NCBI GenBank assembly: GCA_938048695.1
Contig: CALIUO010000007.1
Coordinates: 111,556-175,555, forward strand
DNA length: 64,000 nucleotides
DNA from: an uncultured SAR86 cluster bacterium
GTDB lineage: Bacteria > Pseudomonadota > Gammaproteobacteria > Magnimaribacterales > Magnimaribacteraceae
Direction of reading: 5' to 3'
Part shown: positions 1-64,000 of the stretch, in pieces
Numbering within the stretch: the first letter of the stretch is position 1
Layout of the letters: the number at the start of each line of letters is the position of its first letter
The notes under the pieces: model-generated
Database searches by the model: none
What the model was told of the DNA's origin: nothing
Seen by the model: only the letters and a program-made list of their open reading frames with translations
Program-made: the position numbers and the translations under genes

Positions 1-672
1 ACGACTTCCTGTCCATTTCACCATTCCATCTAAAGTTTTTTGAAATCTTAAAACAGCTTTATTCGTAGCAATTTGATCCTCCCAAGCTTCCAGCTCGGCA
101 ATAGATTTATATCCCACTGTCAGCAGATGAGTTGTTTCATCAGCACCGAAAGCAACTGACGATAGCCCAAACTGGCCTGGGAAATCTCCCCTAGTTTCTT
201 CATCAACTCTTTCAAAAGCTTTAACTATCTTAGGCAAATCAGAAGGTGCAGCATTGAATTCATGTATGATCCAATAAATATCTTCGTTTGAAGGATTACC
301 GTATGTTTGAACAAATGAGTTAAGTTGCTCTGAAACATTTGTAGAATTCTCTCTTAGAGATTTGAAGAACTTTTGGCCTGCAGTGCTTTGTTGAGATGCA
401 GTCATCCAGTTTGCATGTTCAGTTAAACTAGGTTGCAAAACTGCAAAAAAGTGAGTCGCCTCATTATCCCCATTTGCTAAGTATGCATTCAAATGTAAAG
501 ATCCCTTAAAATTTTCTTTTGCAAAGTTAGATGCCATAAGTTCATCTGTAGCAGCTACTACATTTGCTGCAGCTTCAGGGCTATCAACTTTAATATCGTA
601 AATTGTCCAAATAGGATTGGCATTGATCTGTCCGAAAAGAAAGAGAGAAATTAATAATAGTATTTTTTTCAT
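1..672 (-). CDS. Secreted protein, partial (runs off the left edge); resembles the next two genes in overall design
   Basis: Open minus-strand frame from ATG at 672 (MKKILLLLISLFLFGQINANPIWTIYDIKVDSPEAAANVVAATDELM...) with a signal peptide; not in the ORF track because it is truncated by the window edge. Confidence 0.75.
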   Translation of the reverse strand, partial: MKKILLLISLFLFGQINANPIWTIYDIKVDSPEAAANVVAATDELMASNFAKENFKGSLHLNAYLANGDNEATHFFAVLQPSLTEHANWMTASQQSTAGQKFFKSLRENSTNVSEQLNSFVQTYGNPSNEDIYWIIHEFNAAPSDLPKIVKAFERVDEETRGDFPGQFGLSSVAFGADETTHLLTVGYKSIAELEAWEDQIATNKAVLRFQKTLDGMVKWTGSR

Positions 673-683
673 AATTGTCCTTA

Positions 684-1397
684 TTAGTTATTTACCGAAA
701 GGGTCGTGCATTGCATCATAAAATCGATAACAGGAGTTCGTAACTCATCGAAATTAGAAACAGCTCCAGACATCCAAGAAGACAGTCTTTGATCAAAAAA
801 TTCTCCAAGGCGTTCCGAGGAAGGTGCTTGTATGCTGGCCATAACAGTTAACGCTCTATCTCCACCCGCTAAAGAACCAAATAAGGCTACAGATATATCA
901 TCAAATCCATTAGCAGCTGCGGCTTCTTCCATAGCGGTTAGTGCGGCAGCATAACCTTGTACATCGTTAGTCTTAGAAGTTAAGTTGTATTGAGCACTAG
1001 TGACACCTACGCCATCAATTTCAGCTTCCTTGATCACGTACATGAGATCTCGTCTAACCACTTCCCTTTTCTTTGCTATTTTTCTAAGAGCATTTGAAAC
1101 GTTCTTATCTGTAAAAAAATTGGGGTTGGACATCATTGCAGAAATCGAAGGTGCAATAGTCCAAACATAATGTTCATTTGTAAATTCGCCTCCTGCTGTA
1201 GGTGAACAAATGCCTTGTGCGGCCATACTGTCGCCTTGAGCAGCTTGAAACACAGACTGGCTTTCAGCAAGCCATTCAACATATCCTTGAGGATCGTCAG
1301 TTGTGATTGTTATTACATTCAATCCTTGTAAAGCAAAGATTGAAGAAGAAAGAAAAAGCCCCGTAAGAAGAGCTATTGTTTTTGTGATTTTTTTCAT
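684..1397 (-). CDS. Secreted protein of unknown function, possibly two NIPSNAP/ABM-like repeats
   Basis: 237 aa ORF with signal peptide MKKITKTIALLTGLFLSSSIFA; C-terminal MQC motif shared with the next gene. Confidence 0.7.
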   Translation of the reverse strand: MKKITKTIALLTGLFLSSSIFALQGLNVITITTDDPQGYVEWLAESQSVFQAAQGDSMAAQGICSPTAGGEFTNEHYVWTIAPSISAMMSNPNFFTDKNVSNALRKIAKKREVVRRDLMYVIKEAEIDGVGVTSAQYNLTSKTNDVQGYAAALTAMEEAAAANGFDDISVALFGSLAGGDRALTVMASIQAPSSERLGEFFDQRLSSWMSGAVSNFDELRTPVIDFMMQCTTLSVNN

Positions 1398-1415
1398 AAT
1401 TTATTTATATCAGTT

Positions 1416-2180
1416 TTAATTACTAGAACTTCTTGCTTGGGTGGCAAGAAATACCCTTGCGTCTTCACATTGCATGAGGCCCCCATAAATAGAAGCTTGC
1501 ATGGCCGCTCCTCCACCATTTACCATAGCGTCAGCGCCAGCACCCCATTCAGATAGACTAGATGTTGTATTTGCAGCCAAGAAATCATATTTAGAAGTCC
1601 AAGATAGCTGAACACCCGGCCCAGGAAACCATCTATATATTCCACCAGTATTGCCAGCTTGATCAGCAAATTCATTCATTTTTTTATCTGCAGCCATAAG
1701 ATCTTCTGTAGTTGTGCCTTCAGTTAATTTACAACTTGAGAGATTAAGAACTCCACCTTCACTTTCATTTGTGGAAGCTCTAACGGTATAACTACCCCAG
1801 ATATCATGCTCACTACAAGAGGTAACCTTATTAAATTTAGCTTGAAGTTTGGCACCCTCACCTGACAGCATAAGTTCTTGAGCTTTGCCCATTTCTTCAA
1901 AAGTAGTTGAAAAACCAATCCAATGAGTATCGTATTGTTCATCAGTATTAGTGTAATAAGGATCTAGAAAATAACTGCTGTAGCTAACTCCAGATTCATC
2001 TAAAAATTCATTCCACTCTTCAACAACCTTAAGATCATCATCTCGATCCTTTCCAGCGTTATAGTTACAGGCAAAATGCTCCATAGGGATAATCATTGGT
2101 TGCACATGATCATCAGAAAAAGAATAGAAAGAAACAGAAAAGAAAATTATTGGCAATAGTGCCTTTTTTATGAGTCGCAT
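1416..2180 (-). CDS. Secreted protein of unknown function, related in design to 684..1397
   Basis: 254 aa ORF with signal peptide; C-terminal GGLMQC; same orientation and short spacing. Confidence 0.7.
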   Translation of the reverse strand: MRLIKKALLPIIFFSVSFYSFSDDHVQPMIIPMEHFACNYNAGKDRDDDLKVVEEWNEFLDESGVSYSSYFLDPYYTNTDEQYDTHWIGFSTTFEEMGKAQELMLSGEGAKLQAKFNKVTSCSEHDIWGSYTVRASTNESEGGVLNLSSCKLTEGTTTEDLMAADKKMNEFADQAGNTGGIYRWFPGPGVQLSWTSKYDFLAANTTSSLSEWGAGADAMVNGGGAAMQASIYGGLMQCEDARVFLATQARSSSN

Positions 2181-2303
2181 AGACCTCTCCTTTAAATCTA
2201 AAGATATTTAACTTTAGAAGTTTAAATTACAGAGAATGCTCCCCAACTATCTCCAAACCAACATTGAATTTATTTCTTTTTTTTAAGGCTGTCAATTAGT
2301 AAA

Positions 2304-3074
2304 TTAATGTTTTTTTGTTCTAAAAATCTTTGACCTTAAATAATTTTTAATATTGTTATTTTTTAAAGTGTATTGATCTATCTGATCATATAAATCTTTG
2401 AGTCCGTCAGGATCTTCGAAGAGTTTTATTCGTGTAGTGCCTTCAATAGATGGGTCTAATTCTTTAATAATTCTTGCGGGGTTACCACCAACCACAACGT
2501 TCTCAGGCACATCCTTAACTACTACAGCTCCTGCTGCAACAATGCTATTCTTTCCGATTGTTACGCCTTTACCAACTACTGCCCTATCTCCAATCCATAC
2601 ATTTTCCTCGAGTATAATTGGCGCAGTCTTTCCTACGGGAATAGCTCTATCGTAAATGCCGTGCCAATCTGCATCAGAGACATAAGCACTATTTGCAAAC
2701 ATACAGCCATCTCCGATTGTTATTTTAGAAGCAGAAGCAATCCTCACTCCAGGAGTTAAAAGGCAGTATTTTCCTATTGATATCTCTCCTTCGTGATCTT
2801 CTAAACTCCATGTAGTTAAATGAATATAATTATCTGGTGAAGCAACCATTGTCGGATAATCACCGATAGAAATATTTCGACCGTAAATATCGAAATATTT
2901 AGCTCCCATTATGTTGTGACCTTTCCCAAAATATTCAAATTGAGGTGCCAAAAATTTATCTACATAGAAATCATTGTATCTAGCGAATAACTTTTTTAAC
3001 CAATATGGTCTGTGATCTTTTCTAATATCTTGCCTCCAGCGTACATGATAAGATACGCGCCTTCTATGGAACAA
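2304..3074 (-). CDS. Left-handed beta-helix (hexapeptide) acyltransferase
   Basis: Repeated [IV]-G-x4 hexapeptides (EENVWIGDRAVVGKGVTIGKNSIVAAGAVVVKDVPENVVVGGNPARII). The track start is TTG, so the true start is uncertain. Confidence 0.85.
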   Translation of the reverse strand: MFHRRRVSYHVRWRQDIRKDHRPYWLKKLFARYNDFYVDKFLAPQFEYFGKGHNIMGAKYFDIYGRNISIGDYPTMVASPDNYIHLTTWSLEDHEGEISIGKYCLLTPGVRIASASKITIGDGCMFANSAYVSDADWHGIYDRAIPVGKTAPIILEENVWIGDRAVVGKGVTIGKNSIVAAGAVVVKDVPENVVVGGNPARIIKELDPSIEGTTRIKLFEDPDGLKDLYDQIDQYTLKNNNIKNYLRSKIFRTKKH

Positions 3075-4451
3075 CCCTTGGACTCAAAAAATACTCTTCT
3101 TTCAAGAAGAGCAGCAGAGGAGGCTTCAAACTTTTTTAAGTTAGCTGTACCTATGTTTCTTACCCAACTGGCATTGCAACTAATTCAAGTTAATTCCGTT
3201 GTGCAAAGCGGAAACTATTCTACGGATGTTCAAGCAGGCATTATGTTGGCAGGAAATTTATGGTTCCCCGTCATGGTTGGTATTGGTGGTGTTTTATTTT
3301 TTGTAACACCAATGGTTGCTCAGCTCTATGGTGCAAGGAATCTCAAAGATATCGGACCACTAGCCAGACAGGCTATATGGTTATCAATACCTATCGTTTT
3401 ATTTGGAATGTTCATATTATCTGAAGCTGCAACAATTTTGACGATAGCTAAGGTTGATCCGTCTATTATTAAATATTCTGAAGAATACCTAAGTTATTTT
3501 ATTTTTGCTTTACCTGCAATACTCTTAAGCCAGCCACTCAGATCATTGTGTGAAGGGGTAACACGCCCCCTTCCAATAACTTTATTAAATGTCCTTATGC
3601 TCTTGATTGCCATAATTGGCAATTACACTTTCATTTACGGTAATTTTGGATTCCCTGAAATGGGAGCTAAAGGGGCCGGCCTTTCAGCTGTAATAGGAAC
3701 ATGGACGACATTCATTTTATTGATTTTCTACTTACGTTATAAATCAGCTTTCGGCACAGAACTCTTTTCTAGATTTGACTTGCCTAATATACAAAAACTT
3801 AAAGAAATTCTTGTAGGAGGTATACCGGTCGGTCTTGGAAACTTTATTGAACTTAGTATGTTTAGTGGTGCAGGTATTATTTTAGGAAGATTTGGTAGCG
3901 AAGTAATAGCTGCGAACGGAATCGCCTTAACTCTTGGTGGTTTATTTTTTATGGTGCCGTTATCAATTGGAAATGCTGCTGCAGTTAGAGTTGGGAACAA
4001 TGTCGGTGCAAACAACATGAAAGGAGCTAAATATAGCTCTTACTTTTCATTAAGGCTTGCAACTATCTGTGCCCTCTTTATGAGTTTAATGATAGTTCTT
4101 AATGCAGAATTTCTAGCCAGTCTTCTAAATGATAATCCTGAGGTAGTTGCTCTAGCTGTAACGCTTTTATTTTTTGCTGCTTTCTTCCAAGTTGCTGATG
4201 GACTTGCTATGGCAAGTATCGGTAGTATGAGAGGTTACAAAGATACTTTTGGCCCGATGAAGATTATGGCAGTTTCATATTGGGGTGTCGGTTTGCCGTT
4301 AGGCATAGTTCTTTCAATTACAGATATCATAACTAATCAGATGGGTGCTGTTGGAATGTGGACAGGTATGGCTTCTGGCTTGCTGGTTGCAGCAATCTTA
4401 ATGGTGAGAAGAGTTAGAAAAATATCAACACAATTTATAAATGAAAATTGA
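3066..4451 (+). CDS. MATE family efflux transporter
   Basis: Polytopic protein; FFKLAVPMFLTQLALQLIQ and later MATE-like helices. Start chosen at MEQPLDSK (3066); the ORF track opens at 3012. Confidence 0.85.
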   Translation: MEQPLDSKNTLLSRRAAEEASNFFKLAVPMFLTQLALQLIQVNSVVQSGNYSTDVQAGIMLAGNLWFPVMVGIGGVLFFVTPMVAQLYGARNLKDIGPLARQAIWLSIPIVLFGMFILSEAATILTIAKVDPSIIKYSEEYLSYFIFALPAILLSQPLRSLCEGVTRPLPITLLNVLMLLIAIIGNYTFIYGNFGFPEMGAKGAGLSAVIGTWTTFILLIFYLRYKSAFGTELFSRFDLPNIQKLKEILVGGIPVGLGNFIELSMFSGAGIILGRFGSEVIAANGIALTLGGLFFMVPLSIGNAAAVRVGNNVGANNMKGAKYSSYFSLRLATICALFMSLMIVLNAEFLASLLNDNPEVVALAVTLLFFAAFFQVADGLAMASIGSMRGYKDTFGPMKIMAVSYWGVGLPLGIVLSITDIITNQMGAVGMWTGMASGLLVAAILMVRRVRKISTQFINEN

Positions 4452-4677
4452 AGTAGACGCTCTAGGATTGAAATGTCCTGAACCCATTATGTTGCTCCAT
4501 AAGGCAATCAGAGAATCTGATTCCGGTGATGTAATTCATTTAACTGCCAGTGATAAAAGCACTGAAAGAGATGTACTAAAGTTTTGTGAATTTCTTGGTC
4601 ATAAATTATTGGAGAAAGAAATCACTAATGAAAGTCTTTATTTTGTTGTCCAAAAAAAAGATAAGAATATAATTTAA
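4441..4677 (+). CDS. tusA: TusA/SirA family sulfurtransferase
   Basis: 78 aa; VDALGLKCPEPIMLLHKAIRE carries the CPxP signature. Confidence 0.85.
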   Translation: MKIEVDALGLKCPEPIMLLHKAIRESDSGDVIHLTASDKSTERDVLKFCEFLGHKLLEKEITNESLYFVVQKKDKNII

Positions 4678-4691
4678 TTAAGGAGAAATTA

Positions 4692-5714
4692 ATGACCTAT
4701 ATAAATAAACAATGGTTGCTGGATCAAAGACCTAAGGGAATGCCTGGAGATGAATGCTGGAAGTTGAATGAAGAAGAAGTTCGACCTTTAGAAAAAGGAG
4801 AAGTCCTCATAAAAATTCTTTATCTGTCTATTGATCCTTATATGAGAGGCAGGATGAATGATGGAGAGTCTTACGCTGAACCTGCTGCCTTGGGCGAACC
4901 GATGACAGGTGAATCTGTAGGAGTTGTGGTTGAGAGTGAATCAGATAAATATATTAAAGGAGATTATCTGTGTGTTCATAAAGGCTGGCAGACTTATATT
5001 ATTGCAAGCGATGAAGAGCCAGCTCTATTTAAAGCTGATCCTTCTATCGTACCTCTTCAAACATATCTAGGAACGGTAGGTATGCCAGGTAGAACTGCTT
5101 ATTTTGGTTTATTGAGAGTGGGTCTACCTAAATCAGGTGAGACTATTGTTGTCTCAGCTGCATCTGGCGCTGTTGGCACAGTAGTTGGTCAAATGGGAAA
5201 AATACTAGGTTGTAGAGTTGTGGGAGTAGCCGGAGGAGAAAAGAAATGCTCCTATGTTAAAGATGAATTAGGCTTTGATGAATGTGTAGATTATAAAGCT
5301 GGAAACATTCAAGAAGATCTTGCAAAGGCATGTCCGAATGGCATTGATATTTACTTCGAAAATGTTGGTGGGCCAGTAAGTAAGGCTGTTGCAACACTCC
5401 TTAATGATGGTTCACGTGTTCCGATTTGTGGATTTATATCTGCTTATAATTCAGAAGATATGACAAAAGAGGAAACTCCTTTTCACATCTTTGGTGCAGT
5501 GGATCCGACTCCCGAACATAGGTTCTTTGTAGTCACTGAGTGGTTCAAAGAGTGGAGAGAAGCCACTGAAGAGTTATCTCAATGGATATCTGAAGGAAAA
5601 ATTAAGTACGAAGAGACAATTACTGAAGGTTTCGAAAACGCTCCTCAAGGTTTAAGAGATGTTTTAAGTGGAAAGAATTTCGGTAAGCAACTAATTAAAG
5701 TAGCTGAGGAGTAA
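4692..5714 (+). CDS. NADP-dependent MDR-family oxidoreductase (prostaglandin reductase/CurA-like)
   Basis: Zinc-free MDR features: LSIDPYMRGRMND, VSAASGAVGTVVGQMGKILGCRVVG, FENVGG. Confidence 0.85.
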   Translation: MTYINKQWLLDQRPKGMPGDECWKLNEEEVRPLEKGEVLIKILYLSIDPYMRGRMNDGESYAEPAALGEPMTGESVGVVVESESDKYIKGDYLCVHKGWQTYIIASDEEPALFKADPSIVPLQTYLGTVGMPGRTAYFGLLRVGLPKSGETIVVSAASGAVGTVVGQMGKILGCRVVGVAGGEKKCSYVKDELGFDECVDYKAGNIQEDLAKACPNGIDIYFENVGGPVSKAVATLLNDGSRVPICGFISAYNSEDMTKEETPFHIFGAVDPTPEHRFFVVTEWFKEWREATEELSQWISEGKIKYEETITEGFENAPQGLRDVLSGKNFGKQLIKVAEE

Positions 5715-6548
5715 TTACTCCCCTTCCCACTTAAAATCAGAGACATCATCTATGTTCTCCTGAGTGTTTAATAGAGCTCTCATGGCTCTAGCTGCATCTC
5801 TTGAGTTCATTGTTACATCAAAAGCCTTCTGCTCAATCATGAGGCTTTCTTCAAGAGGCATTTCTATTCCTTGATGAATTATTTTTTTAACTTGTTGTAA
5901 TGCAATTGGAGCTCTACTAGCGAGGTCTTCGCAGTATGAAGCAAGTTCATGCTTAAAATTATCAGCGGGTACGAGTTTATTTATAATACCTAAGTTATGA
6001 GCCTCCTCAGGCGTAAGTAATTTGGCATGAAGAATTAAATCCAAAGCCCTGGAAGAGCCAATCAATCTTGATAATCTTTGTGTTCCTCCTCCACCCGGAA
6101 GAATTCCTACAGAAGTTTCAGGAAGGCCAATTAGAAAGTCACCATTAGACATAATTCTTAGATCACAACCGAGAGAAAATTCACACCCTCCTCCAGCGGT
6201 ATTGCCATTGATGCCTGCCACAACTATTGCGTCTAAATCTCTCAATCTTAGGAGCATGGTATGAAAAGCATGGAGTTCTTTAGGGTCTTGTCTATTTTTC
6301 TTTGTTTCTAGATTCTTTTCAGCTGTATTAGCTAGTTCACCAACCTCGTAATGTTTGATAAAAACATCACGACCTTCACCAGTAAAGGCTAACACTCTTA
6401 GATCTTCTCTCTTTTCAACTACATCAAGAAATGAATGTATTTCGGAGACTCCTGTTGACGTTAAGGTATGAGATGGAGGGTTTGACAGACAACAGATTAT
6501 ATAATTACCATTATCTTCGATTTTAAGATGTTTAAACTCTTCTACCAT
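5715..6548 (-). CDS. Enoyl-CoA hydratase/isomerase family protein
   Basis: Crotonase motifs: [46 protein letters not shown]. Confidence 0.88.
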
Positions 6549-7414
6549 CCTGTGATCTCTGCTATCCCTTTTCCAATATCCGCAGGACTTTTAACTGTAT
6601 GTACTCCTGCAGCTTCTAAAGCTTTGAATTTATCATCAGCAGTTCCTTTACCTCCAGCAATAATAGCTCCAGCGTGACCCATTCTTTTTCCAGGAGGAGC
6701 TGTAACACCTGCTATATAGGAGACAACGGGCTTACTGACATTTGATTTTATAAATTCAGCTGCAGATTCTTCAGCTGTTCCTCCTATCTCACCAACCATT
6801 ACAATTGCTTCTGTCGAATCGTCTTTTTCAAATAGATCAAGAACATCTATAAAGCTTGTTCCTGGTATGGGATCGCCTCCAATACCAATGCAACTTGTTT
6901 GTCCAAAACCAAGATCAGAAGTTTGTTTTACCGCCTCGTAAGTCAATGTTCCAGATCTAGAAATAATGCCTACCTTGCCAGGTAAATGGATATCTCCAGG
7001 CATAATTCCCATCTTGGATTCACCAGGAGTTATTATGCCAGGACAATTTGGTCCTATTAACCTTACTCCAAGATCATCGCATCTCGCCTTTACTTCGAGC
7101 ATATCTATCGTCGGAATTCCTTCTGTAATACAAACTATCAAAGAAATACCAGATTCAGCTGCTTCTAGAATAGAAGCCTTACAAAATCTAGCAGGTACAA
7201 ATATTAAGCTTGCAGTTGCACCGGTAGTATCCACGGCTTCTTTAACTGAATTAAAAACAGGCAGTTCTAAATGAGTCTGTCCTCCCTTCCCGGGAGTCAC
7301 TCCTCCAACCAATTGAGTTCCATAATCTATACATTGAATGCAATGCTGTGTGGCTTGACCTCCGGTAAAACCCTGACAAATTACTTTGGTATTTTTATCA
7401 ATTAGTATACTCAT
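6542..7414 (-). CDS. sucD: Succinate-CoA ligase, alpha subunit
   Basis: [40 protein letters not shown]. Confidence 0.97.
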
Positions 7415-8583
7415 TAGATTTCTCCTTTGGATGCTTTCACTGCGAGGCTTGCAGCCTCTTCCAAGTTAGAAGCTGGAATTATATTGAGTTCACATTCTTC
7501 AAGAATACTTAGACCTTCTTTCGCGCTATTTCCTTCAAGTCTCACTACCACTGGCACAGAAACTCCCATTACAGTTAGTGCTTCGACTATGCCGTCCGCG
7601 ATAACGTCACATCTAACTATACCGCCAAAAATATTGATTAAAACAGTGTTAACATTTTCATCTGAAAGGATAATCTTAAATGCTTCTGCAACTCTCTTAG
7701 AGTCAGCAGTTCCTCCAACGTCTAGGAAGTTTGCAGGTTCACCACCATGTAATTTGATAATATCCATGGTTCCCATAGCAAGTCCTGCTCCATTAACCAT
7801 ACACCCTATATTTCCATCTAAAGCAACGTAACTTAGATCCCATTCAGCTGCTTTAGCTTCCCTCTCATCCTCTTGTGAGGGATCTCTCAATTGCTCCACT
7901 TCTTCTTGTCTATACAAAGCGTTAGAGTCGACATTAATTTTTGCATCTAGACAAATTAAATCTCCAGATTCGGTTATCACAAGTGGATTAACTTCCACTA
8001 GAGATAAGTCTTTTTCTAGAAATAGCTTTATCAGACCGTTAAATATAGCTCTAAACTGAACGCTCTGTATCTCATTCAATCCTAGGTTTTTAGAGAGCTC
8101 GTCTGCTTGTGATTCTTTAGGGCCTTCGATGGGATCTATTTCTGCTTTATATATTTTTTCAGGAGTTTCTTCGGCCACTTCCTCAATATTTACTCCACCT
8201 TCTGTCGAGGCCATAACCACAAGCCTCTGAGAGGCTCTATCAATTACAGCACCTAAATAAAGTTCTTGATCGATTGAAGTACATGTTTCTATCAATATCT
8301 GAGAAACCAGCTGACCTTTCTCGTCTGTCTGAAATGTTACTAATTTTTGTCCCAACCATTTGTCTGCAAAATCTTTGACTTGCTGAATACTTTCAACGAC
8401 CTCTACGCCACCAGCTTTGCCTCTACCTCCAGCATGGACTTGAGCCTTGACTACCCACTTATCGACATCTAAGGATTTAGCTACTCTCTCCGCCTCTTCA
8501 CTAGATGAGGCAGGTAACCCTTCAGAGACAGATATTTCATATTCTCTAAATAATTGCTTAGCTTGATATTCGTGCAGATTCAT
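7414..8583 (-). CDS. sucC: Succinate-CoA ligase, beta subunit
   Basis: [51 protein letters not shown]. Confidence 0.97.
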
Positions 8584-8691
8584 TTTTTCTCCCTAAAATT
8601 CACCTTAAAGAATTAACATATTCTTAACGAAACGCATTGTAGTGGATAAATGAAGAACTGAGGAGTCTTCATATAGAAAGAAAGTTCAAAC

Positions 8692-9438
8692 TTAAGCTTT
8701 CTCTCTGGTAAGTAATTTATTTCTTATGTTTGAAATTGCTTCTGTAGGATTCAAGCCCTTGGGGCAGACTGAAACACAGTTCATAATCCCGTGACATCTA
8801 TAGAGGCTGAAAGCATCTTCCAGATCATCAAGCCGTTCTTCAGTAGCTTCATCTCTACTGTCTGCAATAAATCTCCAGGATTGAAGTAGAGCAGCAGGGC
8901 CTAGGAATTTATCTGGATTCCACCAGAAAGATGGGCAGGATGTTGAACAGCAACCACACAAGATACATTCGTATAGACCATCAAGCTCTTCCCTTTCTTC
9001 CGGAGTTTGTTTTCTTTCCATGTCAGGTGAATCGCTCTTTGTAATAAGATAAGGTTTTACTTTTTCCAACTGATCAAAGAACTGTTTCATGTCCACAATC
9101 AGGTCTCTCACAACAGGTAGGCCTGGCATCGGACGCAAAGTTATCTTACCCCTCTTAAGAACTTCTGATAAGGGTGTAACACAAGCTAAACCATTTTTTC
9201 CGTTGATGTTCATCCCATCAGATCCACAAACACCCTCTCTACAAGACCTTCTATAGGACAAAGAAGGTTCTTGATTTTTCGCGAGGTGAAGTGCATCAAG
9301 CACCATAATATCCTTATCAGTTGGTATTTCTACGACGATATCTTGCATATAGGGCTTTTTATCCACCGTAGGATCATAACGATAGATACTCATCGTTATG
9401 GTCTTGATGTGCTCTACTGGAATAGCTGCAGCACTCAT
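8692..9438 (-). CDS. sdhB: Succinate dehydrogenase iron-sulfur subunit
   Basis: YRRSCREGVCGSDGMNINGKNGLAC; CILCGCCSTSCPSFWWNPDKFLGPA. Confidence 0.97.
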   Translation of the reverse strand: MSAAAIPVEHIKTITMSIYRYDPTVDKKPYMQDIVVEIPTDKDIMVLDALHLAKNQEPSLSYRRSCREGVCGSDGMNINGKNGLACVTPLSEVLKRGKITLRPMPGLPVVRDLIVDMKQFFDQLEKVKPYLITKSDSPDMERKQTPEEREELDGLYECILCGCCSTSCPSFWWNPDKFLGPAALLQSWRFIADSRDEATEERLDDLEDAFSLYRCHGIMNCVSVCPKGLNPTEAISNIRNKLLTREKA

Positions 9439-11231
9439 TAATAACTCCTCACCATAGGTTGAAAGGCTTGCACTGTCTTTGGTCTATAGTTCACATCTCT
9501 TTTGCTTACTTCCTTTGTATCGGCGTAATAAATTGAATGTTTTAACCAATTGTCATCATCTCGTTCGGTAAAGTCATCTCTTGCATGAGCGCCTCTGCTT
9601 TCCTTCCTTTCATTAGCTGTTATAGCTGTAGCTTCAGCTACTTCAAATAGGTTTTGCATTTCTAATGCTTCTATTCTAGCTGTGTTGAAAGTTGCCGACT
9701 TATCTTGGAGGAAAATTGAATCAACTTCTTCTCTAGTCTTGGCAAGCTCATCAATACCTTTTTCCATTAGATCTCCACGTCTAAATACACCAAAATTATT
9801 TTGCATATTTTGTTGCATCTTTTCTTTGAGGACTGCTACTTGATCTCCTTCAGTAGAAGCGTTTAGTTTATTCAATCTTTCTAAAGCTTTGTCAATATCA
9901 TCATGAGAAGCATTTTTTAATTCTACGCCCTGCTTCATTGACTCTTCAATATATAGCCCAGCTGCACGTCCGAAGACAACCAGGTCAAGGAGAGAATTTC
10001 CGCCCAATCTGTTACCTCCGTGCACTGATACACATGCAACTTCGCCAGCCGCGTAAAGACCATCAATAATTTTATCTTCTCCATTTTCGACTGAGATAAC
10101 CTGACCATTGATATTTGTTGGTATTCCTCCCATCATATAGTGGCAAGTTGGAACAACAGGAATGGGTTGAACTGCAGGATCTACACCAGCAAAAGTCTTT
10201 GAAAGCTCAGTAATGCCAGGCAATCTTTTGTGAACAACCTCTGGACCTAAATGATCTAGTCTTAAAAAGATATGATCTGCATTTGGTCCACACCCTCTTC
10301 CTTCAAGAATCTCTAACGCCATAGAACGAGCAACAACATCTCTACTAGCTAAATCTTTAGCGTTAGGTGCATATCTCTCCATGAACCTTTCGCCATCCTT
10401 ATTTAACAGGTAACCTCCTTCACCTCTGCAGCCTTCGGTTACAAGTGTCCCAGCGCCGTGAATACCAGTTGGGTGGAACTGCCACATTTCAATGTCTTGC
10501 ACTGGCATACCTGCCCTTAGAGCCATTCCAATTCCATCTCCTGAATTGATTAGAGCATTAGTGGTTGAAGCATATATCCGCCCAGCACCTCCTGTAGCAA
10601 GAACAGTAGCTTTTGATTTTATATAGTAAATCTCTCCTGTTTCGATTTTAAAGGCTATTACACCCACTACAGCTTTATCTGAATTCAAAACTAAGTCCAC
10701 TGCGAACCATTCATTTAAAAAGTTTGTTCCGGCTTTTAGATTAGCTTGATATAGGGTATGCAACAAACTATGACCAGTTCTATCAGCAGCTGCGCAGGTT
10801 CTTGTGGCTTGGCCTCCTTTTCCGTAATCTTTTGACTGACCTCCAAAGGGTCTTTGGTATATTCTTCCTTCTTCAGTTCTAGAAAAAGGCAATCCCATAT
10901 GCTCAAGCTCAAATACAGCTTTAGGGCCTTCACTGCACATGTATTCTATTGCCTCTTGATCGCCTATGTAATCTGACCCTTTAACAGTGTCAAACATATG
11001 CCATCTCCAATCATCATCAGGATCATCGCTTTGAATTGCACAGGTAATACCACCTTGAGCAGAGACAGTGTGTGAACGAGTGGGAAATACTTTTGATATT
11101 ACGGCCGTATTGAGTCCTGACTCTGCAAGTTGAAGAGAAGCTCTCATACCAGCACCTCCTCCACCGACAATGATTCCATCAAACTCCATCACGGGGAGAT
11201 CTTTTGCATTAATTATTTCGTTAACTAACAT
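9438..11231 (-). CDS. sdhA: Succinate dehydrogenase flavoprotein subunit
   Basis: [55 protein letters not shown]. Confidence 0.97.
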
Positions 11232-11235
11232 ATTT

Positions 11236-11586
11236 TTACCAGATGATTATTATTGCCCAAGTTAAAACCAGAGCAATTATGGCAGCAACAATACTTCTAA
11301 AACCAACAAACATAGCTCTGCCTAAATTTCCGAAGATTCTCGGAGTTAGGTAATCACTAGCTACTGCCCAAGTACCAAGCCAAGTGTGGACTGCAAAAGC
11401 TAGAAAGAACAAAGATGTTAGGATTTTGTTTATTGGATTGTTAAAAAATACTGACCATTGATTAAAAGTTACTTCATCTGTGAGTAAAACAAAACCGCCC
11501 AGATAAAGAGTGTAAAAGAGGATTAATACAGCGCATACCCTGATTATTAAAAATTCTTTAGATCCGTGTCCTAGTCTAGAAAACAT
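11236..11586 (-). CDS. sdhD: Succinate dehydrogenase membrane anchor subunit
   Basis: Three hydrophobic helices, position after sdhC; start chosen at [12 protein letters not shown] (11586) rather than the track's 11649. Confidence 0.85.
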
Positions 11587-11588
11587 AA

Positions 11589-11975
11589 TTAAAAAACAAC
11601 AGTTAAAAAGTAAATTGCCATTACAAAAGTAGCACCAAAAACTAACCAAGATAGAAGTCTTCCGGATTCAAGGGTTTCTCCAATACCAAAAGCATCGCTC
11701 AATAGTTTTTTAAATCCTGCTAGTAAATGATAGCTAAATCCAACCAATATTAAATAGGTCATAGTCTTAAGAAGGAATGAGCTTTGAAGTAAATTTGTAA
11801 GCACAACAAAACTCTCTTCAGATTTTAGTGAGACACTAAATAACCAGACTACTAATGGGAAACTAAAAAAAATAGCGAGGCCCGATATTCTATGCAGAAT
11901 AGAGGAAAGTCCTATGATAGGCAGGCTAATTGTTAGTAAATTTAGATTTACTGGTCGGTTGTCTTTTTCAATCAC
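11589..11975 (-). CDS. sdhC: Succinate dehydrogenase cytochrome b556 subunit
   Basis: RPVNLNLLTISLPIIGLSSILHRISG (SdhC N-terminal signature) and YHLLAGFKKLLSD. Confidence 0.92.
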   Translation of the reverse strand: MIEKDNRPVNLNLLTISLPIIGLSSILHRISGLAIFFSFPLVVWLFSVSLKSEESFVVLTNLLQSSFLLKTMTYLILVGFSYHLLAGFKKLLSDAFGIGETLESGRLLSWLVFGATFVMAIYFLTVVF

Positions 11976-12059
11976 TTATCAATTCAAGAATTTGCTTTTT
12001 GGGCGATTAAAAGCATGCTCATTATAGTTATTTGGAAGGCCAAATACCACCTACTTTTT

Positions 12060-13295
12060 TTAATTTAGACCTTCTAATTTCTTAATAAGAATGATAAGAA
12101 GCAAGAAAAGTGGAAGAATAAATATAAAGGGTAAGTTCATTGAATTGCTATAAAGAAAACCACTGAGTAAAGGCCCAAGAGCAAAACCTATACCTGGAGC
12201 TACCATCGCTAAACCGACTGCAGCACCTTGATTGTCTTTGTCTGCATTTAAAGAGGCAGCGGAAGTATAACCAGGAGAAGCTAAACCCATACCTAATCCC
12301 ATAGCCGCCATGCCGAGATACAAGAAAAAGAAGTTTGGAGAAAAGATAATTAACAAACAACTTAATATAAAGAGAGGAATGGAGAACTTAATTAAGTTTA
12401 AGGGATTACCTTTATATCTTTGCACGATAGTTAGTTGAGAAATTATTGCCATAAAGGCCATTGTGCCGAGAAGAAGAGCAGTGTTCTTCGCCGTTTCATC
12501 TAGATCATAATCAAATCTATCTTGTAAATAAAAAGCCGTAACTGATTGGACGATAGCAAAAGCAGTAAATATAGTGATTCCTATAGATAAAAGAAGTTTG
12601 AGATTATTATCAAACACAAGATCTGAACTTTTAATTTCTGTTTCAGAGCCAAAATCATTATTAGGTAAGAATATGTAAACAAAAATAGCTGCTATTGCCA
12701 TCACAATAGACATAACGATTAGGGGAGTTAAAAGTCCAAATTGAGGTATTTGTATATCAAAGATATTTAATCCGACAAGGGAGCCCACTAAAACGGGGCC
12801 CAATATCGTTCCTATGTTATTAGCCGCACCAAATTTTCCCATTCCGGCAGATCTATCTTCTTCAGATGTTACATCGGCGACATATGCACCCGAAGCAGGC
12901 CTAGACGCTGCACCTATGGCCGAATTAACAATCCTTGCGCCGAGAAGAATCATCAATAATGAAAAACCACTAACAGCTCCTATTAAACCTAAGGATGCGG
13001 AATAGAGAAAAATGATATTTGAAAATACATAACCTGAGAGCCCTATAAGAAGTACTGCCTTCCTTCCTATTCTGTCACTTAACTTTCCCCAAAAAGGGGT
13101 AAAAATAATAAACATAGCTGCAGAGATGGAAACCAAAGTATTGATTTCAATTTCTGTAAATTGAAATTCTCTTCCAATGATAGGCATTGTTTGCCAGTAG
13201 ACTGACTGCCCCATGCTGACAAATAAAATTACCAACATTAGGCTTGAAAGAATTTTAGAATTACTTACGGCCGCTTCCTTGCTATTAGCTTCCAT
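12060..13295 (-). CDS. MFS transporter
   Basis: 411 aa, 12-TM pattern; motif A-like FWGKLSDRIGRKAVLLIG. Confidence 0.88.
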   Translation of the reverse strand: MEANSKEAAVSNSKILSSLMLVILFVSMGQSVYWQTMPIIGREFQFTEIEINTLVSISAAMFIIFTPFWGKLSDRIGRKAVLLIGLSGYVFSNIIFLYSASLGLIGAVSGFSLLMILLGARIVNSAIGAASRPASGAYVADVTSEEDRSAGMGKFGAANNIGTILGPVLVGSLVGLNIFDIQIPQFGLLTPLIVMSIVMAIAAIFVYIFLPNNDFGSETEIKSSDLVFDNNLKLLLSIGITIFTAFAIVQSVTAFYLQDRFDYDLDETAKNTALLLGTMAFMAIISQLTIVQRYKGNPLNLIKFSIPLFILSCLLIIFSPNFFFLYLGMAAMGLGMGLASPGYTSAASLNADKDNQGAAVGLAMVAPGIGFALGPLLSGFLYSNSMNLPFIFILPLFLLLIILIKKLEGLN

Positions 13296-15424
13296 TAATC
13301 AGAATCCACTCTCAATAGAAAAGCATATTCCATTGCCACCTCTTTCAGACTTTGAAATCTACCACTATTTCCACTATGTCCTGCACTCATATTAACTTTC
13401 ATCAAAATAGGATTTTCACCTTTGTTGAAATCACGCAGTTTTGAAACATATTTAGCAGGCTCATAATATTGCACTTGTGAATCCCAGAGACCAGCAGTGA
13501 CCAAGATGCTTGGATATTCATTTTCTTCAATATTGTCATAAGGAGAATATTTCATCATGTATTCAAATTCTTTTTTGTTCTCCGGATTGCCCCATTCATC
13601 ATATTCTCCGGTAGTAAGGGGTATGCTTGGATCTGACATAGTAGTAATGACATCTACAAACGGTACATTTGAGATAATGCCCTTGTATAGCTTTGGCTCC
13701 ATGTTCACAATTGCTCCCATTAAAAGTCCTCCAGCACTTCCTCCTCCTGCAAAAACTCGCTCATTAGAACCATATCCTTGAGCAAGCAGGCCTTTCGTAA
13801 CGTCAATAAAATCATAAAAGGTATTCAGCTTTTTAAACATCTTTCCGTCTTCGTACCATGATCTTCCAAGCTCTTGACCCCCTCTTATGTGAGCAATTGC
13901 AAAAATAAATCCCCTGTCCAACAAAGAGAGTCTTGAGGAACTAAAGCCCGCGTCGATAGAATTCCCATAAGAACCATAACCGTACACAAATAAAGGATTT
14001 TCTCCTTTGTTGAATAAAGTTCTTTTATAAACTAATGAAACTGGGACTTTGGTACCGTCTCTTCCTTCGATCAATTTTCTTTCCACTTTATAGTCACTGC
14101 TGGAGAAGCTTCCTTTTATCTCAGCTTCTTTCAGTAGCCTTTTCCTTCCGGATGAAAGTTTTACCGAAAATAAACTATCAGGAGTTCTCATGCTCGAATA
14201 ACCAAAGTAGAATCTATCTGTATTGTATTCAGGATTTGCAGCCAAATAAGCTGTGTAACTAGGATCATTAAAGTTTATAGGTTTTGAGGAATTGGAATTT
14301 TTATCTATTATTTTCAATTGCCTAAGTCCGTTCTGTCTTTCCATAACTACTAGGTGATCTGGAAAAGGAATCACGGCCTGTAACAAAACATCATCCCTGT
14401 GAGGTATTAATTCTTTCCATCCATTCTTATCTTGAGAATTTTCTAGGCTTGTTTCGAGTAACCTAAAATTGATGGCATCCCAATTAGATTCCACAATGAA
14501 ACGATCATCGGCTGGATCATGATCGACGGAATAGAGATGATCCTTTTCTCTCTGAAGAAAGGTTCTAGGTTGATTTAAAGGTTCATTTGCTTTCAGTAGT
14601 CTGACTTCCGAACTGGTTGTAGAGGAAATGTTAATTTCTATGTAATCCATAGACCGTGTATTACCTACAGATGTATAAAACGTAGAATCTTTTTCTTCAT
14701 AAACTACATCATCTTGATCTTGCGACGTTCCGATTTCATGCCTCATGACTTTATAAGGAAGTAAGGTTTCTTCATCCTTCAAAACATAAAATAAAAAATT
14801 ACCATCAGCAGACCAGCCCATAGATCCTGATGTATTTAAAATGGAATACTCTGATGAAGTATTATTTGATATATATTTAAATTTAATAGTGTATTGCCTT
14901 CTGCCATTTGTATCTTCTGCATAAGCCATGAGATTTTCATTAGGTGAAATACTCCAATTTGCAAGTTGGTAGAAGTCCTCTTCTTTAGCGAGTTCATTAA
15001 CATCAATTAAGATAATTTCTTCCGAATTTTTGTCTTTTCTTCGAATGTATATTGGATGTTCATTGTCAGGTTCGTATCTACGAAAATATTCATAGCTTTT
15101 CAGTCGGATTGGAACAGAGTCTTCTTTCTTAGGTATACGGTCTGTTATTTCTTCAAACAGCTCATCTCTATTATCTTGACCGTCAAGAAACCAGGTCTCT
15201 AAATATTCATTTTCTGAATTAAGATGATTGATAACTTCAGGATTTTCCCTAGAATCGTCACGCATCCAATAGTAGTTATCGACACGCTTAACCCCATGGG
15301 CTTCAAAATTTACTGGAACTTTTTTAGGTGTAGGTTTCAAGTTTTTATAAGATTCTTTTAATGTATGACTGGAGTGTTCAAAAGGAAGATAGAGTAACAG
15401 AAAAGATAGTAGATATTTAATCAT
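13295..15424 (-). CDS. ptrB: S9A prolyl oligopeptidase family peptidase (oligopeptidase B-like)
   Basis: GGGSAGGLLMGAIVNMEPKLYKGIISNVPFVDVITTM; YGSYGNSIDAGFSSSRLSLLDRGFIFAIAHIRGGQELG. Confidence 0.9.
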   Translation of the reverse strand: MIKYLLSFLLLYLPFEHSSHTLKESYKNLKPTPKKVPVNFEAHGVKRVDNYYWMRDDSRENPEVINHLNSENEYLETWFLDGQDNRDELFEEITDRIPKKEDSVPIRLKSYEYFRRYEPDNEHPIYIRRKDKNSEEIILIDVNELAKEEDFYQLANWSISPNENLMAYAEDTNGRRQYTIKFKYISNNTSSEYSILNTSGSMGWSADGNFLFYVLKDEETLLPYKVMRHEIGTSQDQDDVVYEEKDSTFYTSVGNTRSMDYIEINISSTTSSEVRLLKANEPLNQPRTFLQREKDHLYSVDHDPADDRFIVESNWDAINFRLLETSLENSQDKNGWKELIPHRDDVLLQAVIPFPDHLVVMERQNGLRQLKIIDKNSNSSKPINFNDPSYTAYLAANPEYNTDRFYFGYSSMRTPDSLFSVKLSSGRKRLLKEAEIKGSFSSSDYKVERKLIEGRDGTKVPVSLVYKRTLFNKGENPLFVYGYGSYGNSIDAGFSSSRLSLLDRGFIFAIAHIRGGQELGRSWYEDGKMFKKLNTFYDFIDVTKGLLAQGYGSNERVFAGGGSAGGLLMGAIVNMEPKLYKGIISNVPFVDVITTMSDPSIPLTTGEYDEWGNPENKKEFEYMMKYSPYDNIEENEYPSILVTAGLWDSQVQYYEPAKYVSKLRDFNKGENPILMKVNMSAGHSGNSGRFQSLKEVAMEYAFLLRVDSD

Positions 15425-15428
15425 AGTG

Positions 15429-16808
15429 CTATTTTTTTCTTCTTTTAATCATTCTTTTTCTCTTTTTTTTCTGCCTTTCATTCAGAAGGTTGGGTTTGCT
15501 TTTATAAGGATTAGATTGCTCTTTATAAGTTATCTCAAGAGGGGTTGATCCTAAATTCAATTCTCTTCTAAAGAAATTTTCTAAATATCTGGTATAGCTA
15601 TCTTGCAACTGTTTTAGGTTGTTCCCATGTATGACAATTCTAGGGGGATTTTTACCTCCCGAATGTGCATATCTCAGCTTAGGTCTAAATCTACCAGACA
15701 TGGCAGGTTGTTGATTGAAAATAGCTGTCTTTAATATTTTGTTGATTATTGAGGTATCTAAATCCCGTAATGAGTTTTGATATATCTTTTCAGCAATACC
15801 TAGGAGCTTCTTTAACCCTTTTTTTTCTAAAGCGGAAATATAGTGTAGCTTGATATAGCTGGCAAATTTCAGTTTGCGATTGATCTTATTCTCCAGACCT
15901 TCCCTTTCGGATTTATCAAGAAGATCAATTTTATTTGCAACTACGAGAACAGGTCTTCCTATTGCTAAAGTTAATCCTAGAAGATGAATATCTTGATCAA
16001 CAATATTTTCAGATCCATCCAGAAGTAAAATAACCAAATCACCTCTTTTGATTGATTCTACAGACTTAGAAACAGAAAATTTCTCTGTTTCTTCCTTGAT
16101 TGAACGTTTTCTTCGCATTCCTGCCGTATCAATCAGAGTTAATTTCTTGTTTTTAAAATTCAGCGGCACATCTATGGAATCTCTTGTAGTGCCTGATTCA
16201 GATGATACGACTAATCTATCCTCTCCTATGAGAGCATTTACAAGTGTAGATTTTCCTGCATTGGGTCTACCAATTATCGATATCTTCATTGAGTCACTCT
16301 CATAGAGTGAGTCCTCAATAGATTCTGATTCATCAGATTCTGTTAGAAGTTCTCTCAACTCCGAAAAGCCTTTATTGTGTGAAGCAGAGAGGAATATTGT
16401 TTTTTTAAAGCCTAAATTAATGAACTCGGTTGAAGACTCTTCAAGCTTGAGATTGTCTGCTTTGTTTATCAACAGAGTGATATTTTTATTATGCTTCCTA
16501 AGTGATTGAGCTATCTCTTTATCAGTAGGCAAAAGACCATCAATTGCATCAACTACGAATAGCAAAGAGTCTGCTTCATCAATTGCCAGATCAGTTTGTT
16601 CTTTGATTGCATGAGACATATCATCAGACTCTTCATTCAAGCCTCCCGTATCTATTAAAGTAATATGGCTATCTTTAAGATTTCCATATTTTCTGTCTCT
16701 AGTTAAACCGGAGTAATCGGCAACAATTGCTGACCTAGAGGCAGTTAATATATTGAAGATGGTTGATTTTCCTACGTTAGGACGACCAACAATTGCTACA
16801 ACTGACAT
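15429..16808 (-). CDS. der: Ribosome biogenesis GTPase Der
   Basis: Two GTPase domains: GRPNVGKSTIFN and GRPNAGKSTLVN. Confidence 0.96.
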   Translation of the reverse strand: MSVVAIVGRPNVGKSTIFNILTASRSAIVADYSGLTRDRKYGNLKDSHITLIDTGGLNEESDDMSHAIKEQTDLAIDEADSLLFVVDAIDGLLPTDKEIAQSLRKHNKNITLLINKADNLKLEESSTEFINLGFKKTIFLSASHNKGFSELRELLTESDESESIEDSLYESDSMKISIIGRPNAGKSTLVNALIGEDRLVVSSESGTTRDSIDVPLNFKNKKLTLIDTAGMRRKRSIKEETEKFSVSKSVESIKRGDLVILLLDGSENIVDQDIHLLGLTLAIGRPVLVVANKIDLLDKSEREGLENKINRKLKFASYIKLHYISALEKKGLKKLLGIAEKIYQNSLRDLDTSIINKILKTAIFNQQPAMSGRFRPKLRYAHSGGKNPPRIVIHGNNLKQLQDSYTRYLENFFRRELNLGSTPLEITYKEQSNPYKSKPNLLNERQKKKRKRMIKRRKK

Positions 16809-16832
16809 GACTAACTAAGCTAAATAAAAACT

Positions 16833-18005
16833 TCACTTAACAGAAAACTTTTGGACTCTGCCAGCTGTGTCAGCTACTAAAAGATAATTACCTTTTGAAA
16901 TAATCTCAGTAATTGCATTTCTTGAGACCTTCTCTCTTCCTTCAAAATTTCCTGACTTAGCATTCAAAAGATGAACATATCCTTCTGCGTCTCCAACGAC
17001 TACTAGATTACTTATAGATGCGGGAGAGGTAAGCTTTCTTAGCTTAAGATCATCTTGTTCCCAAATTATTGCTCCCGTAGCTGTACCGAAAGCTTTCACA
17101 ATATCCTTGCTATCGACCGCAATAACTCTGTTACCGTTCGAAGTAAGATCTTTGACTGTTGAAATCTCCTCTTGCCATGACGGTCGACCATCTCTTAAGT
17201 TTATGGCTGTGATACTTCCTTGATATGAAGCAGCAATTAGAGTGTTATCCACTATTATAGGTTTTCCATCTATATCTATTATTCTCTCTAGTTCGGATTT
17301 TCCTTCGTTAACAGCAACCGGTAGTTCAAGTCTTATTGCACCTGAGTCAGGATATATCATAGCTACTTTACCGCTTGCGAAGCCTGTAAATACAAAACCT
17401 TGATTTACAAAAGGACGAGAAGTTCCTCTTAAAGTTAAGCTGGGTAAAACCGTTTGATGAAACCAGTCTCTTTTTCCTGTCTTCAATTCATAACCAGCAA
17501 CTCTTCCGTCTATGGTTTGAATAATTAAATGGCTACCTGAGTTTGCAGGTGGAGAAAGGCTTTCACTTGATGTTGAAGATCGCCAAATTTCTTTACCGTC
17601 TGCATGATCCAATGCAACTATACTGCCATCGAGAGTGCCGTAGCTAATAGTTTTAAAATTTACATCCAAGCCGGTTGAAACTATGTCCTGAGTGTTTTTT
17701 GACCACTGCAAATTACCTGTATCAAGGTCTACGGCCGAAATATATCCTAAAGAATTAATATAAAAAACAGTACCATCATAGACAGCAGGAATGAGCCGAC
17801 CATAAGAAATATCATTTCCATTGGACACAGACCATTCTCTATCTAATTCTCTATTATCGGAAATGGCATAAAGCTCAGTTGGACCTTCCTCTTCCTCATC
17901 TCCATCCCAAAATTTTAACCAGCCCAGAGAGGAGCAGCTCGACAGACTAAATATCGAAAAGAGTATAAAAACCTTTTGAAATCTATTCAATCTCTTCACC
18001 CTCAA
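16833..18005 (-). CDS. bamB: Outer membrane assembly lipoprotein BamB
   Basis: Lipobox LSSCSS, PQQ-type beta-propeller repeats, synteny with der/yfgM/hisS. Confidence 0.92.
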   Translation of the reverse strand: MRVKRLNRFQKVFILFSIFSLSSCSSLGWLKFWDGDEEEEGPTELYAISDNRELDREWSVSNGNDISYGRLIPAVYDGTVFYINSLGYISAVDLDTGNLQWSKNTQDIVSTGLDVNFKTISYGTLDGSIVALDHADGKEIWRSSTSSESLSPPANSGSHLIIQTIDGRVAGYELKTGKRDWFHQTVLPSLTLRGTSRPFVNQGFVFTGFASGKVAMIYPDSGAIRLELPVAVNEGKSELERIIDIDGKPIIVDNTLIAASYQGSITAINLRDGRPSWQEEISTVKDLTSNGNRVIAVDSKDIVKAFGTATGAIIWEQDDLKLRKLTSPASISNLVVVGDAEGYVHLLNAKSGNFEGREKVSRNAITEIISKGNYLLVADTAGRVQKFSVK

Positions 18006-18612
18006 GGTCAGAAATTTTCATATTTATTAAGGCCATAGATGATTGGTTAGTGCTATTTTGTAAGGCAAGCATGTAACTGGCCCTGGCTTTATTAAATTGC
18101 CCAAGTGCATTTTCTGCATCTGCTTTTTGTTCCAGCATTGTAGAGGTTAATTGATCAGTGCTCTCAAAAAGAGAGAGGACCTCATTAAAGTCTTGATTAT
18201 CTAAATAGATTTTGGCCAGTCTTATCTTGGCTGCTGCTTGCAATGGGTTAAATTCCTCCGCATTAGCATTGTTATTAATTACAGTTTTCAATAATTCAAT
18301 CGCTTTAGAAGAGTCGTTATTTTGGAAATTTCTTTTGGCTTCATTTAGCCTCACGAAATCTGCATAAACACTATCGGAATAAGTATCAATTATCCTTTTT
18401 CCGGCATCTTGGTCATCCGTCTCAAGATAAGATTGGTATAAAGATGCTGTTTCGAAGTCTTCTTCTTGAGAAGAGGAAGTTATGTAATCACTACCCACTA
18501 TTGACAAGACAATTGCTACAAAAGCAAAAATTATCAGATACTTAAATCGCTGCCAAAAACTTAAAAGTATTTCTTGTTGTTCCTCTTGAGAGGCCGAGAA
18601 AAAATTTGCCAT
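17983..18612 (-). CDS. yfgM: YfgM-like TPR protein
   Basis: N-terminal TM helix, TPR-like region, position between hisS and bamB. Confidence 0.85.
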   Translation of the reverse strand: MANFFSASQEEQQEILLSFWQRFKYLIIFAFVAIVLSIVGSDYITSSSQEEDFETASLYQSYLETDDQDAGKRIIDTYSDSVYADFVRLNEAKRNFQNNDSSKAIELLKTVINNNANAEEFNPLQAAAKIRLAKIYLDNQDFNEVLSLFESTDQLTSTMLEQKADAENALGQFNKARASYMLALQNSTNQSSMALINMKISDLEGEEIE

Positions 18613-18618
18613 AATTAT

Positions 18619-19878
18619 TTATATTTCTAGTTTGTTTATCAATTCGTCAAAAGTAAGACTTTCCTGATTTGATTTAGTTCTCAAATCTTTAAAAGATATC
18701 TTTTTACTGTCCAACTCTTCTTCACCCAAAATCAAAGCTATTTTAGCACCAGATTTATCAGCCTTTTTAAATTGAGAGCTGGCACTCTCGAGACCTAAAT
18801 TTGTTTTTATACGTAGAGATGGGAATTTGTTTTTAAGCTTTTCAGAGTACATTATAGCTTCTTCAGCTGAGCTTTGAGAAAAGCATATGAAATAAATATC
18901 TAAGTTACTTTCTATATTGATCTTGTCTCGATCTTTTAAGAGCAAAATCAATCTCTCCAAACCTATTGAAAAACCGATGGCGGGACAAGATTTACCTCCA
19001 AGCTCTTGAACAAGATTATCGTATCTTCCACCTCCCAGGATTGTATCCTGAGAGCCTAATAAATCAGTTTTCCACTCGAATACTGTTTGATTGTAGTAAT
19101 CTAAACCTCTTACTAATTTTGGGTTAACTTCATACTCAATTCCATGTGTTTCAAGTATTTCAAGAAACTTCATATTAAATTTCTTTGAATCTTCATTTAT
19201 GAAGTCTTCTATCGAGGGAGCCTTATCAAGCAAATCTTGAACAGTTTTTGATTTAGAATCTAAGATCCTGAGAGGATTTTCTATTAATTTCCTTTGAGTA
19301 TCTTCATCTAATTCGTCTTTTTGATTTTTTAGAAATTTCACTAAAGCCTCTGAATAAGAAGTTCTTGTCTGTTCATCTCCAAGGTTATTTATTTCAAGTT
19401 TTACATTTTCTAAGAGCCCAAGTTCCTTCCAAATTCTTGCAGAAATTAAAATTAATTCAGCATCTATTTCAGGCGAATCAATTCCAAAAACTTCTGCGCT
19501 GAATTGATGAAATTGCCTAGACCTGCCTTTTTGAGGACGTTCATACCTAAACATAGGTCCGGAATACCAAAGTCTTGGTTTATCTGTCCTTACTAGATCA
19601 TTATCTATAGCAGCTCTTACACATCCAGCCGTTCCTTCAGGTCTTAAAGAAATGCTTTCACCTCCTTTATCTTGAAATGTATACATTTCCTTTGTAACTA
19701 TATCTGCAGCCTCGTTTGACCTTATGTATAGATCAGTTTTTTCTACAATTGGAAATCTTATTTCTTCATAACCATAAGATTCGACAACAGTTCTTAAAAC
19801 TCTCTCGACATAAGACCACTCTCTAGATTGTTGTGGGTCGATATCGTTCATGCCCCTTAAAGTTTGTATTTTAGACAT
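18619..19878 (-). CDS. hisS: Histidyl-tRNA synthetase
   Basis: IQTLRGMNDIDPQQSREW; LRPEGTAGCVRA; LVRGLDYYNQTVFEW. Confidence 0.96.
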   Translation of the reverse strand: MSKIQTLRGMNDIDPQQSREWSYVERVLRTVVESYGYEEIRFPIVEKTDLYIRSNEAADIVTKEMYTFQDKGGESISLRPEGTAGCVRAAIDNDLVRTDKPRLWYSGPMFRYERPQKGRSRQFHQFSAEVFGIDSPEIDAELILISARIWKELGLLENVKLEINNLGDEQTRTSYSEALVKFLKNQKDELDEDTQRKLIENPLRILDSKSKTVQDLLDKAPSIEDFINEDSKKFNMKFLEILETHGIEYEVNPKLVRGLDYYNQTVFEWKTDLLGSQDTILGGGRYDNLVQELGGKSCPAIGFSIGLERLILLLKDRDKINIESNLDIYFICFSQSSAEEAIMYSEKLKNKFPSLRIKTNLGLESASSQFKKADKSGAKIALILGEEELDSKKISFKDLRTKSNQESLTFDELINKLEI

Positions 19879-21002
19879 TAGTTTTTGGCTATTAAATTTT
19901 CTTGGTCTTTAGCTTTTTCTTTTACCTTTTCTCTAATCAGTTTCTCAAGATGATCTGCTAACTCTTCGCTCTCAATCTTATGATCAGGTTTACCATCTAG
20001 ATATATGAGATTTTTTGGAGATCCACCAGTAACTCCTATATGGGTATGTTTGGATTCTCCAGGTCCATTAACGTAGCAACCAATTACTGCGACATCTATG
20101 TTTTCTTTAATGTCCTCCAGCCTTGATTCTAACTGGTTCATAGTTCCGATGACATCAAAGTTCATGCGTGAACAGCTAGGACATGCAATAAAATTAATAC
20201 CTCTGGAGCGAATCTTAAGGCTCCTAAGTATGTCCCAGCCAACTTTGACCTCATCGACTGGATCTGAAGCTAGCGAGATTCTTAATGTATCTCCGATACC
20301 GTCCATTAACAACGACCCAAGTCCCATAGCCGACTTTACAGTTCCAGATCTAAATCCACCCGCTTCAGTGATTCCAAGATGCAGAGGCTGATCTATAAGT
20401 TCTGAAATCTTTTTATAGCTTTCTACGGTTAACTGCACATCAGAGGCTTTAATGCTTAATTTAAAATCTTCAAAGTTGAGTCTTTTAAGTATATTTATAT
20501 GGTTTAAAGCAGACTCAACAAGCGCATCTGCATTAGGCTCTCCATATTTAATTTGCAATTTTCTTTCTAAAGACCCTGCATTTATTCCAACTCTAATTGG
20601 AGTACTTGTGTCTTTGGCTGCAGAGATGACTTCTCGTATTTTTTCTTCTTTTCCTATATTGCCCGGATTTATTCTTATACAGTCCGCACCCCCTTTAATT
20701 GCCTCCAAGGCCATCGTGTAATCGAAGTGAATATCAGCAACTAGAGGAACCGGCGATCTTGCTTTTATTAGCTTAAAAGAATCAGCTGCCTCTTGATCAG
20801 GAACTGAAACCCTTACGATATCTGCACCTGCTTCTGAGAGTTGTTTGATTTGATTAATAGTTGATTCAGAATCAGAAGTTAGAGTATTAGTCATGCTTTG
20901 AATAGAAATAGGAGAATCTCCCCCAACTGGCACATCACCAATGAGTATTTTTCTTGTCTTTTTTCTAATTATTTGGTGTTCTGAATTCACTACAATCCCC
21001 AT
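19878..21002 (-). CDS. ispG: 4-hydroxy-3-methylbut-2-en-1-yl diphosphate synthase
   Basis: [45 protein letters not shown]. Confidence 0.96.
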
Positions 21003-21828
21003 CAGGTAAGACGATACAACTCACATTATTTTTATTGGCATAATCTTCGAGACTTATCATTTTATCATTAAATGAAATTTCAATATTTTTAAAATTTCCT
21101 GCGATAATTTTTAGCCTTTTTTCATTAAAAATATGCTCTTCTCCTGACTTAGACAATACGTAGAGAAGTCTTTCATCTTCTGTGAAAACTTCTAACCAAC
21201 AATCATCATAAACTTTTATGGAAGTAATATTCTCTTCTGGAGCTAAAGAAAAATCTTTTTCAACTATCACTGAAGAAGCTTTTTCAGATAATTGCATGTC
21301 TACCTCTTTCGCAACGACTACTTTTTCTATGTCTGGATTGATAATTTGGTTTTGGGAATAATTTTGCTCAGTTAGTTGTTCATGGCTTTCTTCATGAACT
21401 AAATCTTGATCAATTTCTACAGCCTTTTTGTTTGATTTTTTTCCATCTTCATAAATAAAAATAAAATAAATAAAGGCTGAAATGAGAATGAAGAAAAGTC
21501 CTGCAAGATACTTATTTGCATTGGTATATCGTTCTTTGTTTATTGGATCTAGATATCCAATTTGAGACTTAATAACATTGTTTCTCTCAGACAAGTAATT
21601 TTCTATGATTTCGTCGGGATTCAAATCCAATTTCTTGGCATAAGCTCTTAGAAAGCCTTTTACATAGGCTTCTCCACCGGGAATTAGGTCAAATTTATTT
21701 TCTTCAAGAGCGATTAAATAAGACTCATCTATATTTAACTCAGATGAAAGCTTTTTGTAGCGTAGTCTTTTTTTCTTTCTTGCTGTAGATAAGGTCTTTC
21801 CTACAGAAGTTTCATTAAGATCAGACAC
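20965..21828 (-). CDS. rodZ: RodZ-like protein (HTH + TM + DUF4115)
   Basis: N-terminal HTH ([58 protein letters not shown]), single TM, C-terminal beta domain, upstream of ispG. Confidence 0.87.
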
Positions 21829-21841
21829 GACTATATTTCAT

Positions 21842-22246
21842 TTAGCCGAAGAAATAGTTTATTTCTCTTTCCGCAGATTCAGGAGAATCAGAACCATGTA
21901 CTGCATTTGCATCAATTGAGTCAGCAAAATCAGCTCTTAAGGTTCCAGGTGCCGCCTCTTGAGGGTTAGTACTTCCCATAACTTCTCTATACTTAAGGAT
22001 TGCATTTTCTCCTTCAAGAATTTGGACTTGAATTGGTCCAGAAGTCATAAACTTAACTAAATCTTCAAAAAATGGCTTGCCTTTATGTTCTGCATAGAAG
22101 CCTTCAGCTTTTTGTTGATCTAAATGAAGACTTTGTTTATCAATGATTGATAGGCCAGAATCTTCTAGTCTTTTACAAATTTCATCTACATGCCCTTTAG
22201 CAACCGCATCTGGTTTAATTATTGAAAGAGTCTGTTCTAAAGCCAT
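21842..22246 (-). CDS. ndk: Nucleoside diphosphate kinase
   Basis: [38 protein letters not shown]. Confidence 0.97.
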
Positions 22247-22299
22247 ATTATTCCCCTTAAATTAAAAAAAACGCATTATACTTATAGATTGGATAATAG

Positions 22300-22497
22300 C
22301 TATTCTAGCTCTTCAATCCAAAGCATCTGTATAGCCTCCAAAATCTTTTCATTAGACTTTTCGTGACTGTCCTCAAAACCTTCAAGGTCCGTTACTAATT
22401 TTTTTAAATCCGTGAAAAGTATATAGGTTGGATCTATATCAGGATGTTTCTCTGCCAATTCTATAGCTATGTCATTTACATCTATCCAAAGCATCAA
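22300..22497 (-). CDS. iscX: Fe-S cluster assembly protein IscX
   Basis: 65 aa acidic; MLWIDVNDIAIELAEKHPDIDPTYILFTDL. Confidence 0.93.
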   Translation of the reverse strand: MMLWIDVNDIAIELAEKHPDIDPTYILFTDLKKLVTDLEGFEDSHEKSNEKILEAIQMLWIEELE

Positions 22498-22832
22498 TGA
22501 TTCTCCGAAACCATGTTTATAGTATATTTTGGAAGTTCAACTTCCAAATCTAAATCAGATATTTCAACTTGGCAGCTCAATCTAGATTCCGTTTCAAGAC
22601 CCCAAGCTTTATCTAACATATCTTCCTCTTCATCAGAGGCTTCTGATAAGCTTTCGAAACCGTTTCTAACAATCACATGGCAAGTTGTGCAAGCGCATGA
22701 AAGTTCGCATGCATGTTCAATCTTGATTTGGTTATCTAAGAGTGCTTCAGCTAGAATCTGGCCTGGTTTAGCTTCAATTTCTGCTCCATCAGGGCATAAC
22801 TCTTCATGAGGGAAGACTTTTATTTTTGTCAT
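22494..22832 (-). CDS. fdx: ISC-type 2Fe-2S ferredoxin
   Basis: CELSCACTTCHVIV with distal C; position in isc cluster. Confidence 0.94.
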   Translation of the reverse strand: MTKIKVFPHEELCPDGAEIEAKPGQILAEALLDNQIKIEHACELSCACTTCHVIVRNGFESLSEASDEEEDMLDKAWGLETESRLSCQVEISDLDLEVELPKYTINMVSENH

Positions 22833-22840
22833 TGGAAACC

Positions 22841-23203
22841 TTAGATATCAACTTCAAAGCTTTCACCGCATCCGCATATGGCTTTGACATTAGGATTTAA
22901 AAATTTAATTCCTTCATTTACACCTTCTACGAAGAAATCGACTTTAGTTCCCTTTAAAAATTTAAAGGAGTTTTCATCAATGAATACAGAAACTTCATCG
23001 AAAGTAAAAACCAAGTCCTTTTCTTCTTTTTTGTCTACGTAATCAATTTGATATGTGTAACCAGAACATCCTGATGACTCAGATACTGAAAGTCTTATTC
23101 CTTCAGAATCTTTTCCCATAAGACTTGCAGAAAAATGATTGATAGCCGCCTTAGATAGGCTAAATTCAGTTGGAGTGTAAAAGTTTACAGAAGTAGATGA
23201 CAT
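22841..23203 (-). CDS. iscA: A-type Fe-S carrier IscA
   Basis: SSGCSGYTYQI ... CGCGESF. Confidence 0.92.
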   Translation of the reverse strand: MSSTSVNFYTPTEFSLSKAAINHFSASLMGKDSEGIRLSVSESSGCSGYTYQIDYVDKKEEKDLVFTFDEVSVFIDENSFKFLKGTKVDFFVEGVNEGIKFLNPNVKAICGCGESFEVDI

Positions 23204-23205
23204 AT

Positions 23206-23610
23206 TTAGATTTTAGACTCGTAATCCTCTATTGCTTTATGAATACTATCTTCTGCCAATACTGAGCAATGAATCTTAATTGGAGGTAAATCAAGAGCAT
23301 TAGCAATATCTTTGTTTTTAATTTCCCTTGCTTCTTCAAGAGTTTTTCCAATCAACATATCGACTAATTCACTAGAAGATGCAATAGCAGAACCACAACC
23401 ATATGTTTTAAACTTTACATCGCTAATGATGTGACTATTATTTTTAGGTTCACATTTAATCTGAAGCCTCATAACATCGCCACATGCTGGGGCTCCAACC
23501 ATGCCTGTTCCGATATCAGAATCAGACGGGTTCCATCTTCCAACGCTATTCTTTTCTGGTTCGTTAAGTGTATTTTCAAACTTCTCAACTACTTTTTTGC
23601 TGTATGCCAT
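23206..23610 (-). CDS. iscU: Fe-S scaffold IscU
   Basis: MAYSKKVVEKFENTLNEPEKN; GAPACGDVM; LPPIKIHCSVLAEDSI. Confidence 0.96.
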   Translation of the reverse strand: MAYSKKVVEKFENTLNEPEKNSVGRWNPSDSDIGTGMVGAPACGDVMRLQIKCEPKNNSHIISDVKFKTYGCGSAIASSSELVDMLIGKTLEEAREIKNKDIANALDLPPIKIHCSVLAEDSIHKAIEDYESKI

Positions 23611-23637
23611 ATTTATCCTCTAAATTTATTTTATGTC

Positions 23638-24852
23638 TTAACCTTCAGCCCATTCTATCGAATCTATATCAACTCCATCCTTATACATGTCCCACAAAGG
23701 GGAAAGAGTTCGGAGTTTTTCTACGGAGTCTCTAACTAGATTTATTGTGTATTCTACTTCTTCTTCAGTTGTAAACCTACCAATAGCAAATCTTATTGAA
23801 CTGTGGGCGAGCTCATCTTTGAGACCAAGTGCTCTTAAAACGTAAGAAGGTTCCAAGCTTGCAGAAGTACATGCAGAACCAGAAGAAACAGCTATATCTT
23901 TAAGTGCCATTATCAAGGACTCACCTTCAACATAGTTGAAACTTACGTTTAAGAAACCCGCTGCTCGATATAACTCATCTCCATTCAAGTAGACTTCCTC
24001 CATGTCTTTTATCGCATCCCAAAATTTATTCCTAAGCCTTTCTATCCTTTCGTTATCTTCTTCCATGTCTAACTTTGCAATCCTGAAAGCTTCACCCATT
24101 CCTACTATTTGGTGCGTTGCTAATGTACCTGATCTCATACCTCTTTCATGGCCCCCACCATGAATTTGGGCCTCAAGTCTTACCCTAGGCTTTCTTCTTG
24201 CGTACATAGCACCTATACCTTTTGGTCCGTATGTTTTGTGTGCTGAGAAAGACATTAGATCGACCTCCAGGTTGGACAAATCAATCGGTAACTTTCCAGT
24301 GCTTTGGGCAGCATCGACATGAAATATTACTCCAGCTTCTCTAGTGATTTTTCCAATGGCCTCAATGTCATTTACCACACCAATTTCATTGTTTATATGC
24401 ATGAGAGTGACTAAGATTGTTTTGTCAGTTATGTTTTCTTTAACAAGATCTGGGGAAATAATTCCGTTTGAATCAGGATCTAAGTATGTTACTTCAAACC
24501 CTTCTCTCTCCAGCTGTCTGCAGCTATCGAGAACAGCTTTGTGCTCTATTTTTGAAGTAATTATGTGATTACCTTTAGTTTTATAAAAAGTTGCAGCGCC
24601 TTTTATAGCTAGATTATCTGACTCAGTTGCTCCTGAGGTCCAAACTATTTCTCTTGGATCACAATTTACTAAATCAGCAACATGCTGTCTTGCTTCTTCC
24701 GTAGCTTCTTCAGCTTTCCATCCAAAGGTATGAGATCGAGAAGCTGGATTACCGAAGTTTCCGTCAATAGAGAGGCAATCTTGCATTTTCTTTACTACCC
24801 TAGGATCTGCAGGAGTAGTAGAGGCATAATCTAAATATATTGGTAATTTCAT
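23638..24852 (-). CDS. iscS: Cysteine desulfurase IscS
   Basis: [55 protein letters not shown]. Confidence 0.97.
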
Positions 24853-24855
24853 ATT

Positions 24856-25308
24856 TTATCCTGTTGCTATATGAACTTTGTCTTTTAATTGAACACTACC
24901 TCTCCTATTTGAAATGACATCGTCTAAAGATCTTGTCATTAAAAATTCATTTACATTATCGTTAAAATCCATCCAGAAATTGTGAGCGATGCATTTAGAG
25001 CCGCCATTACAAATGCCTTCACCTGAGCATTGTGTAGCATCCATATTTTTTTCTACCGCACTAATAATTTCTCCAATCATTATCTGGTCTCTCGGTCTAG
25101 AAAGCTTAAAACCCCCTTTGGGACCTCTTGCAGCAGAGAGTATTTCCGCTTTGCGAAGAAAACTAAATATTTGCTCCAAATAAGGTGCAGGTATAGATTG
25201 ACGTTCAGCTACTTCAGCAATTTTTGAATAACGGATATCAGCCTGCTCCTGAACGGCTAAGTCCAGAACAGCAGTAACAGCATATTTTCCTTTCGTGGTT
25301 AGATTCAC
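24856..25308 (-). CDS. iscR: Rrf2-family Fe-S regulator IscR (GTG start)
   Basis: MNLTTKGKYAVTAVLDLA; Fe-S ligand region with three Cys (CSGEGICNGGSKC); first gene of the isc cluster. Confidence 0.95.
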   Translation of the reverse strand: MNLTTKGKYAVTAVLDLAVQEQADIRYSKIAEVAERQSIPAPYLEQIFSFLRKAEILSAARGPKGGFKLSRPRDQIMIGEIISAVEKNMDATQCSGEGICNGGSKCIAHNFWMDFNDNVNEFLMTRSLDDVISNRRGSVQLKDKVHIATG

Positions 25309-25320
25309 AGCGGTAATTGT

Positions 25321-25349
25321 ATATTCCTGACGGATTTAGTCAAGAATAT
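25321..25349 (-). promoter_or_regulatory. Candidate IscR type-1 operator overlapping the iscR promoter
   Basis: ATATTCCTGAC-ggattta-GTCAAGAATAT: 11-bp arms matching at 10/11. Minus strand ATATTCTTGACTAAATCCGTCAGGAATAT resembles the E. coli type-1 consensus ATASYYGACTRwwwYAGTCRRSTAT; also contains a TTGACT -35-like hexamer. Confidence 0.75.
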
Positions 25350-25372
25350 ATTGCATAGAACTAATAATTTGT

Positions 25373-25384
25373 GGTACATGTACC
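25373..25384. promoter_or_regulatory. Perfect 12-bp palindrome GGTACATGTACC (candidate operator)
   Basis: Identical to its reverse complement; in the iscR / oxidoreductase divergent intergenic region. Confidence 0.5.
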
Positions 25385-25449
25385 TTATTTTATGGGCTAT
25401 AAAATATTTATATTTTTAAATAATTAAAAAATACTGGTAATAATGGAAA

Positions 25450-25466
25450 TAATATGTACCATATTA
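25450..25466. promoter_or_regulatory. 17-bp inverted repeat TAATATG-TAC-CATATTA (candidate operator)
   Basis: Perfect 7-bp arms with a 3-nt centre, about 30 nt upstream of the ATG at 25497. Confidence 0.45.
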
Positions 25467-25496
25467 AAAAACTAATTTGGGAACAATTATTAATCT

Positions 25497-27515
25497 ATGA
25501 GTAACATGGACACTAGGTACCTTTTTAAAAGGTACAACACATGGTGGGTAAAAGTTGCTGTACCTAAAACTCTGCGCAGTGAACTAGGCTACGATCTAAG
25601 ACAGTCTCTCAAGACACATGATTTAGATAAGGCTCAAGAGTTAAGATGGCAAGTAGTAGACCAGCTTAAAGCAAAAATAAATCAAACAAAAGGAATTGCA
25701 GCAGAAGGTACATTAGAAGTTGACTCGTCTGTTGTTAACTATGTACCTGCAACGGATACTACAAATCCTCAGTACTATCACAAGGTAGTTGAGTGTCAAC
25801 ATGCGTGCCCTGCTCACACTCCTGTACCTGAATATATAAGACAGATATCTCAAGGTAATTACAACGAAGCATATATGCTTAATTGGGAATCAAATGTATT
25901 TCCAGGAATCTTAGGACGTACATGTGATAGGCCTTGCGAACCTGCATGCAGAAGAACAAGAACTCATGAAAAAGCTGTCGCTATATGCAGACTGAAAAGA
26001 GTTACATATGACCACAAGGATGATATTGCACCTTTGATTCCCCTTCCAGAAGAAAGCAATGGCAAAAAAGTTGGTTTGATTGGAGGTGGCCCTGCTTCGC
26101 TTACAGTGGCAAGAGATTTAGTCCTGATGGGATATGAATGTACGCTTTTTGAAAGAGACCCGCAAGCTGGTGGGCTGATGAGAACAAACATACCTTCTTT
26201 TAGATTACCTGAACAAGTTTTAGACGAAGAAGTTAATCAAGTCTTAGATTTGGGAATAAAGACTGAATTTAATTCTGAGATAACAAGTATGAAAAAACTA
26301 CTTGAAAAGGATTTTGATGCAATTTTTGTCGGAACAGGGGCGCCTAAGGGAAGAGACATAAATATCGAAGGAAGAGAAGAAGCTAATGATAATGTTCATA
26401 TAGGTATAGATTGGCTCACAAGCATAGCTTTTGAACACACAAAATCAGTAGGCAAGAAAGTAATAGTTCTTGGGGGTGGTAATACTGCCATGGATTGTTG
26501 TAGAACTGCAATTCGACTTGGAGCTGAAGAAGTAAAAGTGACCGTAAGAAGTCCCTTTGATCAAATGAAAGCCTCAGAATGGGAAATAGAAGATGCTATG
26601 GGAGAAGGAATACCGATCCATGACAATCATGTACCCAAACGCTTCATAGTGAAAGACGGCAAACTTGTGGGAATGGAATTTGAAAAGGTAGAAGCTGTTT
26701 TTGATGAAAATGGTAAAAGAAAATTGGTACCTACTGATGAAGATCCTGTAATTTTTGAATGTGATGATGTTTTAGTTGCTATTGGGCAAGACAATGCTTT
26801 TGAATGGATAGAGCGTGACATAGGAATCGAATTTGGTGAGTGGGATATGCCTATAGTCGATAAGGTGACTTTCCAATCCTCAAACGAGAAAGTATTTTTT
26901 GGTGGCGATGCTGCCTGGGGTCCTGAAAATATAATTTGGGCTGCAGCTCATGGACACCAAGCAGCTATTTCAATAGATAAATTTTGTAAGGATTTTGACT
27001 TATACCAAAGACCTGAACCTACAACAACGTTAATAAGCCAAAAGATGGGTGTGCATGAATGGTCTTATGACAATGACATATCGCAAGCTAAAAGATACTT
27101 AGTACCACACGCAGATAAGAGAGATGCTCTAAAGGATCTAAAAATGGAGGTAGAGCTTGGTTTTGACGAAATAACAGCATTAGAAGAAGCTCAACGTTGC
27201 TTGAATTGTGATGTGCAAACTGTTTTTTCTGAAGATTTATGTATCGAATGTGATGCTTGTGTAGATATTTGTCCGACTGACTGTATAAGCTTTGTTCATA
27301 ATGATTCAGAAGAAAATTTAAGAAACAAATTAAGAATACCTGCCATCAACTTAAATCAACAAATTCTTGTTTCTGAGCAACTAGAGCAAACAGCCAGAGT
27401 AATGGTAAAAGACGAAGATGTCTGCCTTCATTGTGGATTGTGTGCTGAGAGATGTCCTACTGGTGCATGGGATATGCAAAATTTCTTATATCAAGAAGCT
27501 AAGGTTTATTCATGA
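25497..27515 (+). CDS. GltD-like FAD/NAD(P) oxidoreductase with C-terminal 2x[4Fe-4S] ferredoxin domain and N-terminal DUF6538/integrase-N-like segment
   Basis: N-term RYLFKRYNTWWVKVAVPKTLRSELGYDLRQSLKTHDLDKAQELRWQVVDQLKAKI; then CQHACPAHTPVPEYIRQI...CDRPCEPACRR, VGLIGGGPASLTVARDLVLMGYECTLFER, VIVLGGGNTAMDCCRTAIRLGA; then CIECDACVDICP and CLHCGLCAERCP. Confidence 0.9.
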   Translation: MSNMDTRYLFKRYNTWWVKVAVPKTLRSELGYDLRQSLKTHDLDKAQELRWQVVDQLKAKINQTKGIAAEGTLEVDSSVVNYVPATDTTNPQYYHKVVECQHACPAHTPVPEYIRQISQGNYNEAYMLNWESNVFPGILGRTCDRPCEPACRRTRTHEKAVAICRLKRVTYDHKDDIAPLIPLPEESNGKKVGLIGGGPASLTVARDLVLMGYECTLFERDPQAGGLMRTNIPSFRLPEQVLDEEVNQVLDLGIKTEFNSEITSMKKLLEKDFDAIFVGTGAPKGRDINIEGREEANDNVHIGIDWLTSIAFEHTKSVGKKVIVLGGGNTAMDCCRTAIRLGAEEVKVTVRSPFDQMKASEWEIEDAMGEGIPIHDNHVPKRFIVKDGKLVGMEFEKVEAVFDENGKRKLVPTDEDPVIFECDDVLVAIGQDNAFEWIERDIGIEFGEWDMPIVDKVTFQSSNEKVFFGGDAAWGPENIIWAAAHGHQAAISIDKFCKDFDLYQRPEPTTTLISQKMGVHEWSYDNDISQAKRYLVPHADKRDALKDLKMEVELGFDEITALEEAQRCLNCDVQTVFSEDLCIECDACVDICPTDCISFVHNDSEENLRNKLRIPAINLNQQILVSEQLEQTARVMVKDEDVCLHCGLCAERCPTGAWDMQNFLYQEAKVYS

Positions 27516-29332
27516 ATAAAATTGAATCAGTTAATGATTTCGTAATTAAGTTTGCCAACGTAAATGGTTCTGGATCTGCAAGTGCAAATCAAATGTTTGC
27601 AAAAGGTGTATTTAGATCAGGCATTCCGGTTAGCCCTAAAAATATTTTCCCATCAAACATACAGGGCCTTCCAACATGGTTCGAGGTCAGGGTAAATGAA
27701 AAAGGATACTTAGGAAGAAGAGAAGGTATAGATATCTTTGTAGCCATGAATCCTCAGTCTTATCAAAAGGATGTTGCAGAACTAAAACAAGATGGCTACC
27801 TAATCTATGACTCTTCGTGGAAAAGAGATTTTGATAGAGATGACATTAATATTTTGGAGATACCTCTTACTAAACTTTGTGTTCAAGAATTTACTAATCC
27901 AAAGCAAAGGCTTCTCTTTAAAAATCTTGGCTATGTAGGGCTTTTAGCTTCTATATTGGAGATGGATAAAGAAATTTACATTTCACTTATAGAAGAACAA
28001 TTCAGAGGTAAAGAAAAATTAATTGAACCTAATGTTAAGGCATTAAATATAGGCTATAACTATGCTGAAGAAAATTTTAAAGATTATTGCGATATAAAAG
28101 TTAGCAAATCAGATAAAACAGATGGTCTGATTTTAACAAGTGGAAATGACGCGGCAGGTCTGGGGTGTGTTTATGGAGGAGCAACAGTTTGTGCTTGGTA
28201 TCCAATAACACCTTCTACCTCTCTTGCAGAGTCTTACAATAAATACAGCGAAAAACTAAGAGTTGAAATAGGCACAGAAAAAAATAAGTTTGCTTTTATA
28301 CAAGCAGAAGATGAATTGGCTGCTATGGGAATTACAATAGGAGCTAACTGGAATGGAGCTAGAGCTTTTACTGCAACTAGCGGACCAGGAGTGTCCTTAA
28401 TGAGTGAATTTATTGGATTAGCCTATTTTGCTGAAGTTCCTACAGTTTTGTTTAATGTGCAAAGAGGCGGACCTTCAACAGGGATGCCAACAAGAACTCA
28501 ACAATCAGATATCCTTTGTTCAGCATATGCATCGCATGGGGATACTAAACATGTTCTGCTGATACCATCTGATCCAAAAGAATGTTTTGATTTTGCTGTT
28601 GAAGCTTTTGATCTTGCAGATAGACTGCAGACTCCTGTAATAGTTTTACTGGACTTGGATTTAGGGATGAATGACTGGTCAACAAAAGAATTTGAATGGG
28701 ATGATTCGAATGATTATGACCGAGGCAAAGTACTTTCAAAAGAAGATTTAGACGGAATTGAAAAATTTGGAAGATATCTTGATGTAGATGGGGACGGAAT
28801 ACCTTACAGAACTTACCCTGGAACTCATCCTGAGAAAGGTGCTTACTTCACTCGAGGAACTTCACATGATGAATATGCAGGATATACCGAAGATGGAGTG
28901 AAAAATGCCGAAATGCTATCAAGGCTTTTAAAGAAATTCCAAACTGCTTCCTCGCTAGTCCCGGCTCCTGTATTTAATCAAGAAAAAAATAACAGTTCGA
29001 TGGGTATTATCTATTTCGGAAGTACTGATTGTTCTATGCAAGAGGCTTTAGATATGCTCGAAGAACAGAACATGAAAATAGATGCCATGAGAATAAGGGC
29101 ATTTCCTTTCAATCTAGAGGTTTGGGAATTTATTGAAGACCATGACTTATTATTCATAGTTGAACAAAATAGAGATGGGCAGATGAGAACGTTGATAATG
29201 GCAGAAGGTGGAATAATCCCAGATAAACTTGTTTCTATTTTATGCTTTGACGGTCAACCAATCACTGCAGAACATATAACAAATAAAATAAATACACACT
29301 TGTCGGGGAAACCTGTACTGGCTGCTTCTTAA
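27512..29332 (+). CDS. 2-oxoacid:ferredoxin oxidoreductase, fused gamma-alpha subunit (KorA-like)
   Basis: N-terminal gamma-like region; YPITPSTSLAE, FIQAEDELAAMGITIGANWNGARAFTATSGPGVSLMSE, QRGGPSTGMPTRTQQSD. ATGA overlap with the previous gene. Confidence 0.92.
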   Translation: MNKIESVNDFVIKFANVNGSGSASANQMFAKGVFRSGIPVSPKNIFPSNIQGLPTWFEVRVNEKGYLGRREGIDIFVAMNPQSYQKDVAELKQDGYLIYDSSWKRDFDRDDINILEIPLTKLCVQEFTNPKQRLLFKNLGYVGLLASILEMDKEIYISLIEEQFRGKEKLIEPNVKALNIGYNYAEENFKDYCDIKVSKSDKTDGLILTSGNDAAGLGCVYGGATVCAWYPITPSTSLAESYNKYSEKLRVEIGTEKNKFAFIQAEDELAAMGITIGANWNGARAFTATSGPGVSLMSEFIGLAYFAEVPTVLFNVQRGGPSTGMPTRTQQSDILCSAYASHGDTKHVLLIPSDPKECFDFAVEAFDLADRLQTPVIVLLDLDLGMNDWSTKEFEWDDSNDYDRGKVLSKEDLDGIEKFGRYLDVDGDGIPYRTYPGTHPEKGAYFTRGTSHDEYAGYTEDGVKNAEMLSRLLKKFQTASSLVPAPVFNQEKNNSSMGIIYFGSTDCSMQEALDMLEEQNMKIDAMRIRAFPFNLEVWEFIEDHDLLFIVEQNRDGQMRTLIMAEGGIIPDKLVSILCFDGQPITAEHITNKINTHLSGKPVLAAS

Positions 29333-29336
29333 AAAA

Positions 29337-30392
29337 ATGACATATATTGTAAAACCAAAAAATCATCACCCCCTCTTAGAAAAAAATGAACTTGGCCTAA
29401 CTAGGCGAGATTATGAAGGAGCGGTATCAACTCTGTGCGCGGGATGCGGGCACGACTCGATTAGCTCTGCAATAGTAGAGGCATGTTTTCAACTCAGTAT
29501 TGAATCCTATAAAGTAGCCAAACTTTCAGGTATAGGATGTTCTTCTAAAGCACCCGCCTATTTCTTAAATCAATCCCACGGCTTTAATTCAGTCCACGGA
29601 AGAATGCCCTCTATTGCAACAGGTGCAGCCATGGCAAATCATGAACTCCTCTATCTGGGCATTTCTGGAGATGGAGACAGTGCATCTATTGGCATAGGTC
29701 AATTTGTTCATTGTGCTAGAAGGCAGCTAAATATGACTTATATTGTGGAGAATAACGGTACTTATGGACTTACAAAGGGTCAATTTTCCGCTACCAATGA
29801 CTTAGAATCCAAGAATAAATATGGCGATGACAATCTTTTTCCTTCTATTGATCTTCCTTCAATGGCGATACAGTTAGGAGCAAGTTTTGTGGCAAGAAGC
29901 TTTTCTGGTGACAAGGAACAACTTGTCCCTCTATTAAAAGCAGCTTTGTCGCATAAGGGTTTTTCATTTTTAGATATCATCTCGCCATGTGTTACTTTCA
30001 ATAATCACAATACCTCCACAAAGAGTTATGATTATATTAGAGAACATAATGACGCTCTCTCTAGACCTGACTTTGTTCCTTCCGGAAAAGAAATATTAAC
30101 AGAATATCCTAGGGGCTCATCAATAGAAGTGCCCCTTCATGATGGCTCTTTACTGTCTTTAGAGAAGCTCTCTGAAAGCTATGATCCAACAGACAAAATA
30201 AAAGCTATCCAGAATATACAAGAGTCACAAAGAGATGGGAAAGTTCTTACAGGCTTACTTTATGCAGATCCTGAAGCAAAAGACCTTAGGGAGATTCTTA
30301 ACGTATCTGATAAACCACTAAATAAAATGGATCAAAAAGAGTTATGTCCCGGCTCCGAAAGGTTACAAGATATAAATTCTGGACTTAAATAA
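29337..30392 (+). CDS. 2-oxoacid:ferredoxin oxidoreductase, beta (TPP-binding) subunit (KorB-like)
   Basis: [90 protein letters not shown]. Confidence 0.93.
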
Positions 30393-31101
30393 CGCCTAGC
30401 CTTTTAGCCATTATCTGATAAGATTCGACCACGTCTCCTAAATTCTGCCTGAATCTATCTTTATCAAGTTTTTCCCGTGTTTTAGCGTCCCAAACTCGAC
30501 ATCCATCAGGTGTAAATTCATCTCCGAGTAAAAGATTGCCCTTAAAATCTCCAAACTCAAGCTTATAGTCGACAAGAATCATACCTGCCTCTGAAAACAA
30601 TTTCTTTAGTGCGGTATTTACTTCAAAAGTCTTAACTTGCATCTGCTCTACTTGATCTTCAGTAGCCCAACCAAATGATTTAATATGATATTCGTTAATC
30701 ATCGGATCCCCGAGATCGTCATCTTTATAGAAGAATTCGAATGTAGGAGGATTTAAGTCCATACCCTCTTCTAATCCCAACCTTTTGCAAATACTTCCAG
30801 CTGCAACGTTTCTTACCACACATTCAACAGGAGCCATTTCTAGTCTTTTCACTAGGCTATCTGTTTCACTCAAAAGCTCTTCAAAGTGAGTAGAGATACC
30901 CTCTCCTTCAAGGTAATTCATAATAAATGCATTAAATTTATTGTTGATGGTCCCTTTTCCTTCAAGGCTTTCGATTTTCTTACCATCGAATGCTGAAGTG
31001 TCATCTCTGTAATGCATTATCAAAAAATCTGACTCATTAGATTCATAAAGTGACTTGGCTTTTCCGGTGGTGATTAATTCACCTTTTTCAATATTTGTCA
31101 T
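30385..31101 (-). CDS. purC: Phosphoribosylaminoimidazole-succinocarboxamide synthase
   Basis: [51 protein letters not shown]. Confidence 0.95.
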
Positions 31102-31106
31102 AACTA

Positions 31107-32078
31107 TTAAGATAAAGATTGGTTAATTTCTGAAAGAAGCTCCCTTTCAAAGGCTTTAGCCTCTTCCTCTTCAGCACTGATTGTAACTCTGCAAGTTTTT
31201 TCATCAATTTCTTTAATGAGTATTCTAAAGTCTCCATCAAAAGAAGCTCCAGTGAAAATTCTTCTGAGAAAACCCTTTTCTTCTTCTCTAGAGAAGTTTA
31301 CGTAAAAAACTCCTTCTTCTCTATCAAGATCATTAACATCTATCAAGGCTTCTTTAAGTGCTCTATCTACTGCAGCCCATGCCCTAGCGTACTCAAGATT
31401 CAATTCTATGAAGCTATTTTGTTCATCATCCTGCTTGAGGGCAGCTTTTTGCCCATAATTCAGGTTTAAAGCCACTAAGGAAGTGCCTCCACTAGGAGGA
31501 GTTGTCGCAAAGTAGTCTAATACTTTTCGCATTGTTTCCTCTTCCAAATTTTCAGGTCCTTCTACCCTTAACCAATCGCCATCTATCTCAGTTATATGAG
31601 AAATAAAAATTTCAGAGCTCGCCTGCCTGATCCCGTGCTCAACTTTCATCACTAATTTTGTAATCGATTGATTATCACCTAAATTTTCACTCTCAATTAT
31701 TCCAGTTGTGGGGTCAGATTTAGCAACTCCATAGCCGCTGGTAACCCAAAAGTCATTCATCATTGGCCAAGCACTGCTAGGTAAAGTTTCAACATAGACC
31801 CATCTTATTTCACCAAGCTTATGCATACGTACTTCATTAGAAGTACCTGATGAAAAAACTTGTTGAGGCATCGGTATAAGATATTCATCACCAACTTTTT
31901 CAGGATTTATTGTATTTATTGGGTAATAATCAATTATTGGTCGAGTAGTTATATCTTTAGGTAAATCTAAAGATTTTTCTTGTTTTTCTTTTAGGTAGTC
32001 ATTCTTGTGATCAGTTAAGAAATAACTACAAGAGCTTAAGAAAAAAGAAAGAAATAGAAAAGAAAATAGATTTTTCAT
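31107..32078 (-). CDS. bamC: Outer membrane assembly lipoprotein BamC
   Basis: Lipobox FLSSCSYF; 323 aa between dapA and purC as in other gammaproteobacteria. Confidence 0.85.
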
Positions 32079-32083
32079 AATAT

Positions 32084-32980
32084 TTAATTCAGTAAATTTA
32101 ATTCTTTAAGTATGCCTTCTGCTTGATGATGAAATTGAGAGTCAAGAGGAGTTAACGGCAGCCTTATACCATCCGTTATTCTACCAATTCTATTCAACAT
32201 CCATTTTATTGGAATTGGGTTAGACTCAATAAATAATATTTCATTTAATCGAACTAATTGCTTATCGAGCTGAATTGCAGAATCTGCCTCACCATTCAAG
32301 GCAAGACTGCAAATATCGGAAATAGTTTTTGGAACAATATTTGCGGTCACTGAGATAGTCCCCACCCCTCCATTTAAAATAAATTCAGTTGATGTAGGAT
32401 CATCTCCTGAATATAGGGAGAAGCTTTCTTTTTGATCTGTATTGAGAGATTGCATCATCGCTTTTAAGCGTTCAATGCTTCCGGTGGCATCCTTCAAGCC
32501 TACTATATTTTGATGGTCGACTAATCTCATAACTGTATCATTTGAAAGATCGCAGCCTGTCCTCGAAGGAACATTATAAAGGATCTGAGGTAAGTCTACT
32601 TCATTAGCTATTAACATATAATGTTGATATAACCCCTCCTGTGTAGGCTTATTATAGTATGGCGTCACGAGGAGTGCGGCGTCGGCGCCAGCGGATTTAG
32701 CAGAGTTAGTAAGGTATATGGCTTCTTTTGAAGAATTTGCTCCAGTGCCCGCTATGATCTTTATTCTGCCTTCAGCTATATCTACTGATCTTTCAATAAG
32801 TTGGACATGTTCTGCTACATCTAATGTGGCTGACTCTCCAGTTGTTCCAACTATGACCAAACCAGAAGTATTAGAGCTTACGTGCCATTCGATAAGGTCT
32901 TTTAGGCCACCCCAATTAATTTCTCCATCGGACTCCATAGGAGTTACTAGAGCGGCTATAGAGCCTTTTAGATTAAACAT
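32084..32980 (-). CDS. dapA: 4-hydroxy-tetrahydrodipicolinate synthase
   Basis: MFNLKGSIAALVTPMESDGEINW; VGTTGESATL; YNVPSRTGCDL. Start placed at 32980; the track ORF extends to 33097. Confidence 0.95.
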   Translation of the reverse strand: MFNLKGSIAALVTPMESDGEINWGGLKDLIEWHVSSNTSGLVIVGTTGESATLDVAEHVQLIERSVDIAEGRIKIIAGTGANSSKEAIYLTNSAKSAGADAALLVTPYYNKPTQEGLYQHYMLIANEVDLPQILYNVPSRTGCDLSNDTVMRLVDHQNIVGLKDATGSIERLKAMMQSLNTDQKESFSLYSGDDPTSTEFILNGGVGTISVTANIVPKTISDICSLALNGEADSAIQLDKQLVRLNEILFIESNPIPIKWMLNRIGRITDGIRLPLTPLDSQFHHQAEGILKELNLLN

Positions 32981-33044
32981 TAATAGTTTTTTTATCTCAA
33001 TGATAGAATCTTTACTATTATAGAATGTTTCTAATGGAGGAGAT

Positions 33045-33518
33045 ATGCCAATACCTAAAATAAATAATAAAGCGCCGATATTCAAAGGAGAGTGCACGGG
33101 TGATAAAACAATTAGTCTTTCTGATCTAAAAGGTAAAAATGTAGTTTTATATTTCTATCCAAAGGATAGTACGCCAGGATGCACAACAGAAGGACAAGAC
33201 TTCAGGGATTTAAAAGCTCAATTCACTAAATCTAATACGATAATCTTTGGATTATCTAGAGAATCCATAAAATCTCATGAAAATTTTAAAAAGAAAGAAA
33301 AATTCAATTTTGATCTAATTTCTGATCCTGATGAGAAAATCTGCAAACAATACGATGTTATAAAAGAAAAAAGTATGTACGGAAAAAAATACATGGGAAT
33401 AGAGAGAAGCACTTTCTTGATAGACTCTAGTGGAAAACTAGTTCAGGAATGGAGAAAGGTTAAGGTTACAGGTCATGCGAAAGAGGTGCTTGAAGCGGCA
33501 AAAAAAATAAATTCCTAA
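33045..33518 (+). CDS. bcp: Thioredoxin-dependent peroxiredoxin (Bcp/PrxQ)
   Basis: VVLYFYPKDSTPGCTTEGQDFRDL. Confidence 0.94.
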   Translation: MPIPKINNKAPIFKGECTGDKTISLSDLKGKNVVLYFYPKDSTPGCTTEGQDFRDLKAQFTKSNTIIFGLSRESIKSHENFKKKEKFNFDLISDPDEKICKQYDVIKEKSMYGKKYMGIERSTFLIDSSGKLVQEWRKVKVTGHAKEVLEAAKKINS

Positions 33519-34552
33519 GAAATTGGTTCAGGCCAAGAATTTATAATTGCTTTTATGAAAGTAGCTAACGGGATTGCAAAAAATAGCCCCCAAAAGCCCC
33601 ATATTCCGCCGAAAAATAACACAGCTATTATTATAACAACAGGATGTAAGTTGTTTCTAGAGGAAAACAGTATCGGTACTAAAACATTGCCATCCAATAC
33701 TTGAATTAGAAGATAAAAACCTAAAAGCCAATAAAAATTCTCCGTAAGGCCCCATTCATATAGTCCAATCAAAACTACAGGGATGGTCACCAAGATTGCC
33801 CCAAATATTGGAATGATTACGGAAAGTCCGACTAATATTGCAATCAAAACGGCATAAGGTAAACCCAAAGAAGCAAACAAAATATAGGATGCAGTGGCCA
33901 CTACGAGCATTTCTATAAATTTTCCTGTCACATAGTTGAACAACTGATCATTCATTTCAGAAAATACTGATTGCATAAATCCATTCTCTTTTGGAAGTAT
34001 GATTGAAGCAAATGGAAGCAATATACTTTTATCCTTCAAAAAAAAGAAGACCATTAAAGGAATCATAATTGCATAAAGTATAGCGTTGAACATTAGCGCA
34101 ACAGTTCCTGCAAGTTGTCCAAGTGCAGAGCTCAATAGAACACTAATTTGGTTACTTAAATTAGCAAAAATCTGATCGATATCCTCTTCGGAAAAGTAAT
34201 TATTCATTTCAATTAAAGTTTGCTGGAATGAACTGACAATTGCTGGTAGATTTTGCAATAGATTATTGATTTCCGTTCCAATGGAAGGGAGAGCCATAAA
34301 TAGACTTAAGTAAAATCCAAAAAATACAATTAAAGTAATTGATAAAGATAGTTTCTGAGATATATTAAATCTAAGCAAAGTTGTCATAAATCCATTCAAG
34401 AGAAAGGCAATTACTATGCTGATGATCACTGGAAGTAAAACATTTCCAAAAAAAATGATAAAAAAGAAGGAAAAAATTAATAAGATTGCAAAATAAACAG
34501 ATTCTTCATTTGAGAAAAACCTTTGCATGAATTTATTGAATAAACTTCTCAT
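33515..34552 (-). CDS. AI-2E family transporter / PerM-like permease
   Basis: Polytopic; GLSVIIPIFGAILVTIPVVLIGL and LVPILFSSRNNLHPVVIIIAVLFFGGIWGFWGLFFAIPLATFIKAI. Confidence 0.88.
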   Translation of the reverse strand: MRSLFNKFMQRFFSNEESVYFAILLIFSFFFIIFFGNVLLPVIISIVIAFLLNGFMTTLLRFNISQKLSLSITLIVFFGFYLSLFMALPSIGTEINNLLQNLPAIVSSFQQTLIEMNNYFSEEDIDQIFANLSNQISVLLSSALGQLAGTVALMFNAILYAIMIPLMVFFFLKDKSILLPFASIILPKENGFMQSVFSEMNDQLFNYVTGKFIEMLVVATASYILFASLGLPYAVLIAILVGLSVIIPIFGAILVTIPVVLIGLYEWGLTENFYWLLGFYLLIQVLDGNVLVPILFSSRNNLHPVVIIIAVLFFGGIWGFWGLFFAIPLATFIKAIINSWPEPIS

Positions 34553-34619
34553 AATTAATTAGGAACTAAGTATTTTCTAGATAATCTAATGTATTCAATT
34601 AATATAGTAACGACTTTCT

Positions 34620-36077
34620 ATGAAAAGAAATAGCTCGAAAGGCATTATATATAAATTTAAAATCAGTTTACTGATCCTAGCCTTCAATGCACCCCTTCTT
34701 TCAGAAGAGGAACTTCCAGTTATTGGAGATGCCTCTTCTTCAGTGATATCTATTGCATCAGAGTATAATTTGGGAAGGCTATATATGGCGCAATTGAGAA
34801 GAGCTTTACCAGAGTATATAGATCCTATCACTCAAGACTATTCTGAACATTTAGTTTACAGGCTATCTGAATTTAGTCAATTGACAGATAGAAGGTTAGA
34901 AATAGCACTAATTGATGAAAAATCAGTTAATGCTTTTGCTGCACCTGGTGGCATTGTAGGAATAAATGCAGGCTTAATATTTCATGCGGAGACGGAAGGA
35001 CAATTTGCATCTGTTTTGTCTCATGAATTGGCTCATCTAAGCCAAAGACATTTTGCAAGAAGAATGCAAAGACAAAAAGATAGAAGCTTAGCAAATTCTC
35101 TGATGATTTTAGGTAGTATTGCTCTTGCTGGAGCGACCAGCAACCCCAATGCTCTTCTCGTGGGGCAGCAGGCTATCACACAACAGAATCTATCTTTTAG
35201 TAGAGGGGACGAGCAAGAAGCAGATAGAATTGGTTTTAAAAACATGGTTGCCGCTGGATTCGACCCAAAAAGTACTTCATATATGTTTGAAAAATTGCAA
35301 TCACTCAGCCGGCTTTCTGGATCAAATGAACTTGAATTTTTAAGGTCGCATCCTTTAACAAAAAATAGAATAGCCGATGCCCAATCTCGAGCTCAAGGGT
35401 TTGAAAAGGGTAACTATAGAAATTCTCTTGACTACGAATTAGTAAGAAATAGAACTATAGTTCATTTTTCCGAAGTACCTAGACAAGCGGTGACTATATA
35501 TAAAAAAGAAGCTAGAGAGGCGAAAACTACAAGGGATTCAATAAAAGCCAAATATGGTCTTGCTCTTGCTTATTCAAAAGACAAAAAACACGTTTTAGCT
35601 TTAGAAAATATTAGGAACGCATTAGCTTTGGATGCAGAAAATCTACTCTTGCAGATAGGTCTTTTAGAATTGCACATTGCTGCAGAAAACTTATTTGAAG
35701 CTGAAGCACTAGCAGCATCCCTTCTTGATACAAATCCAAATAATTATCCAATAACTATGCTCTATAACAAAGTTCTCATGAATAAAGGGGACTACAAGAC
35801 AGGTGAGGAAATATTGAGGAAATTAACATTAATTAGACCTCAAGATCCTCAAATCTGGTATTGGTTAGCTGAAGTGCAAGGTTTGGACAAGAATGTTATA
35901 GGTCTGCATCTTTCAAGAGCAGAATATTTCTTTTTAACTGGGGCTTATGAAACCTCTATAAAGCATTTGAGAATGGCATTGGAGTTAACAGGGAATAATT
36001 TCCAACTTACAGAGACTATCTACAATAAGATTGAAAGATCTCATAAATCAATAGAAGCATTGAAATCAGTTTCTTAG
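34620..36077 (+). CDS. bepA: M48 metalloprotease with TPRs (BepA-like)
   Basis: Signal peptide; VLSHELAHLSQRHFARR (HExxH); QEADRIGFKNMVAAGFDP; C-terminal TPRs. Confidence 0.9.
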   Translation: MKRNSSKGIIYKFKISLLILAFNAPLLSEEELPVIGDASSSVISIASEYNLGRLYMAQLRRALPEYIDPITQDYSEHLVYRLSEFSQLTDRRLEIALIDEKSVNAFAAPGGIVGINAGLIFHAETEGQFASVLSHELAHLSQRHFARRMQRQKDRSLANSLMILGSIALAGATSNPNALLVGQQAITQQNLSFSRGDEQEADRIGFKNMVAAGFDPKSTSYMFEKLQSLSRLSGSNELEFLRSHPLTKNRIADAQSRAQGFEKGNYRNSLDYELVRNRTIVHFSEVPRQAVTIYKKEAREAKTTRDSIKAKYGLALAYSKDKKHVLALENIRNALALDAENLLLQIGLLELHIAAENLFEAEALAASLLDTNPNNYPITMLYNKVLMNKGDYKTGEEILRKLTLIRPQDPQIWYWLAEVQGLDKNVIGLHLSRAEYFFLTGAYETSIKHLRMALELTGNNFQLTETIYNKIERSHKSIEALKSVS

Positions 36078-36415
36078 CCAGGCGGCCAAGAAAACTCTCT
36101 TTCTGCTATGAGGTGTATATGTAGATGAAACACAGTTTGTTGAGCTCCAGCCCCATTATTAACAACAAGCCTAAATGCGTCATCTATTTCTAGTTGTTTT
36201 GCTACTTTTCCAGCAACCAAGAATAAATGTCCGAGTAGTTCTTGATCTTCATCATTAGCATCAGAAATTTTCTCTATTTGCTTTTTAGGTATGATTAGTA
36301 AGTGAGTTGGAGCCACTGGATTAATATCTCTAAAGACCAAAGATTGCTCATCTTCATAAATTATGTCTGCAGGCAATTCTCTATCTATTATTTTCTGAAA
36401 TATTGTATCTGACAT
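36074..36415 (-). CDS. hinT: HIT family protein (HinT-like)
   Basis: IFQKIIDRELPADIIYEDE; HLHIHLIAER. Confidence 0.93.
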   Translation of the reverse strand: MSDTIFQKIIDRELPADIIYEDEQSLVFRDINPVAPTHLLIIPKKQIEKISDANDEDQELLGHLFLVAGKVAKQLEIDDAFRLVVNNGAGAQQTVFHLHIHLIAEREFSWPPG

Positions 36416-36418
36416 TTA

Positions 36419-36688
36419 TTAAAGCTCCTTTGCAGCATCGTAAGAAATAACCTTCCCTTCATCAGAATTACTACTTTCTTTAAGAATTACGTCATAACCC
36501 TGAACATTAGAAATTTCTTTAATGCCATCAATATGCATAGATTTTTCTTTAAATTGTTCAAGATCAAGAGTTTTTCTTTTAGCTTCCTTCGCATTTGAGG
36601 CTGCAATAAAGTAATTAAGATGAGTCTCGTAAATTCCATCTCCTATGGCTGGGTCGTAAAATCCAACATGTACCATGAATAATTTCAT
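36419..36688 (-). CDS. DUF1543-like protein
   Basis: 89 aa; KLFMVHVGFYDPAIGDGIYETHLNYFIAASNAKEAKRKT. Confidence 0.65.
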   Translation of the reverse strand: MKLFMVHVGFYDPAIGDGIYETHLNYFIAASNAKEAKRKTLDLEQFKEKSMHIDGIKEISNVQGYDVILKESSNSDEGKVISYDAAKEL

Positions 36689-36697
36689 ATCTTTATC

Positions 36698-37063
36698 TCA
36701 ACTCAGATTGATCCCAAAAAAGCCTAATATATACAAATATAGCCAATACACAAAGGCCGTAAATATTATTGAAGCAACTAAGGTTAAATAAAAAGAAAAA
36801 TTCCAACTTATAAGAAAATAAATACATACAAAGAAAATTAGAGAGGGAGGCACCATCAAGAATATATTTCTGGATAACTCTCTAATTGAATTTACGTCTT
36901 GGGTATCGAAATAAAACCATACGAAGGCCAACAAGGAAGTTAAAGGAACAGACGCAACTATACCTGCAATTGCTGTTGACCTTTTAGCAATTTCAGAAAT
37001 AAGGACAACTATAAAAGCCGTGATAATAATTTTTACAAAGACATACATAAAGTTATTTATCAA
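36698..37063 (-). CDS. Small membrane protein, DUF3147-like
   Basis: 121 aa, four predicted TM helices; RSTAIAGIVASVPLTSLLAFVWFYFDTQD. Confidence 0.65.
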   Translation of the reverse strand: MINNFMYVFVKIIITAFIVVLISEIAKRSTAIAGIVASVPLTSLLAFVWFYFDTQDVNSIRELSRNIFLMVPPSLIFFVCIYFLISWNFSFYLTLVASIIFTAFVYWLYLYILGFFGINLS

Positions 37064-37096
37064 TTAAACAACAATGGTTAATATAAAAGAAGACAT

Positions 37097-37657
37097 ATGA
37101 AACCTAAAGAGCCGTCTCTAAATATTTCATTGACTCAACTTCAAGAAGCGGTTGAAGATCTTGACCCAAAGAAAAACTTAAAAAATATTGCTGCGGCAGC
37201 TGCAGAAATATTAGCTGAATCAGACCTCTCTACAAGATGGGATGACATTGTGATAATGCTGGACAGCGAGAATATATCTGAAAGACTAAGGCTAGCTGCT
37301 CATATCATTTTTAGAGCTAAACTTGTTCTCAATGAAATTGATAAAAGTCCAATAACAAAAACGATTGTTTACAACACGATGCTTATGATGGATGCTCTGG
37401 AAGTATCTAATTTGAAAGGATATATTAAGGACTCTTCAACTAGGATTGAAGAACTAGATATTGATGCTTCATCTATGGATACGGCACTAAAAAAAGAGAG
37501 AGTTGTTTCTGTAATTAAAGAACTCCAAACAGATAATCCCGGTAAAGGCATCACATGGTTGAGAAAAGAAGCATCAAAGTTTTTAACTACAGAGGGTTAT
37601 AGAGGCTACAGCTATAGACAAATTATGCGAGATACTAAAGGACTAAAAATTGACTAA
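37097..37657 (+). CDS. Hypothetical protein
   Basis: 186 aa ORF oriented opposite to its neighbours, filling an otherwise empty gap; no recognised motif. Confidence 0.65.
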   Translation: MKPKEPSLNISLTQLQEAVEDLDPKKNLKNIAAAAAEILAESDLSTRWDDIVIMLDSENISERLRLAAHIIFRAKLVLNEIDKSPITKTIVYNTMLMMDALEVSNLKGYIKDSSTRIEELDIDASSMDTALKKERVVSVIKELQTDNPGKGITWLRKEASKFLTTEGYRGYSYRQIMRDTKGLKID

Positions 37658-38016
37658 GTTTTAGTTAGGTATATACCAAACCAAGTCGCACCAAGACATG
37701 AAAATATAGACAATGTAACGTATATTAAGGCACCCACAAATTGTCCATTTATTAGAAGCTCAAGAGATTCCTTAGAAAAAGCTGAGAAAGTTGTGAAAGC
37801 ACCTAAAAATCCTATAAAAAGAAAAGGTGTGAGTATTTTTTCGAGGCTTGAATCCATTAAATTGTAAAAAAGACCTAAAAGAAAACACCCCATTATATTT
37901 ACAATCAATATTCCCAACGGTATTTCTAGAGTATCTGATTTTGGAAATAAATTGGAAATATAAAATCTCGATAAAGCCCCAAAAGCGCCACCCAAACATA
38001 TTAAGATTAGATTCAT
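37654..38016 (-). CDS. crcB: Fluoride ion transporter CrcB/Fluc
   Basis: MNLILICLGGAFGALSRFYIS; GTLxxN-like GILIVNIMGCFLLG; GFLGAFTTFSAFSKES. Confidence 0.94.
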   Translation of the reverse strand: MNLILICLGGAFGALSRFYISNLFPKSDTLEIPLGILIVNIMGCFLLGLFYNLMDSSLEKILTPFLFIGFLGAFTTFSAFSKESLELLINGQFVGALIYVTLSIFSCLGATWFGIYLTKT

Positions 38017-38023
38017 TTTTGGT

Positions 38024-38099
38024 TGGTGGGCCGTCTGCGACTCGAACGCAGGACCAATTCGTTAAAAGCGAACTGCTCTACCGACTGAGCTAACGGCCC
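38024..38099 (-). tRNA. tRNA-Lys (anticodon TTT), CCA encoded
   Basis: GGGCCGTTAGCTCAGTCGGTAGAGCAGTTCGCTTTTAACGAATTGGTCCTGCGTTCGAGTCGCAGACGGCCCACCA folds as a canonical cloverleaf; 7-bp acceptor stem. Confidence 0.97.
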
Positions 38100-38124
38100 G
38101 GAAAAAAAATCGTATTTTAAAGGT

Positions 38125-38799
38125 TTAATCAACTAAATTCGACTCTTCTTTTAGGTTTTCTTTAGATTTTTTTGCTAACTGAGCTGCACCAGATTGCGGA
38201 TAAGAACCTAAAACTTTGTCATAAAATTCTTCCGACATTATCTTATTCCCTTGAAATCTAAAGATTTCACCTAACTTAAATAAGGAATCTGGAGTTCTTG
38301 TATGTTCTGGAAATTGATCCACAACACTCTGAAAACTTAACTTAGCATCCTCTAACATATCTTGAGCTAAAAATAATTCACCAGACCAAAAGTAAGCATC
38401 CGCCGTAAATGAACCTTCTGGAAAAGAGATTATTAGATTAGAAAAGACTTCTAATGCTTCAGCAAACCTAGATTCTTCAAAGAGAATTAATGCGGACTTG
38501 AATAAATCTCTTTCTTCTGTTTGGACTAGTATCTCTTGTTCACTTGAAATAGAAGATTTTGACTCTGATGAGATATTTGATAACTCAAGTATTCTTCCAT
38601 CAAGGTCTAGGTATCTTTGTTGTTGCAGCTCCAAGGATCTATCTACAAGAATAGTATTTTCTTCTAGTAAATTCCTTAGCTGTCTTATTTCTTCCTCTAA
38701 AGTTTCAATTTTTTCATACAAGAGCTCAAAACTCTCCTGCTCATTAGAAAAAAGAAATGAAGATAAGAAAATTCCGGTTCCTAGAACAAAGTTTTTCAA
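38125..38799 (-). CDS. cpoB: Tol-Pal associated TPR protein CpoB/YbgF
   Basis: Signal peptide, coiled coil, TPRs (FPEGSFTADAYFWSGELFLAQ), next to pal. Confidence 0.92.
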   Translation of the reverse strand: MKNFVLGTGIFLSSFLFSNEQESFELLYEKIETLEEEIRQLRNLLEENTILVDRSLELQQQRYLDLDGRILELSNISSESKSSISSEQEILVQTEERDLFKSALILFEESRFAEALEVFSNLIISFPEGSFTADAYFWSGELFLAQDMLEDAKLSFQSVVDQFPEHTRTPDSLFKLGEIFRFQGNKIMSEEFYDKVLGSYPQSGAAQLAKKSKENLKEESNLVD

Positions 38800-38805
38800 A
38801 TCAAA

Positions 38806-39270
38806 TTAAAATGTTTTGACTAATGCTCTTCTATTTTTTGACCAAGAATTTTCATTAGATCCGGATACAGCTGGTTTTTCTTCCCCGTAACTTACAGTTG
38901 AGATTTTACTAGAAGGAACGCCATTTATTACTAACAATTCTGCTACAGTCTTCGCCCTTTGTTCTCCTAAAGCTAAATTATATTCTCTTGTTCCTCTTTC
39001 ATCACAATGACCTTCAACTCTAACGCTCAAGTTATTATTGTTAATAACTTTAGCTAGGTTTCGTATTTTAGCCCTTCCCTCTGAATTGATATCTGACCTA
39101 TCATAAGCAAAATAAAGTACATTATTGGAAGTAAGTCCGCTATCAGAGTATGCACCTGTAGCTGAAGCAGAAATAGCAGTAGCATCATTTGTTCTATCCG
39201 TTGATACAGAACTACAAGATGCAAGGAATATAACTAAAAATGTTAAGTAAAATTTTTGAAAAGTGTTCAT
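38806..39270 (-). CDS. pal: Peptidoglycan-associated lipoprotein Pal
   Basis: Lipobox LASCSS; OmpA-like VRVEGHCDERGTREYNLALGEQRAKTV. Confidence 0.96.
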   Translation of the reverse strand: MNTFQKFYLTFLVIFLASCSSVSTDRTNDATAISASATGAYSDSGLTSNNVLYFAYDRSDINSEGRAKIRNLAKVINNNNLSVRVEGHCDERGTREYNLALGEQRAKTVAELLVINGVPSSKISTVSYGEEKPAVSGSNENSWSKNRRALVKTF

Positions 39271-39308
39271 TTAAGCCTCCTGATCTTTATTATACTTTTA
39301 TTTTTATT

Positions 39309-40601
39309 CTAATCTATCAAAGGAGACCAAGAAGGCTCTCTGGCCTCTCCTTTTAGAGAGGGCATAACAAACTTTGTCTTACCATCTAAGGTTATACCGG
39401 CCAAGATATCTTTATCCCCGTCTTTGGTAGCATAGATAACTACATTTCCATTTGGAGAAACCGTAGGAGATTCATCTAGGGTGGTATCAGTTAAAATTTT
39501 AACCTTTCCTGTCTTAAGATTCTGTGTGGCTATGTGAAATATTCCATTTTGTCTATGAACAAAGACTATGCCCTTTCCATCAGGAAGATATCTTCCTCTA
39601 GCATTATAGGAGCCTTCAAAAGTTAACCTTTTTATTCTGTTGTTTCTTGTATTAACTTCATATAATTGAGGTGACCCAGACCTATTTGACGTAAATAAAA
39701 TACTCTTTGAATTTGGCGACCAATCAGGTTCAGTATCTATGCCAAAATGTTTTGTTACCTGCGACCATGAAGAACGTTCCATATCATAAATAAAAATATC
39801 TGGATTGCCGGTCTTAGATAAAACTGCGGATATTTTTTTTCCATCGGGAGACCAATTAGGTGAACTATTAATGCCTTTCTCTAACTTTAGGCCTTTTCTT
39901 TCAGCAGAAGACAGTTTTTGTATAAAAATTCTAGAAGTACCTTCTTCAAACGAGACGTAAGCAATATTTTTCAAGTCTGGAGACCAGCTTGGAGACATTA
40001 AAGGTTGAGGTGAAGAGAAGAGAGACATACTGTCATAACCATCTATATCTGAAATCATGAGGTTATAATTAGGATCACTATTTGAAGGCTTGTCTATATA
40101 AGCTAATCTGGTAGAGAATATTCCTGGAATACCATGTATTCTAGAATAAATAGTATCGCTGATCTTATGTCCTATTTTTCTTAAAGTACTTATGGGACCT
40201 AATACTGAACCCCTATGGATCGCTCTTTCCTTTACTACATCATATATCGTATAGGAGGCCCTTATTTCTCTATCAATATCAGTCGATTTGACATTTCCAA
40301 TCACTAAATAATCAGTTCCCAATAACCTCCAATCTTTAAAAAAAACCCCTTCCTTTGAAGTTGGAAGGCTCAACATATTTCTAGGAGGTAGGACATTAAA
40401 TTCTCCAAAAGACTCTAAATCTGACTTTATAACTTTATGGATAAATGTTTCTTGTGGTACCTCTAAATTCCATTGCATGGGTACAACTGCAATACTTATC
40501 GACTCTTCTGCTCCTCCTTTTATTTCTATTCTTAGTTGTGAAGAAAGAGTTGGAAAGAAAATAATAAAGTATGTGATTAAAAGAAATTTTCTAAAATGCA
40601 T
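39309..40601 (-). CDS. tolB: Tol-Pal system protein TolB
   Basis: WD40-like repeats (SPSWSPDLKNIAYVSFE, SPNWSPDGKKISAV) and synteny. Confidence 0.96.
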   Translation of the reverse strand: MHFRKFLLITYFIIFFPTLSSQLRIEIKGGAEESISIAVVPMQWNLEVPQETFIHKVIKSDLESFGEFNVLPPRNMLSLPTSKEGVFFKDWRLLGTDYLVIGNVKSTDIDREIRASYTIYDVVKERAIHRGSVLGPISTLRKIGHKISDTIYSRIHGIPGIFSTRLAYIDKPSNSDPNYNLMISDIDGYDSMSLFSSPQPLMSPSWSPDLKNIAYVSFEEGTSRIFIQKLSSAERKGLKLEKGINSSPNWSPDGKKISAVLSKTGNPDIFIYDMERSSWSQVTKHFGIDTEPDWSPNSKSILFTSNRSGSPQLYEVNTRNNRIKRLTFEGSYNARGRYLPDGKGIVFVHRQNGIFHIATQNLKTGKVKILTDTTLDESPTVSPNGNVVIYATKDGDKDILAGITLDGKTKFVMPSLKGEAREPSWSPLID

Positions 40602-40615
40602 TTAATTTGCTAATT

Positions 40616-41227
40616 TTATTCAGGAGTAAAAATTAAGATAAATTTTCTAAAATGTTGGTCAAATAATTTCATTTGCATTGTTAGACCTTCAAAAGACTTA
40701 ACTTTTAAGATTGCAGACATGGCAGATTCATCGAATGCTCTATTACCACTACCTTTGATTATAATTGCCGAAAGAATCTCTCCAGTTGGTACAAGGTTTA
40801 GTTGAATTTCGGTCTTTAGATTTATATTGAGATTTTTAGGTCTTTTCCAATTTTCCTTCACTTGTCTTTTTATCATGTAAGAGTATTTTTCAATATCCAT
40901 CTGGAGAAGGTCTTTATCCTTATCAGTATTATCCCTTACCATAGTATCTTGTAGTTGTTGTATCTCTTGTAATATGGAAGAAGGACGAGAGATCTCAATA
41001 CTTTGATTTTCAGGTTTTTTTTCTTTTATTTTTTTATTTACTTGATTAATTTGAACTTGATTATTGGTTGTTTTCTTTATTTCTTCAAAAACAATATAAG
41101 CAGCCACTGGTTTACTAGACTGAATATTAAATTGGTCGAAGTTGATGTTAAAAAAATCTGAAAATGAAAGAATTATTCCGAAGTGGATTAATAGTGATAA
41201 ACAAAAGGGTACGAAATAATTGATCAT
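40616..41227 (-). CDS. tolA: TolA (short form)
   Basis: Single N-terminal TM, C-terminal TolA/TonB-like domain (IIKGSGNRAFDESAMSAI), between tolR and tolB. Confidence 0.88.
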   Translation of the reverse strand: MINYFVPFCLSLLIHFGIILSFSDFFNINFDQFNIQSSKPVAAYIVFEEIKKTTNNQVQINQVNKKIKEKKPENQSIEISRPSSILQEIQQLQDTMVRDNTDKDKDLLQMDIEKYSYMIKRQVKENWKRPKNLNINLKTEIQLNLVPTGEILSAIIIKGSGNRAFDESAMSAILKVKSFEGLTMQMKLFDQHFRKFILIFTPE

Positions 41228-41640
41228 TTTGGCGAGATTGGGGCTGAAATTAGGCCGATATCACTAGCTCCAGCAATTTGAAGTGAAGCCATCACACTCA
41301 TAATGGTTTCATACTTAACTTCTCCATCACCCCGTATCACAACTTGCAAGCCTGGACTGGCTTCAAATATCTTAGAAACTAATTCATTCATCTCTTTAAG
41401 GTTAAGAGACCTGCCTCTGGTCGAATCAGTTTCTAGGAATACATTTCCTTCTTTAGTAATAGATACAATCAGGGGTTCTTCATTTTTAACTGGTAATGCT
41501 TCTGAAGAAGCTTCTGGAAGATTTACCTGAATTCCTTGAACCATTAAAGGTGCGGAGATCATAAAAATAACTAATAAGACAAGCATTACGTCAATATAGG
41601 GAACCACGTTGATGTCTGAAATTAAATTTCTTCTTCTCAC
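41224..41640 (-). CDS. tolR: TolR
   Basis: ISDINVVPYIDVMLVLLVIFMISAP. Confidence 0.95.
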   Translation of the reverse strand: MRRRNLISDINVVPYIDVMLVLLVIFMISAPLMVQGIQVNLPEASSEALPVKNEEPLIVSITKEGNVFLETDSTRGRSLNLKEMNELVSKIFEASPGLQVVIRGDGEVKYETIMSVMASLQIAGASDIGLISAPISPK

Positions 41641-41642
41641 TA

Positions 41643-42311
41643 CTATTTTGATTGAATATCTCTGTGAAGAACTGCTGAAAATTCTTCTTTAAAACCTTCC
41701 ATACCAGAAACCAAGCTATCCGATTCAGAAATAAATTTGTTATATGCTATCAAGGCTGGTATTGCTGCAAATAAACCTATTGCAGTCGCTATTAGAGCTT
41801 CGGATATTCCTGGAGCTACAGCAGATAAAGTTGCCTGAGAAGATCCTGCCAATCCTCTAAATGAGTTCATAATTCCCCATACAGTACCAAACAGACCTAT
41901 ATAGGGGCTGACGGAAGCAACAGTGGCAAGGAAAGGTAAATGTTTCTCCAATAAAGCCTGTTCCTTGGCTAATGCGGCTCTCATATTCCTCTGAACACTC
42001 GCCATAACTGTTTTAGAGTCAATATTCTCTTTCTTGAGCCTCTTGTAATCTAAGAAGCCAATCTGGAAGATATATTCCGAACCAAGAGATTGATGTCCTG
42101 CTTCTTGACTAGTGGATAATAGAGCTTCTAATCCTGAGTCAGACCAAAATCTTTCCTCAAATTCTGAAAAATCCTGGCCTACTCTATTTATATAGAGCCA
42201 TCTTTCAAAGATTACCATCCAAGAAGTAATGGAAGCCAGCAAGAGGAGAATGATTACAGATTTAACCACTATACTTGCGTTTAAGAATAATTCTAATATT
42301 GAAAGTTCCAT
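41643..42311 (-). CDS. tolQ: TolQ
   Basis: Three TM; ATVASVSPYIGLFGTVWGIMNSF; GISEALIATAIGLFAAIPALIAYN. Confidence 0.95.
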   Translation of the reverse strand: MELSILELFLNASIVVKSVIILLLLASITSWMVIFERWLYINRVGQDFSEFEERFWSDSGLEALLSTSQEAGHQSLGSEYIFQIGFLDYKRLKKENIDSKTVMASVQRNMRAALAKEQALLEKHLPFLATVASVSPYIGLFGTVWGIMNSFRGLAGSSQATLSAVAPGISEALIATAIGLFAAIPALIAYNKFISESDSLVSGMEGFKEEFSAVLHRDIQSK

Positions 42312-42315
42312 ATTA

Positions 42316-42714
42316 TTAGAGTAGTTTTTTCATGCCCTTATGTAAATACTCTGGAAGAGCAGAAGGCTTAAAAGAATTAGGATTTAAACTACCACATTTG
42401 ATCTTAGCTTCCGCAATAGTTTGATTATCCACTAAGGCAGTCTGCTTAAAATCAAAACTCACTTTTCCTAATTTTTCTAATTTTGTCCTTACTGTTATTT
42501 CATCATCTAGCCTAGCAGGTCTGTGCAATTTCATTTCAAGACCTCTGACTACAAAGATAATTTCTTCCTTCATCAACTTCATTTGCTCATAACCGACTGA
42601 ACGTAAATATTCAGTTCTAGCTCTTTCAAAAAACTTAAGGTAATTTGCGTAGTAAACAACGCCTTGAGCATCAGTATCTTCATAATACACTCTCAAATTA
42701 TAGTCTTGCATCAT
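42316..42714 (-). CDS. ybgC: Tol-Pal associated acyl-CoA thioesterase YbgC
   Basis: YEDTDAQGVVYYANYLKFFERARTEYLR (hotdog active site). Confidence 0.95.
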   Translation of the reverse strand: MMQDYNLRVYYEDTDAQGVVYYANYLKFFERARTEYLRSVGYEQMKLMKEEIIFVVRGLEMKLHRPARLDDEITVRTKLEKLGKVSFDFKQTALVDNQTIAEAKIKCGSLNPNSFKPSALPEYLHKGMKKLL

Positions 42715-43127
42715 TCAATATCTTCGTGAAGAGCTATGTCTTCAGAGTAAAGTTCCTTCAATAAGAATATAAAGTCATCCCATAATAGATCAGCTGTAAA
42801 AGGAGAATCTATATGGAGTTTGGGATTAATTGCCCCTAATGGGACTCTAACTTTTATGGGTCGCCTATCAAATTTATAAACTAAAGCAGGAATACCTTTA
42901 TTCTTGGTGGCATCTAAGACTTGCTTCCACCAGGCCTCTAAGGGTTCTGCACCTGACCCATATCGCTTACATTCCAAGTACCACCTACCTAGCATCAAGT
43001 CGGGTAAATGCTTTTCTCGAGTTTGCTCTAGTATCCTTCTTATATTATTTTTTAAACCTAAATCATTAGTAAGTAAATTAGCCACCTCCCTCTCGAAAGA
43101 AGCTCCTTTATTTCTTGAATTAGTCAT
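42711..43127 (-). CDS. Small PD-(D/E)XK nuclease, phage/Hjc-like
   Basis: NKGASFEREVANLL...PDLMLGRWYLECKRYG: conserved E, PD and ExK; EAWWKQVLDATKNKGIPALVYKFDRRPIKV. Confidence 0.8.
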   Translation of the reverse strand: MTNSRNKGASFEREVANLLTNDLGLKNNIRRILEQTREKHLPDLMLGRWYLECKRYGSGAEPLEAWWKQVLDATKNKGIPALVYKFDRRPIKVRVPLGAINPKLHIDSPFTADLLWDDFIFLLKELYSEDIALHEDIE

Positions 43128-43128
43128 A

Positions 43129-43875
43129 TCAATCTAGTTGATCCAACATACCTTCAGCAAACTCTATATTGGAAGTTACATTTTGCGTATCGTCTAAATC
43201 TTCAAGCATCTCTAATAATTTAAACACCTTAAGGGAAGTATCTAAATCGGCTTGAACAGTTGTTTCCGGTACCAAAGAAATTTCTGAATCGTCTATTTTT
43301 ATTTCTTTATCAGATAGAGCTTTTTTAATATTTTCAAAATCTTCAGGTGCGGAACTAACAGTTATTGATTCATCTTCATTGATTTCTATATCTTCTGCGC
43401 CAGCTTCTATGGATATCTCCATGACCTCATCTGCATTATTCTCAGAAGAGGTAGTTATTATTCCTTTCTTTTCAAATAAATACGAAACGGATCCATTAGT
43501 CCCTAGATTACCTCCAGATTTAGTAAAAGCATGCCTTACCTCAGCAACTGTTCTATTATTATTATCGGTCATGGATTCGACCATTATAGCGATCCCACCT
43601 GGACCATAACCCTCAAAACTAACTTCTTCTAAATTTTCTCCTTCTAAACCACCTGCCCCTCTCTGAATCGCCCTTTCAATTGTATCTTTTGTCATATTTG
43701 CCGCTAGGGCTTTATCAACAGCTGTTCTTAATCTTGGGTTATCATCAGGAACACCTCCCCCTAACTTGGCAGCAACTGTAAGTTCTCTGATTAGAACAGA
43801 AAAAATCTTACCCCTTTTTGCATCCTGTCTACCTTTACGATGCTTAATATTTGCCCATTTTGAATGACCAGCCAC
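43129..43875 (-). CDS. yebC: YebC/PmpR family transcriptional/translational regulator
   Basis: MAGHSKWANIKHRKGRQDAKRGKIFSVLIREL. Confidence 0.96.
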   Translation of the reverse strand: MAGHSKWANIKHRKGRQDAKRGKIFSVLIRELTVAAKLGGGVPDDNPRLRTAVDKALAANMTKDTIERAIQRGAGGLEGENLEEVSFEGYGPGGIAIMVESMTDNNNRTVAEVRHAFTKSGGNLGTNGSVSYLFEKKGIITTSSENNADEVMEISIEAGAEDIEINEDESITVSSAPEDFENIKKALSDKEIKIDDSEISLVPETTVQADLDTSLKVFKLLEMLEDLDDTQNVTSNIEFAEGMLDQLD

Positions 43876-43876
43876 T

Positions 43877-45652
43877 TTAAACCTCCTTATCTAACCCATG
43901 AAATCTTATATGAAGTTCTTCTAATTGATCTTGAGCAGCTTCACCTGGAGCGTCTGTTAATAGACAGGATGCAGTTTGGGTTTTTGGAAAAGCTATAACG
44001 TCTCTTATAGATTCTGAACCTGTCATTAGCATGATCATCCTATCAAAGCCAATAGCAAGACCTGCATGAGGAGGACAGCCATGCTGTAAGGCTGATATGA
44101 GAAAACCAAACTTTTCTTCTGCTTCCTGGTCATTTATATTCAAAAGTTCCAAGACTGCTTGCTGCATTTCTTTATCATGAATTCTTACTGAACCACCACC
44201 TAATTCTGTACCATTCAAAACCACATCGTAAGCATCAGTGATTGCTTCTAAGGGGTCCTGCTTCAAATCCTCAACACTACAACTTGGGGCAGTGAAAGGA
44301 TGATGAAGTGGGGTGAGTTCCCCAGATTTATTTTTTTCAAACATTGGAAAATCTACTACCCAACACGGTGCCCAATCGCATGTCAAGAGATCAAGATCTT
44401 TTGCCACTAAATCTCTCAAGGCAGCCAAAGAATCATTTACTACGTTATTTTTACCAGCACCAAAGAAAATTATATCTCCTTCCTTTACTTCTAATATCTT
44501 CACAAGAGAATCGATTATTGAGTCTTCAATGAACTTTATAATCGGAGATTGAAGGCCGTCTTTACCCTTGTCAGGATCGTCAACACGTATATAAGCTAGG
44601 CCCTTGGCACCATAGTTTCCTACGAAGTCAGTGTATTCATCGATTTGTTTTCTTGTCAAAGATTTACCATTGGGAACTCTCAAAGCGGCAATTCTAGAAT
44701 CTGGATCATTTGCAGGTTCATTGAATACCTTAAAATCACAATCTTTAAATAAATCTTTTACCTCAATTAGTTCTAAGGGATTTCTTAAGTCTGGCTTATC
44801 AATACCATATTTTGAAATAGCCTCGTGGTAAGGAATTTTTGGAAATTCACCTAAATCAATTGACAAAGTTTGCATAAAAACTTCTTTAATCATCTCAGTA
44901 ATCAATGCTATAACTTCTTCAGAATCCACAAATGATAGCTCTATATCAAGTTGGGTAAATTCTGGTTGTCTGTCAGCCCTTAGATCTTCATCTCTAAAAC
45001 ATTTAGCAAATTGAAAATATTTTTCGAAACCTGAAGCCATGAGAGTTTGCTTAAAAAGCTGGGGCGACTGAGGCAACGCAAAAAACTGACCGGGAAATGT
45101 CCTACTTGGCACCAAATAATCCCTAGCCCCCTCAGGGGTGGCCTTTGTAAGTATAGGCGTTTCAATTTCGATAAAATCCTGTTTAGTCAAAAAGCTCCTA
45201 AAGACAGAGGAAGCTTTTGATCTCAACCTTAGATTTTCTTGCATTTCTGGTCTTCTTAAATCTAAGAATCTATATTTCAAACGTGTCTCTTCGCCGACAG
45301 ATGTATATTCATCAAGTTGGAAGGGAATTGGCAAGGAAGGATTTAAAATTTCTAATTGAGTTGCAACTATCTCAACTTGTCCAGTTTCTAAATTACTATT
45401 TTCAGTTCCATCCGGTCTTTTCCTAACCAAACCAGAAGAGAAAATTACGTATTCATTCCTACAAGTTTCTGCAAGCGAGAAAGTACTATCCGAATCTGGA
45501 TTGTAAACAACTTGAACAAGTCCGTCTTCGTCACGTAGATCAAAGAATATTACTCCTCCATGATCTCTTCTTCTGTGAATCCAACCAGTTACCGAAATCT
45601 CCTGGCCTATTAAGTCTTCGGTAACTTGATTACATTTATGTGTTCTTTTCAT
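43877..45652 (-). CDS. aspS: Aspartyl-tRNA synthetase
   Basis: [64 protein letters not shown]. Start placed at 45652; the track ORF extends to 45778. Confidence 0.96.
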
Positions 45653-45659
45653 TAGTTCT

Positions 45660-45929
45660 TTAAGAAGATATTTCTTTTTTTGATGTGTCTTTTTTATCTT
45701 TTGATGTTGTTGAAGATTGACTTTCGTTATCACTTTTTGCGATGTTTTTCTTGCTACCAGTCTTAAAGTCCGTTTCATACCAACCAGTGCCCTTTAATCT
45801 GAAGGAAGGAGCTGTAGGCATTTGAACTAGATCAGGATTTTTGCTCTTGAATTCATCTAATTCTGAGATTCTCATTTGTTGCTCAAAAATCTCATCAGTT
45901 TTTGTATTCTTGAAAATATATGTTGGCAT
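45660..45929 (-). CDS. FmdB-like small protein lacking zinc-ribbon cysteines
   Basis: [27 protein letters not shown]...[23 protein letters not shown]: typical FmdB framing but no Cys. Confidence 0.75.
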
Positions 45930-46043
45930 AAAGGATTACCTTGTAAATAAGAACTGTTTATTATTCCACATCATAATTATACCAATTTTAATTATATAGA
46001 TTCTCTAAAACTAGCTATATGTTAGTATTAATGACCAATTTAT

Positions 46044-47321
46044 ATGAAAGCTTCACAGTTAATTTTAGGAACTCAAAGAGAAAATCCAGCGGATGCTGAG
46101 ATTATTAGCCATCAATTGATGATCAGGGCAGGCCTTGTTAGACAAGTATCGTCAGGTATTTACAACTGGTTGCCTCTGGGTAAAAAAATCCTTCAAAAAG
46201 TAGAAAATATAATTAGAAAAGAGATGGATGTTGCAGGAGGTCAGGAAATATTAATGCCTATGGTTCAACCAGCTTCATTATGGGAAGATTCAGGAAGGAT
46301 AGATCAATATGGGCAGGAACTTCTGGTCTTTCTTGATAGACACGAGAATAAATTCTGTTTAGGACCAACTCACGAGGAGATTATTACTGACTTATGTAAA
46401 AATCTCTTAACCAGTTACAAACAACTTCCAGTAACTTTGTATCAAATTCAAACCAAGTTCAGAGATGAAATAAGACCGAGATTCGGTGTAATGAGGTCTA
46501 GAGAATTCTTGATGAAAGATGCATATTCATTCGATTTAGATAAAGATGGATTAGATCGTAGTTACGCAATTATGAAAGAGACCTATATAAAGATTTTTGA
46601 TAATTTAGGTTTAGATTACAGGGTGGTGAAAGCAGATAGTGGAGCTATAGGTGGCTCAGATTCTGAAGAATTTCATGTTTTAGCAGATTCAGGTGAAGAT
46701 CTTTTAGCGTTTAGCGATAAAAGTGAATACGCTATAAATGCAGAGTTGTTAACTGAACTCCAAGAAGGTCAAGACGCCTACTCTCTTGATGGAAAGCCAA
46801 GTCCAGACGGTAAAGGCCTTCTTAGATTAAAAAAAGGAATTGAGGTCGGACATATTTTTAAACTAGGAAAAAAATACTCCCAAACACTAAATCTTAGAAT
46901 ACAGGGAGAAAATAGTGATATCCACCCTGAGATGGGTTGCTATGGTATTGGTGCTTCCAGGATAGTAGCGGCTGCGATTGAACAGAATCATGATGAAAAA
47001 GGGATAATTTGGCCTAAAGCTTTAGCTCCTTTCGAAGTTGCTATAGTTGAAGTTAATCCCAAGAAAAAAGAGGAAATTTCAATTCAGTGTTCTGATATAT
47101 ATAACTTACTTAAAGAAAATGACATCGAAGTTTTATGGGATGACAGAGAAAAAAGACCTGGAGTAAAGTTTCACGATATGGAAGTAATTGGAACTCCTAT
47201 AACAGTTATTATTGGAGAAAGAACACTAGAAACTGGTGAGATCGAAATCAAAAAGAGGTTAGATGAGAAACCACAATTAGTCTCTCATCAGGACCTTATA
47301 TCAGCGATAAAGACTAACTAA
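46044..47321 (+). CDS. proS: Prolyl-tRNA synthetase lacking the INS editing domain
   Basis: MKASQLILGTQRENPADAEIISHQLMIRAGLVRQVSSGIYNWLPLG; FRDEIRPRFGVMRSREFLMKDAYSF; only 425 aa. Confidence 0.95.
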   Translation: MKASQLILGTQRENPADAEIISHQLMIRAGLVRQVSSGIYNWLPLGKKILQKVENIIRKEMDVAGGQEILMPMVQPASLWEDSGRIDQYGQELLVFLDRHENKFCLGPTHEEIITDLCKNLLTSYKQLPVTLYQIQTKFRDEIRPRFGVMRSREFLMKDAYSFDLDKDGLDRSYAIMKETYIKIFDNLGLDYRVVKADSGAIGGSDSEEFHVLADSGEDLLAFSDKSEYAINAELLTELQEGQDAYSLDGKPSPDGKGLLRLKKGIEVGHIFKLGKKYSQTLNLRIQGENSDIHPEMGCYGIGASRIVAAAIEQNHDEKGIIWPKALAPFEVAIVEVNPKKKEEISIQCSDIYNLLKENDIEVLWDDREKRPGVKFHDMEVIGTPITVIIGERTLETGEIEIKKRLDEKPQLVSHQDLISAIKTN

Positions 47322-48492
47322 GTCTCTCAATTATCATTGCGTTAGCAGTTCCGCCGCCTTCACAAATTGCTTGCAAGCCAAATTTTGCCTCGCGTCTCTC
47401 TAATTCATGTAGCAAAGTTGTCATCAGCTTTGCACCAGTTCCTCCTAGAGGATGACCCAAAGCCATAGCTCCACCATTCACATTTAATTTATCTAGATCA
47501 GCATTAAGTTCTTTTGCCCAAGCTAGAGGAACGGGAGCAAATGCTTCATTAACTTCATAAAGATCTATATCTTCTATTTTCATAGAGGCTTTTTCTAATA
47601 CTGTTTTTGAAGCAGGTATAGGTCCTGTCAGCATGATAATAGGGTCATCGCCTGCCAAGGCTAGTGCAACTACCTTTGCTCTTGGTTTGATGCCGAGTTT
47701 TTCAAGTCCAGCATCATTTACAAGCATAACAGCCGCAGCACCATCACATATTTGACTTGATGTTCCTGCAGTTAACACACCATCTTCAGACAATGTATTT
47801 AGACCAGAAAGGCTTTCTGAGCTTGCATCAAATCTTATGCCTTCGTCAACAGTTACCATCTCTTTATCACCATTTGGCAAGTCACCTTCTACTGGAACTA
47901 TTTCTCTATCAAAATAACCACCCTCTGTAGCATTTACAGCTTTTTGATGACTCGCTAGTGCAAAAGAGTCTAATTCCTCTCTAGACATATTCCATCTGTC
48001 AGCCATCATTTCGGCTCCTGTAAATTGACTAAATTGGACTCCGGGATATCTTTCACTTGTTCCCTTTCCTCCATATGGCTGTCCATGACCTGCTTTGAAA
48101 CTATCGATAACAGCAGCACCTATTGGAACTTGGCTCATCACTTCCACTCCACCTGCTATGACAATATCTTGAGTCTCAGACATAACTGCCTGTGCGGCGA
48201 AGTGTATAGCTTGTTGTGATGATCCGCACTGTCTATCAACAGTTGTTCCTGGAACTGATTCAGGGAGCGAAGAAGCAAGTACAGCATTTCTTGCAACATT
48301 ACCTGACTGTGCTCCAGATTGACTGACACATCCAAAAATTACATCATCTATTAATTCGGGCTTAACCCCTGTTCTTTGAACGATTTCGTCTAAAACTAAA
48401 GCTCCTAAGTCTGTTGGATGCCATTGGCTTAGTTTGCCATTTTTTCGTCCACCTGGTGTCCTTACCGCACCTACAATATATGCGTTTCCCAT
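47314..48492 (-). CDS. Acetyl-CoA C-acyltransferase (thiolase)
   Basis: VDRQCGSSQQAIHFAAQAV; NVNGGAMALGHPLGGTGAKLM; CEGGGTANAMI. Confidence 0.94.
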   Translation of the reverse strand: MGNAYIVGAVRTPGGRKNGKLSQWHPTDLGALVLDEIVQRTGVKPELIDDVIFGCVSQSGAQSGNVARNAVLASSLPESVPGTTVDRQCGSSQQAIHFAAQAVMSETQDIVIAGGVEVMSQVPIGAAVIDSFKAGHGQPYGGKGTSERYPGVQFSQFTGAEMMADRWNMSREELDSFALASHQKAVNATEGGYFDREIVPVEGDLPNGDKEMVTVDEGIRFDASSESLSGLNTLSEDGVLTAGTSSQICDGAAAVMLVNDAGLEKLGIKPRAKVVALALAGDDPIIMLTGPIPASKTVLEKASMKIEDIDLYEVNEAFAPVPLAWAKELNADLDKLNVNGGAMALGHPLGGTGAKLMTTLLHELERREAKFGLQAICEGGGTANAMIIERLS

Positions 48493-48516
48493 AATCTCTC
48501 CTAATTATTCATGAAA

Positions 48517-48539
48517 GTGGCGACCTTTATAGTCGCCAC
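48517..48539 (-). terminator. GC-rich hairpin downstream of recA (candidate terminator)
   Basis: GTGGCGAC-ctttata-GTCGCCAC, perfect 8-bp stem, 7-nt loop; only a short T-run follows on the minus strand. Confidence 0.55.
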
Positions 48540-48581
48540 ATTAGAATCCTATAACAAAATAGGCTTTAAGAGAAAGAGAAA

Positions 48582-49601
48582 TTAATCTTCTTTATTGAGT
48601 GAATCTAAAACCTGTTTTTCTATTGTTTTTAATAATTTAGGGTTCTGCTCTAAGAATTCAATAGAATTGGCTTTACCTTGACCAATCTTCTCGCCGTTAT
48701 AGCTGTACCAAGCACCAGCCTTTTCAATAATATCAAGATCAGCACCTTTATCTATAAGTTCGCCTAATCTATTTATACCTTTGTTATAGAGTATTTGAAA
48801 TTCTGCCTGTTTAAATGGCGGTGATACTTTGTTTTTTACAACTTTAACTCTTGTTTCATTGCCAACAGCCTCGTCACCATCTTTGACGGTGCCTATCCTT
48901 CTTATATCCATTCTTACTGAAGAATAGAATTTGAGAGCGTTTCCACCCGCTGTTGTTTCAGGGCTCCCAAACATGACACCTATCTTATGCCTTATTTGAT
49001 TTATAAAAATAACTAAAGTATCTGACCTCTGTACATTGCCTGTTATTTTCCTGAGAGCTTGGGACATCAATCTCGCTTGAAGTCCAACATGATGATCACC
49101 CATTTCACCCTCAATTTCGGCTTTAGGTACCAAAGCAGCTACAGAATCAATAACCAATATGTCTATACCACCTGACGCTACCATGATATCGGCTACTTCT
49201 AATGCTTGCTCACCAGTATCTGGTTGAGAAACCAATAGTTCGTCAACATTGACTCCCAGTTTTTCTGCATATATTGGATCTAAAGCATGCTCTGCATCAA
49301 TAAAGGCAGCTGTACCACCCATTTTTTGACATTGAGCTATTACTTCTAATGTGAGTGTCGTCTTACCAGAGGACTCGGGGCCATAAATTTCTACAATCCT
49401 TCCTCTAGGTAATCCCCCTATGCCTAAGGCTATATCTAATCCAAGTGAACCAGTTGGAATAGCAGGTATTTTTTCACGCGCTTTCTCTCCCATACGCATG
49501 ACAGTACCTGAACCAAACTGTCTCTCAATTTGTCCTAAAGCACTATCCAGTTGTTTGGATTTATCTCCTTCTTTTATGTCTGTCACCTTTTTTTGAGCCA
49601 T
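48582..49601 (-). CDS. recA: Recombinase RecA
   Basis: [48 protein letters not shown]. Confidence 0.98.
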
Positions 49602-49628
49602 AATATTTCTCCGTTAGAATATTATCGC

Positions 49629-49634
49629 ATTATA
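49629..49634 (-). promoter_or_regulatory. recA -10 hexamer TATAAT
   Basis: Minus strand TTTTGTATAATGCG adjoining the SOS box; GGAG Shine-Dalgarno follows before the ATG. Confidence 0.6.
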
Positions 49635-49639
49635 CAAAA

Positions 49640-49659
49640 TACTGTATAAATAAACAGTA
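49640..49659. promoter_or_regulatory. LexA (SOS) box upstream of recA
   Basis: TACTGTATAAATAAACAGTA: CTGT-N8-ACAG, two mismatches to E. coli TACTGTATATATATACAGTA. Confidence 0.9.
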
Positions 49660-49672
49660 TTATTTTAATAAT

Positions 49673-50161
49673 TTAATTTAACAGTAATATTGCTTTCTCC
49701 AAAGCTTTTACTACAGTTTGGTATCTTACTTCATTTCTATTACCATCAAAGTAACAGGTTTCTTGTACTTCAATATCTTCATTGAACTTCCAAGCAATGC
49801 AAACTGTGCCCACAGGCCTTTCGGGTGAGCCACCTCCTGGTCCAGCTATTCCACTTATTGCAATGCCCAGATTTGCCTTACTTTCTCTCAACGCTCCAGC
49901 AACCATCTCTTTGACAACTTGCTCACTCACTGCCCCAAAAGATTTAAGAGTTTCCTTAGAAACACCCAAAACCTTGTGTTTAGATATATTAGAGTAAGTG
50001 ATAAAGCTACTTCCAAACCATGCCGAACTTCCAGGTACAGAAACTATAGATTGAGATAGCAAACCTCCAGTGCAAGACTCTGCAGCAGTGAAGTACATAT
50101 TATCTTTCTGCAGTAATGCTCCTAAATTAGTGCTAAGAATTTCTAAATTATTTAAGTCCAA
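49673..50161 (-). CDS. pncC: Nicotinamide-nucleotide amidase (CinA C-terminal domain)
   Basis: TAAESCTGGLLSQSIVSVPGSSAWFGSSFITYSN; GIAGPGGGSPERPVGTVCIA. Confidence 0.93.
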   Translation of the reverse strand: MDLNNLEILSTNLGALLQKDNMYFTAAESCTGGLLSQSIVSVPGSSAWFGSSFITYSNISKHKVLGVSKETLKSFGAVSEQVVKEMVAGALRESKANLGIAISGIAGPGGGSPERPVGTVCIAWKFNEDIEVQETCYFDGNRNEVRYQTVVKALEKAILLLN

Positions 50162-50255
50162 TTTACAAAGTAGTATTTGTAACTATTAGAACAGAAAACT
50201 TATCTTTGTCTAGAAGATGGTTACCCTAATATTGGTTAACTGGTAAACTGAAGAT

Positions 50256-50579
50256 ATGGCTTTCATTGTTGGAGATGCTTGCGTTAAATGCAAGCTTACA
50301 GACTGTGTTGAAGTATGTCCTGTAGATTGTTTCTACGAAGGACCAAATATGCTGGTCATAAATCCCGATGAATGTATAGATTGTGCCTTATGTGAACCAG
50401 AGTGTCCTATAGAAGCTATATACTCAGAAGATGAAGTTCCGGAAGACCAGATAGAATATATTGAGCTCAATGCTGAGCTATGCATGGAATGGCCAAATAT
50501 TGTAGAACAAAAAGATCCTTTACCTGATTCAGAAGACTGGAAAGAAGTAAAAGGTAAGTTCGATATGATCGAGCGCTAA
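50256..50579 (+). CDS. fdxA: 7Fe ferredoxin FdxA
   Basis: [43 protein letters not shown]. Confidence 0.95.
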
Positions 50580-51376
50580 GAATTTCTAAACTTTTTAAAG
50601 ATAAAGACGATTGAAATTCCCATCAAAGATCCAACCGATAATGAAGTAAAATTTAGATCAGAGTCGTGACTATATCCTTGCATCCAAAGCAAGGGTACGC
50701 AAAAAATTATTAGTCCAAAAAATACTGCTAACAAGAAATCTTTATGTTTCTCGTATAGAAGTTGTATTACTCTAACTATACTGAATAAGCCAAGTACTGC
50801 ACCGCTGAGAAATATAGAAATTATTGTGAAGTCTAAATCCCTAACCGCCAGCAAAATTGATTGGTAAGAACCCATTAAAAGAAGAATAAAGCTTCCAGAA
50901 ATGCCCGGGACAACTAAAGCAGAGATAGCTATAAATCCTGAAAAGAATAAATAGAGGGGACTTATGGTTGCCAAATCTTTTTCGGGAAGAAGGTAAAGAA
51001 AACTACAAATAATAAAGGAGAGAATTATTCCAATAACAAATGGTCTTGAGATTTTGGGTTTCAGTGGTTCTAGAAATGCTGAAAAAACCAGAACTGCTGA
51101 TAAGAAGGCTTTAAATGCCGCTGGATAAACCGCCATTAAAAATAAGATTAATGATGAAAGGGTAAAGATGGAAATTACCATTCCTAAAAAAAGTACTAGA
51201 ATGTAATTACCATCTATGTGATCCCAAGAATCACCATATCTACCTTGTTTTAATAACCGTAAAAGGGAAATATCAAAGGAACGGATAGCTTCTATTAGTC
51301 TTTCGTAAACACCTAAGATAAGAGCTATAGTACCTCCTGACACCCCAGGTATGACCTCTGCTATGCCCATAGCCAT
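50576..51376 (-). CDS. DUF368 (PopT-type) membrane protein, likely undecaprenyl-phosphate translocase
   Basis: [28 protein letters not shown] and [18 protein letters not shown] repeats. Confidence 0.88.
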
Positions 51377-51414
51377 TCCCTTAAAGAATAGGGTAAATTT
51401 ACTATTCTCTATAT

Positions 51415-52098
51415 TTATGAAACTACTCCTTTAAGTAGAGGGACAAATAAAACATCCTCAAGTCTTTCTTCTATAAATTCATTTTTTGTTACACGCTTAA
51501 CAAGAGTAAGGACCTGCGAATTACTATCACCCACAGGTAAAATTAACTTTCCCCCTATCTTGAGTCGCTTTTTTAAGTTATTTGGCACTTCAAGAGGTGC
51601 AGCTGCAGATAAGATTGCATCATATTCTTGATCATCTAAATTATTTGCATCATCTAGCTTAAAATTTACATTTGTAACCTTTAGCTTTTTAAGTATCTTT
51701 TTTGCCTTTTCTTGAAGAGGCTCTATTCTCTCAATTGAAGTCACTTTTTTTGAAAAAATAGAGAGTAAATATGTCTGATAACCGCATCCAGTGCCTATTT
51801 CAAGAGTATTTTGAAGAGGTATTTCAGAAAGTCGCTCATCGGAAATAAGGCATTCTGTCATTCTTGCCACAATGTAAGGTTGTGAAATAGTTTGCTGATA
51901 ACCTATGGGTAAAGCTAAATCTTCATATGCTCTGGTAGAAAGAGCTTCATCTAAAAAAAGATGCCTAGGACTATCTCTCATAGCTTCCAATATCCTAACA
52001 TCTGAGATTCCCTTTTCAGTTAACCTTTCTATAAGTCTCTGTCTGGTGCGTAAGGAAGTCATACCTTGTCCTTGCATTGTATCTTTGTCTAAACTCAT
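51415..52098 (-). CDS. pcm: Protein-L-isoaspartate O-methyltransferase
   Basis: QTISQPYIVARMTE; LEIGTGCGYQTYLLS; ILSAAAPLEVP. Confidence 0.94.
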   Translation of the reverse strand: MSLDKDTMQGQGMTSLRTRQRLIERLTEKGISDVRILEAMRDSPRHLFLDEALSTRAYEDLALPIGYQQTISQPYIVARMTECLISDERLSEIPLQNTLEIGTGCGYQTYLLSIFSKKVTSIERIEPLQEKAKKILKKLKVTNVNFKLDDANNLDDQEYDAILSAAAPLEVPNNLKKRLKIGGKLILPVGDSNSQVLTLVKRVTKNEFIEERLEDVLFVPLLKGVVS

Positions 52099-52865
52099 TT
52101 CTTTTCTAAATTAAAACTTTGATTTATGACTTCTTGTATTGAAAAACTTGGATTAATGGGAGAAATGGATACCATGTTTTTTTCCAGAGCATGAATATCT
52201 GATTTCTCATCATTCTCAGGATATGAATCTCTATGTGAAGTCCAATACGTTTTTTTACCAGAATTATCTTCAATAATTTGAGGGGGGTTTCTGGAACCCC
52301 AAGAGCCTATTGTAGTTATTTTATATTCAAGATCATTTGAAAATTCTACATTTGGTGTATTTATATTCAACACTATAGAAGGATCAATATTTTCTAGTTT
52401 ATAGTTTTGCAGTAAATCTAAAACAACTTTTGCAGAAGTGGTGTAATTTGGTTCCATATATTTTTTAGAGCCTGGTTGATGAAATGCTGCAGCAGAGATA
52501 GCTATGGATGGATAAGTTAATCCAGTTGCTTCAAGTGCTGCTCCGACAGTTCCAGAGTAAAGCAGGTCTTCTCCCATATTGGCGCCTAAATTTATTCCAC
52601 TAATAACGAGGTCAGGCTTCCATGGAGATAATTCATGAATGCCTAAATAAACACAATCTGCCGGTTTTCCTGTAACTGACAGAAAGCCATTGGAATGTTC
52701 AGTAACATCCATGGGTGAGTTTGTTGTTATTGAGCAACCTGCACCACTATTATTAATTTCCGGAGCAACTACAAACAATTCTGCAAAATTTCTAAGAGTC
52801 TCATATAGAACTTTAAGTCCTGGTGCCTCAAATCCGTCATCATTAGATAATAATATTTTTAACAT
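52095..52865 (-). CDS. surE: 5'/3'-nucleotidase SurE
   Basis: MLKILLSNDDGFEAPGLKVLYETL; VSGINLGANMGEDLLYSGTVGAALE. Confidence 0.95.
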   Translation of the reverse strand: MLKILLSNDDGFEAPGLKVLYETLRNFAELFVVAPEINNSGAGCSITTNSPMDVTEHSNGFLSVTGKPADCVYLGIHELSPWKPDLVISGINLGANMGEDLLYSGTVGAALEATGLTYPSIAISAAAFHQPGSKKYMEPNYTTSAKVVLDLLQNYKLENIDPSIVLNINTPNVEFSNDLEYKITTIGSWGSRNPPQIIEDNSGKKTYWTSHRDSYPENDEKSDIHALEKNMVSISPINPSFSIQEVINQSFNLEKK

Positions 52866-53341
52866 TTGTCAGATCTATCTATTAAAACCATACAGTGACA
52901 TGAGATCCCTTCTAGCTTGCCTTCAAATCCTAATTCGTCTGTTGTAGTTGCCTTACAACTTATCTTCTCAATTTCGATTTGCAATGCATCTGATAAATTT
53001 TTTCTTATTGCCTGACGATATGGGAGAAGTTTAGGAACTTGTCCAACGTAAGTTATATCAACGTTATTAATTTTATAACTGTCATGACTAAGCTTATCTA
53101 AAACAGTTGATAACAATGAAAGGCTTGAAATATCCTTAAAATTATCATCATCAGAAGGGAAAAAAGTTCCTAGATCTCCATAGGCAGCGGCACCTAACAA
53201 GGCATCTATCAAAGAGTGAACGATGATATCTCCATCCGAATGTGCTTCTATTGAATAATCACATTTTATATCAACGCCTCCTAAAATCATTCCGTTTCCA
53301 GATTTGATTTTATGTGCGTCATAACCATGTCCAATTCGCAT
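52859..53341 (-). CDS. ispF: 2-C-methyl-D-erythritol 2,4-cyclodiphosphate synthase
   Basis: MRIGHGYDAHKI; AHSDGDIIVHSLIDALLGAAAYGDLGTFFP; KATTTDELGFEGKLEGI. Confidence 0.96.
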   Translation of the reverse strand: MRIGHGYDAHKIKSGNGMILGGVDIKCDYSIEAHSDGDIIVHSLIDALLGAAAYGDLGTFFPSDDDNFKDISSLSLLSTVLDKLSHDSYKINNVDITYVGQVPKLLPYRQAIRKNLSDALQIEIEKISCKATTTDELGFEGKLEGISCHCMVLIDRSDKC

Positions 53342-53345
53342 TTGT

Positions 53346-54038
53346 TTATTCCTTAATATTTTGAATTAAGTATTCTGCTAATTGTAAATCTTCTTCATGG
53401 GTAATTTTTATATTTTTAGAAGAACAGCTATAAAGAAAAACCTCATCTTTTATTTCATCAAATAATGAGGACTCATCAGTTATGTTTTTATAATCCTCAG
53501 GGTATCGACTATAAGCATTATTCAGATTTTCATATTTAAAGATTTGAGGTGTTTGCGCTTGCCAGATGATTGAACGATCAGCAGAACCATCAATATTTTT
53601 TCCATCAACAGACAATTTCAACGTATCCGTACTAGGACTAGCAAAGATCATACCTGCAAAGTTAGAAGAACAAAATAACTTCAAGAATTTATCAACATCC
53701 CCTTTAATTAAACAAGGTCGGGCTGCATCATGTATTAATACATTCATAGATGATTGGGCTTCAGATATTTTATCGAAACACTTTCGAACTGATTCCGCCC
53801 TAGACTGTCCACCCTCGATGATTTCTATTCGAGAATCTTTTGTTAAATCTTTAGGGATTGCATTTAAATTAGATACTGCAATTATTATTTTTTTACATTC
53901 CTTAAAATTTAAAAAAAGTTCTAAAGAATAATTAATTACAAGTTTCTGACCGATCTTCAGATATTGTTTCGGTATGTCTGAGCCAAAACGCTCACCATTT
54001 CCTGCACTAGGTATTATTACTGTAAAGGCCTCTATCAA
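53346..54038 (-). CDS. ispD: 2-C-methyl-D-erythritol 4-phosphate cytidylyltransferase
   Basis: VIIPSAGNGERFGSDIPKQYLKI; VLIHDAARPCL; QAQTPQIF. Confidence 0.94.
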   Translation of the reverse strand: MIEAFTVIIPSAGNGERFGSDIPKQYLKIGQKLVINYSLELFLNFKECKKIIIAVSNLNAIPKDLTKDSRIEIIEGGQSRAESVRKCFDKISEAQSSMNVLIHDAARPCLIKGDVDKFLKLFCSSNFAGMIFASPSTDTLKLSVDGKNIDGSADRSIIWQAQTPQIFKYENLNNAYSRYPEDYKNITDESSLFDEIKDEVFLYSCSSKNIKITHEEDLQLAEYLIQNIKE

Positions 54039-54039
54039 T

Positions 54040-54390
54040 TTATCTATCTGTTGAATTGTCGTCTTTAACTTCTTCTTTGAACACGTAGAACTTTTCGCCA
54101 GGCTTTATCAACCCAAGTTCGGTCCTCGCAACACCCTCTAAAGCATCTTTTCCTGAATTAAGCTTTTTCTTCTCTTTAACTAACTCTTCATTTGCTTCTT
54201 TGATTAAGTCTGCTTCTAGCTCTACTGAAGCTATCTCCTTCTTTAAATCTTGTAAATTGCTATAACTGTAAGAACCAAACCAATACTGATATTGAGTAGC
54301 ACCTAGAATCAAACTGAGAACTAAAAATGAACCTGAGAATAAAGGAGCAGATTTAATCGAATTTACTGACCCTCTTATTAACCTATACAT
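54040..54390 (-). CDS. ftsB: Cell division protein FtsB
   Basis: N-terminal TM, coiled coil, [18 protein letters not shown]; between eno and ispD. Confidence 0.9.
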
Positions 54391-55649
54391 AAATCTGATT
54401 GAGCTTCTATCATGAGTAATCTATTGTATTTAGCTACTCTATCTGACCTTGATGGTGCTCCAGTTTTTATTTGTCCGGAAGCTACTCCAACAGACAAATC
54501 GGCTATGAATGTATCCTCAGTCTCTCCAGATCTATGTGAGATGACTGTAGTAAATTGATTATCAACTGCGATTTTTATAGCTTCAAAAGTTTCCAGAAGA
54601 GTACCAATTTGATTTACCTTCACCAGTACAGAGTTTGCAGAACCTTCATCTATACCTTGTTTGATCCTTTTAGGATTTGTAACAAATAAATCGTCACCTA
54701 CTAACTGTATCTTAGGGCCAATAGACTGAGTCATATCAGACCACCCCTTCCAATCATCTTCATCAAGACCATCTTCAACAGACTTTATAGGATATTTTTT
54801 ACAGAGCTCTTCTATATATCCTGTCATTTGAGATGAGCTAAGTGTTTTATTCATCCCAACAAGGTTGTACTTTGAGTCTGAATAAAATTCAGTCGCGGCA
54901 ATATCTAAACATAAAGCAACTTGATCTCCAGGTCTATATCCGGCTTTTTCTATGGCTGTCATTATCAGATCTAGAGCCTCTTCAGGAGATTTTAAATTTG
55001 GAGCAAATCCTCCTTCATCACCTACTGAAGTGCTAAGTCCTTTTGATTTTAGTATATTTTTTAGTGTGTGAAATATTTCCACTCCAGAGCGTAAGGTTTC
55101 TGAAAAAGAATCAAAGCCAGTTGGTTGAATCATAAACTCTTGGAAATCAATGGGATTATCGGCATGGGCTCCTCCGTTTAGAATATTCATCATTGGAACA
55201 GGTAAAGAAGAAACTACTTCTTTACCACTAAACTCAGAGTACTTATCGTTAATGAATTCATACAATGGTATTTTTTTTGAAATGGAAGCGGCCTTAGCGC
55301 ATGCCATAGAAACTGCAAGAATGGCATTAGCTCCCAAATTATTCTTGTTTTCAGTCCCATCACATTCAATGAGCAATCTATCGTTTACCAACAGATCCTC
55401 AACATCTTTTCCTTTTAATAGCTCAGAAATTTCCTTGTTTATAGAGTCAACTGCTCTTAGAACGCCTTTGCCTAAATATCTTGATTTATCTTCATCTCTC
55501 TTTTCATTTGCTTCATGTTGGCCAGTAGATGCGCCTGAAGGAACAAATGCTGTACCAGAAGTAGAATCATCAAGATTAACATTTGCACCAACCGTAGGAT
55601 TTCCTCTTGAATCTATAACTTCAAAGCCTTCAATAGATTTAATTTTCAT
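54378..55649 (-). CDS. eno: Enolase
   Basis: [46 protein letters not shown]. Confidence 0.97.
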
Positions 55650-55658
55650 TTATGTTTC

Positions 55659-58174
<2,516 letters not shown>

Positions 58175-58220
58175 TTACAGGTTAACAAAAACCCGCTATG
58201 CGAACAACTTAATTCTAAAA

Positions 58221-59297
58221 TTAAGCAGAGAGATCAAGAGGTTTTTCAAGGTCGGCCCAGGAAATATCTCCATCAGAGGAATGTGATTCAAACTCTAAAA
58301 CGCCTAACTTGTCATAGAGAGGTCTAACTTTATCTGTAAGTAAGCCTATACGAGAAAGATTTGGAACTACTCTAGAGAATAATAGTCGCTGAAACTCTGT
58401 TGCAAAACCTGCTTTATTGGAAAATTCTCTCGCTTCGTCCTCATTCCAACCAAATCGTCTGAAGACATCTGTAGGAAAGAGTCTTTCTTTACTGATTACA
58501 CAAGCTTCGTATGCAAACATTGCCCTGTCTTCTCTTTCTTCATCAGTAAGATTCTCTATAAAGTCTTCTAGATAATTAACTCCAAATGTTACATGCCTTG
58601 CCTCATCTCGGATAATTAAATGAAGAATATCTCTTAATACTGGGTCAGGAGTAACTGCTTTTGCAGTATTAAATGCTGCTAACGCCAAACCTTCTATAAT
58701 AATCTGCATACCAATTAACTTAAGATCCCATCTTTCGTCAGTAAGTATTTTGTCTAATAGACTTTTTAGACCCGCTCCAACTGGGTACATTAGTTTAGAT
58801 CTAGTTTGTATATATTTAGTGAAAGCTTCGACATGCCTTGCTTCATCAAATGCCTGAGAAGCGGCATAGAGCTTAGCTTGATATGTAGGTGCACACGAAA
58901 CAAGCTGAGATGCCACGAGCAACGCTCCTTGCTCACCATGTAGAAATTGACTAAATTGACTCGCTCCTCTGTGCCTTAAAAATTCTCTTTTTTCTTCTTG
59001 AGTGAGCTTTTTGTAAGGAGGATATTCATCCCAAAACATTGGGGGTACTTCATCTGAGACGACGATAGGCCTTTCCCAATCAATATCCATAGAAACATTC
59101 CAGTTAAGTTTTTTTCCCAACTCGTATAATTTAGCAATCCTATTATCTTGAACGGAATAGTCCCAATTATAAGTACCGGTTAAGGGAGTTTTGAATATTT
59201 CGGCTATATCTTCTACCTCTTCAGAACTCAAAATTGGTTCGTCTTGATCATAATCTCTAATCTTTCTTGGAGTTTCTTTTGTGTATTCTATTTTCAT
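58221..59297 (-). CDS. Ferritin-like diiron protein (R2/oxygenase-like)
   Basis: GEQGALLVASQLV ... FDEARHVEAF ... IIIEGLALAAF ... RDEARHVTFGV: paired E / DExxH ligand pattern. Confidence 0.82.
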   Translation of the reverse strand: MKIEYTKETPRKIRDYDQDEPILSSEEVEDIAEIFKTPLTGTYNWDYSVQDNRIAKLYELGKKLNWNVSMDIDWERPIVVSDEVPPMFWDEYPPYKKLTQEEKREFLRHRGASQFSQFLHGEQGALLVASQLVSCAPTYQAKLYAASQAFDEARHVEAFTKYIQTRSKLMYPVGAGLKSLLDKILTDERWDLKLIGMQIIIEGLALAAFNTAKAVTPDPVLRDILHLIIRDEARHVTFGVNYLEDFIENLTDEEREDRAMFAYEACVISKERLFPTDVFRRFGWNEDEAREFSNKAGFATEFQRLLFSRVVPNLSRIGLLTDKVRPLYDKLGVLEFESHSSDGDISWADLEKPLDLSA

Positions 59298-59404
59298 AAA
59301 TTTTTGATACCTTTAGATAATGATTATACAAATTTAAATGTCATAGGAAACAACAACATGAGTCAGTTTTCTGACAGAAAGACGAGGAGTAATAACTTTT
59401 TATT

Positions 59405-60811
59405 TTATGAAGGAAATGGATCTTCGTTATCTTCGTAATAAGGAGGCGGGAATCTTTCTGTATTGGCTAAATTCTGAAAAGTGGCTGTATTTTCGACAAA
59501 TGCAACAGGCACGGCCTTGGTTGGTCCATTCCTTTGTTTAGCTATATTCACCTCAGCTTTTCCTTTACTTTCCAAGTCTGTGGGATCGTAGTAAGAATGC
59601 CTATATAAAAACGCTATAACATCAGCGTCTTGCTCAATGGCACCTGAATCTCTTAGATCTGCTAATATTGGTCGCTTATTAGGCCTAGTTTCTACTGCCC
59701 TATTTAACTGAGATAAGGCAATGACAGGTACATTTAATTCCTTTGCAAGCGCTTTTAGTGATCTACTAATTTCACTGATTTCTGCTACTCTATTATCTCC
59801 TCTGCCTGGGACTTGCATAAGTTGAAGATAATCAATGACTATCATGGCAAGATCATCGTTCTCTCTTTTTACCCTTCTAGCCCTTGCTCTTATTTCTGAA
59901 GGAGATAAAGCAGGAGTGTCATCCAATAAAATGCTTTTTTGACTCAACACCGACAAAGCTTTGTCTATACCTTCCCAGTCATGTTCTTCTAATTGTCCTC
60001 GCATCAACCTTTGAAGATCAATACTAGATATACTTGATATAAACCTTCTTACAACTTGTTCAGAGGACATCTCCATACTAAATAACAATACAGTTTGATC
60101 AGTTTGACGGGCTACGTTTTCAGCAATATTAAATGCAAAAGCAGTTTTTCCCATCGAAGGTCTACCAGCAATAATGATTAAATCAGACTTTTGGAAGCCT
60201 AGAGTTACTTCGTCAATTTCTGTAAAACCTGTACTGACTCCTACTAAAGAACTCCCACTTTCAGACGATTCTTGAATTTCCGTATAGACTTGTCCGAGTA
60301 GTTCTTTTACTTCTTTTGGGCCGACAGATCTATTTAAGTCGTCTCTGAGGCTTAATATCTTCTCCTCAGCTTCATCAATGATCCTATCACTTCCTGAAGC
60401 ATCAGATTCTTTAGCAACTTTGGAAATATTGTCTGCTGCAATTATAAGACGTCTTAGATTTGATCGTTGTTTGATGATATCAGCATAACTTTGAATATTT
60501 GCAACACTGGGAGTTTCTCTAGCCAAAAGAGCAAGGTAATCTTTACCGCCAGAGTTAATCAATTTTGGTAGATCTCCATTTCCCTCTATAGCCTCTTGTA
60601 CAGTAATGACATCAACGGGCTTTCCTGCATCTTGGAGGTCATGGATTGTTCGATAAATCAGTTTATGCTCTTCTTTGTGAAAGTCATCTTCTTTGACAAG
60701 ATCAGAAACAACATCCCATGTCTCGTTTTTGAGCATAATACCGCCAAGAACAGCTTTCTCAGCTTCTGTGGAGTAAGGTAATTCTCGATTTGATATGTTT
60801 TCTAACGCCAT
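59405..60811 (-). CDS. dnaB: Replicative DNA helicase
   Basis: PYSTEAEKAVLGGIML; IIAGRPSMGKTAFAFNIAE; VIALSQLNRAVETRPNKRPILADLRDSGAIEQDADVIAFLYR. Confidence 0.97.
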   Translation of the reverse strand: MALENISNRELPYSTEAEKAVLGGIMLKNETWDVVSDLVKEDDFHKEEHKLIYRTIHDLQDAGKPVDVITVQEAIEGNGDLPKLINSGGKDYLALLARETPSVANIQSYADIIKQRSNLRRLIIAADNISKVAKESDASGSDRIIDEAEEKILSLRDDLNRSVGPKEVKELLGQVYTEIQESSESGSSLVGVSTGFTEIDEVTLGFQKSDLIIIAGRPSMGKTAFAFNIAENVARQTDQTVLLFSMEMSSEQVVRRFISSISSIDLQRLMRGQLEEHDWEGIDKALSVLSQKSILLDDTPALSPSEIRARARRVKRENDDLAMIVIDYLQLMQVPGRGDNRVAEISEISRSLKALAKELNVPVIALSQLNRAVETRPNKRPILADLRDSGAIEQDADVIAFLYRHSYYDPTDLESKGKAEVNIAKQRNGPTKAVPVAFVENTATFQNLANTERFPPPYYEDNEDPFPS

Positions 60812-60873
60812 AACCTTTTTTTGAGGAAAGGCGTTAATTCTCCCACTGGAGTAACTTTAAAACAAGTGGCTTT

Positions 60874-61329
60874 TTAAGTTTCTTCAGAAGCTACAATTTG
60901 CAATGCAATAGGCACTATAACTTCAGGATGAAGTTCAATATCTACAGAATATTCTCCTACCTCTTTCAAAACACCTTCGGGCAATCTAACAGAACTTTTC
61001 TCAATTTCGTAACCCTGATCAGATAAGGTATCTGCAATCTCTCTGGTACCTATAGAACCATATAAGGTTCCTTCTTCAGAAACTTGAGCAGATATTGTTA
61101 AAGATAAAGAATGCATTTTTTCTGCTTGTTGCAAGGCAGCATCCTTTCTATCAGCTTCAGCAGAGAGAAGTGCTTCTTTTCTCTTCTCATATTCTGCTTT
61201 GTTTTCATCGTCAGCTCTTACAGCTTTTCCAGTAGGAATAAGAAAATTTCTTCCGTAACCAGCCTTGACGTTAACTAAGTCTCCAGGGTCACCCAATTGG
61301 GCTACTTTTTCTAATAATATTACTTCCAT
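60874..61329 (-). CDS. rplI: 50S ribosomal protein L9
   Basis: MEVILLEKVAQLGDPGDLVNVKAGYGRNFLIPTGKA. Confidence 0.97.
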   Translation of the reverse strand: MEVILLEKVAQLGDPGDLVNVKAGYGRNFLIPTGKAVRADDENKAEYEKRKEALLSAEADRKDAALQQAEKMHSLSLTISAQVSEEGTLYGSIGTREIADTLSDQGYEIEKSSVRLPEGVLKEVGEYSVDIELHPEVIVPIALQIVASEET

Positions 61330-61332
61330 GGC

Positions 61333-61596
61333 TTAATTGTAGTGTGAATCAGTATAAGGCAATAAAGCAAGATGTCTGGCCCTTTTAACAGCCTTGTTTA
61401 GCTGTCTTTGGTATTTCGCAGAAGTTCCGGTCATCCTAGCTGGAATGATCTTACCTGTTTCGGTTACATATTCTTTTAGAAGTTTAATGTCTTTAAAATC
61501 TATTTCTTCGATACCCAAAGAAGTGAACTTACAATATTTTGGCCTATTATCGAAATCACTTTTTCTTTTGAAATTCTTTTTCTGTTTTTTTGCCAT
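61333..61596 (-). CDS. rpsR: 30S ribosomal protein S18
   Basis: [48 protein letters not shown]. Confidence 0.97.
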
Positions 61597-62078
61597 TATT
61601 CCGCCTCCTCTTTAACTTCTTCCTTAGTATCTTTTGGTTCATCAGACTTAGTTACATCTGCTGAGGATAAGGGTTTAGAAGCTGCTTGAGCTTCTTGATC
61701 AACAGCTTTATTGGCTGCCTCTTTAGCCTCTTGATATGAGTCCTTTTCATTATCTTCTTTTGTCTGAGTTAACAGTGCTGAAGTGTCTTTATGGGCTTTA
61801 TTTACGCTCAATATTAAGTTTCTGATTATTGAATCATTGAACTTGAAAGAACTTTTTATTTCATCAATGGTCTCTTGATTGCACTCTATGTTAAGCAAAC
61901 CATAACTTGCTTTGAATTGGTCTTGTATGGGATAAGCAAGTTTTCTATTTCCAATATTTTCTGCTCTGTGCACATTGCCTCCAGAGTCATTGACAGATTT
62001 TTCTAGTTTAGAGATTATAGATGATGTCTGATCGGACTGATCAGGATGGACTAAAAATACAATTTCGTAGTTTCTCAT
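61596..62078 (-). CDS. rpsF: 30S ribosomal protein S6 with C-terminal acidic tail
   Basis: [39 protein letters not shown]; followed by a low-complexity tail ending KEEVKEEAE. Confidence 0.95.
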
Positions 62079-62098
62079 TGTTTTCCTCTTGGTTAAAA

Positions 62099-62122
62099 GC
62101 TCTCATGAAACCCATGTAGAGC
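62099..62122 (-). promoter_or_regulatory. Hairpin in the rpsF 5' leader
   Basis: Minus strand GCTCT-A-CATG-GGTTT-CATG-AGAGC: 9 bp with one bulged A, about 20 nt before the rpsF ATG. Confidence 0.45.
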
Positions 62123-62153
62123 AAGGTGGTGCCAATTTTATTGGTATGCAGTC

Positions 62154-63107
62154 TTATTTGCAAGATAAATACAGAACTTTAATAACCATATCATCAAACG
62201 AAAGGCCTGCGTATGATGCTGCTTTAGGAAAAAGACTGGTCTCTGTAAGTCCAGGCACGGTATTGACTTCTATTATCTGAAAATTACCCTCTCTGTCTTC
62301 AATGAAATCAACCCTCCCCCAATGGTTACAGCCAAGAGATGAAAATGCATGCCATGCAAAATCTTTGATTTCTTCAAGTTTAGAACCTTCGACATCAGCT
62401 TTTATATATTCAGTACCTTGGTCAGCATATTTCGAATCAAAATCATAAAAATCACCTGAAGGTTTGATATGAATCGGGTGAAAAACTTCATCTCCCAAAA
62501 TAGAAACTGTTAGTTCCCTCCCTTCAACAAATGCTTCTACTAATATAGATGAATCAAATTTAGATGCTTGCTTCATAGAAGCTTCAAGACTGCCTTTACC
62601 AGGTCTCACTATAGATATACCAAAACTTGATCCTTCATTCGCTGGTTTAACAACAAAAGTCTTATCCAATGCAGTAATGTCTTCTTCTCCAGATAAGTGT
62701 GGAGTTAATTTCATGTTGGGATTACCTACATTAATTATTTCTACGAAGTCTGGAGTTGGCAGTAATAATTCCCTCCATATCTTTTTAGCCTCAATTTTAT
62801 TGAGTGAGGTTTTGCAAGATTGTGAGTTACTACCTGTATATAGAATATTTTTCGATTCAAGAATCTCTTGAATGAAGCCGTCTTCTCCACCCCTTCCATG
62901 TAGCGCTATGAATGCGAGGTCAAATTCATCAGATATATTCCTAGCTTCTTTTTCTGAAGTTAGGTCTAAATGAGTATATTCAAGAGATAATCTATCTAAG
63001 GACTCAGAAACTGCAGCTCCCGATCTAATAGATACTTCTCTTTCAGCAGACCATCCTCCGGATAAGAGTAATATCTTCTTACCTTCTAACTCTTTAATGT
63101 GATTCAC
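62154..63107 (-). CDS. ddl: D-alanine-D-alanine ligase
   Basis: LLSGGWSAEREVSIRSGAAV; LHGRGGEDGFIQEIL; FQIIEVNTVPGLTETSLFPKAA. Confidence 0.95.
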   Translation of the reverse strand: MNHIKELEGKKILLLSGGWSAEREVSIRSGAAVSESLDRLSLEYTHLDLTSEKEARNISDEFDLAFIALHGRGGEDGFIQEILESKNILYTGSNSQSCKTSLNKIEAKKIWRELLLPTPDFVEIINVGNPNMKLTPHLSGEEDITALDKTFVVKPANEGSSFGISIVRPGKGSLEASMKQASKFDSSILVEAFVEGRELTVSILGDEVFHPIHIKPSGDFYDFDSKYADQGTEYIKADVEGSKLEEIKDFAWHAFSSLGCNHWGRVDFIEDREGNFQIIEVNTVPGLTETSLFPKAASYAGLSFDDMVIKVLYLSCK

Positions 63108-64000
63108 TATAAAATTCCTTAGCTACCGCTTTGCTAATAGTAGAAATATCACCAGCCCCCTGAAATACAAAAACAGTATTAGAGTCTATTGTTTTATCTA
63201 AATCTTTTAAAATATTATTTTTATCAGAGAATAAAGTAACTTTTTGAAAACCTTCTTTCAGAAGTGAATTCTTAATATTTTCACTATCGATACCTTCAAT
63301 TTTATTTTCTCCCGCAGAATAGATATCTAAAAGCAATAACTGATCAACCCCCTGCAATACTTCTACAAATTCATCGTATAAATCACTAGTCCTTGTGAAC
63401 CTATGAGGCTGAAAAATCATAATTAATTTATGAGAAGCGTAGGAATCTCTTATGGCTTCAATGGTCTTTTTAATTTCTGTAGGATGATGTCCATAATCAT
63501 CGATATAAATACAATTACTATTTCTAATTTTCTTGGAACCTAAAACTTGCATGCGTCTATCTATTCCCATGAAGTTGCTCAAAGATTCTTTTATGACATT
63601 TATTGAAATGCCTTCTTGTATGCATAGGATAGCAGCTGCTGCAGCATTCAGAACGTTATGTTTACCCAGCATATTTAGAGTTAAATCTAAAGATTCGTTG
63701 GTAGAGGTAAGTTTAAAATATGATTTCATACCTTCGGACTTATAATTAGATATTACATAATCATTGAAAGGTTCAAAACCATAACTGATGTGATTTCTTT
63801 GAAAATGCTTTTTTAAATCTTGAATCACTTCATCGTCTCCACAAACAATAGAAATACCGTTGAAAGGGAGATTTTTAATAAATTTTAAAAATGCATTTTT
63901 TAAGTTTTCAAAACTATTTTCGTAATTAATTAAATGATCAGGCTCAATATTGGTAATTACTGAAACTGAAGGTTGAAGCAACAAGAAGGATTGATCACTT
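63094..64000 (-). CDS. murC: UDP-N-acetylmuramate-L-alanine ligase, partial (N-terminus beyond window)
   Basis: SFLLLQPSVSVITNIEPDHLINYENSFENLKNAF; YIDDYGHHPTEIKKTIEAIRDSY; FQPHRFTRTSDLYDEF. Confidence 0.94.
   Translation of the reverse strand, partial: SDQSFLLLQPSVSVITNIEPDHLINYENSFENLKNAFLKFIKNLPFNGISIVCGDDEVIQDLKKHFQRNHISYGFEPFNDYVISNYKSEGMKSYFKLTSTNESLDLTLNMLGKHNVLNAAAAAILCIQEGISINVIKESLSNFMGIDRRMQVLGSKKIRNSNCIYIDDYGHHPTEIKKTIEAIRDSYASHKLIMIFQPHRFTRTSDLYDEFVEVLQGVDQLLLLDIYSAGENKIEGIDSENIKNSLLKEGFQKVTLFSDKNNILKDLDKTIDSNTVFVFQGAGDISTISKAVAKEFYSESH

Follow-up and report, generated by a model that had tools for sequence, protein, structure and literature searches.

Why should an enzyme of redox metabolism begin with a segment that resembles the N-terminal end of a phage-type tyrosine integrase? 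The question is raised by one gene in the window, the 64,000-nt stretch of DNA from an uncultured SAR86 bacterium. We ask what the segment is, whether it belongs to the protein, where else it occurs and what it might do.

The fusion gene and its operon

The gene and its neighbours are arranged as follows.

25497–27515, + strand: fusion gene; 672 aa, uninterrupted open reading frame; DUF6538 segment, GltD-like FAD/NAD(P) Fe–S flavoprotein and 2×[4Fe–4S] ferredoxin domain
25518–25685, + strand: DUF6538 (PF20172) domain, aa 8–63; Pfam match; predicted β-β-α-β-α
25686–25766, + strand: linker; length and sequence vary among SAR86 genomes; model confidence low from aa 68
27225–27467, + strand: C-terminal 2×[4Fe–4S] ferredoxin domain, about aa 577–657; Pfam
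27512–29332, + strand: 2-oxoacid:acceptor oxidoreductase (OFOR) γ-α subunit; TIGR03710
29337–30392, + strand: 2-oxoacid:acceptor oxidoreductase β subunit; domain matches
24856–25308, − strand: iscR, divergent from the fusion gene
23638–24852, − strand: iscS, without a DUF6538 segment in the window; the orthologue carries the segment in 12 genomes of family f3

The initial annotation had read the N-terminal segment as DUF6538-type, and the Pfam profile confirms this, matching aa 8–63 with 37.4 bits when the 672-aa protein is scored whole and with 42.9 bits when only its first 89 aa are used, against a curated cut-off of 27 bits for PF20172; the alignment spans profile positions 1–57 of 60. A chance match was rejected on the strength of this score and of the recurrence of the domain in the SAR86 genome survey described below. 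After DUF6538, the Pfam domains follow in the order Fer4_20, Pyr_redox_2 and 4Fe–4S dicluster domain. No integrase catalytic or core-binding domain was found by Pfam in the 672-aa protein, which does not qualify as a tyrosine recombinase or integrase. The frame had been described as open straight into GltD-like and ferredoxin domains with no integrase catalytic domain, and both Pfam and the identical frame of SAR86 homologues bear this out. A start at an internal methionine was considered and rejected: close homologues with the start MSNADT have no second methionine, and the first ATG fits. For the enzyme part, the best model is PRK12771/NF009410 at 412.5 bits; because this lies below that model's cut-off of 516, the enzyme is described only as GltD-like, without assignment to PRK12771/NF009410.

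AlphaFold predicts residues 8–60 with high confidence (means of 91–95 over 10-residue blocks) as a β-β-α-β-α fold. The full-length model is poor, with a mean pLDDT of 60.4, and is informative only on the folded segment and the low-confidence linker. Arm-binding domains of integrases have a three-stranded sheet and a C-terminal helix. Foldseek searches with the segment model, in which a solved example of such a domain might have appeared, returned nothing significant (best E values of 0.58 in the PDB and 0.012 among viral entries), and a profile of the segment gave zero matches to PDB sequences.

The fusion gene opens an operon, in which the genes for the OFOR γ-α and β subunits come next; a 2-oxoglutarate:ferredoxin oxidoreductase is already known in SAR86 (PMC11582366). 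Divergent from it run iscR, iscS and then genes read as iscU, iscA and fdx.

Conservation and origin of the fusion

Every complete SAR86 homologue that was read (68–90% identity) has the same frame, and all carry the segment. An artefact of frame, sequencing or assembly was rejected, given an identical frame across many independent genomes. Across 36 pairs of close homologues, dN/dS is 0.105 in the segment, compared with 0.028 in the enzyme part; given this value of 0.105, the segment is maintained as protein, under purifying selection. Eleven of its residues (Y8, L9, R12, W17, K19, V22, P23, G31, D33, L34 and R35) are invariant over hosts of different orders.

The nearest homologues outside SAR86, which are 61–67% identical and come from Flavobacteriaceae (L061), Bacteroidetes (L062), Desulfofustis (L064) and Desulfobulbaceae (L068), lack the DUF6538 segment. 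Because these unfused proteins begin close to where the linker ends (PTD..NPEYFHK), the segment was probably added to a pre-existing enzyme. Conservation in homologues, which the initial annotation had singled out as a check on its reading, is therefore divided: the fusion is general within SAR86, and the closest homologues beyond SAR86 start near the linker end. The accompanying proposal, that a redox enzyme had captured an integrase-type N-terminal module, finds support.

Two contigs labelled Cytophagales and Marinoscillum (L048 and L067) harbour genes closely related to the SAR86-type gltD fusion, at 75–76% identity, and L048 includes the DUF6538 segment. They represent either mis-binned SAR86 contigs or a recent transfer.

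The segment on other proteins within SAR86

The phenomenon is much wider than one flavoprotein and extends to IscS, a Rieske protein, the OFOR α subunit, an NfnA-like reductase and a small tail-anchored protein. Among 203 SAR86-order genomes surveyed, with classes assigned from open-frame lengths and the sequences read, 124 have a DUF6538 match, and in that search no genome had more than a single one. The GltD fusion is found in 60 genomes (25 of family f1, 23 of f3 and 12 of genus g20 in f2), an IscS fusion in 12 f3 genomes and a fusion to the Rieske protein of the bc1 complex in 9 genomes of the f2 genus g15, where the next genes were read as petB and petC. In about 40 f2 genomes the segment is borne by a small protein of roughly 150–190 aa with a C-terminal hydrophobic stretch resembling a membrane helix. 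One SAR86 protein, L148, is a genuine tyrosine integrase with DUF6538, SAM-like and catalytic domains, and the few additional weak DUF6538 matches in SAR86 are ordinary integrases.

None of the surveyed SAR86-order genomes has GltD and IscS fusions together. The IscS tree requires the fused state to have been gained or lost at least three times within f3, which would mean that the fusion partner has switched repeatedly or that alleles have moved between genera.

In the Rieske fusions read (L159–L163, genus g15), the DUF6538 domain lies N-terminal of the Tat signal/anchor and would sit on the cytoplasmic side. The small tail-anchored proteins (L144–L147 and L149–L155) combine a DUF6538-like N-domain, a variable linker and a C-terminal hydrophobic helix, and their genes and promoters hold several ATG[AGC]GTACAWW repeats, and often the start codon is part of one such repeat; such a protein could be a membrane-tethered DNA-binding protein. 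Decayed-looking copies of the gene (L164 in G134, L178 in G187, and in G038 and G044) suggest its loss in several f2 lineages.

Promoter-proximal placement outside SAR86

Of 296 genomes from another gammaproteobacterial order, 37 have a DUF6538 match. At the 30 loci read there, the segment sits on the OFOR α subunit (KorA) in 24 cases and on an NfnA/PyrK-like FAD/NAD(P) reductase in 6. At locus L317, the NfnA-like gene stands first and bears the segment, and the GltD-like, KorA and KorB proteins encoded downstream are without it; at L276 and L325, KorA is both first and the bearer, as is GltD in the OFOR operons of SAR86. Judged from these gene orders, the segment belongs to the promoter-proximal position of OFOR operons, not to one enzyme, a placement that fits an autoregulatory domain and not a docking element.

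A phylum-wide survey found DUF6538 matches in 10 of 359 genomes and, with the window's own genome excepted, none of these was recognised as a comparable enzyme fusion (L308 and L309 are unassigned). No relatives of the segment were found in the phage records and viral contigs searched.

A clustered motif at segment-bearing promoters

The DNA around the start of the fusion gene carries repeated short motifs, listed here as putative operators; none is assigned to a strand.

25373–25384: putative operator 1, GGTACATGTACC, a palindrome made of two GGTACA cores set back to back
25453–25464: putative operator 2, TATGTACCATAT, about 40 bp upstream of the start codon
25516–25536: putative operator 3, GGTACCTTTTTAAAAGGTACA, inside the coding start (YLFKRYN codons); partly inverted repeats
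25559–25564: putative operator 4, TGTACC over codons A21-V22-P23, inside the coding start

First, the motif is concentrated at this gene: a 400-bp stretch at the start of the fusion contains 9 copies of GGTAC/GTACC, against 4 in the densest separate stretch elsewhere in the 64-kb window. The sequence AAAAGGTAC, part of putative operator 3, is retained in all 13 close homologues compared, and the codon for V22 is GTA in 13 of 13, against 35% GTA among other valines. In several close relatives (L003–L007 and L009), a Fur-box-like palindrome, GATAATGATTATCATTA, directly follows the GGTACATGTACC palindrome; it is absent in the window.

Second, segment-bearing promoters share a clustered core, GGTACA/TGTACC, with the variant NGTACA. 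When 6-mers in the 300 bp upstream of gene starts were ranked without bias, GGTACA came top for the GltD fusions, with 159 copies at 53 of 53 loci versus 4.4 expected, and likewise for the IscS fusions, with 24 copies at 12 of 12 loci versus 0.6. In the order outside SAR86, where these promoters are 50–54% GC, AGGTAC and GGTACA were the top two, with GGTACA seen 49 times versus 2.9 expected at KorA fusions (24 of 24 loci) and 17 times versus 0.8 at NfnA fusions (6 of 6 loci). All of these counts are inflated by kinship among non-independent sequences, so we weigh the association on the recurrence of one core at six partner genes that differ from each other, across two orders. Most KorA fusion genes have a copy of the core about 40 bp upstream of the start, and the Rieske fusions and small tail-anchored genes mostly have several copies of NGTACA after ATG. 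Site spacing and orientation differ between fusions, unlike the 13-bp repeats beside integrases, and in genus g20 some promoters retain just one or two sites.

Third, unfused homologues largely lack the motif. On average it occurs 0.05 times per 500 bp in the petA regions of SAR86 that have no fusion (n = 21), the iscS promoters of families f2 and f4 have 0–1 copies (n = 17), and the two unfused Bacteroidetes gltD promoter regions read (L061 and L062) have none. Unfused iscS genes of f3 that share a divergent promoter with a fused gltD have 3–5 copies.

Segment clades, site spacing and native integrases

The segments fall into clade A (GltD, IscS, KorA and NfnA), with the pattern YLFKR..TWW, and clade B (Rieske, the small protein and integrase L148), with a hairpin three residues longer. 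Within SAR86, clade A promoters have 0.70–1.0 TGGTACA and 0–0.02 TGNGTACA per locus, and clade B promoters have 0.09–0.25 and 2.0–3.8, respectively. In the sequences compared, the three-residue hairpin difference between the clades thus goes with a 1-bp difference in motif spacing, providing a natural series of domain and site covariation. If the hairpin sets the spacing, the clade A domain would favour TATGGTACA over TATGNGTACA, and the clade B domain the reverse.

The core is also present beside several DUF6538 integrases. Integrase L148 has two copies, 17 and 40 bp before its own start; L321 and L322 have the core twice each, and Azospirillum L328 three times, as direct TGTACC repeats with 13-bp spacing at −20 to −60; and L320 has one copy. 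All copies at L148, L320, L321, L322 and L328 lie within 60 bp of the start used. Most other DUF6538 integrases examined have different repeats or none, several with 12–13-bp repeats of other words.

Direct repeats of 12–13 bp occur near many DUF6538 integrases (L326–L328, L310, L311, L321 and L322), and the repeated word differs from one integrase to the next. It is possible that these differences reflect a domain/site code.

Proposed mechanism and alternatives

We think it likely that capture of an integrase arm-type DNA-binding domain, sites included, gave rise to autoregulated enzymes of the PutA kind. Integrases bind arm-type sites through their N-terminal domain, and the segment would be such a domain of a tyrosine integrase, which, along with its GGTACA/TGTACC binding sites, would have been set at the N-terminus of the first protein in redox and Fe–S operons. 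The fused enzyme would bind the site clusters of its own promoter, which is often divergent, the segment contacting the GGTACA core, and would most likely repress that promoter, as integrases and PutA (put) do; the state of the enzyme (substrate, redox or cluster occupancy) would serve as the signal. In the window, synthesis of the flavoprotein and the ferredoxin oxidoreductase would in this way depend on how much of the enzyme is present or on its state, and the isc operon may be co-regulated through the shared intergenic region, since the putative sites lie between gltD–OFOR and iscR. Two roles had been offered at the outset, a DNA-binding regulator, suggested to be redox-dependent, and a structural or docking element; a DNA-binding regulator, for which redox dependence is one possibility, is strongly favoured, because the segment follows the first gene and the promoter motif, not one enzyme.

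Four other explanations were weighed. The one that survives best supposes that a separate trans-acting regulator binds GGTACA and that the segment is a passenger, left from an old integrase gene start that was joined on with its promoter. The segment does always adjoin the promoter, and one deletion could capture promoter and N-terminus at once. We nevertheless consider it unlikely: the segment has a dN/dS of 0.105 and 11 invariant residues over hosts of different orders, motif spacing follows the segment clade, and the core stands beside some genuine DUF6538 integrases and small tail-anchored genes as well.

The docking role, in which the segment would be a structural element of a redox complex, draws on the fact that its carriers are mostly Fe–S or redox proteins. 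Those carriers have unrelated folds, however (the PLP enzyme IscS, Rieske, the TPP enzyme KorA and flavoproteins), the same enzymes elsewhere or in a non-first position are without the segment, and the motif clusters would go unexplained, which makes this explanation very improbable.

Slighter still is the chance that the module is a defence, its domain occupying the arm-type sites of related elements and blocking their integrase, with fusion to an essential protein keeping it expressed. An integrase-type domain with sites, and the single match that each of 124 SAR86 genomes has, would suit such a function; the sites, however, cluster at the module's own promoter, and the phage records and viral contigs searched hold no relative of the segment. 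Just as implausible is regulation at the level of translation or mRNA structure, with the coding-start repeats acting as RNA and the protein segment a by-product, for although some repeats do lie inverted within the first codons (25517–25535), in most fusion classes the repeats reach as far as 285 bp upstream, face either way and are frequently confined to the upstream DNA.

IscR and control of the isc operon

Capture of the domain with its sites would also bear on isc, whose regulator gene in the window is preceded by a further element.

25320–25350, no strand assigned: inverted repeat TATATTCCTGAC-N7-GTCAAGAATATA, directly upstream of iscR; overlaps a promoter-like match on the − strand

Judged against the IscR consensus, this repeat is a putative IscR-type site. 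The iscR gene is present in those f1 and f2 genomes that have isc, and IscR was found in 0 of the 28 f3 genomes searched, though the isc operon is present. The f3 isc promoter carries GGTACA clusters, and the module there is on GltD or on IscS itself, an arrangement in which it may have replaced IscR and which suggests a route of isc control without IscR in one SAR86 family. IscR is also missing from the two f4 genomes searched, which are without the DUF6538 module, so its loss need not stem from the module. At the cut-off used, no IscS match was found in G005, G012 (of the window's genus), G047, G096 or G105.

On a broader reading our judgement is evenly balanced: a portable cassette of arm-binding domain and operators would have spread in Gammaproteobacteria through the first genes of ferredoxin-oxidoreductase, isc and bc1 operons, switching partner between IscS and GltD in one SAR86 family, at one copy per genome, and there taking the isc promoter from IscR.

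Comparison with known systems

The literature searched contains no report of an integrase arm-type domain reused with its sites on metabolic enzymes, and no paper mentioning DUF6538. If the proposed mechanism is true, the DNA-binding end of a mobile-element integrase and its sites have repeatedly been reused as an autoregulatory module for central redox and Fe–S metabolism, in hosts (SAR86) that are among the most abundant bacteria of the surface ocean, and DUF6538 gains a function that can be put to the test, along with a predicted sequence to bind.

The closest enzymes are the PRK12771-like GltD proteins of Bacteroidetes and Desulfobulbaceae, at 61–67% identity, which in L061 and L062 stand with the OFOR α and β genes in the same order; they differ in having no DUF6538 segment. 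The closest domain relatives are the DUF6538 tyrosine integrases (PF20172, SAM-like and PF00589), which share the N-terminal domain and, in several cases, a TGTACC core at their own start; the fusions, by contrast, are without the core-binding and catalytic recombinase domains.

Repression by an integrase has a precedent in IntS of prophage KplE1, which represses its own promoter, where this overlaps the arm-type sites (PMC2951348). IntS resembles the fusions, in the role proposed for them, in pairing an N-terminal arm-binding domain with own-promoter repression, but there the whole integrase acts, whereas the fusions keep the N-terminal domain alone, on metabolic enzymes. MrpR, the repressor of prophage SPbeta, is likewise recombinase-related (PMC10516654) and parallels the proposed role as a recombinase relative turned repressor; unlike the fusion, it retains both the core-binding and the catalytic fold, and it stands apart from any enzyme.

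PutA is a trigger enzyme that binds its own divergent promoter (PMC8249747). The fusion has the architecture of such enzymes, a predicted enzyme and a predicted DNA-binding-type domain in one chain, and resembles them as a metabolic flavoenzyme with operators, here putative, in its own divergent promoter. It differs in that its DNA-binding-type domain is integrase-derived and that the same module and sites occur on at least five different enzymes. Trigger enzymes and a recombinase-related repressor are thus known; what is unusual here is the origin and spread of the module.
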